Below are positions 1 through 64,000 of a stretch of DNA of 64,000 nt, one piece after another. A model generated the notes under the pieces. The model made no database searches and was not told the origin of the DNA. It worked only from the letters and a program-made list of their open reading frames with translations. Each line of letters starts with the position of its first letter. The stretch's first letter is position 1. The position numbers and the translations under genes were made by a program. The DNA is taken from NCBI GenBank assembly GCA_958299035.1, contig CATQJL010000223.1, positions 16,153,742 to 16,217,741 of the forward strand, in the 5' to 3' direction. Origin of the DNA: Cylicocyclus nassatus (Eukaryota; Nematoda; Chromadorea; Rhabditida; Strongylidae).

Positions 1-109
1 ACTCATACACTAAGATGTAATACCTAATCTCTTGAATGATGGGGCAGCCTAACCACTGCGTCGTACAATACGCGAGTATTCATTGTGCTTACAGCATGTG
101 ATAATTGTA

Positions 110-345
110 GGCGCGCGTTCCGCACGGATAGAGTATAAAGGCATGCGCGCGGCGTGCTATAAAATTAGGCGTGCGGGTCGCGAGATCGAGTATAAAGTTA
201 GCGCGCGGGTCGCGGCTTGGCCATTGATACGCGCGCCGTACGCATTGAATATCTAGGATGGCACGCGTTTGGCGTACTGCCGGACACGCCCACAAATAAG
301 GCACGCGCTTTGCCGCATTGACCATAAACGCGCGTGCACCGCACG
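110..345. repeat. GC-rich degenerate tandem repeat, unit about 30 bp
   Basis: Roughly seven to eight imperfect units, each with a GCGCGCG-like core followed by an AT-rich tail such as GAGTATAAA, lie in otherwise AT-rich DNA. The CpG density is much higher than in the flanks. Short reading frames cross it on the minus strand but look like a by-product of repeat composition. No gene is supported here. Confidence 0.5.
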
Positions 346-722
346 CTCCAAGTGTCTGAGTTATAAGCCACCTGTGGCGAGCCCTGAACATAGCCAAAAA
401 AGGAATAATTTTTTGCGGATATGTCTAAAAAAGGCATGAGCTTTTAAAACATATAGCTAAACATGTTCAGAGGTTCATGACAATAGAAGAAGATTCGCGT
501 GAGTTTGATCTATGAAGATCTGCCCCGTTGCTCCCCCAACGACTAATTGATCTCGTCAATCGTGATGACCTTTGAAAATCTATTCAAAGGTTGGAAGACT
601 TTACGTGAAAACTAATTAAAAATGTGGCAATCAGAATTTTTTGAAATTTGTGCCTCAGTCATAGATTGTGTAAGTATCCTAGATTTGCTTTCTTGCCTTC
701 AAAATTGACGAGTCGATAAATA
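346..722. other. Unannotated stretch, no gene seen
   Basis: AT-rich sequence between the GC-rich repeat and the left end of the hAT-like element. I see no long frame, no RNA gene and no clear repeat in it. Confidence 0.4.
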
Positions 723-923
723 CTGGGTCGGTAGTAATCTTGTCGAAACTCCGAGTTTGAAGCTCCGCGTTAACTCAGAGATAACTCTGAGTTCCGTTTT
801 TGAAACTCTGACTTACGCTTATTGAAACTCTGAGTTCCGCTTTCGTAATTCCGAATTCCAACTCTCAAGCTCGGAGTTTTGCTTTGAGGAGCTGTTAAGC
901 ACTTTGTTGCAAAAGGGACGTTA

Positions 924-988
924 AAGTAGGGACTCGAACCTGTATGGTCTAGCGTAAAGATCCTATCACTAAACCCCTAGACCATGAC
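924..988 (-). pseudogene. tRNA-like relic (SINE head or tRNA pseudogene)
   Basis: On the minus strand a perfect B-box word GGTTCGAGTCC (930-940) follows an A-box-like TGGTCTAGGGGTTTAGTG (966-983) by about 30 bases, the arrangement of an internal RNA polymerase III promoter. The A-box half resembles tRNA-Glu but carries extra bases, and I could not close a seven-base-pair acceptor stem. I call it a tRNA-derived relic, not a working tRNA. Confidence 0.45.
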
Positions 989-1254
989 ACACCCATGAAC
1001 CCTAAAATTGCTTTGCTATAATGTACTCACTCATTCCATTAATACTTAGCAGGTCAAAACAAGTTATATCAAAGCCTCATTCATTTCCATTTCTATCGGG
1101 CAGTGATGGTTCATCACAAGGATTGGTCTTTTGCGCAGCTGAAAGCTTCAAACAATAGAGAAAGCGGATGGCATACGCAATGATAAGAATTGACTATTAG
1201 GATTTGCGCACAGAATAAATCCTCCGGGCAAAGTTTGCCCTTCCATGATTTCGT

Positions 1255-1612
1255 CTTACTTACCGTATACCTACCGTAACCGTTCCATAGGTTACCAGTG
1301 TATGTAGCAGATAGATTGTCCGTAATCTGCATCCCGAATAACTCCAGTGTACCAAATTACGGCTAATTCCGCCGCTTTAATTCATCTACCGTAAACCTAC
1401 CGTAACCTCGTCAGATGACGCCACAGTATAATCTGCATGTCATATTTGTTATCGGCGCCCCGAATAACCCCAGTGTACCAAGTTTCGATCAGTTTCGTGA
1501 TTTTCTCCCATCTACCGTAAATCTACGGTAACACCTCTGCATGACCCCATAGTGAAAAATAAGTACCATAAGCGTGACCAGCGCACCGAATAACCCCCTG
1601 GGCCAAGTTTTT
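1255..1612. repeat. About 124-bp degenerate tandem repeat, three copies
   Basis: The words CTACCGTA...CTACCGTAA recur near 1263, 1387 and 1511, and CCGAATAACCCCAGTGTACC recurs near 1334, 1457 and 1580, giving a period of about 124 bp. The same CCGTATACCTACCGTAA word recurs inside family A (near 5650, 5745, 5870 and 52380-52650), so the two repeat types share ancestry. Confidence 0.55.
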
Positions 1613-2404
1613 ACAAAATTTCAAAATTTTGTAAATCACTGCGCACCACGATAAATCACTACGCACCCCCATCATGCCTGCTTAAACTACAAGCAAAATG
1701 TACCCCGGAGGACTTTTTAGCTGCCCCTCTTCTTTTGCGCACTATTTCTCTTTCTCTGACCAAACTCAGAGTTATCTCTGAGTTCCACGATAGACTGGAA
1801 CACGCATCAAACTCAGAGTTATCGAAGACACTAGTTGCGCGTTTGGTGGCGCTGTTTCTTGTGCAGGACGATTTGGACAATTTCGCGCTACTAGGAATAA
1901 ACTACGTGTTAAGGAGAATCCTGCCATATCATCGCTTTCCGGATTTGATCTGTTCAAACACCTGTTAAAGGGGTCAAAAAGTTGCGCGTTAGCTCAGAGA
2001 TAACTCAGAGTTAACTCTAAGTTATAACTCTGAGTTTCGATAGGTTTACTACCGACCCTGATAAACTCCAATCACTAACTTCCAATCATGCATGATTAGC
2101 TTGCGAATATGATTATGATTATGAGTATGAAGCAGTCGTGATTTGTTTTGAGAATAAGATGCAGAAGACTCTGAGAATACCTGATGGGAAACTCTGATTG
2201 TAGAAGGTTACTGCAGAGCACCATCCGACACGGTCTAAGTAAATTATGAATTGCTTTCTGAGATTTGACATGCGTATGAGTTTTTATCTGTTGGTTTCAT
2301 AGGTAATTCAAAGATTTGATCAACTCTATGGTTTATCTCTAGGTTACTGAAGCTTCAGAAATACAATATCCATCTAAGCTAAAAGGTGAGTAAACCGAAG
2401 AGAT

Positions 2405-3668
2405 TTCGCGCGGGCAGCATATCCATAATTAGCATGCTTTAGAGAATGTTTGAGAGAATTCTGAAGTTTCAAGATACTGGGTCACTTAAGTGAAATCACC
2501 GTTTCCCAGCATGATTAACTTAGTTTGGAAGGTGAAGTAGCTAGCTGTTTTTGCGCTCAAGATAAAGCACTACTCATTCTTTGGCCAGCTCGGAAATCTC
2601 GCTTCAAAAAACCTCCTAACTTTGGAATTAGAAGCCAACCAAAATCTCGTTTTTCCTATTTTTCGCTTTTAATGGCTGTGCTTTCACCAAATATTACTCA
2701 CAGCTAAGAAGACGAATTTGGCTCAAATCACTCTATGAAATCTACGAGGTCTACGCTATCGATTCATGTAAATAACTTTCGCAAAAGATGTTTTTTTATA
2801 TAGTTAATAGGTGTGGCACCACCCCTGAAAAGCTGTGGCTGCCCAGCTTTTTGGGGGTGGTGCCACACCCAATTGGCTTACCTTCAAACATATCAAATAC
2901 CTGCGTTTTTTATATCGTTGTTATTGCTTAACCTTCTTCTTTACATAGTAGAAATTTCATACGAAAACATTTCTTCAAGAGCAAAATATAATCGTTTTTC
3001 CTTACCTATGCAAATGTAAAATACTGGTAAAATACTGCGAAATATTGGGATACGGTAACATGTTAAGTCTGCGCTACTACCTGAATCGCAAGGGGAGGCG
3101 ACAAGAATGTATATATTCGATAGCCTAAGCCTCTAATCCACATTAAAGTAATTTGAGCCTGATTGGTCTTTTCTAGCTTGAGATATTGAAAAACGAAAAA
3201 TGAAAGAAATGAGATTTTGGCTTGCTCTTAATTCATAGATGTGGAAGTCATTTGAAGTAGGACTCCTAATGTGAGCAAAGAAAAGGAGTCCTTTGTAATA
3301 AGCGCAAAAAGAAGTAGCTAGCTTTCCTCTCAACAAAATAACATGTTTGAAAACGACGATCTCACTTAAGTGGTCCTGTGTTTGGAAACCTCAAAATTCG
3401 CTGAAACTCGGACCACAGAGATTATTTTACTTGCTAATTACAAAACGATGCTCTTATACTTTATAGATCTTTGATTATGCTTACTGTACGTATGCGATAG
3501 TGAGTCAGACAAAAATGTGCTAGAATTTTGCGTGACGGGCCTATTTGACATTGTTAACGAATATCATGTTATGCGAACAGCGGACACCTTAATAACGACC
3601 CCCCCCCCTCCCTGATTCCTCAATACGACCCCCCAGGTGTGGCATGCCACACCCCACGCTTGACCCTG
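2405..3668. mobile_element. hAT-type foldback element, left end lost
   Basis: The right end is GCTTGACCCTG (3658-3668), the reverse complement of the left terminus of the intact relative at 47705-48568. The interior (2500-2720 and, inverted, 3130-3340) matches both arms of that relative, including the tract about cells of text GCACTACTC and TTAGAAGCCAACC. A matching left terminus is not present, so this copy is truncated or rearranged, and a block near 2770-3060 with its own hairpin has no counterpart. No transposase is encoded. Confidence 0.55.
2810..2869. repeat. 60-bp near-perfect hairpin
   Basis: GGTGTGGCACCACCCC is followed by its inverted partner GGGGTGGTGCCACACC, and the stem extends inward through AAAAGCTG/CAGCTTTT. 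It lies in the degenerate hAT-type element and resembles the terminal GTGTGGCA words of that family, so it may be a tiny fold-back derivative. Confidence 0.6.
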
Positions 3669-4473
3669 ATTATAATTTTCTTGGCGAGGAATCATAGCTC
3701 AACACATTGACGACGTAGGACCGCATGATGGGTCATAGATCTAGTTCAAAAATCTTAACTTATCCGTGAAATGTTCTGTCCCACAAAATAAACAAGTAGA
3801 AATGCGCCAACGCGCTGAAAGGAGTTTCTTATTCTGGTGCTCCTGATATCTAAATCGCGGTTACCCATTTATCTAAGTGTTTCAATCTCTCTCTACATTT
3901 CTTTAGTGTTATACTGAACAGGGCTGTGTTATCTTATAGGAGCATTCTCCAATTTATTGCATGGCTCAAGGTGATCTCAGTGATTAATCGCCTTCTCTTC
4001 AAAGTCATTTATTATTCATTGCAGTTGATGATGATTATTTTACAAAGTCATGCTGATTATCTGTTATCACTATGTCAGTTCTTTCGTAGAGGCTCGCACT
4101 GGTTCTACTATTTATGTGCCTTCCGCTGACTATCAAGTATAAATTTTAAGCAATTACTTACTCACTTTTTTCATATAGATTACTCCTTGTAGTAGAAGAA
4201 TTTTCACAAGAGTAAAAGACATCGAATCCTTTTCCAATTTTTTAGTCTTGGTAGTTGTCATATGAACAATGACCCCAGGATGCTGGAACCTACATCATTC
4301 TGCAAAAATCCTTTCGAATCCTTAGTAAGCTCTTAATGAAATGACCATCTATGCAGTCACTCATTTTTGGCGTATTTTCGCGAAAACTATGACTGATAAT
4401 ATTTTGTGCTGAAGTCGATGGCTCTAAGAAACACGCATTATGTGATATCATATTTTCGCAAGTTTACATGCTA
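3669..4473. other. Unannotated AT-rich stretch, no gene seen
   Basis: No long open frame, splice-signal chain or recognisable repeat was found. A 67-residue plus-strand frame at 3926-4129 is hydrophobic, but nothing around it supports a gene. Confidence 0.4.
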
Positions 4474-4623
4474 TTTGATTCAACTGGCTTGGAGGCTGAA
4501 AGGAGGGGCTAATTGAGGCTAAGTAATGATCAGAGAAAGAGAGAGACGCAGACGTGTGCGGGCGCGAGCGGCTAATTAGGTCACAAGGCCCCGCCTTCCA
4601 GCCGCCAAGCCAGTTGAATCAAA
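4474..4623. mobile_element. 150-bp MITE with perfect 19-bp terminal inverted repeats
   Basis: The termini TTTGATTCAACTGGCTTGG and its exact inverse (4605-4623) enclose a GC-rich centre. A diverged second copy lies at 51002-51171. Both copies sit a few hundred bases upstream of a family A repeat, suggesting they were carried or duplicated together. Confidence 0.7.
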
Positions 4624-4811
4624 GGTTGCAAGTTTTGCAGGCAATACCTTGCGTACCCTTTGACGCGGAATTTTTGACCCGCTCATTGAACCGCTTGTGC
4701 TTTTGCATGTTGACCTACATGCTGGATGATGAGATTTGAGATAAGACACAGTTTGAAACTCGAGCTTAACAAAAGATTTATGATCGAGTAACTCAATTGT
4801 TTTTATCTGCA

Positions 4812-6290
4812 ACTAGCTGGCTTACCCGGTCCCGCCCGGCCTTGCCAAACCCTGTGATAAAGGTCCCATCTCTATCTCTGTACAGCCTTTCCCTGTGCAC
4901 ACTTCTACATGCAATTACCTATTCCCGCTGTGTTAGTATTCAGCATGCTCACCAACCTCCCTCAACAACCCTCAGCCCCGTAGCTCACACTTTGCAAAAA
5001 AAATAACAATGAAATCGGTAAAAGTAAGGATAACATTAAAAACTGATGGCGTTATTCGGCTATCCGGGCCCCAAAATGTTTTAGTGAGGGATCTTGCTCA
5101 AACTCGGCATATGGGGGTTGTTTGAGCCGCTGATGAGAAATATCGTAGTCATTTCGCGTGGCAGCGGGTTAAAATCATGAACCTGCCTGAAACCTTGGCA
5201 GGGAATTACCTAAAGTGCGTTTTAAGAACATCGTCTTTAATCCCCACAATAAAGGCAATTCGCGTGGTATAAAAGTTTCCCACGACCGTAATACTTGTTT
5301 ATAGGATTACTGCCGCGCGCGGTACAACCTTCAGCGGCTTTTGCCTAAGCAAAAACAGGGGGAGGGAGATTTGCCGCGTGCGTTACGCTTTGTGACAAGT
5401 TATCAGGATGGTGCTGGTGACCACCATGCAAAACAACCGTTTCCTCATTTCGTGATTATCTGGGATCTAAATTAGCCCGAAAGCCAAAAAATGTCCACTC
5501 AAGCCCTGCAACTCACCATAACTTCATAATAATGCATTGTGACAGCGAGCAAGCATCATATTCATAAGGAGTATGCTTGTGAACCGTTACAGGTAAGGTT
5601 TTGAGCAAATCTGGAACTTTGACTCATCTACACCCACCGTAACCCAAGGAAATGCGCTATTCTGTGAAATCAGCATGATATTCATGTTCAGCGCGCTAAG
5701 TGACCACCCTAGACAATTTTCAAATCTATGTTTTCGACCCCATACCGTATAACCACCACCATAACTCTATGAAAAGTCCCAACATGCAGAGAGAGTACAA
5801 AATTCGTAATCAGCATGTCGAATAAGTTTTCTGGACCGAACTCCAGCTGAATTCATGATTTTGACTTCCTACCGTATACCTATCGTAAATACACGGGGAG
5901 ATGTTCTGCGAAGAAAATGTGATATCTGTAATCAGCTTGTAAGATAACCCTCGACACGAAGTCTGAGCAAGCTCTATGACAAAAATTTTTTTCGGGCCCG
6001 TATAGCCGAATAGCGCCAAACTAATAGTGTACTCGTAATCAGCATGCTCGATTACCTCCCTGCGCTCCCCAGCCCCGTAGATCAAGCTTTGCAAAAAAAA
6101 TCGATAAAACCGATATCGATCGATTACGAAAAGTAGCCTATGACACCCGCCGATCCCGAAGTGTATGTGTGCAGTTTGGTCCGGATCGGTTCAGAAATGA
6201 AATTTTCTATTCGGAACAAACGTACACAAAGACAGACATACAGGCAGACATACAGACATACAAACAGACATTCAGCTTTATATATAAGAT
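4812..6290 (+). repeat. Dispersed family A, copy 1 (about 1.48 kb)
   Basis: It starts ACTAGCTGGCTTACCCGG and ends with a CAGACATACAGACA-type microsatellite and TTCAGCTTTATATATAAGAT. The copy at 51468-53053 is collinear from end to end. Partial copies lie at 6315-8056 and 42312-42606. The interior contains degenerate CCGTATACCTA repeats. No transposase or reverse transcriptase frame is visible. A constant 3' end after a simple repeat suits a retroposed (LINE-mobilised) element, but that is inference. Confidence 0.65.
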
Positions 6291-6630
6291 TCTCGCAAAC
6301 AGTTATTACATTCGTAATCAGCATGCTCGATTACCTCCTGTGCCAAGTCCCAGCTTTGTAGCTCAAACTTTGCAAAAAATCGATAAAGTCGATAAAAGTA
6401 ATGGACGATTCTAAAAAGTAATATTGTATTCGGAATCCCCACGCTCACCCCCTAAGCCAACTCCCAGCCCCGTAGGTGAACTCTGCAAAAAATCGATAAA
6501 AATTGATAAAATCGATATCGACCGATAACGAAATAGCCTATGACACCCGCCGGGCCCGAAGTATATGTGTGCCAAGTTTGGTCCGGATCGGTTCAGAAAT
6601 GGAATTTGCTATTCGGAACATATGTACATA

Positions 6631-7346
6631 TTAAGTCGTCCCGAAACTTCTTTCGCACTAAATTCAAAAATTCATAACTTGTTGAATTCTCAACGAATCT
6701 GCAAGATCTAAATTTTGTATAAGAGGGGAACTCATGCTTTTTGCTGAGGTTCCTAAACGGCTCGTTAATGTGTACAAATGGAGGAGATAGAAGCTCAAAA
6801 CCAAAATCACCCAAATTTGAATTTTTTGTGCAGGTTCTTAAAAATCGGAAACTTGCAACAAAAATTGGAGCAGTCAGTATTGTAGGCTCTTTCACAAGCT
6901 CTTTCTAGCAGCGCAAAGTTTGCGCCGATTGAGCGTCTCTGTGAAAAGTTATGAATTCTTTGAAAAATGCCAAAAAAAATCAATCAATTAATTCGCCCTT
7001 TTGTATTGCTTGCTCGAAAATCATAACTTTTCATAGAGACGCTCAATCGGCGTAAACTTTGCACTGTTAGAAAGAGCGGATAAAAGAACCTACAATATCG
7101 ACTGCTCCGGTTTTTGTTGCAAGTTTCCGATTTTTTATGAACCTACACGAAAAATTTAAATTTTGAATGATTTTGGTTTTGAGCTTCTATCTCCTTCATT
7201 TGTACACATTAACGAACCGTTCAGGGACCTAAGCAAAGAGCATGAGTTTCTCTTTTATATAAAATTTAGAACTTGTAAATTTGTTGAGAATTCAACTAGT
7301 TATGAATTTTTGAATTTGGTGCGAAAGAACTTTTGGGACGACGTAA
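6631..7346. mobile_element. Foldback MITE with about 330-bp arms
   Basis: The two halves are inverted copies over roughly 330 bp each, around a spacer near 6960-7005. The outer ends are TTAAGTCGTCCCGAAA and TTTTGGGACGACGTAA. A single arm of the same family lies at 30734-31070. The overlapping open frames on both strands are mirror images and are not genes. End sequence of the GTCCCRAAA type places it with Tc1/mariner-derived MITEs. Confidence 0.75.
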
Positions 7347-7352
7347 TACATA

Positions 7353-8000
7353 CAGGTTGTCCCAAAAGTAAATACCCACTCTTCAATTGTCAATATCTCT
7401 CTTCCCAATGGGTCTTTGTTGGCCATTCAAGTACCATTCAGAGCGAGGTTCAACTTAGATTTCCAGTATCAATCGAAGCACCGATCTCTTCATTACTGTA
7501 GGATTACGGTAAAAACTTCCAGCGTATGGACCATTGTGAGAAAAGCCATCCGACAAAATTTTTTTCAAAAAATCTGAAAAATCGTGTACTAAGGTTTTCG
7601 CGCACGCTGATTCCACTACACAACTTTTTACAACTGTTTTCAGCTTTTTTGACGGTCCAGTCATATTTCTGACAAATAAGGGAATTCCGTTGTTAAGGTT
7701 TACCTGGGATAACTTTGGAAAGAAGCATCACAGTAAAGTGAAAATTTTATAATTGAAATCAGCGGGGCTTCCAATACCATAGTACAAGAGTTTCTGGCTT
7801 GTTTGATTTTGTTCCGAGGCAGAATATGGCTTCCAATGGCCTAAAATCCTTGTCGAAGTTCCTACAGTAATCCTACGGTAACGAAGAGAATTTAAGCTGA
7901 ACCTCGCTCTACAAAATGGTACTTAAGAGGCCCAAAAACACCCATTGGGAAGAGAAATATTGACGTTTAAAAAGTGTGTACTTACTTTTGAGACACCCTG
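7353..8000. mobile_element. Mariner-type MITE, TA target duplication, about 160-bp TIRs
   Basis: It starts CAGGTTGTCCCAAAAGTA, ends TACTTTTGAGACACCCTG, and is flanked on both sides by TA (7351-7352 and 8001-8002). The TIRs extend inward through GCGAGGTTCAACTTAGATTT and CTGTAGGATTACGGTAA. The element at 17527-18195 is the same family in the opposite orientation. There is no transposase. Confidence 0.8.
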
Positions 8001-8423
8001 TAAAGACGGACGGACAGACAGACAGACAAACAAACATTCAGCTTTATATATAAGATTGAAATAAATTGTTTATTTATGCGTTACGAGTTGACACAACAAT
8101 TGGGTATCATTCAGTGCGGCTATAGTAAACGATAGTAATGCATTGGAGGTAGGCAAACAACCGCGATTCAAATTTCTGAAGAACAAGTATGCTGAGCTTT
8201 TTTGAGCCTCCTCAAAAAGGATGCGTCTGCGCGCCCTCAGAACGAGGCAAGAATGGGTGGGAAGGCACAATGGAAGGCAAACATCGAACTTTAAATAGCC
8301 AAAATTTAGCTATCTTTAAAAAGGTGCTTAAAAATACCGTATGAAAAAGCAATTTCAATATTCATTCAACAACATTTGAACTTCCTCGAAAATGCAGCCG
8401 CGACTCAAACCTTGATAACACCG

Positions 8424-9302
8424 TGTGTGGCGGCTCGGTGTGATCAGCACCTTTCCGCAAGTGCTCGCCGCAGCTACACCTAACTCCCTATTGTCCCCTA
8501 CGATGTCGCGCGTCCGTTAAGGTTCGCGACGCCTTAACGGTCGCTGCCGAGGACTACCCCCCTACAAGTACGAACGGCACAATAGATAGCGCGTAACGCT
8601 GAGAAAGAAAAGGACCGACTAATTCAAGTTACATTTATCTACAAATATACACAACAATAAACTAACGCTACTAAAACTACTAGAACTACGAAAACTACTA
8701 AAACTACTAAATCTACTAAAACTACTCTCTAAAATCAGGAAGAGATAGGCACGGGACGAGCCGCCTTGTCCCGTGCTGCCGATGCTCGGTGATGATCACT
8801 CCGACGCGTAGTTCCGGGCTCTCCGCTGGGTCAACCGCAAGCCCCTAGCCCTTCCGGGACGGTATGACCCCTCTCCACTCACGCTAGTGTGCTTCCTACG
8901 CAAGACAAACCATGCTGTTAGCTGCGCGTCTCCAAAACCAAGACGATGACAAAAGCTCAACCGCTCGAAACCGATGATTATCTGCGGGAGCTGCTGGAGG
9001 CGCTACCAGCACGAACGATCTCATAAAACGATCAATACGAACGAAACTCGAAGAGGCGTAGACCGCGGCGTGCGCGCCCTTATATACCCTGTGACTTGGC
9101 AACGCGCCAGCAGGAGAGGTCTTGGCGCGAAATGGCCAGCGCGCCAAGTAACGCGATAGCCAGCGCTCCCGGCCTCCTGTTTCGAGGAGTGGCTTGCATC
9201 GCGAGCCGCGACACCGTGATTGCCAACGGCCGTGCACATACCCTCAGTACTTAGAGCCAAGTGGTTTGATAACCCTGACTTTGAGGGTCATGAGAGAACA
9301 CA
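8424..9302 (-). repeat. Putative solo LTR
   Basis: Read on the minus strand, the segment starts TGTGTTCTCTCATGACC, has a TATATAAG-type promoter near 9081-9088, is GC-rich in its R/U5-like part and ends GCCGCCACACA, so it has TG...CA ends. No gag or pol flanks it and I found no target duplication. The minus-strand frames at 8896-9260 are likely non-coding. An LTR is the best explanation, but it lacks a second copy here. Confidence 0.35.
8665..8728. repeat. 9-bp microsatellite, ACTAAAACT type
   Basis: Imperfect tandem copies of a nine-base unit (ACTAAAACT, with GAACTACGA variants) run for about seven units inside the putative LTR. Confidence 0.7.
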
Positions 9303-9309
9303 ATCTTTA

Positions 9310-10800
9310 CCTGAAAAAAAAAGAAGCCACCCGGTTGAAATAAATGTGAATGAAGCATGTTTGGTGATTAATTTCTCTGCTATATAACAATAAAACTCAA
9401 AAATTGCGTTTCTATAGCCTTTTTAGGCAAGAAAGTTTTTGTGAAATTCTTACTTAACCTTATTTTAGACTGCGGTTGAGCTTCGAAAGTTTGCGAAGGC
9501 TGTTCGAAATTTGAGAACGAGAAACTGCGTCAACTGTTGCATAGAGAGCCGCGCACGAATGTGATGATTTGCCTCATTAATGAGTGATTTTTAACGCTTG
9601 CGACGTTGTCAGTGCTTCTAATAGTGTCATGACGATCAGAATAACGTTCAATGTTGCAGGCTTTCGTTAAGATCTCGAGGAAATTTAGGACCAGAGCCAG
9701 ACCTAGTTCCGGTTTTTTCTCCTCTGTTCGTCTGCGTCTCCGCACGTTGCACGCTACCTCGCTACCTTAAACGCGGAGAACGAAGCATTCCGTCTGCTAC
9801 CCATTTCTTTGTTTTGTTGACCCAGTTCTACCGAACTATATATCATATTGAAGCTCTTGATCTCTACTTTCACGCTGGCAACGCAATAAAACCCATTTTT
9901 CATTTCAAACAAGAAATCTGCCGAAGATCATAATTTCGAAAATCTCTTTTTTATCTAATTTAACTCATTTTACGCGGTATCTTCGTGCACTTGACAGATC
10001 TTGCTTCCATCAATGGTGTCAACAACGTCGCAGAGCTTATTTGTTTGAACATGGCGATTTTTTGTGAAATTCGTAAAAAGTGCTATTTCTTTACTTTGTT
10101 CTTTCTCATTATATTCGCGGCGACTTTTTTCTAACTTGAGCGATTATGCTCAGAATAATAAAAGCAACAAACTAAAGCAACGTCCCAGAAAACAGGAACG
10201 ACGGTGGCGGATAAAAAATTTAAGGACACATCAAAAACTAGTTTGCTTTTGAAACTGTCAAAATGGCACAATTTCGAAGTATCCTCAAGAACTATTTAGA
10301 TATCTTCCCCTACGTAGATTTTTAGCTTTATTTTCATTTACCTTGTGTATGTTCTTACTATTTACCGCGTTATTTTTTTGTTGCTTGATTACTCGTAGTT
10401 TGTTATTTCTGTTGTATTTCATCGCATAGATACGCCCATGTAATAAAGAATAATAATAATAATGATGATGATTGGCTTTGACTGCATTTCGACTTATTGG
10501 TAGTAAGAAAGTAACTTTGCGTTATATCTTTTCTTGTTTATCTTCTTCTTTATCACCAATTCCGAAACATGGTCGCTTTTGAAACAGTCACGTAGAAATA
10601 AAACTTCCTCTTTCTCGTTTTACGGTGCTGTAGATTGCCTGCTCTTGGAGCGAAAACCTGCATTTCGAAAAACCACTAAACGAAAAACTTCAAACCCATT
10701 GCAACGCTTTTATCCGATCTCTAAGAGTTTTTTTTTCATTTTGCTATCTGTCTTGCATCTTTTTTCTTCTCTGATTTTATATAAATACGAAGGTAAGGCC
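9310..10800 (+). repeat. Dispersed repeat family R, copy 1
   Basis: Blocks here match 34310-34622 and 36685-37300 in the same order, including TTGCGTTTCTATAGCC, CTACCTCGCTACC, TATATCATATTGAAGCTC and GTCACGTAGAAATAAAACTTCC. A third copy is inverted at 22469-22770. It also provides the undisturbed site (CGCTTGCGACG, near 9597) into which the gag-only LTR element inserted in copy 3. I see no coding capacity. Confidence 0.55.
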
Positions 10801-13499
10801 GACATCAAAGTGCTGTTCCATACTGCCGCACTGCCCACAGCTGGCCGCACTAACCGCAGCGGCCGCAGCATGTTGTGAAAGGAGAAGGAAAACTTAACTG
10901 AAACTGTGAAAGGGAAGTCAGAACTTGTAAACCTTTTACGCGTCATTCATGGTGTTTGGTCGTGTTTGTTCAGCATCACGCGTGAATGCCGCGGCTGCTG
11001 CAGCTAGCTGCAGTCAGCTGCGGTCAGCAGCAGTGTGAAATAACCTAAAGATGTTACTTATGTTATTTTAAAGGCACTGTATGAATTCTTTTTAAATAAG
11101 AATGGAAATTCGTACAAAATAAAATTTCTTTTGTAATACCTATACCAGTGAATATATTAGGTTGGCTAAAAAATAATTTTGGTCGTTTTTGGAGTTTGTA
11201 GAAATGTTACAACTCAATTTTTGTGTAAATTGGTACCATAGGAGAGAGCAGACCAAGGAGAATGGTTGGTTGAACTCCAGTTCTTCTAAAAATAATTTTC
11301 TGAGAACTAAATGGTGCAGGAAAAAAGAATGGTCTGAAAAACGAGTTGAAGTTGAGTTTCAAATGTAGATTCGGTACATACAACAGGTTTTCATTTTTGC
11401 AACCGATCACATGGCCATAGGTAGTTGAATTCGAGTGATCTGAAATGCCCAAAATTCGACTTCCACGCGCGAATGCCTAGAAATTTTCACATTTTGGCTA
11501 CAGCAAATCATATACTGCAGGTCACAACCTTCATTGTAATTCGCATCTAGCCGAAGGGTTGTGTGTATCCAACCGTCAATTTATTACCTTGTGCGCTTAC
11601 TACAGGACGAGAACGAAACTTAGTAAGTCAAGAAAGCAATTTTTTGTAAATCTGGTCATATGAGGGCATGCCTGTCATTATTTGGTGACAGAAAAATTCT
11701 GACTACTTGATTTTTGGAAGCAGAGGTTGAAGCTATCTTCTTACAAGAAAATCTCATTTGAAAAACTACTACTTGAACTGTTATAGAGCTGTGAATTTGC
11801 ATCTCAAAAACGAACTTATTTGCTGGGCAAACTTACTTTACACTTCTGCGCCCAATTACCGTCCTATTGGCATGGCGCCAAAATGGAAAGTGGAGAACAG
11901 ATTGTTCACTACATTTGTGCACCATAGATGTTACTCATGTTAATTCAAAACACTGCATCTATTCGTTCTAAACGAGATGAAAATAGTGCAGGATAAAGTT
12001 TCGTTTGTAAGTTCTACGTAGATCACATGTCTTTACAGTGAATATACCTTACCTTCTGTGCAACTTATGGTCCTATTGGCATGGCGCAAATTGGGGAAAG
12101 GAATACGGAGCCATTTGCTGTATCTTAAAGAGAAGAAAAGTGCGCTCAAAAATCCACATTTGAGTTGGCAGTCCTGATAAACAGGTTCAACGAGCTCTCT
12201 TGCGCGACAAAACTTGGTCCGTACGGCAACCGTTGTCATGGCTGTCCTGCAAGACTATCGGAAGGGCTCTGGCAAATTGGCATCTGTTTCGGTCTATCAT
12301 AAATTATATGGGCGTCTGTTTTGATTTTAATGATGATCTCAGGCGCTGGTCAGACGACTGTCTGGGACCGGACCCGCTAAGTGGAAATGAAAATCTGATG
12401 GCATGATGGTAGAAGGTTGTATGCAACAACGGAACGAACATTGTTGACTAAATTTTACTAGATTGTCACTTCGTTGATTTCATCAAAACTCTATGAATTT
12501 GTAAAACGACTTAATAAGTTCCAGCTGAGGAAAGCAGCATTTCTATCAAATCATTTATTCCCTTTTTACTTTTTAATTTACCCGTACTCATCCCAGTTTT
12601 TACACAATGCATTTAATCTCTACCAGCTATAATGATACACTCATGAACCAAAAAAACAAATAACGCATGGAATTACAAAAAATTTCTAAGTGAGGCTAAA
12701 CATGAACATTGGAGCTTATTCACAACGTTACCTCCGAAAACGCCGCTGAAACGCCAAAATCCAATTATGAAAAAACAAAAACAGCTCGCGACTTCCGCAA
12801 TAGTGATGGTTGGATCAGTCCCTTCCTGAAGATAGTTGAAGATATCAAGGATGCAGCAACTCTCTGAAATGCAAAAAAAGCGTTTAACAGAAAAACATGA
12901 AAGAGAAGGGGCGCGCAAAGGCAAATAGATAATTTGTGCAAGACATGAGATGCAGAAGTTTCATTCTCAAATCCTGCTCTAAGTTCGTAATTCTCTATTG
13001 CACAAGAAGAAGCAAGATGCCCAAATGAGACAAAAATGGGCAAAGAATTTAAAATGTTGAAGAGAGTCAAGAATTGCCATTTCGTGCCTCTCAAAACGGC
13101 ATGCGGGTGGCTGCAGCACATGCAGCACAGATTAGGCTACAGTTCTAGCACAGTGCGAGAACTGTGCTAGAACTGTTCCAAAACTTCGCTATCAGTATAA
13201 ACCCAGCCTATTAGTAGACATCTGTTGCACAAATTGGAATTTGAACTGGAGCAACATGGTTGGGTACAGTTGCGGTGGAGCGCAGCACCTTCAACATCTT
13301 CAACTTCAGCACCGTCATCCTTCATCGAACTCATTGTAAGTAAAGTAAGCTCGGAAAAGTACTGCGGATGGAATTACGACATTTTTTTCACCAAAGCGAC
13401 TTAGGCGCGTCCTATCAAAAAATCTTACGAAAAACTCCCAATCTTCATTGTTTCTCTGGGCTCATTATAGTTGAAAAAACGAGCTTAGCAGTATGGATC
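10801..13499. other. Long AT-rich stretch, no gene supported
   Basis: Small items only: a CTGCAGCTAGCTGCAGTC-type repeat near 10995-11035; an imperfect direct repeat (11050-11158 with 11930-12048); and a shared GTCCTATTGGCATGGCG word at 11862 and 12070. A mariner-like end (TTAGGTTGGCTAAAAAATAA) starts near 11157 without a recognised partner. Frames at 12673-13121 on the minus strand are hydrophobic in places but have no family signature. Confidence 0.35.
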
Positions 13500-13773
13500 A
13501 TTGTTCAACAACGATGAAACTGTCCCAAACACAAACATTTGTAGAGCACTAATGACAGCATCAACGACGAGAAAAAAAGCACGTGTAGGTTTAAACTGAG
13601 GACTGAGGGTCCGCGCCCTAAGGCAACCAGCTTAGACGAAAGATGAAGAGGACTATATCTCACAGCCAAAAAATTTTGGCTGGGGAAATCGTTGACATGC
13701 GCATTTCGTAAAACAGATAATGTTCGAATGATGTGAATGCTCAATCTGTCAAGCAGTGTCAGCCATTGAGAAC
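13500..13773 (-). other. Intron-like segment paralogous to 41040-41210
   Basis: It shares AAGAGGACTATAT and CGTTGAC words, in order, with the region just downstream of exon 2 of the receptor at 33.4-43.9 kb. This suggests that it once followed exon 2 of the broken receptor A directly and was pushed away by the 13.8-16.5 kb insertion. The 79-residue minus-strand frame in it is probably not translated. Confidence 0.35.
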
Positions 13774-13805
13774 GACACTAATCCGCAAGTTCAACCAAGG
13801 GACGA

Positions 13806-13863
13806 GTGGCATAGTGGTATGAGGCGCCGCCATGACCAGATCGAACACAGGTTCGATCCCCGC
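13806..13863 (+). pseudogene. tRNA-like SINE head with A and B boxes
   Basis: TGGCATAGTGGTATGAGG (A box) is followed about 25 bases later by GGTTCGATCCCC (a perfect B box), as in tRNA genes. The acceptor arm does not close convincingly. It marks the left edge of the composite insertion that carries the CCGGAG minisatellite words, so it may be the promoter-bearing head of a retroposed element. Confidence 0.5.
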
Positions 13864-13925
13864 CCAAGGGCCCAAGCCCTCCAGCCTCCAGGGCTGGTAA
13901 ATTGGTACCAGCTCAGACAGTCGAC

Positions 13926-14095
13926 GGCATACCTCCGGAGCAGAAATGGCCGAGCCGAAGGGTTTCCCCAGCTGGGGATTGCCACTCGTGCTCCGGAGAC
14001 CTCCCATTTATGCTCCGGAGTCCTCCCATTTTGTGCTCCGGAGACCTCCCATTTGTGCGCCGGACCCCTCCGATTTTCTGCTCCGCAAGTCTGCC
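13926..14095 (-). repeat. CCGGAG minisatellite fragment
   Basis: Four or more units of the CTCCGGAG...CCTCCCATTT type, the inverse of the array at 18480-18972, follow the tRNA-like head. The frames on both strands are repeat by-products. Confidence 0.6.
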
Positions 14096-14099
14096 GCGG

Positions 14100-15861
14100 C
14101 ATACTGTAACTAGCCCTAATTAAGCTCCAAACCCCAATTATGTATCTAAACCCCATAGCCGAATACGACCCCCCCCCCCCGAGTAGGACTTCAGCGCGAC
14201 CCTCACCCCCGTACTCTACCCCCTCCCTCTCACCCTAGCGTTTGTAGATAGAAAATAAAAGAATGAAGGGACAAGAATTTATTTCAAATTGACTGCAAAC
14301 AATCTACTGCAAACTGCATAGCTACATAATGTCTTCCCATAGCTATTTTGCTGAACGCAACCAGCATTAATCCAACGGCAGCAAACCGGTACTGGAGATA
14401 AAATGCGACACTAGAATAATATCATCAATTTATTTTACTATGGCATTTGTTATCCCAAAAATGTTGCCACATCGGCAAATGCACTATAAACTCCCACAAA
14501 AACTAATGAAAAGACTGTACCTGGCCGCCTTCCGAAGCGATTACCAAGAAGCGGAAATAACACAATAAGTGGTCCATTGAAAGTAGAACAACAATGATAA
14601 TTTGATCTGCCCTTATAGGCATCTATGTAGCTAGAGCAGAGCTAAGGAGACGTCCCACCATCATTGGAAAGATGAAGTAGTCCAGTTGAGTACCAGTACG
14701 TGGGCTGACGCACATCTGTAAGAGTAGCATTCCCGAAAAGTTGAGGCATTGCACACCAAATGCAAAAGGAAGTTCAGAACCAACATCTTGAACTACTAAA
14801 GCACTTCTTCAGATCGTCTTCCTAATGAAGCAAAACACATGGACAACCTACTGATAATAGAATGCAAAGATGCTTTTTCCTTAATTTCATGCCTGTTCTA
14901 AGAATGAGTGGTACTTGAAGAAACGCTCATTTTAGTTTTGACGTTAACGCACCTCAATGTAGAGAAAAACCATCAAAGCAAATGTTTCCATGCTCCCTGA
15001 TAGGAAAACGAGTCCAACAGATAAACTCGCCAACTTCATCATGAGTAGCACACTTCCTAGCACAGAAAAAATAAAACTACACAGCATTGAGAGAGTAGGC
15101 AATAGAACCCCTGAATGACAATATTTTGAACTTTCGAATTTATTGAGGCCAATAAAAAATTGCATAAGGAAAAATAAGTACCGCGCTTAAAGAAAGGTTT
15201 TCATCTTCCAGAAACAAGGCAATTACTTGTAACAATGCAAGGCGAATTCTGCGGTGAGCCGGCGATGTGTGGATCAAATAACTATAAAAAGAAAAACACT
15301 GCTTGTGAAAACGGCAAATTTTAGCCATTTACCCTTGTAAATTTGATGTCACTACTCAAGCTGCACGGCATGCAGCAAAACACTATCATCAGTACGTGGA
15401 AGACGACAGCAATAGTGGTGAGAACGGTTGTAGCCCAGATATTTGGAGAGAGGGGACGGGTGCGATAGGGATGGATGTGGGGGCGACAGACGTAGAAAGA
15501 CTAAAATATAACATCTTGCCTAAAAATGCATAGGAAGTAATATTAGATAAAATGGAGAAGATTACACAAGTTTTATGTCACCACACCTGCTGTGTAAACG
15601 CGGAAAAACAGCAGTAAGTCGAAAACGACAGCCAAGCACTAAAAGTGACTGAGTGCATCCGCACGAAAACCTAAAACCTGAAACCTGAAAAGAAGGAGAT
15701 GAACAAATAAACGTCAACGCGCCGACGAATAACACGAAAAACCAAAAAAAAAGAAAAAACGAGCGCGAAACGACAAAAAAAAAGGGTAAGTCGAGAGCGA
15801 TGGCAGCTTATTTTCGAAAATGCTAAGCTGCGTATCACAGCAAATTGGCTGCGTACATATT
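14100..15861. other. Middle of the composite insertion
   Basis: It includes a poly-C run (14169-14180) next to a CGACCC tract, a candidate receptor exon (listed separately) and long AT-rich sequence. No complete gene is visible. Confidence 0.35.
14953..15110 (-). pseudogene. Candidate membrane-receptor exon, isolated
   Basis: A 158-bp open segment on the minus strand is bounded by an acceptor (CATTCAG) and a GTGCGT donor. It encodes two hydrophobic stretches, the second containing SVGLVFLSGSMETFALMVFL. Just upstream (15180-15270) the same strand reads RRIRLALLQ, similar in style to the basic loop before TM6 of nematode chemoreceptors, but the two do not join in frame. It may be a fragment of another seven-transmembrane receptor. 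The family is not identified. Confidence 0.25.
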
Positions 15862-15950
15862 GTGCTCTGGAGACCTCCCATTTTCTGCTCCGGGGCCCTC
15901 CCATTGCTCCAGAGACCCCCCATTTGTGCTCCGGAGTCCTAGAACTTTGC
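15862..15950 (-). repeat. CCGGAG minisatellite fragment
   Basis: Three to four imperfect units (GCTCCGGAG and CCTCCCATT words) of the same minisatellite family in inverse orientation, next to the hairpin at 15966-16038. Confidence 0.6.
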
Positions 15951-15965
15951 TTGTGGAGCTGCAAA

Positions 15966-16038
15966 GACGTTTGATCGGATAGGTTGCAGATCGTTTTGCT
16001 CATTTCAGGCTCTGAAGAAGGCGATCTGCCGAAACGTC
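15966..16038 (+). other. Nested hairpin with a hammerhead-like core word
   Basis: GACGTTT (15966-15972) pairs with AAACGTC (16032-16038), and GCAGATCG (15987-15994) pairs with CGATCTGC (16022-16029). The right side reads CTGAAGAAGGCGATCTGCCG followed by AAAC. The order CTGANGA, stem, GAAA is that of the hammerhead ribozyme core, although the stem II closing pair would be A-C here. Hammerhead motifs are known in Penelope-like elements. Self-cleavage is unproven and the structure may simply be a transposon hairpin. Confidence 0.3.
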
Positions 16039-16134
16039 AGCCACTCAATAAATAATTGTTACCAATCTCGAGTGCGGCTTACATAAACAACTATATCTAC
16101 GCCATGCCGAGGTTCATAGAGAGTCGAACAATCC

Positions 16135-16260
16135 ATGTGCTCCGGAGGTGTCCCATATCTGGCGCACTCGCGACGGGCAAATCTCTGCTCCGAGGCTCTC
16201 CCAAATCTGGCGTACCTCCGGAGCAGAGATTTGCGCGTCCCGGAGAAGGGTCCCATTCGC
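16135..16260. repeat. CCGGAG-type minisatellite variant
   Basis: Degenerate units alternate CTCCGGAG with CAAATCT or CCAAATCTGGCG. The same CCAAATTTGG and GCCAGATTTGGC words flank the main array at 18400-18480, so the two belong to one composite repeat. Confidence 0.5.
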
Positions 16261-16578
16261 CTGCTTGTGACTACACCGTGACCTACAAGAAGAAACCGCC
16301 CCCTCGCCTCGCTCTCATTGGTCAATTGGGTCCTCCGCGGCTCTGCCAGATTTCGACTGTCCGCCGCGACTACGGCACCGACTGTCTGAGAGAGTAATCT
16401 GGGAGGATAAAAGCACTGACTTAGTAAACTGCTGGCCTCGCAAGTCACTGTATAGGCCCGCACGCTTACGATTGCCTCTTCGATTATGAAGTAGTGTGCG
16501 TTCGGCGCATGCCCGCAAAGAGTATTAAACGCCAAATTCTTTATCCTTTATCCTTAATCATTCAAAAGAAATACTTAC

Positions 16579-18218
16579 AAAACGCTGTCCGGAGCAACAT
16601 AAAATACAAATAACAGTAGATTAGGAACGTTGTAGATGGCGCGTGCCATACATAAATAACCGTACGCGTTATGATAAGATCTAAGACTTATGAACATGAC
16701 AACTTTATAACTGTTGCAAAAGGTATCAATCAAGCTAACCTGAAATATAGGTTTTATGCGTTGATCGTAAGATGACCACCCACACAGCGTGATATAAAAA
16801 GACCCCGGCCGAATTTCCCAGACAAGGCCAAAGCGCTCAAAAGCGCCGAAATCCTCTAATGTCTCTTTACTTTCTCGGGAAGAGAGATGTGAAAATGTCG
16901 AGCGTTTTTAGGCTCTTTTGGGCAAAATCTGGCCGGGGCCCTAAACTAGTCATTCCTTCAAGACTGCCATAAAAATTGCAAATCCTACACATAACAATGT
17001 TTAACACCTAGAATTTCATTTTAGAAAGCTGCCATCACTGCCAAATTTGTCATTCAATTAAAGCTTTTAGTGACGAAAATAACTTGCCAGAGAGATTTTG
17101 AATTTATATTATTAGCGTCATGTCTATCAGGCAAATGTGTGTGAGAGAGATTTTTATTACGTATGAAGGATCCTTGAAAGTGAAAAAGAACTCCGTTTTG
17201 AAAGCGCATGTGCGCGAAAACTTAATTGATGTTTGATTAACTGCAATGCGAAATCTTTATTTATCTGCCTTTATAAGATGTGCTTGAGCACAAACACCTT
17301 TTAAGAGCTCTCATTTTCGTCCACACGAGGATACCTTACTGTTCATTGTAAATTTTCAAATAACAATGCATACCTGACCAATGAAGATAGGCAGATCTTT
17401 GCGTTCAAACACCTATCCTCTATTTCTAACTTACAAACATAGTAAGCAGGAAAATACTTCAGAAGTTGCCCATCAATTTGAAGAGACCAAAAGAACATAC
17501 AATGAATGTGATAAGTCCAGTATTTACTGGGTCTCCCAAAAAAATATGAACGCTGTTTGATTGTTAATAACTCCCTTGATTTCATGTCTTTCGCCGAGAC
17601 TGAGGCGTTATTTCATAAAGCGAGGTTCAACTTAGATTTTTGATAGGGAGCGAATCACCGATCGCTGTTCGTTACTGTAAGATTACGGTATGAATTTCGA
17701 CAAGGATTTTAGGCCATTGGAGGCCATATTCTCCTCGGAACAAAACCAAACAAGCCAAAAACTTTTATACCACGGTAATGAAAGTCGCTGATTTCGAATG
17801 TGAAATTTCCGCTTTACTGTGATGACTTTCTCAAATTTATTTCAGCCGCAACAACTGAATTTCCAGCATTCGTCAAAAATGTGATTACACCGTCAAAAAA
17901 ACTAAGAATACTCGTAAAAAGTTGTGCAATGGAATCAGCGAGCGCGAGAACCTTAGTACACTATATTTCAGATTTTTTGAAAAAAAATTTGTCAAATAGC
18001 ATATTTCACAATAGATCCACATGCTAGAAGTTTATACCGTAATCCTACAGTAACGAACAGCGATCGGTGATTCGCTCCCTGCTAAAAACCTACGTTGAAC
18101 CTCGCTCTACAGAATAGTGCCTCAAGCTCGGCGAAAGACCTGAAAGCAACGGAGTTATTAACGAGCAAACAGTGTTCATTTTTTGGGACACACTGTGGTG
18201 TACATTTGGAAAATCCAT
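16579..18218 (-). pseudogene. Srx-like chemoreceptor relic (locus A), first exon split by a MITE
   Basis: Two exons of a nematode seven-transmembrane receptor are recognisable. Exon 1 starts at ATG (18218), encodes MDFPN..., is interrupted by a 669-bp MITE (17527-18195) and resumes 17526-17501 as TGLITFI before a GTATGT donor. Exon 2 (16739-16579, 161 bp) has a TTTCAG acceptor and GTAAGT donor and encodes SYHNAYGYLCMARAIYNVPN, the TM1-TM2 loop typical of Srx receptors. The paralog at 33.4-43.9 kb has exons of identical length and phase. TM3-TM7 exons were not found down to 8 kb. Exon 1 disruption and the missing 3' part make a functional product unlikely. Confidence 0.65.
17527..18195. mobile_element. 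Mariner-type MITE inside a receptor exon
   Basis: It is the second copy of the family at 7353-8000, in the opposite orientation, with inverted ends of about 165 bp (CTGGGTCTCCCAAAA and TTTTGGGACACACTG). TA precedes it (17525-17526); the right flank is TG, one change from TA. The uninterrupted paralog (43826-43873) shows the pre-insertion exon and so fixes the insertion point. It carries no transposase. Confidence 0.8.
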
Positions 18219-18479
18219 AGATAAGGGGCACCTTAGACAATCGACGGGACCCCTCCGCCGGACCCTCCGAAACTGCCAGAGTCGCGCCGGACCCAGTTGA
18301 CCAATGAGAGAAGGGCAAATGGGCGGTCCATCGCGGTGCATCACTGGCAGGCAAATGGGAGGCTTCTCCGGCCCTGCTGCAAAGGTTCGCCATTTCTCCG
18401 GCGCGACTCTGCCAGATTTGGCGGACTCCGCGCCGCGGAAAATTTGCGCGGCGCGTGTCCGCCAAATTTGGAAGAGCCG

Positions 18480-18972
18480 CGCCGGAGAAAATGGGAGGGG
18501 TCCGGAGCAGAAATGGGAGGCCTCCGGAGCAGAAAATGGGAGGTATCCGGAGCAGAAAATGGGAGGTATCCGGAGCAGAAAATGGGAGGTCTCCGGAGCA
18601 GAAAATGGGAGGTATCCGGAGCAGAAAATGGGAGGTGTCCGGAGCAGAAAATGGGAGGTGTCCGGAGCAGAAAATGGGAGGTATCCGGAGCAGAAAATGG
18701 GAGGTATCCGGAGCAGAAAATGGGAGGTATCCGGAGCAGAAAATGGGAGGTGTCCGGAGCAGAAATGGGAGGTATCCGGAGCAGAAAATGGGAGGTGTCC
18801 GGAGCAGAAATGGGAGGTGTCCGGAGCAGAAAATGGGAGGTATCCGGAGCAGAAAATGGGAGGTATCCGGAGCAGAAAATGGGAGGTATCCGGAGCAGAA
18901 AATGGGAGGTATCCGGAGCAGAAATGGGAGGTCTCCGCCGGAGAAATGGGAGGGCTCCGCCGGACAAATGGG
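18480..18972. repeat. 23-bp minisatellite, 19 units plus degenerate edges
   Basis: Nineteen units of the form GGAGGTATCCGGAGCAGAAAATG are present, some 22 bp long because they have one A less, flanked by CCGCCGGAGAAATGGGAGG variants. As 23 is not a multiple of three, three units make a 69-nt period, so several frames on both strands stay open for 200-300 codons. These frames are composition artefacts with no start-context, splice or homology support. Related words occur at 13.9-14.1, 15.9 and 16.1-16.3 kb. Confidence 0.9.
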
Positions 18973-19050
18973 AGACCCACCGCTGGGGAAACGCCGCGAC
19001 CCTGCCATTTCTCCGGCGGAGGGGTCCTATCCGCTGCCTGAGACCGTCAA

Positions 19051-19474
19051 TCAGAAGATAACACTGTGTACTTCCGCTTTTAAATACGCAAGGTCAAGTG
19101 TCAATCTGTTTGAAAAGCTCTCGAATGTGCTTGTGATAACTACAATTAGCGAGCCAATGAACCTCATCACTTCCTCTTTGATTTTTTTATTAAAGACGCT
19201 GTAAAGTTTGTATCTATACAAGAAAACACAGACTCTCTCTACCACAGATACTCCGCAATGTGGATCATGGAAAAAACGTTGCTTACCTATTCTGCGGCAA
19301 TCGTATACCAGAGTGGGCGAATAATTGTATCACAATCCTTAGCGAAATTTACCGCCATTTAAAGAACGGGGTTGCAGAATTCTTTGCATAAACTCGATAT
19401 CCCGCTTCTTGGTAGGGCTGAGAAGAAGCTTAGCAATGATTATTGCGTCCAAAGATGCCCTTGTTCCTCATAGT
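19051..19474. other. Region upstream of receptor locus A
   Basis: The stretch 19060-19170 resembles 43925-44000 upstream of the intact paralog (shared GTGCTTGTG...AACTACAATTA words), so it is probably the old promoter region of locus A, separated from its exon 1 by the minisatellite. A 38-residue frame reading MRFIGSLIVV lies in it but is not supported as an exon. Confidence 0.3.
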
Positions 19475-19612
19475 GCGGGTAGAGGAACGAACACCTCAAT
19501 TCGGCACAGCCTACGCGGGCTGCTGATCCTTTCGTCCTACTGCTGTGCATCGTGTTAGGACCAGCAGTCCGCGGAGGCGGTGCCGAATTGAGGTGTTCGT
19601 TCCTCTACCCGC
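19475..19612. mobile_element. 138-bp palindromic insertion with perfect 33-bp TIRs
   Basis: GCGGGTAGAGGAACGAACAC (start of the left arm, 19475-19507) is perfectly matched by 19580-19612. The inside also pairs imperfectly (CTACGCGGGCTGCTGATCCT with AGGACCAGCAGTCCGCGGAG). ATAGT is duplicated on both sides (19470-19474 and 19613-19617). A related sequence near 45165-45190 has the uninterrupted site (CATAGTGCC). This supports a recent insertion of a very small fold-back transposon. Confidence 0.75.
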
Positions 19613-20947
19613 ATAGTGCCGCTACGGGTCCAGGTAACTCAGGTAACTCGGTTTGTCTCTTGCATCGCATGCACTAACGGGAACGAAACGAGAGCCACAG
19701 CAAGCGATGGTTTCTGAAGTTGCCCAGACGTCACGACTGGACACTATGCCGACTGCAAGGCAGCGGATTAGTTTTGATAAATAGTGGCTTCTTTCAAACA
19801 AGTCATTAACTACTTCAAAGATTCATCCAAGTAGCTTTTCGAGTCTATGAATCACATAACTTTTTTCTAAAGCGAGTGATCAGGTGGATCGGTTACCAGT
19901 GAGTGTTCATAAGGGCTTTTTCAAATAACTTGGTCGTTTGTCATACCATATTTCCTTGGATAATGTGACCTTTTTTTCTAAAGCACACGATGAGAGTTAT
20001 CGGTAGTCAGTGGGTGCCTACAAATTTTCTCAAAAGTCAATGGTTTGTAAAACATATTCTCGAAGCTTGCAGTTTTGGTTTGCTCAACGCGCACTACTAA
20101 ATTTGCGCCAAAGTATAAGCGTCAAACTACAGCAGCGACACGAAAGAACTACTCAAAGTTTTGGACTCAAGCATGCCATAGAATGCTGTGATCATCCTCT
20201 ACAAAACACCATTTTACGTGCCCAAGGTGACCACTTTATGTATTTGAAAATGAGATCGTCAAACGAGCATTTTTAGAGAATGCAAAGACTCAATTCTCTA
20301 GTTTTTATTCTCAATCCGTAGTTGAAAATTTTTGAATCTTCACGCCCAAAATGTAGAGGAAGCTGCGCTATGACATCGTCGCTGAGAAAAACTGTTACTT
20401 GACTTAAAGCGAAATAAGCTGACAATGTCACTTATGTGTTAACAGACGTTTGTCTTTGAATTTTTGAATTGCAGAAGAGCTATAGCTATTACATCACACA
20501 GCGTCCAGATAATTATATAGCTTCTTCCGATTAACAAAATAGCTCCACAGTATTTATGCCTCTGAACTGTACATTTTTCAGCATATGGCATACATATAGT
20601 GGCTGGTTGAATTTTGGTAATTTTCCTGCTTATAAGTCCAAATGTCTTCCTTTGAATTATTACAGAAACTTGCTCTACAAGATGCTTTTTTTCAAAATAC
20701 AGGAGTAATTTCGGTGGAGACGCGGAACGGATTTATGAAGGTCGACGTGTATTGCGTTCAACCTTGTCGGCAAGATATTCAGTGATTTTTCTGGAGCCAC
20801 AGTTGAAAATTTCAAATCATACTGTAGCTTCCTAATGATAGAGCACTGTCACAGATTAGCTGCAGACAAGTATCATTTCCACGCCCTCTTCGTCCCGAAA
20901 ACTTACAGTTAACCTATAAGTTGAAACCTAACCTATGAGAGTGAACC
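19613..20947. other. No gene; dispersed and direct repeats
   Basis: 19613-19720 is related to 45165-45270 (ATAGTGCC...ACGGGTCC, GCATGCACTAACGGGAACGA). An imperfect direct repeat pairs 19850-19945 with 19965-20055 (TTTTTTCTAAAGC, CAGTGGGTG). An 88-residue plus-strand frame at 20010-20276 has no family signature. Confidence 0.35.
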
Positions 20948-21004
20948 TGACTTCTTGCATCCCTCTTCAACCCCAAAGGGGTTGAAGAGGGATGCAAGAA
21001 GTCA
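20948..21004. repeat. Perfect 27-bp hairpin with 3-nt loop
   Basis: TGACTTCTTGCATCCCTCTT (start of the 27-bp left arm, 20948-20974) is inverted exactly at 20978-21004 around an AAA loop. No terminal-repeat family or coding frame explains it. Absence of any mismatch suggests recent origin or a template-switch event. Confidence 0.85.
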
Positions 21005-21689
21005 CAGCTCCATCCCCGCACTTTATGTGAGATCAAGGACCAAACCTCTGCAAAAGACCTAGCAACGGTCAACATGAACCAAGTGAAGAAAATTGAAAAA
21101 TTTGAATGAACGAAATTCTCATCTCCGAACATAAGAACAAACATAAAAACATAACGCACATTTTGAAACGCACACGTTGATGGCGCATTTACCAACTATA
21201 TATATTGCATAAATTGGAGAGCCAGTTTTACGACCGCATAAACACATTCCGCTAGTAAATTTGGAGCTCTTGTAGAAAGGATGAGGACGCCAAAATGGTG
21301 TTGAATCCTTCATCTAAATACTTTTCTCAATCTCTTACAAAGACATGTCTCGTCTCACTATCTTTCGCGCAAAGATCCTGCAGCATAAACACCTCGTGCA
21401 TTTCGAGCTTCTGCAAAATCCGTCGAGATTGCATTTAATGCAAGGGAGAGAATGGTATTAAAATCTACTTCCGATAAGGCTCAGGGCAATGAACAGCGGC
21501 AGACAACTAAGCAAAAAAGAAGCATAAACGACGACAGCGCATTCTCATTGAAATATGCACGTTTACTTGGTAAGTTAGGAGCTAGCTTTGCACATTATTT
21601 TACAGGTTTAATAGTGTAATCACAAGTTTAAAACTCGAACCAGGGGAAGCAGATTCAAGCTGTTTGAACAATGTTTGGAAAACCTACTT

Positions 21690-22020
21690 TAAGGCAGCGT
21701 CTCGGCAGAAGTTGTCCAGGTTTTCATTTTTCCGGAGCCTTCTCGTCAAAACCATATCTGGGCTTTTCAGCGCATGAAAATGGCGAAAATGTGCTTTTGT
21801 GAAGCTTTCTAAGTCCGCATACAGTGGCGAATACGTGCACCTAGGCGGGACCCGAAACGAGGAAGGAGGGGTGGGGAAGACTTCCGCGTATCTTTACTGA
21901 ATGCGGACCTGGAAACCTTCGGAAAATTCGTGCGCTGAAAGCCCAGATATGGACTCCTCATGGCCAGAAAGCTCCAAAAAGGTGAGAAAACGGAAAACGA
22001 AGTTGTGGCAAGACAGGCTG
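21690..22020. mobile_element. Diverged foldback element
   Basis: Inverted halves meet near 21855: CCATATCTGGGCTTTTCAGC (21752 onward) pairs with GCTGAAAGCCCAGATATGG, and outward TTTTCATTTTTCCGG and AGAAGTTGTCC pair with segments near 21975-22010. Sequence between the arms includes a GC-rich CGGGACCCGAAACGAGG. The 112-residue minus-strand frame across it is not supported as a gene. Confidence 0.45.
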
Positions 22021-22468
22021 TTAAGTCTCTCAGTCTCAGGATTATTACTTTATTCCTATGAATAAATGAGCGTGACAGTTTGGACATACTCTTTTGCAAC
22101 TTTGATGCACGAACTTCCATGCCTGCATTTTCCGCGCACATCTTCAACTACTTTGTTTTATTTTGGTCCCTTCTCTCGCTCTACACCAACCAAGGTGCCG
22201 GTTATGCAAAATATTCCGCATGGTCCTTTCCTACCAGGCAACGATATAAGATCGCATAAACGAAAGCTAGGAGATATGTACTACTAAAAAGCTTCTTGCG
22301 TTTTGACTGCATATGAAAATACGTCAGAAACAGAAATTAAGTGCTACCACGAGTAAAATGCTACTGTCAAATCTAGTTTGTACCCAGTTTTGCGAGTAAA
22401 ACCCAAGTAAAAGTGAAAGGGAGGAAAGGATTCTGTCTCAAGAGTCTTTGAGGCTTTTTGGCGCGTTA

Positions 22469-22770
22469 TTACATACATATATTCGTGAAAGTAGAGGTCA
22501 AAACCTTTAATATGATATATAGTTTGCTAAAATTAAATTCAGAACAGCGAAAATAAGGGTACAGAGCCAAATGCCCCATGTCCCGAGTTTGAGGTCTTGA
22601 GGTAGCGCGGTAGCACGCAAAGCTAGGAGACGCAGACGAGCAGGAGGAGAAAAACCAGAGCCGACAGGGCATTTGAATCTGGTCGTAGATGCTCCCGGGG
22701 GTCTGAAAGAAACCCTGCACATTATGTATCATTCTGATTGCCATGACACGAAGAAACACTGAAAATGTCG
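22469..22770 (-). repeat. Dispersed repeat family R, copy 2 (inverted)
   Basis: Read on the minus strand it shares CATTTGGCTCTG, CTACCGCGCTACC and ATATATCATATTAAAGG words, in order, with 36705-36960 and 9640-9890. It is a fragment only; nothing in it looks coding. Confidence 0.55.
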
Positions 22771-24440
22771 CAAGACTTAAAGAAACACTTCTTAAGAGGT
22801 TAAACCGGCATCTCCGTGCGCGATTCTCTGCGCAAGAATTAAGCGCAGTTTCTTGTTATTATTGAGCTACAAAAGCTCTCGCGAGTTTTGAAATTTAATC
22901 GTAATTTAAAGGAGTCGACTGAGAAATGCTATTCTAACTTCTACGAAAATTGACCCAGTTCCTCGTCTTTAGCTCATAAAAGGCCATAAAAAACGGATTT
23001 TCGGTTTTACGGGGTTACTTGGAGATATCATTCAATACACTTACTTCATTCACATTCATTATATAGTTATAATTCTAGCATCTGGGACTTCGCCCCGGAA
23101 TTCTGTTTTTTGACGAAGGTTGTTCTCTTATATGACTCAAAGTGAGGGTCACCAGAGCTCATGGCTCTATGTATCGAAGGCATAATTATGACAGACATAG
23201 GCAATGTTTTAGAATATTGGAATGAAACGGACACTGATGTTTGCTAAAGTGCCGAAAAAATGAAAGCTTCGATAGTAAAAAACAAATCGTAGTTTCGTCT
23301 GCAAAACTAAGTACTCGTCTTCCTCAAAATCGATTGTCGGCTGGTCATATTGAGTAGCATTAGCAGACTTACCACCTTTCTTTATATATTGTTGAATGTG
23401 TTTAACCCTGGCTGAAGCTGTCCCGTTAGAAAAAGCAAATTTATATAAGGATTTATCTTTAAAGGAAAAATCTCGAGATGAGTGAGGCAGAAACAGGAAA
23501 GATTCTATTTTGCGTTTACTTTTATGCAGGCTTTTAAGGAAGGATGACTGCTAAGTCATTCACAAGTTTTGCTAAATCCGACTTCTTTTCCTCAAATTTT
23601 CAGAGTTTCTTTTGGAACTGTGCAAAAAATAGCCAGCTCTTTTGCTTTTGATCAAGAACGGATACTGCAAAAGAATGTCGGCACGCTCAGTTTTACTGCT
23701 GCTTACTTTCTGCTTAGGAACTGAAACTACAGGATCCTAACGCACCTCGACCATGACATAAACGATGCAGCTTTTTCTGCCGTTATGCCCCTGTAATTTT
23801 CCAAATTCGCTTGGAGACTCAAAAGAAGAGAAGGTTTTGCTTTCTGTAAACAAACTGTTTCGCAATTTTTAGCGAATTACTCAGTGACGGAAACATAGTT
23901 TCAATTATACCAATTAAGGTCCGCTTGATTTTGACCTATAAATTGCTATCTGTCCTTTACTTCTCCGTCTACTGATTGCCTTGGACGTGATGGTTATCAA
24001 AATATCGTCCAGAAAGCTGCAAACTTTGTTTTGAAATAAATTGTGATATTTCAGAAGTAAGACTGCAGTCATAACCTCCTTAAATTTGTTCCTCAGTCCC
24101 GAACACTTGCGAAAAGTATTATACGCCAGAAAAAAGTGTCCTAGACTTGTTCGTAGATTTTTCTAGAAAACGACGAGTCTATGCTTACTGATACAAATGC
24201 AATCGGTTGGAAACGTTGCAATCGTTGCAATTGGTTTCAAAAATGCAGTGATCTCCGAATATGTAGTACGAGAGTATTTCTAGTTTTATTCCAGAAAAAA
24301 ACAGGAAAATTTGAATTTGCCATCAACTGATTAGAGAATATTGTTAGTAAAGGATTTGAAGGAGCTTTTGAAGAATTAATTTTTCAAAATTCAATTCTGA
24401 ACTGCATCTGAACTTTGATCAAGGTAAAAAAATAGTGTTA
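22771..24440. other. Unannotated AT-rich stretch, no gene seen
   Basis: No frame longer than about 60 codons, no recognised repeat, no tRNA-like boxes and no chain of splice-bounded open segments was found. Confidence 0.4.
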
Positions 24441-24442
24441 TA

Positions 24443-25336
24443 CAGTGCTGGCCATAATCATAAAGACACTCTTGGTGCAAAAGTTTTGTCAGTTTCTTCA
24501 ATCCATTGGCAAACACGCTAGAATGATAAACAAACATCTCAAGAAGTATCCGATGCAAAATTTCTTCCTCTTTCCAGCTGCTAAATATTCGCTGGAAATT
24601 GCAACAATTCGTTTTTACCATGTCTAAATTTCACTAATTTTCAAGATTTTTGTATGAGACTTTCGGAAGAGCCCTAATAACCACCAGACAGGCCAGACCT
24701 TTTGCCAAGTCAAGCAACTTTTTTCTTGTTTTTCAGCTGCTCTTACAGACTTTTGCTAAATAATTTTCTAAAAGTCTTGTGTTTTGGAAAAATCGCATAG
24801 CGTGTTATTGCACCAAACACTGCAAAACCTACAGAATACTGAGGTTTCAACACTCGATTATTACTACCGCTACCATTGCAAAGTAAATGAGCGATTTTCG
24901 CTTTGAATTATGAAGATTTTGAAACTCAGGTTACGCCAGTGCGCACTCATGAAATTCAGAAATACTGCTTCCTTACAAATTTCGTAGTAATTCTAAAAGA
25001 CAAGGCGTAGGGCTACGAAAAATTGCTTCTGTTGGCAAAAGGAGGATTGCTCTATGTGCTGGTTATTAGGATTCCTCCGAAAGTCTCATACAAAAATTTT
25101 GAAAATTAGTGAAAGTTGGACATGGTAAAAACGAGTGGTTGTGATTTCTGGCAAATATCTCGTTATTCTCTCAACGGAACACAACCGGGGTTTAGCAGCT
25201 AGAAAGGAGAAGAAATTCTGCATTGAAGACATTTTAAAGCGTTTGCTTATCTTCATTCTAGCGTGTTTGCCAATGGATTGAAAAAACTGACAAATATTTT
25301 GCATCAAGAGTGCCTTTATAATTATGGCCAGCACTG
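24443..25336. mobile_element. Tc1-like foldback MITE
   Basis: Both ends read CAGTGCTGGCCATAAT inward, close to the known C. elegans Tc1 terminus CAGTGCTGGCC. TA precedes the left end (24441-24442); the right flank is CA. The arms are about 230 bp and match through CACTCTTG, TCAATCCATTGGCAAACACG and GAGACTTTCGGA. The centre (24680-25070) has no transposase frame. Mirror-image short frames in the arms are not genes. Confidence 0.8.
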
Positions 25337-25604
25337 CAGGAGCTTGGTAAACGATTTGATGATTCTGTAGTAATCTTCAGGTTGAAGAAACTTCAGAGAT
25401 ACAATACCTATTCATTATAAAGAGCAAGGTAATGTAACCCAAAGATAGTACTTTCAATGCAAGACTTGGAACCGCATGCAAAATCTCTTTTCTGAAAACA
25501 CATGATGAATCGTAGTTTACATCTCGTTAAATTCGCTTCTATACTGGGACAAACTCACTTCAGGAATTATTTGCCGCTGGATCTAGAATCTGGATCTAGC
25601 AGCT
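25337..25604. other. Spacer, no gene seen
   Basis: AT-rich sequence with a short local repeat CTGGATCTAGAATCTGGATCTAG at its end (written here only by its repeated word CTGGATCTAG). Confidence 0.35.
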
Positions 25605-25835
25605 GTACCGATGGTTGTCCTCAAAAGAGGCAAAAGATGGTTGTACCGATGGTTGTCTTCAACAGAGGCAAAAGATGGTTGTACCGATGGTTGTTGTCAA
25701 CAGAGGCAACCGATGGCTGTACCGATGGTTATCCTCAAAAGAGGCAAAAGATGGTTGTACCGATGGTTGTCCTCAACAGAGGCAACCGATGGTTGTACCG
25801 ATGGTTGTTCTCAACAGAGGCAGCCGATGCCGATA
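25605..25835. repeat. 38-bp minisatellite, six units
   Basis: Units begin GTACCGATGGTTGT at 25605, 25643, 25681, 25719, 25757 and 25795 and vary at a few positions (CCTCAAAAGAGG or CTCAACAGAGG). The 38-bp period keeps all three plus-strand frames open for about 70-130 codons, an artefact of the repeat. It lies just past the 3' end of the Helitron helicase relic and may be part of that element's tail. Confidence 0.9.
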
Positions 25836-25976
25836 GTCGCCCTTCCGTTTCGTTCCTCAAGAAGAGCATGTACTGTTTCGTTCCTACCCTTAGACGGTTT
25901 GGTTAAACAGGTCCTAGGCTTTTCCCGGAACTCATCAGTAAGGAAGGAAGCTCGACTGGATTTCCACCTGCCCTGA

Positions 25977-26060
25977 TCGCCGCTGGCCGCCGTTTTTTTG
26001 GGTTTTCGTTTTGCCATTTTTTTTGGGTTTTCGTTTTGCCATTTTTTTGGATTTTGTATT
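25977..26060. repeat. 23-bp T-rich tandem repeat, three units
   Basis: TTTTTTGGGTTTTCGTTTTG recurs three times, the last unit diverged. On the minus strand it gives the lysine/proline-rich tail that follows the helicase motif VI reading, which is unlikely to be genuine protein. Confidence 0.7.
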
Positions 26061-26079
26061 TTCCATTTTTTTTGTATCC

Positions 26080-27944
26080 AATAGAATGGCATGCAACAAA
26101 TAAATACTGTACTATACGTTTCCAGGTCTATACCTACTGTTCGCAGAGACTGTCCTTGCGCTTTGTTGATCGTCATAGCAAGTGCAGGCCTGACCGGAAA
26201 CTGCACTCGCCTGAAGTCAAAGGGCATATCGGAGGGGACCAAAGGGACTCGTGGAATATGAACGACTTCGCCTTTGAACTCCCCCCCCCCCAATATGGTC
26301 GCTGCTATGACGTTTGGCATGAGATCCCTGATGCAAAGCCTTGTACCATTGACATCTTCGGTGGGTTGATGTTACGAAGGAGCATGATTGGCAAACCAGC
26401 CTTCAGATCAAGTCTGTGAAGTGGTATCCCATTGGGCTCGAATGAATTCAAGAACTCAGTGGGGAAGTAAACAGCCTGTTCACGCTAAACCATGGTATCA
26501 ACGGATGTGTACTTTGACACCGGTCCAGGTAGGCTGTTTAGAATCTGAGCATTGACAGAATTTACTTGCCCATTTTTGGGTGCCAGATTGCTCGCTCGCA
26601 AATCCAGTCCCCATTGCTGAAGTTGGCGGCAATGTTTGGGAAGACCTTTTCGATCAGTTTTCCCACCGATTGAACCATATTGCAGAAGTTTGGATTAAAG
26701 GTAATCCGGCCAGAACTTGGTTCAACCGGAATTCTGCCTTCGCCAAGAAGCAAGAGTTGTTGCGCAAAGCTTCGGGCAGTCTCATCGCCAAAGAGGTGGA
26801 CTCGCATGTTCGTCGTGAGATTCAGCGATCGAACATGTTTCCAGAGATGAGAAGTTTTGAGGCAAGCGTTCAGCTCATCTGGTGGAGTCGATCGCGGAAT
26901 CACTGGCAGAGATTGACGAAAGTCGCCTGCCAGTAGCACGACGGCCCCACCCATTAGCCTGCTGCTTCCTCGTATGTCCCGTAATGTGTTGTCAAGGGCT
27001 TCTAGGCACTTCTTATGCGCCATGGTGCACTCGTCCCAAACTATGAGTTTGGTTTCTTGTAGGACCTTGGCTTTCCCTGTGCCTTTGCTTATCCCATACA
27101 CTGTGTTCTCTACATGAGCAATATCCAGAGGAAGCTTGAAGGCTGAATGAGCAGTTCGGTCTCTTCTAGCAGTGTTGAGGCAATCCCCGAGGATGCCACT
27201 GCTAGTGCGATTCCTCCTTGCCTGCGAATCTCTGCAAGTAGGAAATTGATGAGAAACCTTTTCCCTGTTCCACCCGGAGCGTCGAGAAAGAGTAGCCCAC
27301 CATTGTCCAGAACAGCACGGTAAACCAACTCTTGATCCTCCGTAAGAAGAGGTCTGTTGGACTCTACAAATGTGGTCAGCTGATCGGCATCATAGGACCT
27401 TTCTCGGAGAACATCGCTCTCGAGTGCCTGGTCATTTCCGCGTATTGGTGACGGCAAACCGAGGTCTCTGAGGGTTTGACCGGTCATCGACACGCACGTA
27501 TCCTCATGCAGTACCAACGCTCGGTTGAATATTTGGGAAAAGTAACCGACGTCTGCAGAGGGTGCCACTCTGCGACATTGTCTGAGTACGTCTTCACTCA
27601 GAGCTTCTTTGTACTTCTCCCAGAGTGCTCGAGGATTTGACGGTTGACAGGCTGTCAAGATGATGCCGAAGAGACTTCGCAGTTGAGCAGCGAAACTTGT
27701 CGTAGCTGCTTCTGCGACTGTCCCATTGCTGATCATCTTCAAAGTAGACAGGAATCTCTCATCAACTACGTCTTCACTCAGAGCTTCTTTGTACTTCTCC
27801 CAGAGTGCTCGAGGATTTGACGGTTGACAGGCTGTCAAGATGATGCCGAAGAGACTTCGCAGTTGAGCAGCGAAACTTGTCGTAGCTGCTTCTGCGACTG
27901 TCCCATTGCTGATCATCTTCAAATTAGACAGGAATCTCTCATCA
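26080..27944 (-). pseudogene. Helitron-type PIF1-like DNA helicase, frameshifted
   Basis: The minus strand encodes, in order, a SEDVLRQCRRVAP region, the Walker A motif LDAPGGTGK (near 27285), Walker B VWDEC with TMAHK, the LLAGDFRQSLPVIP block (near 26930), and the C-terminal INKAQGQSL motif VI (near 26160). This is the order of PIF1/RecD-like helicases of eukaryotic Helitrons, which unwind DNA in rolling-circle transposition. Two reading-frame breaks (near 27105 and between 26560 and 26320) split it into three pieces. In Walker A the residue after GK is R where S or T is usual. The Rep endonuclease domain is absent. It ends abruptly in the 180-bp duplication and the cDNA adapter. Confidence 0.8.
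27587..27944. repeat. 180-bp tandem duplication, two copies, one difference
   Basis: 27587-27766 is repeated at 27767-27944; the only difference I see is G at 27744 against T at 27924. The unit keeps the helicase frame and repeats about 60 codons, although such helicases have this segment once. The second copy runs straight into the SMART oligonucleotide. Confidence 0.9.
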
Positions 27945-27969
27945 AAGCAGTGGTATCAACGCAGAGTAC
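27945..27969 (+). other. SMART cDNA-synthesis oligonucleotide (artificial sequence)
   Basis: Twenty-five consecutive bases, beginning AAGCAGTGGTATCAACGCAG and ending AGTAC, equal the common part of the SMART template-switch and cDNA-amplification primers. A 25-base exact match by chance in 64 kb is not credible. It lies exactly between two unrelated transposon fragments, so the join was most likely made in a cDNA or amplified library and entered the assembly. It is not a natural feature. Confidence 0.93.
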
Positions 27970-30170
27970 TCAGTGACTTCATCACCCACTGCAAGGCCGC
28001 GAGCAGCTTCGGCGAAATTGTGTCGCCTTGTCGGACTCCCCAATTAAATGGTCAGGGGGCGATGGGACAGCTGCATCGTCGTTATATAGTCCTTGTAGCA
28101 GTTGGCTAATGTCCTCACGTAAGCTGGGTCCACTCCATGATCGACTAGCGCAGACAGGATGGCGTTGGTTTCGACGCTGTCAAAGGCTTTCTCGTAGTCG
28201 ACAAAGGACTAGAGGCAGTCGGTATTCCCGGCAGACTTCTATAACCCTCTGGATGTGGTCCATGCAGCTGAATCCTTTGCGAAATCCAGCTTGTTCTTGG
28301 GGTTGGGCTTCATCCAGTGGCGAACGAGGATAAACTTCGTGAAAAGCTTGTACAGCACACTCAACAGACATATTGGACGGTAGTTCCGAAGATTTTCCCG
28401 TTTACCCTTTTTGAAAAGGAAGACGGTTCTTGATGTTCTCCACTGGTCGGGAATCCTTTCCTTTTGAAGGTGAGATGTTAGGTGCGACGCCAAAACCTCG
28501 TGTAGACATTATCCTCCGGCTCGCAAAAATTCGACGGAAAGATGGTCTGGTCCTGAAGCCGTGGAGGTCTTCAGGGTCTGAATCGCCATGCGCACTTCAG
28601 CAGGTAGAACTCGTGGTGATACTTCTCCACACGTTGATGAGTGGAAGAGGTTGGTGTAGAAGTTCTTTGCAATAGATTCCATCTTGTATCGGGAAGAAGT
28701 CGGAGTCTTGTCTCCGTTCAATAGTGCAGCCAGCGGTACGTGATATTCACAGAGGTCCAACTGGAACTTCTTGAGACTTCGTCTTCGTTCGGCTGCTTCC
28801 AGTATCTTGGCTTGCCTATACTTCCTAAGATCCTCCTGCAAAGCTGTTCTGCAACTGGCGTTGGCTATCAGTCGCTCGAGATGGGTTGCATTCGGATCCT
28901 GCCTCAGAAACCTTCTTCTTTCTAGCATTTCTTTGGTGATCTTCGAAACGCGTTCCAACTTCTTTTCAGAAATCACTGAGGCGCACTCTCCGCAGGCTCG
29001 CAATCCTTTCAGAAGCCGGTCGTAGTCGTACGTTGGGTCCTCCTCGATGGGCCAATTACAACTTGATATGAGCTCTTCCAGCCTGTTACCGTCATAAACA
29101 ACATTATTCCCTCTTGCGGCACTGTGGCAGACCTTCTTTTCCAGCCTTTGACTGAATCGTACCTTCGCTCGAAGGAGGCGGTGATCGGAGTCATTGCAGA
29201 AGGATGGAACTACTGAGACATCGAGCAAGGTCCACCTTCGGTTGGTGAGAATGTGGCGATCTCCGCGTAATCGTTCCGTTGGGCGATTCCCGTGCCCACC
29301 GGCGATGTTCTTTCTTCATGAAGATGGAATTTCCATGGAAAAGCCGTGCGGCGAGAGAAGCCCAACAAGAGGTTGCCGTTTTCGTTCCGGAGCCCATATC
29401 CAAATTTCCCGATCCTATATTCCTCTTCCAGTGGCATCCAGTCTTCGCGTTAAAGCCGCCCACAACGAACTTGTAGAAAGACTTCTCGTTGCGGACGACC
29501 TCCTCTACATCTTCGTAGAAAGCATCGCATCTAGTTTTGATTTTTCAGCTGCTGATGTGGAGAATAGCAGTTGATGATGCTGATGGTCTTCTGACGTGGA
29601 GGCGTATTCGTAGGATGCCTAGTCGAGGTGATAGGATCTCATACGAATCGACAAGATGGACGATAGATGGATGGACGACAAAACATACGCCTCCAAGGTT
29701 TCCTGATAGAACCTTTTCACCACGAATGATGAGAGTCCCATCACTCATCTGTCGCACGTCCTTCTTCCTGGACTTCGTTTCCTACAGAGCGATGATATGG
29801 TACTTGATGTGCTCTGCAGCGTCGAGAAGAGCGTGGAGGTCGGCGTTTGTGGAGGCTACTGTCCTGGAGTTGTAGGTGCAGAGCATGAGGCAGTCTCCAT
29901 GGCGTGTCGTCCGGGCAGACGTGTCGTTTTTGTTCGATCCAAAAGGTTCTTGCTACCACCCGACGCCATAGGCGGGATCCGATGTACAGGGTTTTTTCTA
30001 AATCTTCTTGCTGTCTGAGTAATAGGATTTGTTCCCCTACAAGAGCAGACTTACTAGGCCAACTCTTGATTTCCACGAGGCGATCGCTGACCCCGGGCTT
30101 GGAGCGGGAGAACCGCCTAGCGACCATAAAACCAGACGGCGGTGGATCTGGCCTAGCCGCTCTTAGCTAG
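27970..30170 (-). pseudogene. RTE-clade LINE: endonuclease/reverse transcriptase, frameshifted and truncated
   Basis: On the minus strand the reading starts with an APE-type endonuclease (TYNSRT and [20 protein letters not shown] near 29740-29880; GGFNAKTG near 29455; the DSDHRLLRAKVRF end near 29180). A linker follows, then the RT domain: [54 protein letters not shown] (motif A) and VRQGDTISPKLL (27990-28050). This is the RTE pattern common in nematodes. The catalytic YADD block and the 3' part are missing because the sequence stops at the SMART adapter. At least five frame changes break the ORF. It would have copied its RNA at nicked target DNA. Confidence 0.8.
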
Positions 30171-30733
30171 GCGTCTGGCCGAAACCGGAAACGTTGAACT
30201 CCTTCACAGCTTGGGAAGCCCTGCCAGAGTATACACTCGGCTGTGCATCGCAGTTCGACACCCAATGTCACCCCCACGCCACGTTGAGGCGACCGACCAT
30301 TGTGGGGGAAACGACATTTAACAGACAAAAAAAAAACTAAAGATGTTCTTACTCTCCGAATTGGCGGCCCGCCGTATTCGGTGCGCACCCTTGCACGCTT
30401 GGAGCCGCTTGCCACCGAAATGCAAAATGGAGAGGGTGTAATAGGCGAGGAAGAGAGGGTCTAGAGCGATTTGAACACTCAGTTGTAGAACAAAGTAATG
30501 TTGAACACGTGAAAAGTTATGTGAAGCAAGAGAAATTCATGACATTTCTTTTCACAGCCATCTCAGGAGGGGGTGGCTGGAAAGCCATGTAACTCTGTCG
30601 AATCTGTTGAAATAGGAATTTTTGGTTTTCGCAGGAATGGGAGTGACTATGTTCACGTTGAGTTCGTTTAATGTGCACGACGGCGAGCACGTCCTAAGGT
30701 CAGCATTCACTTAGCGACCGTGGTAAGAGATGG
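30171..30733. other. Spacer, possible LINE 5' end, no gene seen
   Basis: A GC-rich part (30171-30420) may belong to the LINE 5' region; the remainder is AT-rich with no supported feature. Confidence 0.3.
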
Positions 30734-31070
30734 TTGTATTGCTTGCTCGAAAATCATAACTCATAGAGACACTCAATTGGCGCAAGCTTTGTATTGTTGG
30801 AACAAGCTGGTGAAAGAACCTACAATACCGACTGCAATTTTTGTTGCAAGTTTCCGATTTTATGACCCTACACGAAAATTCAAATTATGAGTGATTTTGG
30901 TTTTTAGCTTCTATATCCTTCATTTGTATACATTAACAAACAATTCAGGCACAGGTGCAAAGGGCATGAGATCCTCTCTCAAGCAAAATAGTGATCGTAC
31001 AAATTCGTTAAGAAGTCAACGAGTTATGAATTTTTGAATGTTATGCGAACGAACTTTCGGCACAACCTAA
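30734..31070. mobile_element. Single arm of the 6.6-kb foldback MITE family
   Basis: TTGTATTGCTTGCTCGAAAA, TAGAGACACTCAATTGGCGC, TGTTGCAAGTTTCCGATTTT and the terminus CTTTCGGCACAACCTAA match one arm of 6631-7346 in order, at clearly lower identity. The other arm is absent. Confidence 0.7.
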
Positions 31071-31648
31071 TAGAAAATTTATCCACAATTATAGAAGTAC
31101 TATTATCACACAGCAAAATAATGATAGACGTCGTATCTACAGAGAAAAGCCTAAAGACATTTCATTCTAATTATCAAAGAAAGCCGATTCATATTCAATT
31201 TCTAAGTGGTTTTCAGCTTGCTCAGTTATGAGCGGAGGGACACCTTGAACTGGGCATAAACTCTTCGTTTACTTGTACTAGCACATAATATATCAACGTG
31301 CAGTTGCAAATATTCCTTGAGTTCAGCGTCTTCTTTCCTTAACCTTCACAATGGGCGCACTGCTAGGTGACAGCGTCGTAACAATTCTTGTTTGCGTATA
31401 GGCATTTGAGCATCCAAAAAAGCGAAGAAGAGAACTCCTGATATATGAGTCGCAAAGTGACATGACCACTCTGAAGGTACAGCTCAATGAAGAAGAGTAA
31501 AGAAAGCAACTTCATTCAGAGAAACTTTCTTCAAACTATTAACGGTTTGTCCGAAATGATTGCGGTAGAATTTCGCAATGCAATTCCTAAAGCAATGCAA
31601 CGGAAACAGATAGAGAGGTTTTTGTCGCCTTTTCTGGTAAAAAAAATA
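31071..31648. other. Unannotated stretch, no gene seen
   Basis: Two frames of 65-70 codons (31034-31231 and 31487-31699) lack any signature and overlap transposon ends. Nothing else was recognised. Confidence 0.35.
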
Positions 31649-32260
31649 TTAGGTCGATCCAAAAGTTTCTCGTTGCATTTTCAGAAATTATTAGAATAGA
31701 CTTGTTTAGTGTAATTATATCAGAAAGAAGAAACCTTCTACTTTGCAGAAGGGCCTTAGCGATCTTACGTATACTGGCAGCAGAGATAAAATTGAATGAA
31801 GAAGGTCATTTAAGCTTCGATCATTTTCTTATGCTGTTTTTGACACTCTCTGTGAAAAGTCGCGAATTTTGAGTTTACCAGAGAATTGTCGAAATTACTT
31901 GATTTGTTACCTTTCTCGAAAACTGAAGCTTCTCACAAAAACGTTTTTGACAAACTCTTTGCGACAGAATAACTTTCTGTCGCAAAGAGTTTGTCAAAAA
32001 CTTACGTACTGACGATTTCAGATTTTTCTGCGGCGTCCTAGATTTCTAGTGACATAACGTAAAATGATCAAATCTTGTATGGTCCTCCTTTCGATTTTAA
32101 TCTCTGCCGTAAGTGTGAGAGCGAAGCTCGGCAAGAAAGCATTCGAAAGCAAAAGACTTATTTTTTCTAATGGAATTACAAGCAAGCAAATTCGTTGAGA
32201 TAGCTCAATTTACAGATTTTAAAAAACGACAGAGCTTTTGGACTTACCAATAATAATTTG
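31649..32260. mobile_element. Diverged mariner-type foldback, left end TTAGGTCGATCCAAAAG
   Basis: The left end is preceded by TA. Segments on each side of 31972 are inverted copies at moderate identity (GGCAGCAGAGATAAAATTGA against the inverse of 32085-32110). The right terminus is not recognisable. The exact centre is a perfect hairpin (31943-32001). Confidence 0.5.
31943..32001. repeat. Perfect 27-bp hairpin, 5-nt loop
   Basis: GTTTTTGACAAACTCTTTGC (start of the 27-bp arm 31943-31969) is mirrored exactly at 31975-32001 around TAACT. The arms outside it have diverged, so the centre has stayed symmetrical much better than the flanks. Confidence 0.85.
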
Positions 32261-32390
32261 AGGCAGCCGTCACATTTAGAAAAAGCCAAGATCGAGTACA
32301 AGCTTCGACATTTAATCTGCATTTTTCTTCTAAGCACTACTTTAACAATGTTGTGAGCATTCTTGGGACAGTTGCACTTTCATCGGCTTA

Positions 32391-32894
32391 TTGATGTTTT
32401 CAACAGCGCTAATGCTATCATATGAAGCTCCTCGTCAAAAAGTCGCTGTAACATCATTTATTTACCGAAACTTTTTCGAGCAGATTTTTATACAATCTAA
32501 TCCCCTAGCAGTACACACAATTTTCAAATCACACGAAATACGCAGTTTCTTGAAAAAGCCTAGCAGACATCAAAGGTTGATACACATTGCGCTCAATTTC
32601 ATCTGTTTACCTAAAATAGCAATCCTAACAATAAGCGAAAATGACGCATCGCATCTCACAATCATGCATTGCTTCATTTCCTCAAGGCTTGCTCAGACGA
32701 TCGCCGTCGGTGGGCGGTCACCAGGAAATGAGCGTAGTAGATTATTAGCGTTCCGCTCGCAAAATATTGAAAAGTGGATGCGCAATTTCTCATGCCCCTT
32801 GTTGATTGCTTTTCAGCTCTCATTAATTGTAGAAAGGTTGCTGCTTTTCCGTCGAATCGAAAAAATCAGCAAGAGCCCTTGCAAAAGTTCGTGA
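32391..32894 (+). other. Unexplained 167-codon open frame
   Basis: The longest plus-strand frame not explained by a repeat in 30-34 kb. It has a basic, leucine/isoleucine-rich composition with no domain, signal peptide or membrane topology that I recognise, and no clear splice partners. It might be a chance frame or part of an unknown transposon. I do not assign a function. Confidence 0.15.
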
Positions 32895-33417
32895 ACAATT
32901 TTGCAAAATTCTACGAGTGCAGTGCGAAAAATCATTAAGTAATTTTTCGGTGTACGCCCACTGCCTGTTTTTAGAGTAAATAAAAAAGTTATTGATCTTT
33001 CAATGATCGGACGATGCAGTTCTACAAGCCGTTTTTAGTTGCTTTTGCATAGTCGCTCCATTTGCTGAATAATGTGATCAAGCCCGAAAAAAAAGCCAAG
33101 TTCAGTTAGACGAGATGCGAGCATTCACACATCTATTCAAGAGTGTGCAGTTCACAATCTTAATCTTTCAGTAAGACAGAATAAATCAGTGTTGAAGAAA
33201 AATACTCGATATATGTCCTAATAAAATTTTCAACAAATTAGACATATTACTACAAGTTGGAATGCAGGCAAACTTAATTTTCGTTGCGTTAACATATACA
33301 GAAAGTAATTATCATGCGCATTGAAGTTGTTTTTTATCGCAGTTGCTCTTAATCTCTCATTAGAAATTAGCAGATTCAACTTATGATGTAGAAAAAGCTC
33401 AGTTAATAAACACTTAC

Positions 33418-36400
33418 CCGTCTAAGGTATGTGCGAGCTCCCAAATCAAGGACAAGGCCAAGTAGCGCCACAACCTAGAGTCGACTAGTTCACCCATATA
33501 AGTCTGCCAAATGATGTCGTTAGCGAAGAACAGCTCCTGCACGAAGCTCTGCAAAATAGGATTTGAACGCTTAAATGTTGCAAGAATTCGAATAAAACTC
33601 AGATCATAGAACCCAACCGCTGTTTACCCAAATTCACGAACATAGGCGAATTATCCTTTTCTTTGAACTTAACCAATCTGCATAATCCTTTTCCGACTGC
33701 AGCGTCGGATGCCTCCGATGCGCCTCTCGTTCAGGCCTTTGATTGTAAATTTCGTGTTTTCTTGCTTGTTTGATGACTTTTTGTAAAATCTCTATAAATT
33801 AGGTATAAGCAATCAGTAAATAGCAAGTAGCGAATTTTCACATGTTTCGACAGTTCACGCAGCTCCAATCTTGAGTGATTTCCTTTCTTCGCGAGTCCTG
33901 AGTCTCTAAATTCTGTGATACTTTAAAAATGGTATTTGTGTTTTCCGGAAAGAATAAGCATGTACGAATAGTTTTTTGAGGTGTAATTGCTTCCGAGCCT
34001 TTTGAAGGCTTGTGATAAGCCACTAGGGCATTATTCTTTGCACATTTTGCTTACTGCTCACAGAAGAGAAGTTTTTTTGATGACTTTCATCTTATGCTGC
34101 TGCTACTTTGACTATTTACATAGCATGAGATGCTTCAAACATAAGTTCGTGACTTCATCATAGAAAATTGTAACGTTTTCTAGAGCTGACTTTAACTTAG
34201 AATCATACCTTCGATACATAGAGTCATGTACTCTGGTAGTCTTAAGGTCGTAGAACATAACCTTCGCCTAGAGAAAAGAATAGAAGTCATCCGGGGCAGA
34301 ACCCCAGATATTATGACATGACTATATAAGAGTGAATTTGAATGAGGCAAGTATAATGAGTGATTTTTGAAAAGAAAAAGCTCAGACAACAAAACTATTG
34401 CGTTTTTGTAGCCTTTTCTGCCAAAAAGAAGGTTATTATTCGAAAATTCCCATAACATTCAGAACGGCAATTCTCAATTTACCTTTCCATAGACACTAAG
34501 CGTTAAAAATTCACGAAAGCTGTTGGAGTTCAATAAAAACGAGAAAGTGCGTTCAAATCTTGCGCAGAGAGTCGCCACTCAAATGCTGGTTTATTTCGTT
34601 ATGGGGTGACTTTCAACCTCTGTGTCGCGAGAAGCGATAAAGAAGGGGCGGAGCCATAGTTCTTATAAAAGCCATGACTTCATGCATCGTCAAGGGACTT
34701 TTCAGGGTTTTGCCCATGCCTCCTTGAATTGTGCTTGTTTGCATATTAGACTTTGTTAGTTGATATGTTGCTATGATATTTGGATAATAAATGATTGTGA
34801 GGATGTGAACATGGTGCATCGGCCGGCCCATTCGAATCACCCACAATCTATACTTTAAGTCTCCTTCATTCGTAAATTCGAAAATTGTCAACGTTTCAAG
34901 GGGTTGCTGGACCCCAAAGTCCAGCCGAGGGGTCGTCTGACACTCGCATCTGCTTTTGGAGGAGTGCCGAAAGCATTTTCAGTTCCGGGAAGCAGCCCGA
35001 AGAACAAAGCGAAGAAGGAACCGGTTCGACAAGGGAAGGTCAAAGCTATCTGCCTCTGACTCACCGCATTTTTTTGATGTAAAGTTTTGATAGATATAAG
35101 ATAAGCTGTCTAAGAATTCAATGTTCTCAAGCTCAGAAGACTTAGGGAATGTCAACATTGATTATCGCAACTTTCCCAGACAACCATACTTTTATCAATA
35201 GTACATCTAGCATAAAGGCATGAACACTTTACTACAAAACAGTTCTTAAGGGGAATTGAACGTGCTTCACCTCATTTGCTTCAAGCGTTTAACAGCTATC
35301 ACATTTTCATTTTATGTCGCGAACAAATCGTGCGCTTGTCACTGCTAAACAACAGCTTAGCAGACATCTCAATGACATTCTTCGGTTAGTAGAGGACTGC
35401 AGCAAATACAAGGAGGGCTGGCAGTTTCCCAAAGTTCGTAAAGAGCTCTACGTATTTACTCGTACGCAACGCTCAGTTATTCAAACCACTATAGCAAAAC
35501 TTGAGTCGAAAATCGATACCGTAATGCAAATCTATGGAGACACAATGGAAAAACTCTCCAGCTCAGATTCGGACAACGCAAGGGTAGTAGAAACTAAGGA
35601 AGGTTTTGATGCGTACTGGGTTGAAAAAGACGGCGAAAACACCTTAGAAGCGGCTCGTGAGATGGTACGAAACTTAGAGAGAATGGTGGAACTAAGCGTA
35701 CAAGAAATGCAATTAGCTTGTGCAGACGAATTCGAAGAAATCGAAAAGCAGCGCGCAAACGAAACCCGTGTTACACAGTTCGTAACTCCAAACACATTTA
35801 TTTCGCAATCTGATATACCTCAACCAAGATCTAGTCAAATCCCGGCGCACTGGTATAGAAAAGAACTCAGAATACCGGAATTTTCCGGGAACCCCACGGA
35901 ATTCGAGCAGTTTTGGGAGATTTTTGCGGAACTAGTAGACAAACAGCCTTACTCCGACATCGAAAAGCTGACAATACTGCTCGATAAGTGCAAGGGAAAG
36001 GCAGCAAGAAATACTTGCCTGAAATACTTGCCTCGCAAAGGTTTGTCATACAAGAACGCCGTACTCCAACTCAAAGAACAATTCCAAAACAACAAACTGA
36101 ACGTAAAACTTCTTCTGCAGCAGTTGGATAGTATCCCAACATCATCGAATGATGCGACGCAACTACGCACAACTCTGAATGATTTAATGGCAGTTATCGT
36201 CCCATTATCACGCGCGGAAACACACATAGACGCACGCGAATACAAAAGTAAGATACTGCAAAAGTTTCCAGAAGCAGTTCAAAGTACGCTTCTTTCGAAA
36301 GAATATGATGAAGACAAAACCTGGATAATGGAACAACTGTTAGAAGAAATTCGCAAAGTTGTGAAGAAATGCGAACTCACGCAAATTCATACATGCACTA

Positions 36401-39400
36401 GCTCCACGTGAACCAACGGGATCACTCGTTGACTCGGCGGCGGAGAAAAACCCAAAACAAAGCTACAACAAAATTTTTCCATATGCGGGGCGGAGTGTCG
36501 CGAGAAGCGATAAAGAAGGGACGGAGCTACAGTTTTTATAAAAGCCATGACTTCATGCATCGTCAAGGGACTTTTCAGGGTTTTGCTTATGCCTCTTTGA
36601 ATTGTGTTTGTTTGCATATTAGACTTTGCTAGTTGATATGTTGCTATGATATTTGGACAATGAATGATTGTGAGGATGTGAACAATTTGCGACGTTATGT
36701 GCTCGTGGTCGTCATGAGGATCACATCGATATATAATGTTACAGGTTTCGTTAAGACTCTGCCGAAATCTACGACCAGAGTCGAATGCCCGCCACCTCTG
36801 GTCTGTCTCCGCTGCTCGTGTGCTCTCCACGCCTTGCCCGCTACCTCGCTACCCCAAACGCAGGGCGCAGGGCATTTGGCTCTGGTACCCTTTCCTTTGT
36901 TGTTTTCAAACTAGTCAAAGCAAACTGTATATCATATTGAAGCTCTTGATCTCTACTTTCACGTTGACAACGTCGCAGAACTACATGTTTTAATTTAAAC
37001 AAGAAATCTTTCAAAAACCACATTTTCGAAAATTCTTTTTGGACCTTCTTCTTTTATAATCACTCAAAATATGTTTGTCAAGAAAACAGTCACAAAAAAG
37101 AGACTAGCTTTCCCTCGTTTTCTCCCGTGCTGTAAATTGCCAGGTCCTGCCGAAAATCTAATTTCGAAATGCCGCCAAACGAGAAATTTCTATGTTGCTG
37201 CGTTTATTAGGTTTTTAAGAAATTCTTCTGCTTTCGCTAATTGTTTTGCATCTTCTTCTCCTTTTTGATTTCCTATGAACAACGCTTTTTATGGGGGGGG
37301 GGGGCAGATACTCAAACAACCTTCACTTTTGACGGTCTAATTTCAGACTTTCTAGGCTTTCTAGACTATCTGGACTTAGATATACAGTATGGAGCAAACC
37401 ACCGCTCTTCATTACTAAAACATTATAGGAAGTTTTTAGAATTTCCACTTCCTATTTCCACCTCAAAAATGCATAGAAATGCTTTATCACTATCAAGTGA
37501 ATGAGAAGCAACAATCTGAGCGCTGCGTGTGCGCCGATGAGGTACCTATGGGAAGCCCGCACGAGTACACATATAGCACTAATGGATTTGCACATGACTT
37601 TGTCAATTTTTTCCCGGCACAGTTTTAGGATGAGTAAGCTAATTTTTAAGTCGACATATCTTCCCTGCACTTGGCCTTATCTTGGCTCCGCATGGTGGGC
37701 ACATACAACACGCGTATGATCCACGGAGACCAAATTTCAAATTGATTGAAATGACATCATTTGAAGTTGTATTAGATTGGGAAAATATGTATGTGCAGGG
37801 AAAGTCTTCAAAGGATCACTCTAATTTTCTATTTTAACGACAGTGCTATAGATCCTTTGACTGGCATTCTGAATTTGCTGTACAACATACACTATTTGTC
37901 TAATTGTCGTACGAGGGTATTAGAGTTACAGGTGTGGCTATTGAGATCAGCCTTATTCGTTTCAGCACAAAAAAACGGGATTAATTCTCCCGGTCGTCTT
38001 TACCAACAATGATAGCCAACAACGCCTCTGTTAGCGATTTACGAGTAGCCCGAAAGATAAAGAGAACGCACACAATAGGTTTTGAGCATGGTTGAGAAGA
38101 GTGAAGTTTGTTTAAAATATAGGTAGAGCGTAGGGCGTGCTTACCGTATAGAAAATTTTGGCGTTTTTTTCTAGACCTCTTTGCTGAGCAGTGATCTGCA
38201 ACAGATTATATCAAAACTTTGTAATAATGTTGATTTGAGACTACCTTTGTCACGATCCCCAATGCAGTTATAATATTGACAAAGATTGATGTTCCAGAAA
38301 ACGCGAGGATAGGATATGTCATGAGAGGGTTTTCATCAGCTTCACAGCCAACAAATCTCCATGTGAGGTCATCACGATCATATACAAATGCGCATGTTCC
38401 TATTCACAAAACGATGATTGTTTAATACTTATTTGAAAAGAGCACGTTGTACTTCCTACCAAAATACTTGTGTGTGGACAAAAAGATACCATAAGCTAGC
38501 CCACAACATATGAATACCTGAAATAGCTCTTTCACCTAAGCATACTCAGCTCATAGGGTTCACAGCTTACAATGGAATATTTGGCGGTGCATATGCGGTT
38601 GTACTGGTATGGAAAATATAAAGCGATAGCGCGATTGCAAGCAACTCCCACTTGCAAAACTGGAATGCTATCATAAAAGATTTCCGTGCCGAGATTTAAC
38701 AATTGACTGACTCGACTGCGCAACGGAAACAGTGCACTGGAAACGTGAAGGTGTCAGTAAGGACAATGAAATTTTTTTTCATCTTTAGGCTTTTCGCTGT
38801 TTTATAGGTTGCAGCAAGTTGCGCGACGTACCCTGCGTACGTCCCATATCTGCACGTGCGCGCACTCCGCCGCTTACGCCTCAGTCTGGACCAACCCAAG
38901 TACGTTGATGTTGGCGTAGCAAACTATTGATGTTTGTCCCACAGGCAGCTGCATCCATTAGTTTTCCATGGGATAAACAACATTTTCATTGAACTCTTAC
39001 TGTGGCAAAGAATGTGCCATTTGATACAGATGAACAAAGCGGTGCGTTTGCAAATCTGCAATCTGCAAAGCAACGGCCACTTTTCAGAAACATCACCCGA
39101 AGGCAGCAAAGTTTTTCTTCAGTTGAAAGAAGCTGAGTCTTTTGTGTGAACTTTGCTTAAGTTTTCGATTAGGTAACTGCACAAGAAGAGTGATTTCCTT
39201 GCATAAACACTATTTCTGCAATCAAACAGGATTGCTCTTTTGTAAAAGAAATTGTTTCAGCAAATCAAGCGTTCTCATATGTTTGCTGACCGTGGCGAAA
39301 AAAGAGCCTTGAAGTCCGCTGTTGCACAAAAAGTCTAGATTCAAAATCAGTATTGGAGGCACCTAATATTCGTCAAAAATTTTCGGTTTCTGCGAAGGAA

Positions 39401-42400
39401 GTTATTTGAAAACTGGAGAACGCGACTACGTCATAAGTGCGTAAGGTATTAAAAATCAGAATGTTCAACGCATGAAAATGGAGAAGCGGATGTGAATAAA
39501 AATGAAATTAATGTGTTTAAGCCTCCCTTGTAACTGGACGTCTAAGCTGAAGTCAACTACACATAAAGACACCTAGAGATCGGCAGACGAAACAAAAAGA
39601 GCGAGATCAAACAAATGTGCATACATATTTGAAGAAACTCTGTATATGAGAAGCCTTGCAATGGCTGATTTTGCGATAGCAAGCTTTAGAGCTATCGAAA
39701 TGATATTTGCACGCATCAGTATCAAATTTTTGCTAAGAAATGTCCGTTTTGTAACACTTTTTTCCATCAAGCTTTCTTTTCCGATACAGATTTCGCATAT
39801 TATTAGAGCTTTCTTCATGTACCTTCCGATGATTGTGCAATTTGGCTTTTATCCCATTCTGTAAATTTACATCAGCATTTTGCACAGCCGCACTCAAAAT
39901 CGAAATATCATTGCCCCTACTTTCTTCGCCACAGCTCTGGCGCAAATGACAGAATATTCTTTGAAAAAATAGTTGCTGTATAGGGTTAATATCGCTTATC
40001 TACTGCTATAAGTAAATTTTTCGAAGATATTTGGACTGAGAAATGAAAACGCCCCCGAATAGATACTCGCTGTTGATATTCTATCAGGCAGAAAATTTCT
40101 CAAGATCACGACAATCCCACGCTCATTTCTGTAGATTGAGATAAGGACATTCACTGCATAAAGAATCAAAATTTTCATAACTTGGGACTTAGTACTACCA
40201 CAAATAGGCTCAGAAAGTGAACAACTTCGGCTTTGTATTATTTTTCTCGCAGAAGTCCTTTGTTGAGGTCTTCTCTGAAGACACATGTACTACTGGCTTG
40301 CAACTATAAAATAATCTTACCAGCCATAGCACAATTGAAAGAGAATAGTAATTTCTAAAAACGGATGCAAAAGAAAACCTCTTGGTTTTCCTACGCAAGG
40401 TTTTCTTTCCATCTGTCACATCAGCACGAGCGACTAAAAGCTAAATTACGAAAGGTTTGCTGCTTCTGATGGTCTTAACCGCACTTGGAGGCATGAAATT
40501 CGGACAAAGTTGTAGGTTTTCAAAGTAAAACTTTGCAAAAAAGGTATTATTTTTGCACCACCCTGATATTATCACGGTATAAAAGCTATAAGTTTAATTC
40601 CGAAGTCTGCGTGGTCATGCCTGGAAAGCAAGCATATATTTACACTGCATAAAGTGCCAATAAAAACTTGTGCTTTGCTTAATTTTAGTTTTGAAAAAAT
40701 TGCATTAAAGAATTGAGCATCGTAAGCCGTACTTCTGTGTCATATGAACCACAGCACCTTCCGCCCCATCCAACGCATTTCAGGTATGCTTGAAAAAAAA
40801 GATGTGGATGGGAGTTTGTGCTTTAATGTTCAAAGCTAAACTCAGTACGTTAAATACCAAAAAGCGACGAAAAATTTTCAGTCATCATCGTTTTCCCAAG
40901 CTCGCCTAATACTGGAGTTGAGAATGCCAGCATATAACATTACTCATTCAGAGCGAAATAGTCCATTCTAATCACAACATTGATGAACATGAAAAACACT
41001 ATACAACGCCGAAAGCAGAAAAAACTGCGAAAGCTCAAACTTAGGGTTGAGGCTGATATGTTCCAACGGCCTGCTACATTTTGAATGAAACATGAGGTAA
41101 AGAGGACTATATTACACAAAGGAAAACTTGTGCCTGAAAGTTTGTGAGAAAAGCGTTGACTTGCACCCTTATTCATCATAACAACCAACAAAACTCAACA
41201 ATGTCAACAAATATCAGCCGTAAAGAAATGGGCTAATTTGCTAGCAACCATTTCGAACGATACACTTACAAAATGGTGTCCGGAGCAACATAAAGTACGA
41301 ACAACAGTAGATCAGAGATGTTGTAGATGGCGCGTGCCATACACAAATATCCGTACGCGTTATGATAGGATCTATGAATTACGAACACGATAACATTATA
41401 AGTATTGCAAAAGGCACCTATCACGCCAACCTGGAACAAAGTTTTTTTGCTTTGAAACCTTAAGAAGACATTCCCAAATTTTTTGAGAAGAGGGCAACTT
41501 CCAAAGTATCTTCTTCACAATTTCTGAAATATTTCATAATAAACAATTTCGAAGCTTAAAAAAATTCCAACTCAGGCTTGCGCTTTTCTGCAGGCGGTTA
41601 GCAGAATTTTGAGGCCAATCTTCAGCGGGTGGCACTTCCTTTATGGTCCCATATTCTGCCAGTGGGTAACAATACGCATTTTCTGCAAGCGCTCGGCGAA
41701 TGATTTCTTTCAGCGAGTGCTGGCTAAGCTTTCAGCAAGCGCTGGGACTCTTTTAATGCAGTTTCAGGCGTACGCCGAGTAAAGATGAGAATCTATGTGG
41801 CAGAGGTGTCATCGATGGTTTAATTACTCAAGTTCGAGGTACCATCTTTCAGCGGAAGGTACCTACGGGCTGTGCGGTCCTTCATAAAGGACCGTGCGGC
41901 CCTCGATATTTTTGCATGTTTTCGCGGAAAGTCCGCTAGAATGCGGCCACTGCGCCGCAACTAATCCATAGAAAAATTACGATACTTTTCCGAGCATTCC
42001 CCTAAAAATTGGCCAATATTCTTTCAAATTTCTGCAAGCGCACCGCATGAAATCAGCGAACTATTTTTTCGGTGCCCGCTTGCTCAACATTCGCATGGCC
42101 GCCTGCCCCCGGCGATTATCTGAGTTACTGTCATAAAAGCCTGGTTTTCTGCCATCTTGTTTGGTTCCCTGGGGATTCCTCAGGGGATCCTCAAGAGATT
42201 ACCTCTTATTTTCAAAGTCATTTACCTATTTCAGAAACCAATGAAAATGCTGCAAAATTGTACTGAGGATATACTACGGCACTGCTAAACATGTTTATAG
42301 TAGAAATAGTTGACAAACCCGGCTCCGTCCGCCCTGTCAATAACATATTTGTAATCAGCATGCTCGATTACCCCCCCCCCCCCCTGTGCCAACTCCCAGC

Positions 42401-43873
42401 CCCGTAGCTCAAATTTTGCAAAAAATCGATAAAATCGATATCGATCGATAACGAAAAGTAGCCTATGACACGCTCCCTGCCCCGAGGTGTATGTGTGCCA
42501 AGTTTGGTCCAAATCGGTTCAGAAATAAAAATTTCTATTCCGCACATACGTACAGACAGACAGACATACATACATACATACACACATTCAGCTTTATATA
42601 TAAGATAAGTGAAACCTCAGTGTATCGAGATCCTCGATGAACTACTGCCCGCGGGCTAGGGATTATCGAAAAGTTCAAAATCTTCAGAATCATTTTCTCC
42701 TGTCGAAAACATGCTTAGCAGTGCCGTAGTACATCCTCAGTACAATTTTGCAGCGTGTTCACTGAGTTCTCAGAAAGATAAATGACTCTGAATATGACGG
42801 GTGATTCCCTGGAGATCCCCAGAAGATTACACAAAATAGCACATCCATTATGCGCTGGTATAAGGGTATTAAAACCTTCATAGGCAAGATAGAGAAGGAA
42901 GAAGAAGAATATCGTAGCGAGATATGACGCATCCCCTCTCAGATCCCTTCCCCTCCGCAGCGGTTATGTACGTACATGCGGGCCTAAAAATCAAAAGAGA
43001 TCCTAACTAGGAAGGCGTATAGCGATAGTTAACGTAGGTTGGTTCAAAAATTCTACCTTTTTTGAGCCATCCATCTCTCATTTACCACAACTTTTTTCAG
43101 AATGAAGTCTTACAATTCAAAAATCTTTTCAAGCATAACCAAAACTCGCAGCAGCAAATGCTTAAAAAGTCTACTACCCAGAAGATCATCAGATTTCTTC
43201 AAAGGCCTTTTTGAAATTTTCTTTGTATGATAAAATACCTAAAAACGTACTTTCTCGAGATTTCCTATTTTTGCTGCTAAAAGTCAGAAAAAATTTTCAA
43301 AATTTTTGCTACGGAATGTGCTAGCTGGGCCATTCTTGTCATATAGAGCGGAAAGTTCTTAACTGCATTAAAATTTTTATGCATTTTATGCGACATGCCA
43401 TTTCAGACTGTGAAATAACAGTCATGTTTGAAAAAAATTTAATCTGTGTCCTGAAAATCATGGAGATAGGACAAGGAAGAATTCCAATACACTTTGTGAC
43501 CTCATAAGGTGCGGATCTGCAGATAAACACAGTTTCATAAAAAGGAAAGCTTCTAGGTGATACAAGCCTCCAAGGGTAATACGTACAAAAAAGTATATTA
43601 CCTAAAATTATGCTTGAGCAACTGATACCCTTGAAAAGGTCTCATTCTCAACCACATAATATTCTGTTTCCGTTTTGGATCGATTTATTCAACATACTAA
43701 CTGACCAGCGATGATGTGCGTTTTCGTTTGCATTTTTCTCAAATATGCACTTCAACTTACAAATTTTGAAAGTTAGTAAAGATACTTTGGAATTTGTCCA
43801 CCAATTTAAAAACCAGAAAACTTACAATAAGTGTGATAAGTCCAGCATATATGTGTGCATTTGGAAAATCCAT
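33418..43873 (-). CDS. Srx-like nematode chemosensory seven-transmembrane receptor, multi-exon
   Basis: Exons on the minus strand: 43873-43826 (ATG start, MDFPNAHIYAGLITLI), 41430-41270, 38736-38571, 38517-38460 and 38399-38245. They total 588 nt (196 codons) with phase kept at every junction and GTAAG/GTAG donors. Exon 2 carries TM1-TM2 with SYHNAYGYLCMARAIYN. Exon 3 has TM3 with NRAIALYFP. Exon 4 is TM4. Exon 5 holds a cysteine-bearing extracellular loop (WRFVGCEADENPL) and TM5. Candidate third-loop (33791-33674) and TM6 (33548-33418, SFVQELFFANDIIW) exons follow; their exact junctions are uncertain, and TM7 was not found. Srx proteins sense environmental chemicals in ciliated neurons. The third-loop intron holds an LTR element. 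Functionality is unproven. Confidence 0.72.
34623..34811 (+). repeat. 5' LTR, 189 bp
   Basis: It starts TGTCGCGAG and ends GTGAACA. A TATAAAAG box at about 34664 is the likely core promoter. The same length as the 3' LTR, with scattered substitutions. Confidence 0.85.
34812..34826 (+). promoter_or_regulatory. Primer binding site complementary to tRNA-Gly
   Basis: TGGTGCATCGGCCGG follows the 5' LTR with no gap. It is complementary to the 3' end of eukaryotic tRNA-Gly including CCA (…CCGGCCGATGCACCA). This supports minus-strand priming by tRNA-Gly. Confidence 0.85.
35314..36411 (+). CDS. Bel/Pao Gag (DUF1759-type capsid region)
   Basis: An uninterrupted 365-codon ORF. Residues 1-160 are helical and charged with coiled-coil character. 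Residues about 185-270 contain RIPEFSGNPTEFEQFWEIF and the following DKQPYSDIEKL...CKGKAARN, the signature of the Bel/Pao Gag core (DUF1759 family), which packages element RNA into virus-like particles in the cytoplasm. The protein stops after TQIHTCTSST without the zinc knuckles normally found downstream, so the deletion that removed pol also removed the Gag C terminus. The start ATG is 488 nt after the PBS. The intact frame, in a region of broken elements, suggests either youth or trans-mobilisation. Confidence 0.88.
   Translation: MSRTNRALVTAKQQLSRHLNDILRLVEDCSKYKEGWQFPKVRKELYVFTRTQRSVIQTTIAKLESKIDTVMQIYGDTMEKLSSSDSDNARVVETKEGFDAYWVEKDGENTLEAAREMVRNLERMVELSVQEMQLACADEFEEIEKQRANETRVTQFVTPNTFISQSDIPQPRSSQIPAHWYRKELRIPEFSGNPTEFEQFWEIFAELVDKQPYSDIEKLTILLDKCKGKAARNTCLKYLPRKGLSYKNAVLQLKEQFQNNKLNVKLLLQQLDSIPTSSNDATQLRTTLNDLMAVIVPLSRAETHIDAREYKSKILQKFPEAVQSTLLSKEYDEDKTWIMEQLLEEIRKVVKKCELTQIHTCTSST
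36496..36684 (+). repeat. 3' LTR, 189 bp
   Basis: Collinear with 34623-34811 over its whole length, with about a dozen substitutions, preceded by the purine-rich tract GCGGGGCGGAG. Confidence 0.85.
37301..38244. other. Intron sequence of the receptor gene
   Basis: AT-rich sequence between the TM5 exon and the R repeat. I searched it on the minus strand for a third-loop exon and did not find a better one than 33791-33674. Confidence 0.35.
38737..41269. other. Intron between TM2 and TM3 exons
   Basis: 2.5 kb of intronic sequence. The phases of the exons on either side (two bases plus one) join without it. Several minus-strand frames of 65-95 codons (39573-40419, 40940-41191) lie inside. They are hydrophobic in part but lack coherent splice borders and are not needed for the receptor. 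Confidence 0.4.
41431..43825. other. Intron between exons 1 and 2 of the receptor
   Basis: 2.4 kb with a family A fragment (42312-42606) and a GC-richer stretch at 41590-42120 in which TTTCAGC and GCGCTCGGCG-like words recur. No gene was seen. Confidence 0.35.
42312..42606 (+). repeat. Dispersed family A, copy 3 (3' part)
   Basis: It contains AATCAGCATGCTCGATTACC, a poly-C run, AAAAATCGATAAAATCGATA, a GACAGACAGACA tract and the terminus TTCAGCTTTATATATAAGAT. 5' truncated, as expected of incomplete reverse transcription. Confidence 0.65.
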
Positions 43874-44324
43874 AGATGAAGCAATGCCGATCAAAAAAGA
43901 AAGCTGCAAACTCCCGCTCGTAAATGCGTTACATACAAGCGTTAAAAATTGTTAAGTAAGCTTTAAAATGCGCTTGTGTGAACTACAATCAACGAATTGA
44001 AAAGCCATCAGTTCTACTTGGTTTTTCATTTGAAGGGGCACAAACTGCGTTTAGACCAGGAACCATAGAATACCCTTTACTAGAGGAATTACCGTACAGG
44101 TACACGAAAAAAAAAACGTCGCATATGTATTCAGCAACAATCGCAAACAAAGGCTTGCAAACCACCATCATTGCAAGATGGGACAAATACGCAAACTATC
44201 AACAAGACACCATGTTATTTACCAATATTTCTACCATACTTAGAGCCTTCATAGATAATCGATCACGCTTATTGCTTGAAGGCAGCGGCTAATTTGCGCG
44301 TGGGAGCTTTTCTTACCTACACGG

Positions 44325-44815
44325 CTTCTGGATTCGCTGACAAGGAAACGATACTTGGTGTCCGTGGCCTTTTGAGATGAACCGTATACCATCACATTCG
44401 TCTTGAAACGCTGATTCCGAACCTGACTTCCGTTTCTGCTAATCATTTCTCTAAAAGAAGTTATAAAAGAATTTTCGCGTCAATGGTTGCCTAAGAGAAA
44501 TACGGTCGAGGATGCATAACTTTCAAAAAGAAGCTTGATTGAGAGAATTCAAAACTGAAAAACACAAAAAGACTCAAACCTAAACCTGCATTAATTTGCG
44601 ATGCTATCGCATTAGCCACTACACCACATCTTAGCGGCGGTTTGGGCATTCCGACCACATCTTCTTTGGCGCGAAAATCTTTCATAACTTTTTTCCGAGA
44701 AACGATTAGCAAAAACGGAATTCAGATTCGGAATCCGCGCTCCAAGGCGAGTGCTTTGGTATACATCTCGTCTCAAAAGGCCACGGACACCAAGTATCGT
44801 TTCCTTGTGAGTCCA
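44325..44815. mobile_element. Foldback MITE with a tRNA-like spacer
   Basis: Inverted arms (44335-44490 and 44662-44815) share AAGGAAACGATACTTGGTGT, CCGTGGCCTTTTGAGA and GAAACGATTAGCA-type words. The arm words TTGAAACGCTGATTCC also occur in the foldback at 53300-53992, so the two are relatives. Its spacer holds a tRNA-like sequence. Confidence 0.65.
44568..44632 (-). pseudogene. tRNA-like relic in a MITE spacer
   Basis: On the minus strand GTGGTGTAGTGGCTAATGCG (A-box type) is followed by GCATCGC and then GGTTTGAGTC (degenerate B box). Spacing fits a tRNA, with a short anticodon-like hairpin GCGATAGCATCGC between. No closed acceptor stem was found. Confidence 0.4.
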
Positions 44816-45563
44816 TTATTGCACTTGAAAAGTCAAAAAAGTGCTTTTTCAGCGTTTTTCAGCCTTGGAGATTGATGAGGGGGTTGGGCGAGAGATTTCC
44901 ACCCACAACAGCACTGCCCGCAGGATACTGTAACTCCAATCATTTTGGCAGCAATTGGCTGATTGGCTCAGGCAGCCAATGGCGAATTAGTTGGCGATCG
45001 GTCCCCCATCTCCTCCAGCAATCTCCAAGGAAAACTCTATGAAAGCATTTTTTTCAGCTCTTTAAGCACAGCTCTGGACTCAGCGCATTCAGAAGGCCAA
45101 GGATGGATGAAAAGCTTTTGTGAGCATCCCGAGCCACTGCTTTTGCTGCCCAAGATACCTTGCGCCAGCATAGTGCCTTCACGGGTCCTAGTGTCAGCGA
45201 TTTGCCTCTTGCCAGCATGCACTGACAAACGAAGCGAACGTAGAGCAGAAGATTTTCAAGGCTTCTTGGGCCGGCCACGACAGGAACTCGCCAACATCGA
45301 GGCAACTGCAGTCTTGGCTGACAGTAAGCGGCTCCTTTCAAGGAAGAAACATCCAATGCTTCAAAGACTCAACTTAACTTACTATATATTTATTTATATA
45401 CTAATGTAACCTATCATATATTTTGGTTACTATTCTGTTGTTGACTATAGCAATGTTCAAGTCGAGATAATTACATTACAAGTAAAAATTTGTTTTTGTT
45501 CGTAGATTCAGTTTGTTATCATATACTGTCGTACTGTGAACTTCAGTATTGTGCGTTCAAGTA
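44816..45563. other. No gene supported; dispersed repeat related to 19613-19720
   Basis: The plus-strand 148-codon frame at 44963-45409 has a mirror of similar length on the opposite strand and no family signature. 45165-45270 is related to sequence around the palindromic insertion at 19475 and gives its empty site. Confidence 0.35.
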
Positions 45564-46573
45564 TTAGGTTGGTCCGAAAGTTCTTGCGCATCATTTTTAA
45601 ACAATCACAACTTGGCCGCTCCATGGATTTCCTTGAAATTACTTTTGCTTAAAACAGCAATCTATGCTCTTTACAGCTGTACCCCCGTCATTATTTAGTT
45701 TGAAAGAAATCGAGAGTAAGAAGCAATTGAAGGAAATCAGTCAAGACTGGCATTTCCTTTGAATTAAAACAATGGATAAATTCTGGAAGGGGGAGGGAAA
45801 ATTTTTTTGAATTTTTTCTTAGAAGAGAAAATTTTGCACATAACTGTAGCATCTTTCCCGCAAATCACTACGAAACAGTTCGAAAACTAGAAGTCAATAA
45901 TGGGAATTGCTTCAATTTTGCAATTTTTGAGCATCCTCAAAGAAGCTACAAACATCGCAGCAGAGACAAAACAGTCATGAACATAAGTTTTATGAGCTCC
46001 TCTTTTTAGCCAAGTGCAATTTGTCCCAATCTGAAGCAGACTTGATTTTCTTGAAAAATGCAGGGCGAAAGCCCGAAAAATACACGAAAATCAAATCTGC
46101 TTCAGATCGGCACGAATTTCACTCAACTAGGAAGAGGACTCATAAAACTTATGTTTATGACTGTTTTGATCTCTGTTGCGATGTTTGGAGCTTCTTTGAA
46201 GACGCTCAAAAATCGCAAAACTGAAGTAATTCTCTTCGTTGGCTTCTAGTCTTCGAACTGTCTCGTAGTAATTCTCGGGAAAGGTACTTAATGCGCAAAA
46301 TTTTCCCTTCTGAATTAAAACAAGAATTTTCGTGACTCAGTTCGAAAAATGCCAATCTTGACTGATTTCCTTCATCTGCTCTCAACTCCGAACTTTCTCA
46401 AACTAATTCATAAGAGGTACAGCTGTAAAGAGCATAGACCTCCTTCAAATAAAAGTAAATTTGAGGAAATCCACTAGATAACAAGTAAGTTATGTTTTTT
46501 TTGAAATGCGAAGAAGAGTAAGGAGATTCTTCTGAACGAAAAACGAAAAACCTCACTTTACAGTGGTTTAGTT
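45564..46573. mobile_element. About 1-kb palindromic foldback element
   Basis: Almost the whole segment is one inverted repeat centred on GGGCGAAAGCCC (46063-46074). The arms share CAGCTGTA, AGGAAATCAGTCAAGA, CTTCAATTTTGCAATTTTTG and CATGAACATAAGTTTTATGA. The left end TTAGGTTGGTCCGAAAGTTC is mariner-like; the right end has decayed. No transposase. Confidence 0.7.
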
Positions 46574-47696
46574 GAGGATCGAAAATGAGAACTGTGGAAC
46601 AAGTTTTGGGAAAGTTTAATGAAGGTGGTCAATCATAAGAATGATTTAAGGTTCACATCTCAATAACATTGCTTTCCCACATTCAAAGTAGCATAAAAAA
46701 TGTTTGTCTTCATTGTATACGATTGCTAAAATGCATAATATCTAAAGATAGCTTTCTGGTGAACTGAGTGTGGATACTGTTTGCTGTTTCGTGCGAAATC
46801 CAGTAAATTCCTCATTCTGATGAACCTGTATGATTCCATGATCAATTTTCACAAGAAATTACTAACTTTAGCAGCGAACAACTGACTAATTATTGTACCG
46901 TTATTTTTATGTGTTCTCTTTCTTTCATCGACTGCCGTTTCAGTCGAAAAGACGCATCAAGACTCTGTCGCGTCGGCGCCAGATTGTTCCCTCACATTTG
47001 AAATTCAGTAAATAGCCCATATTAGTGATTCTGTCTTCATGCAACAACTTTCCTATGAGTTCCCCAGATTGTTTGGCACCATACCTAAACTGCCTACAGA
47101 TGCCTTGTGCAGACATTAAGGAAGATTAATAATAATTATTTTGAAGCTCATAAATTAACTAGCTGGCAGTCCCGGTCTCACCCGAGACTCTGAATTAATT
47201 TAACCAAAACATATTACTTAGGCTTTCTAACTTTTTCTAACACGAAGAGCGCTCGAACTGCCACATCCTGCAGATTTTTACATTAAAATCAGCTTTACCG
47301 TCCCTGCCTGCATGTTTATTGGGAAATGATTGGTTAGAAGTTAAGCTTTCATCTTCCTAGAATTGAGTAAAACAAATCATCAAATCAATATAAGGACTTG
47401 CAAGTCGCCGCAAGAAGTAGCGTATAATCTGCGCCGGAATCGAATAGACAAATGTGCAAAGTTCCAGCTTAATCGGTCCAACGGCGCGCGTTTCTATAAA
47501 ACACAAACGAATAAAGCGGTATAAAGACACTGAGTTTTACTTATGTATAAATTTTTTCTTATTTCTAGCACTTCTGACTAATGAAGGCCCCAAAATCGAA
47601 GTTGGCTTTCCATATGAAAAACACGCCAGTTTGAAGAACATCAAGCGCTAATTCCAAAACTGTTTTTGTTTCTTGCCAAACGCCTCTAGACGCTGA
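46574..47696. other. Unannotated stretch with a family A 5' fragment
   Basis: AACTAGCTGGCAGTCCCGGT at 47157-47176 resembles the family A start, but the match soon fades. No gene was found. Confidence 0.35.
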
Positions 47697-47704
47697 GTTA
47701 TGAG

Positions 47705-48568
47705 CAGGGTCAAGCAAGGGGTGTGCCACACGATCGCTGGTTAGGACCACCCCTGATTGCTGTCCTAATAAGACCTCCCCCCTGGATTATATACCTAATA
47801 TAGCATTACCTGAAGGCACTGTCAAACATAATGGGCAACATATCCATAATGAGCATGTCAATTAACCCCTGTAGACAATGTTTGAGCATTCTGAAGATTC
47901 AAGATGCTAGGCTACCTAAGTGAAATGGTCATTTTCCAACATGATTAACTTTGTTTCAAAGGTAAAATAGCTATCCGTTTTTGCACTCAAGACAAAGCAC
48001 TACTCCTTCTTTGTCCATCTCAGAAATCTCGCTTCAAAAGAACTCCAAACTGTGGAATTAGAAGCCAACCAATATCTCATTTTTTCCGTTTCTGCTTTTG
48101 ATGGCTGTGCTTTCACCAACTATTACTCAGGGCAAAGAAAACGAATCAAGCTCAAATCGCTCCTATGGAAACTAGGAAATTTAGGCTATGGGAAAAAAAT
48201 GCGAAAAATGGGAAAAATAAAATTTTGGTTGGCTTTTAATTCCACAGTTTGGAGGTCTTTTAGAGCGGGATTTTTGACATGGACAAAGAAGGAGTAGTGC
48301 TTTGTCTGGAGTGCAAAAACGGATAGCTAGTACACCTTTGAAACAAAGTTAACCATGTTGGAATATGACCATTTCACTTAGGTAGCCTAGTATCTTGAGT
48401 CTTCAGAATTCGCTCAAACTTTGTCTACAGGGGTTAATTGACATGCTAACTATGGATATGATAATCAATTTTATCATTTTATCAGATTACCCAACTACGC
48501 CCCCCTCCCCTTTTGACTCCTCAATACGACCCCCCAGTTTAGCGTGCCACACCCCACGCTTGACCTTG
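47705..48568. mobile_element. hAT-type foldback MITE with 8-bp target duplication
   Basis: The ends CAGGGTCAAGC and GCTTGACCTTG are inverted, and GTTATGAG is present directly on both sides (47697-47704 and 48569-48576). An 8-bp duplication with CAGGG-type ends is the hAT hallmark. The two halves are inverted copies nearly to the centre (near 48160). The relative at 2405-3668 lacks one end. No transposase frame. Confidence 0.85.
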
Positions 48569-48576
48569 GTTATGAG

Positions 48577-49591
48577 TGTTTATTGGAGTAAAAAATGGCA
48601 GCAAATTTTTGATGAAATCAGTGATTATGGTCTTTCTGGTGCCAAATAGAGAAGTATTGAGCACGAGTAGCACGAGTATATTAGACAAAAGGTTTTCTGC
48701 GTATAGAGTGCTATACCCGACGCTGGGTCATTTGCGCAATCTTGAACGAATTTGCATCAGTTGTACGTTCAACTTTTTGGGCCAAAACGCTTATAACTCA
48801 GCATCTAAATGCGCTTGGCAGATAACAAGGACAATTTTGGACTCCTGGTTGATGCTCTTCAGATTGGTATATAATCCATGTGGAAAGCCGATTTCGATTT
48901 CGGATCCTCCCCTTATGAGCTCACGCAATTGCAGCATGTTTTCCTAATATGTCGCTAATTTTCCTGTGTTTCAGCGTTCTGACCTATTTGATAGGCGACG
49001 TATCATAGTCGTTGATGACTCCAAAACGTTTCAAAGTTTCTAGTTCGGAAACATAAAGCAAGCTAATCGTGGATTGAGGTGAGAACTTACAGAAGCACAT
49101 GCACACTTTACCAAATGCCACACAGTTTATCAAAAACAAATCGAATCGAAAAGTACGAAAAACTGATAGCACTCAATAATTTTGCTATTGAGAAGGAGAG
49201 CAGATCTGACGTTGGCTTCAATGTGAAGTTTAATTTTCGATTGCGTTTTTATGTTCTGCGACACGGACTGTTCGGAAAGTTCATTAAATCAGACTGAGAG
49301 GTTTTGATAATTCGTTCGTTGGAATCTGTAAAGCTCAAAAACATTCTTCCATAATTTGAGCTCGAAAAGCAGAGCTTTGTGGAAAGCAAAAGTTGCAAAA
49401 ACGCAAGCCACGCCAGAGCTCACGTTCAAAAGTGGCTTGAGAGTGGTCATCATTTGCCTTTGCAATTTTGCGCATCAAAGTACTGATCGAAAGGAGAGAT
49501 CCGAAGTCATGTGGTCTACTACGAGTTTTCATGGTAAACCTAAGAAGTTCGCATAATGGCATAGCTACAAGTCGTTGTGAGACAATTTTTT
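48577..49591. other. Unannotated stretch, no gene seen
   Basis: A 48576-48947 plus-strand frame of 123 codons overlaps the hAT end and has no signature. Around 49340-49560 the sequence shows mirror-related open frames on both strands, as in other foldbacks, but no clear arms. Confidence 0.3.
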
Positions 49592-50898
49592 ATTAGGTCG
49601 TAAAATAGCTCCCTGGCACTTGCGAAAATTTTTTTTGAAATTGCTGTAACTTCAAGCAGATTGATTCTTTCTCAGAGCTACAAACTTCTTTGCAAAGACA
49701 ATCTCATAACAATCTCATTTCATTTTCATTTTTTACAACAAATGTTTGTCGTAAAAAGGTCGTAAAAAAAGCTATTAGGTTGTAAAAAAAGCTCCCTGGC
49801 ACTTGCGAAATTTTTTTTTTGAAATTGCTGTAACTTCAAGCAGATTGATCCTTTCTCAGAGCTACAAACTTCTTTGCAAAGACAATCTCATAACAATCTC
49901 ATTTCATTTTCATTTTTTACAACAAATGTTTGTCGTAAAAAGGTCGTAAAAAAAGCTATTAGATTGTAAAAAAAGCTCCCTGGCACTTGCGAAAATTTTT
50001 TTTGAAATTGCTGTAACTTCAAGCAGATTGATCCTTTCTCAGAGCTACAAACTCCTTTGCAAAGACAATCTCTTAACAATTTCATTTCAATTTCATTTTT
50101 TACAACAAATGTTTGTCTTATTAGCTTTCCAACTTCTCATTGCAGCCCACCAGCATGCGCAGAAGGGGAAAAGGTCTACGCGAAAAGTGGCCTATTTGTG
50201 CAGGATTATCTCAGGCATGATGAAAGCTGGAGAGCTCAAATGCTGTAGTTATATAAACGTCTGCTGGGCTGTTATGGGGACTATTTAAGCCTTTGAGCGA
50301 CCAATTGCAAAAATAAAGATTTTCCAAAAAGTTTGAAGAATCGACTATTTTTGCCCTCAAAAATGTGCCATTTTTCGAGCAAATGAATTTAAACTCTTCC
50401 GTTCTGCACATGGACGGACCAAATTTTGATTACTGCTAGCATTGTTAGAGCAATGCCTTACACATCTTTTAAACTCATTTAGAAGCGGCGATCCCAACAG
50501 AAGCGACGTCAGCTACAAAAAGAGTTGCCGTAAAGAGCAAGTTTGACAGCTTTTGATTTCTAAGCGCAAATCGCAAAACTTGAGTACAGCTGCGGGGTAG
50601 AAATCGACAGGCTCCTCAATCAGATCACCCAAGATTTGGACAAAATTTATTAAACTGCACAAAAAGAGCCGCAGAAAGAAAAATTGTGAAATTTTTATGG
50701 TTGGAAAAATTTCTTTTTTGATGTGCAGATCAAACAAGTCTTGTCATCGATAGAAATCAGAAGCGGTTTCAAAAAGTTCAATTACCCTCTATTGAAGAGT
50801 TTAAAAAACTTGGTGTAAATTCCGAACGAGCGCCGAAAAAAATGCGTTTGAAGGTGAAATTTCCAAAAGTACCCGGGAATTTTCTTTACAACCTAATA
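49592..50898. mobile_element. MITE-like element with a triplicated left end
   Basis: TTAGGTYGTAAA...CTCCCTGGCACTTGCG recurs at 49609, 49792 and 49976 as three tandem copies of about 184 bp, highly similar. The right end near 50870-50898 (GGGAATTTTCTTTACAACCTAA) is the inverse of one such end. It therefore looks like a TIR element whose left terminal segment was amplified in tandem. No transposase. Confidence 0.65.
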
Positions 50899-51001
50899 GG
50901 TTGGCGGGTATCTGTTACACTTTCTTTGTAAAATTCTGAAAAACCCCGGAAGCTTTCTAGAACAAATTTGCTGCATATGTAGTGCACAGCAAGATGTACC
51001 A

Positions 51002-51171
51002 TTTGATACTAATGAATTGGCTTTGGGAAGGCGAGGCTCCGTGTCACAATTAAGGCTAACTAGTGGTCAGAGAGCACCCGCGCGAGAGAAACGCAGGTGC
51101 GACGCGGGCGCGAGCGGCCTCAGTTACGTCACAAAGCCCTGCCTTCCCGAAGCCAAGCCAGTTGAATCAAA
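51002..51171. mobile_element. MITE, second copy of the 4474-4623 family
   Basis: The right terminus CCAAGCCAGTTGAATCAAA is exact; the left has diverged (GAATTGGCTTTGGGAAGGC). The interior GCGGGCGCGAGCGGC is shared with the first copy. Confidence 0.6.
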
Positions 51172-51467
51172 AGGTTACATAGTAGCATGGCTGATGCGGC
51201 AAATGCGCAGGTAGCCAGCAACTTTATAACTTTATGAGGAATAAAAATCATTACTTTTCTCTGATTTTTTCTCTTTATAACTTTAGAAGCACGCTAAAAA
51301 TTATCACTTTTCTTTGGTTTTTTCTCCTCGTCTAATCCTGTTTTCGCTCTACTACAATTTTCTAAAATATATTTTCCCACTGTCTTTTTTATGGCAGCAC
51401 TTTGTTGCCGTCACCATGTCAAAAACGGGAGTGCAAAATGAATCAATAAATGAGAATTTTATCGAAA
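51172..51467. other. Spacer, no gene seen
   Basis: AT-rich sequence between a MITE and family A copy 4, containing a short direct repeat (CATTACTTTTCTCTGATTTT with TATCACTTTTCTTTGGTTTT). Confidence 0.3.
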
Positions 51468-53053
51468 ACTAGCTGGCTTACCCGGCTCCGCCCGGCCCTG
51501 TCAAACACTGTAATAAAGGCCCCTCCCTATCCCTGTACAGCCTTTCCCTGTGCACACTTCCATATGCAATTCCCTATTCCCGCTGTGTTAGTAATCAGCA
51601 TGCTCACCAACCTCCCTCAACAACCCCCAGCCCCGTAGCTCAAACGTTGCAAAAAATCAATAAAATTATAAAAGTAAGGGTAATTCTAGAAACTGGTGGC
51701 GCTATTCGGCTATCCGGGCCCCAAAATGTTTTTGTGAGGGCTTGCTCAAACTCGGTATATGGGGTTGTTTGAGCCGCTGATGACATATCGTAGTCATTTC
51801 GCGTGGCAGAGGGTTAAAATCATGAACCTGCCTGAAACCCTGGCAGGGAATTACCTAAAGTGCGTTTCAAGAACATCGTCCTTAATTCCCACGATAAAGG
51901 CAATTCGTGTAGTATAAAAGTTTCCCCCGACCGTAATGCTTTCCTTGTAGGACCACTGCCGCGCGCGATACAACCTTCGGCGGCTTTTGCCTAAGCAAAA
52001 ACAGGGAGGAGGGAGATTTGCCGCGTGCGTTACGCATTGGGACAGGTTACAATTTCCTTACAGGACCACTGCCTCGCGCGAGACACCCTTCGGCGGCTTT
52101 TGCCTAAGCAAAAACAGGGGAAGAGAGATTTGCCGCGTGCTTACGCGTTGTGACAGGTTATCAAGATGATGCTGGTGACCGCCATGCAAAACAACCGTTT
52201 CCCCATTCCGTGAATATCTGGGATCTACTGGCCCAAAGGCGAAAAATATCCATTCAAACCCTGCAGCTCACCATAACTTCACAATATTGCTTTGTGACAG
52301 CGAGCAAGCATCATATTCATAAGCAGTATGCTTGTGAACCGTTACAGGTATGGTTTTGAGCGAATCTGGAATTTCGATCCATCTACTGTATATCCACCGT
52401 AACCCAAGAAAGTGCGCTATCCTGCGAAATCAGCATGATATTCATGTCCAGCGCGCTAAATGACCACCCTAGACGAAGTTTAAAGCAAATCTATGTTTTC
52501 GATCCCATAGCGTATAAGCACCGTAACCCTATGAAAAAGTCATAATATGCAGAGAGAACGAAATTCGTAATCAGCACGTCGAATAAGTTCTCTGAACCGA
52601 ACTTCAGCTGAATTCATGATTTTGACTTCCTACCATACACCTATCGTAAATACACAGGGAAGCGTTTTGCGAAGAAAGTGTGATATCTGTAATCAGCATG
52701 TAAGATAACCCTTATACACGAAGTCTGAGCGAGCTTTACGACAAAAGGATTTTGGGGCCCGGATAGCCGAATAGCGCCAAACTAATAATGTACTCGCAAT
52801 CAGCATACTCGATTACCCCCTGTGCCAACTCCCAGCCCCGTAGGTGAACTCTGCGAAAAAATCGATAAAAATCGATAAAATTGATATCCTTAGATGACGA
52901 AAAGTAGCCTAAGACATCCGCACCGCACCGAAGTGTATGTGTGCCAAGTTTGGTCCGGATCGGTTCAGAAATAGAAATTTCCATTCGAAACATACGAACA
53001 TACATACAGACAGACAGACAGACAAACAGACATTCAGCTTTATATATAAGATT
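51468..53053 (+). repeat. Dispersed family A, copy 4 (full length)
   Basis: Collinear with 4812-6290 from ACTAGCTGGCTTACCCGG to TTCAGCTTTATATATAAGAT. An extra duplicate of the AAGCAAAAACAGGG...GATTTGCCGCGTGC block occurs at 51990-52140. Internal CCGTAACCC and CCTATCGTAAATAC words mark its degenerate subrepeats. Not coding. Confidence 0.7.
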
Positions 53054-53299
53054 TTTATTGGCGCACTATGTAGCGCACATGAATGCTGGATATGACTGTG
53101 TCGTCCCTCTGCATTAGCTGAAAACTAAGGACCATATTCCCGCCCGACTGCCACATCGCCCCGTCTCTCGCTAATCACCTGAAAGAATGCCAGCCCATTA
53201 ACATAAAACCGTCCCACCGATAGAGCGAGTGTTTTGCGCACGGACCGCGGATCCGGCAGGATTAGTGGGTAGACCTTTGCACCCCGTCACCACTTCTCA
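53054..53299. other. Spacer, no gene seen
   Basis: Moderately GC-rich sequence between family A and a foldback element; no feature recognised. Confidence 0.3.
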
Positions 53300-53992
53300 A
53301 ACATAAGAATTTTTCAAAGCATCTTACTAGGAGAGGATACTCAGTCGAAAGCACCAATCCAGACGAGACACATATCATCCTAAAGCGCTTGAAACGCTGA
53401 TTCCAAATCTGTAGTTTTTAGCAGAGGAGCGGTTTTGTAGAAGGAGTTATGAGGGGTGTTTCCTTTTGGGGTTGAGGCGTCCTCCAGCAGGTCTCCCCTT
53501 GTCTATGAGCACTGTAGGGGAGTACCAATTGGTGGCAAGTGGCCTAGTGGTAAGTGCCTTGCTTGATAAAGAGAGTGTCAAGGTTTTAATCCCTTTCGCA
53601 TGCAACTTTATCACAATTCTTGAGCTTTTTAATGGCTCTAGAGCCCTAAAGCCTGAAATTTCGGATAATATTGATGTTAATTAAAGCTGGAAGTGTTAAA
53701 AAATCAAAGTAATACGTGTTACTATTACGTAATGTAATCTTCATTCAAATTACTTACCACTAGCCAGTTGCTACCAGTTGGTACCAGTAGGGTAAAGGGA
53801 GACCTGCTGGAGGGCGCCTCAACCCCAAAGGGAAACATCTCTCATAACTCCTTTTACAAAACCGCTCCGCTGCTAAAAACTACAAATTTGGAATCAGCGT
53901 TTTAAGCGCTTTAAGATGATATGTGTCTCATCTGGATTGGTGCTTTCGACTAAGTATCCTCTCCTTGTTAGACTTTCAGAAAAATTCTTAAA
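53300..53992. mobile_element. Foldback MITE with tRNA-like words in its arms
   Basis: The arms (53300-53555 and 53745-53992) are inverted copies, sharing GAGGATACTCAGTCGAAAGC, AGCGCTTGAAACGCTGATTC, CCCCAAAGG/CCTTTTGGGG and GGAGACCTGCTGGAGG words. The spacer is 53560-53745. The arm resembles the foldback at 44325-44815. Confidence 0.75.
53536..53595 (+). pseudogene. tRNA-like relic in a foldback arm
   Basis: AAGTGGCCTAGTGGTAAGTG (A box) is followed by GGTTTTAATCCC (degenerate B box) about 25 bases on. The A-box part is repeated in inverted form in the other arm (53753-53772), so the tRNA-like sequence was part of the element before the inversion arose. Confidence 0.4.
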
Positions 53993-54028
53993 AATAAAAG
54001 TTTAGCAGAAATTATCCGCCAAATTATA

Positions 54029-54907
54029 TTAGGTTGTCCCGAAAGGTTTTGTCCTTTTTTTTTTCATCGCTTACTAAGAATCACGGAACTCCAATCTACG
54101 GACGGCTTAGGTACCAAATAATTCAGATTTTCATACTCTTTCTTATAGCTACACTTGCTTTCTGATCTACCTTGTCCTTGGAATGTTATCGACATGGCTT
54201 TTTGAGCTGTTCAGCAGTAACGCCAAATCTTTCCTGAATTTTGAAAATTTTTATCCTGATGACAAAGAGCGCTAGTAACTGTTATGTAGAGCAAACCTTT
54301 AGCTACATTGCACTCATTTTAGACTACATGGATGACGTTTCCCAAGTCCGTTACAATTATCTATTTGATAAAAATCGCGGCTTTTTGATTAAGTTTACCC
54401 ACTCAAAAGTATCGAAAAATCAAAAAGCAGATTTTTCCAAGCAAATCAAACTTGGTTATGTTGCATGAATGATGTTTAATAAGAATCATGTTTCATTTCG
54501 TAGAAATTTCAAAAGCTTTCATGTATTTGCTGCAGTTGCGTGTCTTATGACTTTGCCAAAAACCGAGACCTCCAAAAAAATAATTTTTCTAAGCTAAAAG
54601 CAGCAGATTAGGAAAACCCAAAAATATTACCTTGTAGTCCGAGAATTGCTCTATTTGAACAATACTTAATCCTTTCCGAAACTTTGAAATGAAATTTTCA
54701 AAAATTAGCCTAACCTTGAGCACATAAAATTGACGGGTGGAGAATTTTGGCAATTATCAAAAAAAATCGTAAAAGATTTTGGGAAAATGTGTCCACAAAA
54801 AAGAAAAGGAAAAGCTGCATCAAAGCATGTTGGAACTTATTCAGATCTATTTGTGCGTGGTTTTACAGTGGTTTGAAAAAAAGGACAAAACTTTTGGGAC
54901 AACCTAA
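54029..54907. mobile_element. Mariner-type MITE with TA target duplication
   Basis: Ends TTAGGTTGTCCCGAAAGG and ACTTTTGGGACAACCTAA are flanked by TA on both sides (54027-54028, 54908-54909). Another mariner-like end (TTAAGTTGTCCATAAGTCC) begins at once after it, without a found partner. Frames inside (54241-54468, 54747 onward) are AT-rich and show no transposase catalytic motif. Confidence 0.75.
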
Positions 54908-54909
54908 TA

Positions 54910-55645
54910 TTAAGTTGTCCATAAGTCCTTCCATATTTGGATCTTTAGATCGATATTTCCAAAAATTAGGCCACCTACAAGGCTGCAAATTTGCGGCATT
55001 ATTACAAGTGAATAAGCTAATAATAAATATATATTTGCGAGGAACACGAAACCGGCAGAAGCAAAGTTTGAAAAATCAGCTCATTATTTTTTTCTTGGTT
55101 TTTAGCCATCACAAAAATGCGAAAAGTGCTTGTATAAATATTTGATTAGGAGATTATATGCGGTAGCAAATGAGAGATTTGCAGAGTTGTTTTGAAATGA
55201 GATGTGATGATTTTTGTTGTTTTGGAAATTCGGAGATTTTTTTTGGCTTGAATTGATGAGGATCAAGCTTGGTACAAACTTCTCAACGCCGGCTTGTAGA
55301 GTTTGCTTTGATCTGTCGAATGGTAACCCGCATTTTATTAGGGATACAAGAAGGATCGACTTATGCTGATGAAAATTCAGGTATGAAAAGACATATGGGA
55401 CAACATAGTATGTACAATGTCGACGAGGAACTAATCAGATCATTCCCAACCCCCACAAGCTGTAAATCATCGTACTAGAAGATCGTTAGCATCATTTACA
55501 TTTTTCATTATCTGCTAAGCAACTTCTAAAAGGATTTATGGGTTTGAAATCAAATTATTTGAGTCACAGTAAATAAAGTTCGTGGAAATTCAGCCCATAC
55601 TCACAGTAATGATGAGAATTCTACTTCTAGGGAGAATTCTCCAGA
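54910..55645. other. Unannotated AT-rich stretch, no gene seen
   Basis: Apart from the solitary mariner-like end at its left edge I recognise nothing here. Confidence 0.35.
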
Positions 55646-55653
55646 CTATACAG

Positions 55654-55980
55654 CAGTGGCGTACCCAGGATTTCGGCTCGGGGGGGGGACAAAAAATTTT
55701 TTCTGATGAATGTGCGTGGCGTTAGCCACGCACTCCGAAAAAATTTTTGGGTGCTTCTCAAAATTTTTGCGGGTCCCTAACCCCTAAAATCCGGAAAAAG
55801 GGGGCGTCAGCCACGCCCCCAAAAAAATTTGTTTTTTAAGGCTAAAATGAATTTTTAAAAATTTTTTAAAAATATTTTAATTATTATATTTACAAGTACG
55901 AACAAGTCATTTGCACAATTCTATAACTCATGTAAGTAACTTCCAAAAATTTCCTCCCCCCCTCCCTCGGTATGCCACTG
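55654..55980. mobile_element. 327-bp hAT MITE with 8-bp target duplication
   Basis: Ends CAGTGGCGTACCCAGG and CCTCGGTATGCCACTG are inverted. The flanks CTATACAG (55646-55653) and CTATATAG (55981-55988) match at 7 of 8 bases. The interior has poly-G/poly-C edges and two short palindromes (GTGCGTGGCGTTAGCCACGC and GGGGCGTCAGCCACGCCCC). Confidence 0.85.
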
Positions 55981-55988
55981 CTATATAG

Positions 55989-56417
55989 GTGTTTTTGAAA
56001 CGTTTTCTGGGGAGCATGCGTCACAGCATACTTGAAAAATACGCACATTGAACGTCCTAACTACAATACGAAGACGCCATAACGAAAACAAAGCACCTTG
56101 TTTGGATTGAAAATCAAGTTCTGGTCAAGAATGTGACCATTCTTAAGCTCGTTCCCAACCTTCGCCTCTTTACTATTTTGCTCACCATTAAATAAATTAT
56201 TGAGAATTCATATGTTTTTAGTTTTTGAAAAGAATGGAATTGCTTATCTCGCTATGAATAGAAATTTTTGAGTGTTCACTGCACACGAGTCTACGTCGGA
56301 TACATAGTTATGTGGGATCACGAGCAAGTATGTCAAAGTTTGTATCCAGTTTTGCTTAAGTGGAACCCAAAAGAACGAAAGATTGTGTCACATGTGCTTT
56401 CAACGTGAATTGACACT
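55989..56417. other. Spacer, no gene seen
   Basis: AT-rich sequence between a hAT MITE and an LTR. No supported feature. Confidence 0.35.
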
Positions 56418-56900
56418 TGTGTCGCTCTAGCTTGCCACGCGGGACTTTGGGAACGTGCGCGAGTCGGTTCGAGTGCTACCTCAAACTTGGATAATTAAAC
56501 CTTTATTAAGACCAACAAATAACAAATAATGCGCAAAGGTGCTAAACTAATACTACAACTATTCCAAGTACAATTACATGATAACTGATGTTACTGTGAC
56601 TGTGACTGTGACTACCTACAGACGGTGTAGTGCGGAGAACCTATCGTGCAATGAGTCGTGCAGAGAAAAGGCTAAACTAATACAAAGCAAAAAGGAACAG
56701 TGAGCCATCTCTAACTGCTAGCTTATATACAGCAAACACATATATACATCAAATACATAAACATAATACAAAGAATGTCTGTGAAGCAAAGAGATAAAGC
56801 TTTGTTCTCATAACAACTATCACACACATTAGCTATCTGTGATTCTGTGATTCGCGTTGATTCTCCGCATTCCTGTGAAGATACTGGCTCATGAGTCAGT
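56418..56900 (-). repeat. LTR of a Bel/Pao-like element
   Basis: On the minus strand, immediately after the gag relic, the segment has a TATATAAG box (near 56712-56722), AATAAA (near 56501-56507) and a GAGCGACACA end, the U3-R-U5 order of an LTR. The upstream border is uncertain: TGTGTGATAG at 56828 or TGACTCATGAG at about 56898, the latter preceded by purine-rich GAGGCCGGAG. A TGTGAC microsatellite lies near 56590-56615. No second copy is in the window. Confidence 0.5.
56480..56501 (-). other. SL1-like 22-mer inside the LTR
   Basis: Read on the minus strand these 22 bases (GGTTTAATTATCCAAGTTTG, then AG) match the nematode SL1 spliced leader at 21 of 22 positions; the change is C to T at position 11. 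GTAGC follows, so a donor-like GT is present, but no Sm-site-like AATTTTTGG occurs in the next 60 bases. It is therefore not an SL RNA gene. It overlaps the polyadenylation-signal zone of the LTR. Confidence 0.6.
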
Positions 56901-56911
56901 ATACTCCGGCC

Positions 56912-58707
56912 TCAGCAATAGAAGTCGGGGGGACCTCGCGGTGTAGTAGGCCGTGACTGGTAATCTGGTGTCCGCTTCTCTTCTTGTGCTCTTACTGATG
57001 CGCTGCGTCTCCACGAGTTCATGAGTTGCTCCTTGCACCTGTCGATCCTTCTGAGGAGATCCTTCCTTAGCTGAACCTTCCGGGTGTACTCTTCGGGCTT
57101 GGTGCAGATGCTTGCGTGGTGCTCACGGTGCTCTGGTGGTGGCGCCGATGGGTCAGCTCTCTTGCAGTAGAAGCAGATTGGGCGTTTCCTGCAGCTTAAC
57201 GCGTCGTGCAGTCCGATGCACTTTAGACATCGACCTTCCTCGCGCAGGATTTCCAGTCTTTCGGCCACACTTCCTATCCTTGGGCATGCATCAGAATAGT
57301 GCTTTCCAAACACCTTGCAGTAGACGCACATAAGGAGTGATTCGTTGTCCTTCATTTCTCGATCTCCGAAGCGTCTTTCGATTCCTCCGCAGTTGGATAA
57401 GAAGTGTTCTACGTCACTTCCCTTTCGCTCTGATCCAAGAGTCTCTAAAGGTTGGCTTGTTGCCGGTCAGACACTGATACGGGACTTTCGTGCCGTCTCT
57501 TGGAACCTGTTCTCGTGCAACCAGAATGTGACGTGCGGTCTTCTTCTTCTCCTTGCTGGGCTTGATGTTGTCCTTTATCTAGGTGTCGTCTCTTGTCCGG
57601 GTCTTCGCTGGTGGACATCGTGCTGCTAATGGAGGACTCCATCTTGTCTAGCCAGCTCCTGATGCTCTTACTCTGTGATTTGAACTGGTGCTTCCGACTT
57701 TCAGCCTCCTCGCTGACTTGGCCAGAAAGGTTTTTTAGCTGTGCTGTTATGTCTTCTATCTGGTGCATTGTGCTTTCCTGTTGCCTCTTGACATCTTCGT
57801 GAAGTGAGCGAAATCCGTCTTTCATCTCGCGGGTGACCAGTCCTTCGAAGTGCTGATTTGAACTGGTGCTTCCGACTCTTACTCTGTGATTTGAACTGGT
57901 GCTTCCGACTTTCCTGTTGCCTCTTGACATCTTCGCGAAGTGAGGGAAATCCGTCTTTCATCTCGCGGGTGACCAGTCCTCCGAAGTGTTGATGCATGGC
58001 TTGCATCCACTCCCGCGTTTCGTGCTGCTGCTTTTTGACGTCATCCTGCAAATCCATAAAGGCGTTTCTCATCTCACGAAGAGTTTTGTCTTCTGCGGCT
58101 GTGTTCCGTTTGAATTCGCGTTCTGCTTCTTCTACCGCTGCCTTTTCTTCTTTCAAGAGGAGGTCGTAAAGACCTAACAGGTTGTGCACAATGCTGCAGA
58201 TTCGATTCTTCGTGTAATTGCGTCGAGTCTGCCTGTGTTCGGGATAGCCTTCGTCTCCTGGCTCCGTCGTCTCGTAGAAGACTTCGGCTGATAGTTCATT
58301 AATGTAGGCCAGTCGTTCAAGCTCGTTCGCTTCGTTCATTGCCACCAAGACTTCGTACCACTCGTGCGCTAACACGAATTGGTCTCTCATGACTGTGAGA
58401 TTCGTGCGTTCTTCCTTTGTGCTCCATGTAGAGTTGCTTTATCTTCAGAAGATAGTGCAACGCTCCACCTCTGACAATGATCATGTCCCACCTGTCCATC
58501 ATTAGAGAAACAAATCGTGCTTTGGCGTGCTTGTGTACTTTCGAACTCATAGCATTTGTCCGCGTAAAATTTGAGTTTCTGCCGGACGATGCTTTCCGTG
58601 GGACGAGACGGTGAACTCTCGACCATTGTTATCTTCCGTGAGAACTCTTGCCTTAGTTTTTTAAATCTGCGCTCTTCTTCCGTGAATTTGTCCATTATCT
58701 GCAACAA
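56912..58707 (-). pseudogene. Gag-like polyprotein relic with zinc knuckles (Bel/Pao type)
   Basis: Five overlapping minus-strand frames together give a Gag: a helical N-terminal part (58707-58300), a charged coiled-coil part with DVKKQQ and EMKDGF repeats (58390-57700), and a C-terminal cysteine cluster (57330-57130) of the CVYCK...HYSDACP, GRCLKCIGLHDALSC and CFYCKRAD type, a triple zinc knuckle typical of nematode Bel/Pao Gags that bind element RNA. The piece LVTREMKDGF is duplicated with about 145 bp of flanking sequence (57777-57860 and 57922-58000). Frameshifts near 58500, 58390, 57900 and 57400 break it. TTGTTGCAG just before the first ATG could be a splice acceptor. Confidence 0.7.
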
Positions 58708-59164
58708 TAATTGAGTGATTAGATGCTGGATTTTGTTTTCTACTCAAGTAGTTGTTATCAATTCTTTTCCATCCCCGTAGGTTTAGTCAAAGCACGGTGT
58801 GATCGCCGCCGCGAATATTGCGATGTTTTGATTCGGAGCTTTGCCGCATATCATACCTGCTTTTTTTGCCGTGTTTCATGCTTTTGCCGTTTCTTATGTT
58901 ATATTGATTATTTTTTTTCTTTTTCAATGTTTATGGCTTTCACATCAGCTATAAGGTGATCCTCCCTCTTTATTCTATCCTATCCTTTTGGTGGTAGGAA
59001 GGAGATGTCTTTCTGAGAGCCAACAAGGGTTTGTCGTGCAATTTTTTGACTGACCTCGCCGGCAGATTTGCATGATGAGTGTTTTCTGTGTCTGACTAAG
59101 TTATTCGCTATTGAATCTGGAGTTTAGTGCTCGTGCTATTGTGCCTGCCGTGAATTCATGCGCA
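58708..59164 (-). other. Possible LTR/leader between envelope and gag relics
   Basis: On the minus strand the envelope stop is followed by a purine run AATAAAGAGGGAGGA (about 58960-58975) and then AT-rich sequence up to the gag start. A polypurine tract followed by an LTR would fit, but no matching second LTR or primer site was found. It does not resemble the LTR at 56418-56900. Confidence 0.25.
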
Positions 59165-62100
59165 TCAGAGAATTTTCTGCCGTGGTTTCTTCCCTCGTTC
59201 TTTTCGAAGAGATTTGAGCAGCATGCGCAATATCCATCTCACTAGACAGACGCATAACTTGCACAAGCAATAGCCGAGTCGGAAAATGAGTCTGATCACT
59301 GTGCAAAATACCATGTTCGTGATGCAGGTGTATGTCATCAGCAATGCGAGCGCCATTAGTGCAATGTTGATCACTAGTGTAGCCTCAGTTGCGAAATACT
59401 TCGAATATATGTCCAAAGTCTGGAAGATTTATTTCCGAGAAGATTTCGTTTTCTCCTCTCAAGATGCGTCGCGTCGCTTCGTGTAGGTTTCCCGTGTAGT
59501 GTAGAATTCCTGCAATCTCAAAGGAGTTGACCGTTGTCCCACGTTTAATAGTACATTTTCTGTGGAACTGGGCGTTTTGACTTATGATGCTTATATTTGT
59601 TTGTGTACCTTCCTGTGAGCACAAAACCGTGAGTGCATCGTCGCCGCATTCTATTTCTGCCCGTGCTGCAGGTGTTGAGGAAATGCATGTGATTAGGGCT
59701 TTGGCTCCCTTTGTGCATTTATAGCACCCTGTGCAATGGGCAATTTTACTTGTGCATACCGCTTCTGATCGTATTGAAGTCGTGCTAAATTTCCCTTTAA
59801 TGCGTAGTAGGAATTCCGCTGTTGGTAGCTGTGGTATTTTTGAAGTTATCGTTCCGTTCATTTCCTGGAATTCAAGGTTGGGTCGCAAACAGGGTGTCCC
59901 AAAAGTCTTTGAGCCTAACTTCCCAACGTAGTAACTTTGTTAGTATTCCTCGCTTTTCAGTTAAATTTTGCGCACGAGTACTTCGTCTAGTTTTCAGTAT
60001 TTCTTAAGAAAATTATGCCGTTTGCGCGGTACATTCTCAAAATATTGTTTCTGGAGCAACAGTACTACAATTTTGAGACGGCCAAATGTTAACTTACCCT
60101 TTACTCAAACATATATACCTCTTTTGCCTTCGAAGCTCTTGCGGAATCTTGAACCGCATATTGTAAAGCTAGCCTTACTCTACGTCTACAGTGCAAAACT
60201 AATCAGTAGTCTGTATTCATTAATGCAGGATTAAGATACAAACACTCAAGTAGTGCCGTGTCAATAAGAAAAAAAAGTCCTCGGAAACAAAAAAATCCGA
60301 GGAAGCTGGAAACTCAAACACAAATTGAATTTGAGCCACTAATTCTAGCTGTAAGCTCTGCATTTTTTTTACTGGAATATCATTTTGAAGTCATTCCATG
60401 CACACCAAAATTGCTGTTTTTTTATGTTATCAAAAACTTGATTGCTGCAGACACATTTGTTAAATCTCACAGACGTGCTTCTCAGATCAACATGCTTTTA
60501 ATCGTCGGCCCAAGAGCATTTGACTTTCTTTGTAATCAGTCATGGAAAGCAAGGCGTGCTCTGTTCCACACTAAATTTTGGGCAGTCTGGAACGCTTGCT
60601 TCAGAAGATGTGAGACATTCTCGACGTCAACTATCTGTCTGCCACGGTGCATGCGTCGCGCAAGAGTGTGAGAGCTTGTGTGAAGGCCAAATAAGGGGTT
60701 TTCAAAAACTGAGTGTACCTTGTTATTTTGTAGATTTTTCACAAGATTCCTGCTAAATTTCATGTGAGTATGTTGCTCCGTACAGTTGCAATTAAGGAAA
60801 TACTAGGCTTAAAGACTTTTGGGACACCCTGTAAGTAATCTCTACCGTGGTTCCCGAATATTTGATGTGAGGTTGCCCTCCTTGCAGTCGCAGCGCATTT
60901 TCGACTCTGCTGGTGTACAGGTGCATTCCTCTCTCCATCGCAGGTAAGGTTTCGTGCCTCTTCTTGTGAATTACATGTTAGAGGTGGCTGGTAGTCCGTT
61001 GGAGCCAGTGCGAAGAGTTCACGATCTGTGAGAAAGGCTGAGTTTAACAGAGGTGTTGGTGGAGTGCTGATCGATGAAAGAGTAATTACAAATATCGAAA
61101 GCATACTGGGTTGATTTGGAACAAGACGAACGTCGTGATGTTGTGTTGGCTTTCCTTCTTCGCTAATAGAGAGTTGTAGGTTTATACCCTGTTTCCATCT
61201 TCTACATCTGAAGATCTCATACACCTTCTCATCGTTTGGTATGAGGTAAATCCTGTAAAATTCTCATCAGCACCCGGAACTGGGGTAAAAGCAGTCACAA
61301 CCGGGTCCGCCGCAGCTTTCTACGCATCCGGTTACGCCGGGGTAGTAATTTGCTTTGTGCAGTTCTGGGATTTGAGATGTTCGCGTGATACTTCCATATT
61401 TATCTCCTACGCATGATCCTGCATGTGGGCATCGTTTGCTGTCCAATAGTGCATACGTGCTTTTAGTGAACAGTATCGTTTGTTTTTCGCAGATCAGATT
61501 GAGGCTCTTCCAAAGTAGTTTTACTTCTAGGATATTGTTGTTCTTGCCTTTCAATCTGATGCAGGCTTCTTGCTTGAAGGGGTTGATTTTGAGAATCTCC
61601 GTTGTGTCAATCGTGCAATAATGGCCTCGTTTTGAGCGATAGCAGGATCTGCTTTGGTGCGTAGAGACATCTACGTCTTGACACGCTTGCAGTATTGTGC
61701 TCATGCTTAGTGCCATGAATATTGCACTTCTAGAGAACGAAATCCTTCGACGTCTGTGATGGGCTGGTGCCAATATCTTTGCCATCGTGTTCCATACTGT
61801 TCTAACTGATAATCGCACACACAATACAACTATCTTCAAAAGGTACAGGAATGGAGCTCCAATCAATACTGACACATGAAATACGCAGTAACATATGGAA
61901 ATTGCTGCGTAAGCTGCAATTCCTGTTACAAGAATGGCTGTTCGTGGCCAACATTCCGGGTTGGTCATCATTGCCGTGCAGAAGGTGCAGTCCACTTCAC
62001 TAAGTGCTCGTGCAGCGTGATTTGTGCGAGTAATATTACCGTTTCTATTCGCTGCGGTTGGCGAAATTCGATGCAGTAGTCCTCCGCGCAAATCTCATAT

Positions 62101-62340
62101 TGATGTGGTTCTTCTTGTGTTAGGATTACTCCTCCGTCAATGCATTGAAGATGACGCGTTATGTTGCTGCCGCCTAAGCAGACCTGCGCACATATTGCTA
62201 GGAGTAAGACTGTTAAAAGGGGGGCATTGTGTCTGAAGAGGCTTGGCAGGCAATTGAAGCTGGTACCTTCGTCCTTTGCTTCGGTGTAATCAACTTTCTT
62301 CCTTGGGCGCAAATTGTACCTCGTCTGTGGTGTATTTTCC
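59165..62340 (-). pseudogene. Phlebovirus-like envelope glycoprotein of a Bel/Pao element, broken
   Basis: The minus strand encodes a hydrophobic signal-like segment (near 62200), cysteine-rich ectodomain starts, three membrane segments in the middle (61990-61720), then a second cysteine-rich region with the CVESCGGPGCDCFYPSSGC block (61330-61270), which resembles the fusion-loop region of phlebovirus Gc (class II) proteins. The C-terminal part (59888-59165) has further cysteines, a membrane anchor and a basic cytoplasmic tail. Such envelopes are known in nematode Bel/Pao elements. It is inactivated by at least three frame breaks (near 62000, 61265, 59400) and by a 942-bp MITE (59890-60831). 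Confidence 0.75.
59890..60831. mobile_element. Mariner-type MITE inserted in the envelope gene
   Basis: CAGGGTGTCCCAAAAGTCTT and its inverse AAGACTTTTGGGACACCCTG form the ends (TIR about 27 bp, one mismatch zone). The flanks are AA and TA, suggesting a TA target duplication with one change. The envelope reading resumes on the far side. The interior (137-codon frame at 60258-60671) has no transposase catalytic signature. Confidence 0.85.
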
Positions 62341-63439
62341 TGCGGGGCGGATGTTTCTCTTCGTGGGCTGGATGTTTCTTCTTGATCCTGTCCAAGCTCC
62401 AGTGGTACCATGCGATTGATGGGGCGTCTGAGCTTATGTTTGTTAGGTGTTTCTAGCACAACTTCTCGTCCTGCCCCTGGTGCGTCTTAAAATTCAATTA
62501 TTCTTGCCATTTTCCATGTGTTTCTTGGTTGTACTGACTCCCACATGAGTACCACATCTCCTTCCTTCGGTTTTCTAGTTGTTCCTCTTTTTTCGTCGAT
62601 GTGTATTCTGTGAAATTCCCTCAGATTTGTAAGATACTGTGTGCTCCAAATCTTCCAGAATTTTTCCGTTAAATTGACTGATGACTTCAGTGCTTCCTCT
62701 GCCTGATGTTGTGTGGCCATTTGTTGTGCTTCTTCTGGAGTATGGTAGGTCCTATCCTTTCCGTTTCCTCCTATGTTTTGCAAGGGAAAGTGCAGTATGA
62801 TATCGTTTTGCAAGAAGTCTATGGGCCGGAGAATTGGTTGATCTTCCCACTCTTCTTGATATGTAAGCGGTCGTGAATTTAGCACTGCTTCGATTTCTGC
62901 TAATATCGTTCTTAGTGCATCAAATGTCACGATTCGTACTCCAAGTGTTTTGTGCAACGAGTCTTTGATGGAGCGAATTAGCCGTTCGTAAAAACCACCC
63001 TGCCACGGTGCGTACGTGTTATGTGCTTCCATCGAATTTCTCTTTGTGCAAGATCGCTTTGGAGATCCGTGCTGTTTTCCGCGTTGTTTATTGCATCGTG
63101 CAATATTTGCTCTCCCAGCAGAAAAGTAGGTGCGTTATCGCAGGTTATTGTTTCAGGTACTCCTCTTCGTGCGAAAAATCGTCGAAGAGCATTTACAAAT
63201 GCTTCTGTAGACATGTCCTCTACCAACTCCAAGTGTATGAGGCGTGTTGTCTGGCACGTGAGTATACATCCATAAGCCTTCGATCTTTTTTGTGCTTCTT
63301 CGTTTTCTTTTTGTTCTTTATTTTTCTTTTCTTCTTCGGTTCCATTTGATTCCATATTTTGTTTTCGTGCTTGGTGCATGTTTTTGATCATCAGTGGTCT
63401 CTGCGCATTTCTTATATAAAATCTAAGAAATACCATCAA
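62341..63439 (-). pseudogene. Bel/Pao integrase and pol C terminus, frameshifted
   Basis: The minus-strand reading contains CILTCQTTRLIHLELVEDMS, then RGVPETITCDNAPTF (second catalytic Asp), then, after a frame change near 63005, YAPWQGGFYERLIRSIKDSL (catalytic Glu) and a C-terminal LNSRPLTY...PIDFL block, ending in a pol tail with LRRPINRMVPLEL and YNLRPRKK just before the envelope. This is the Bel/Pao integrase layout, which would join element cDNA to chromosomal DNA. The first catalytic Asp lies in a region replaced by a Glu/Lys-rich stretch (63290-63360) of unclear origin. RT and RNase H would lie beyond the window or are lost. Confidence 0.8.
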
Positions 63440-64000
63440 ATGGTTCCATGCAAGAGGGCTTCAAGGACAAAAGGACTCCATGAACATCGGAAGGATGAAT
63501 ATAGACAGTATCGAGGCTGTCTGGCTGGAATGTTTGTCTGTTGAAAAATCTCTCGAGATTGGAGTTTTCTCAACACTGACGAAAAGCACCTGATGCATTA
63601 GCTTTTTGAATATCATTAGAAAAACTTGAGTCTGATTGGTCTTTAAGGAAATGGACATTATTGATTTTGTAAAGCTTTTGATGAATGTGATTCAAATAGA
63701 TTCTTCGGAGCAAGACGATGTTCATGATTACGCAAAAATTTTGAAATGGAATTCTATATCGGAGCAGACCTTCTTATAAGTAGGGTTCGTCACAGGTGTT
63801 TTCAACGTGTGAAACAAACGATGTTTTTGCTCCTCAATGAAATGATATGATTCGGATAATGTAGGCCAAATGCCGATTTTATTTTCCTGGATCCAAAGAG
63901 GGACATACCCTTGTAGACAATGTGACAGAATTTAAGGTACAAATCAACTGTTGACTGACAGTTTTCAAAGACTGAAGTCCAGTAAATTTGTGATAAATAA
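63440..64000. other. Right edge, no gene seen
   Basis: AT-rich sequence upstream (on the minus strand) of the integrase relic. It does not continue into recognisable RNase H or reverse transcriptase, so the element seems truncated here. A 65-codon minus-strand frame is unsupported. Confidence 0.4.

Follow-up and report, generated by a model that had tools for sequence, protein, structure and literature searches.

A likely genomic amplification adapter at a probably artificial joint between a Helitron helicase and a LINE in a Cylicocyclus nassatus contig

Does the meeting of a Helitron helicase and a LINE in this stretch of Cylicocyclus nassatus DNA belong to the genome of the worm, or was it made artificially, and what kind of oligonucleotide lies at the joint? 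The window analysed here, a term used for the whole stretch of 64,000 nucleotides, was numbered from its first base. The features around the joint were as follows.

26562–27389, minus strand: remainder of the PIF1-like helicase in another frame, a decayed copy (PF05970, E 6.1e-39)
27110–27955, minus strand: Helitron helicase ORF, its upstream part doubled and then cut by the oligonucleotide, from whose bases its first residues are read (PF05970 (PIF1), E 7e-13; 85% identity to homologue P0001; related to the solved structure of Helraiser, E 2.5e-6)
27587–27765: direct repeat copy 1, within the Helitron helicase (repeat search, self-comparison)
27767–27945: direct repeat copy 2, ending at the oligonucleotide, its last A being the first base of the oligonucleotide (repeat search, self-comparison)
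27945–27969, plus strand: synthetic 25-mer, the SMART oligonucleotide, identical to bases 1–25 of the PCR adapter used in PacBio genomic amplification (exact match; adapter given in excerpts of PMC12613986)
27970, plus strand: T completing the 26-base adapter, which could be a native LINE base (serine codon; homologue P0157 has Ser there)
27971–28208, minus strand: LINE reverse transcriptase motifs in several frames, cut at the oligonucleotide before FADD (homologue P0157; Pfam RVT_1 E 0.043, below the cut-off)
28509–29315, minus strand: LINE ORF between the endonuclease and reverse transcriptase parts (homologues P0121, P0122 and P0123; no Pfam match)

A match to the SMART/template-switch oligonucleotide had been claimed in the initial annotation, and it was borne out. 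The sequence AAGCAGTGGTATCAACGCAGAGTAC occurred once, exactly, on the plus strand at 27945–27969, was the sole match in the window at up to three mismatches, and was absent from all of 100 shuffled windows; the random expectation of an exact 25-mer in the window was about 1e-10. Base 27970 was a T, giving the 26-mer AAGCAGTGGTATCAACGCAGAGTACT at 27945–27970, and the bases after the oligonucleotide (TCAGTGACTT) were this T followed by LINE coding sequence. The T weighs little, being expected 1 in 4 times by chance, and it may be a native LINE base, because the homologue P0157 has a serine at the same place. Elsewhere in the window a search for adapter remnants of at least 10 bases returned just one match, of 11 bases, within the helicase region at 26493, as chance would roughly predict. 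The window contained no N bases.

Both transposon fragments had been said to end abruptly at the oligonucleotide; this held, the truncations lying inside coding sequence. On the left, the Helitron helicase shared 162 of 191 residues with P0001, which extends further upstream (YREACQRLGLLEDDQQWD); the window helicase ORF was without that part, the motif EDDQQWD being retained in another frame, just 24 bases from the oligonucleotide. On the right, the LINE reading GVRQGDTISPKL.AALQWVMKSLS matched P0157 at 22 of 25 positions, with the last serine coming from oligonucleotide bases, and P0157 continued SWEERG...FADD where the window LINE ran into the oligonucleotide. The ORF at 28509–29315 was 81% identical to an unnamed protein (P0121), 62% to a Necator protein (P0122) and 83%, over 66% of the query, to a Cylicocyclus nassatus protein (P0123). 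Among the LINE pieces submitted, none gave a firm Pfam match to a reverse transcriptase or endonuclease, and the one compared with solved structures matched none. The LINE was thus identified by its homologues, from strongylid nematodes, and not by Pfam; its placing in the RTE clade is the label of the initial annotation.

A direct repeat with a period of 180 was found at the left edge of the joint, its two copies of 179 bases (27587–27765 and 27767–27945) differing at one position (27744/27924). This repeat is absent from the initial annotation and is a new observation. It is perhaps an overlap, duplicated instead of merged, that linked a chimeric piece to the Helitron contig, since two independent events would otherwise have to meet at the same base by coincidence; alternatively, it may be a native duplication. 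The ACT at the boundary of the two copies may be a remnant of a trimmed adapter.

Decayed and nested transposons are common in such genomes, and a native duplication could be the source of the direct repeat. On this view the repeat and the truncations would be real features of nested elements in decay, with the 25-mer either acquired DNA or matching by chance. This reading we hold to be extremely improbable: the chance expectation and the empty shuffles given above stand against it, and so does the loss of the 3′ part of the LINE, since LINEs normally lose their 5′ part and downstream loss is not usual for target-primed insertion. A Helitron–LINE fusion element would run as continuous native sequence across the joint, and here the synthetic 25-mer lay inside it.

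GC content over 1 kb on each side of the joint was 0.501 and 0.497, and 18 interspersed repeat matches linked the left arm of the window with the right. Relatives pointed to strongylid nematodes. Because the repeats are common to both, the arms probably come from one genome or from close kin. A foreign origin of one side was considered and judged unlikely, as repeats cross the joint and GC is equal. To judge from these features, the joint is likely a chimera within one genome, for which composition is no test; the equal GC therefore gives no independent sign of a chimera.

Other features were seen in the arms. A tandem repeat left of the Helitron helicase (25602–25829) had 5.8 copies of a 38-bp unit and could also be read as a 114-bp unit. 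A tandem array at 18486–18953 had about 20.6 copies of a 23-bp unit (94% matches), with related copies at 13989–14085, and another at 49591–50117 had 2.9 copies of a 184-bp unit (96% matches). Near the right end, a minus-strand ORF at 61270–62094 encoded a phlebovirus G2-type fusion domain (PF07245, E 1.8e-43) close to a DUF5641 ORF (62490–63134, minus strand); together they resemble a fragment of a retroelement that carries an envelope-like gene.

By primer design, GGG would be expected next to the oligonucleotide at a template-switch end, and consecutive T bases at an oligo-dT end. Neither GGG nor a T-run was present beside the oligonucleotide in the window, so that it lacked the mark of a SMART cDNA end. 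It did resemble a scar of an ultra-low-input adapter, in that the exact AAGCAGTGGTATCAACGCAGAGTAC was followed by T and arbitrary genomic sequence adjoined its inner end; in place of the back-to-back pair that is common, though not obligatory, in such scars, the window had one forward copy. In excerpts of PMC12613986, the 26-mer is identified as an adapter that contaminated a PacBio HiFi genome and was removed with lima, and duplicates in that genome were marked with pbmarkdup. Searched as a text term, the oligonucleotide also matched other genome papers (e.g. PMC10553269, PMC5148876 and PMC4379747).

The same 25-mer was found in public collections. In IMG/VR it was present in 116 stretches with 118 occurrences, from at least 8 dataset numbers (among the 80 of 116 rows listed); T came next in 116 of the 118, and 114 of the 118 lay at a locus edge. 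In one viral contig stretch (L027), adapter copies stood head-to-tail near the end (9164–9214). GTDB r220 held 12 loci with the 25-mer (L117–L128), all 12 titled as Fram Strait MAGs, and T came next in 20 of 22 occurrences. Over both collections T followed the 25-mer in 136 of 140 occurrences, none ran into 8 T, one ran directly into GGG and seven had GGG within six bases. Ten of the 12 GTDB scars were back-to-back adapter pairs, L128 was a pair minus one base, and L127 was a single forward copy like that in the window; in 10 of the 12 the scar was over 390 bases away from either end of the sequence fetched, and in L124 and L126 it was at most 50 bases from one end. Ultra-low-input PacBio libraries are given for the Fram Strait series in excerpts of PMC8254474 (with long-range PCR in the protocol, and Illumina reads too) and for the Fram Strait sample series also in excerpts of PMC10504371 and PMC10710508; we infer that the WSC20 series belongs to PMC10710508.

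Base composition was compared across 13 internal loci (L022 and L117–L128), of which nine had 1 kb on both sides and were kept, L022, L119, L124 and L126 being dropped. The GC step had a median of 0.122 at the nine scars and of 0.017 at 141 control points, which overlapped and were taken from these loci. A step of at least 0.1 was seen at five of nine scars (L117, L120, L121, L123 and L127) and at one of 141 control points, indicating that these five Fram Strait contigs are probably chimeric. The remaining four (L118, L122, L125 and L128) had steps below 0.1, and dissimilar DNA is therefore not a feature of all scars.

The missing GGG and T-run, the report in PMC12613986 and the collection-wide pattern led us to read the oligonucleotide as likely an adapter of genomic DNA amplification rather than a cDNA primer. 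The claim of an artificial chimera in the initial annotation was thus supported at the level of sequence, by the exact oligonucleotide and both truncations, whereas its cDNA origin was not supported, with no GGG or T-run after the oligonucleotide. Were SMART cDNA or Iso-Seq reads nevertheless in the assembly, the flanks would be transcripts and the oligonucleotide a primer for cDNA or for template switching. Its identity with the SMART oligonucleotide agrees with this, and so does the PiMmS single-worm protocol, which amplifies cDNA beside genomic DNA of the same nematode (excerpts of PMC10682056); there TruSeq adapters were used on the genomic reads of a strongylid genome, and a cDNA library was made from that worm as well; because of this pairing we keep a cDNA source in view. 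We nonetheless consider it quite unlikely, as the inner end lacks both cDNA marks, both flanking elements show decay in the form of stops and frame changes, and the copies in GTDB and IMG/VR run into T and then mixed bases.

The joint is, on our reading of these sequences, likely artificial: two unlinked parts of one genome would have been fused via the PCR adapter of an amplified genomic (PacBio ultra-low-input) library. The adapter would have been ligated to the end of a LINE fragment at 27971, or its PCR primer would have extended from there. The 5′ end of the adapter would then have been joined to Helitron DNA in one of three ways: as a PCR chimera, where a completed strand used its 3′ end as a primer on Helitron DNA; through ligation between library molecules; or because contigs were joined wrongly. 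Lying inside a read or contig, the adapter would have escaped trimming. With less certainty, the direct repeat may be the overlap that attached the chimeric piece to the Helitron contig.

Some observations speak against a chimera from an amplified library. A single forward adapter is in the minority among internal scars (1 of 12 in the comparison set). Chimeric alignments made up at most 0.81% for the libraries reported in excerpts of PMC11809032, ultra-low-input PCR giving no more of them than unamplified libraries. Three strongylid genomes were made with other chemistry (excerpts of PMC10682056, PMC12193031 and PMC11801625), among them one with REPLI-g amplification (PMC12193031) and one with REPLI-g and pooled unamplified DNA (PMC11801625).

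In a variant compatible with the amplified-library explanation, the adapter was left at a contig end and the contigs were abutted by scaffolding or gap-filling, with no chimeric molecule. The frequent position of the 25-mer at locus edges in IMG/VR (114 of 118), the likeness of the direct repeat to an unmerged overlap and the lack of N in the window are consistent with such a join. Against it, the 5′ side of the oligonucleotide is directly adjoined by Helitron sequence (copy 2 of the repeat), although no sequence should precede an adapter that ends a contig; we regard this variant as possible but rather doubtful.

How much of the window is affected? The initial annotation had placed 25.6–30.3 kb under suspicion. 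That range was at once too wide, with just the breakpoint and the adjacent direct repeat suspect, and too narrow, as the whole arms are unlinked. One breakpoint, at 27945–27970, is suspect and unlinks 1–27944 (28 kb) from 27971–64000 (36 kb); apart from the direct repeat, no sign against the order within either arm was found in the window sequence. A gene model, synteny call or Helitron–LINE fusion called across 27945–27970 would likely be wrong. In other deposited assemblies, a search for this short sequence yielded candidate chimera breakpoints, namely 12 loci in public prokaryote genomes, and some of these oligonucleotide-marked loci join DNA of very different base composition. We lean slightly towards a general use of the 26-mer: in assemblies built from PCR-amplified DNA of single specimens it would flag false joints, internal copies would be exact chimera breakpoints, some beside a duplicated overlap, and such scars would occur widely in deposited genomes of eukaryotes and prokaryotes, reference MAGs among them.

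The flanks of the joint resembled known elements, being fragments of a Helitron (Helraiser-type) helicase and of a strongylid LINE; their adjacency is likely not a fusion, unlike that in a fusion transposon. The 25 bases between them are identical to the cDNA primer and template-switch oligonucleotide of SMART, Smart-seq and Iso-Seq, but differ from the ends made by those methods in having neither GGG nor poly-T at the inner end. The same 25-mer lies in genomic sequence in the reads of Lecanora helva (excerpts of PMC12613986) and in the Fram Strait loci L117–L128. Most of the Fram Strait scars are back-to-back pairs, whereas the window carries one forward adapter, as L127 does, together with a direct repeat.
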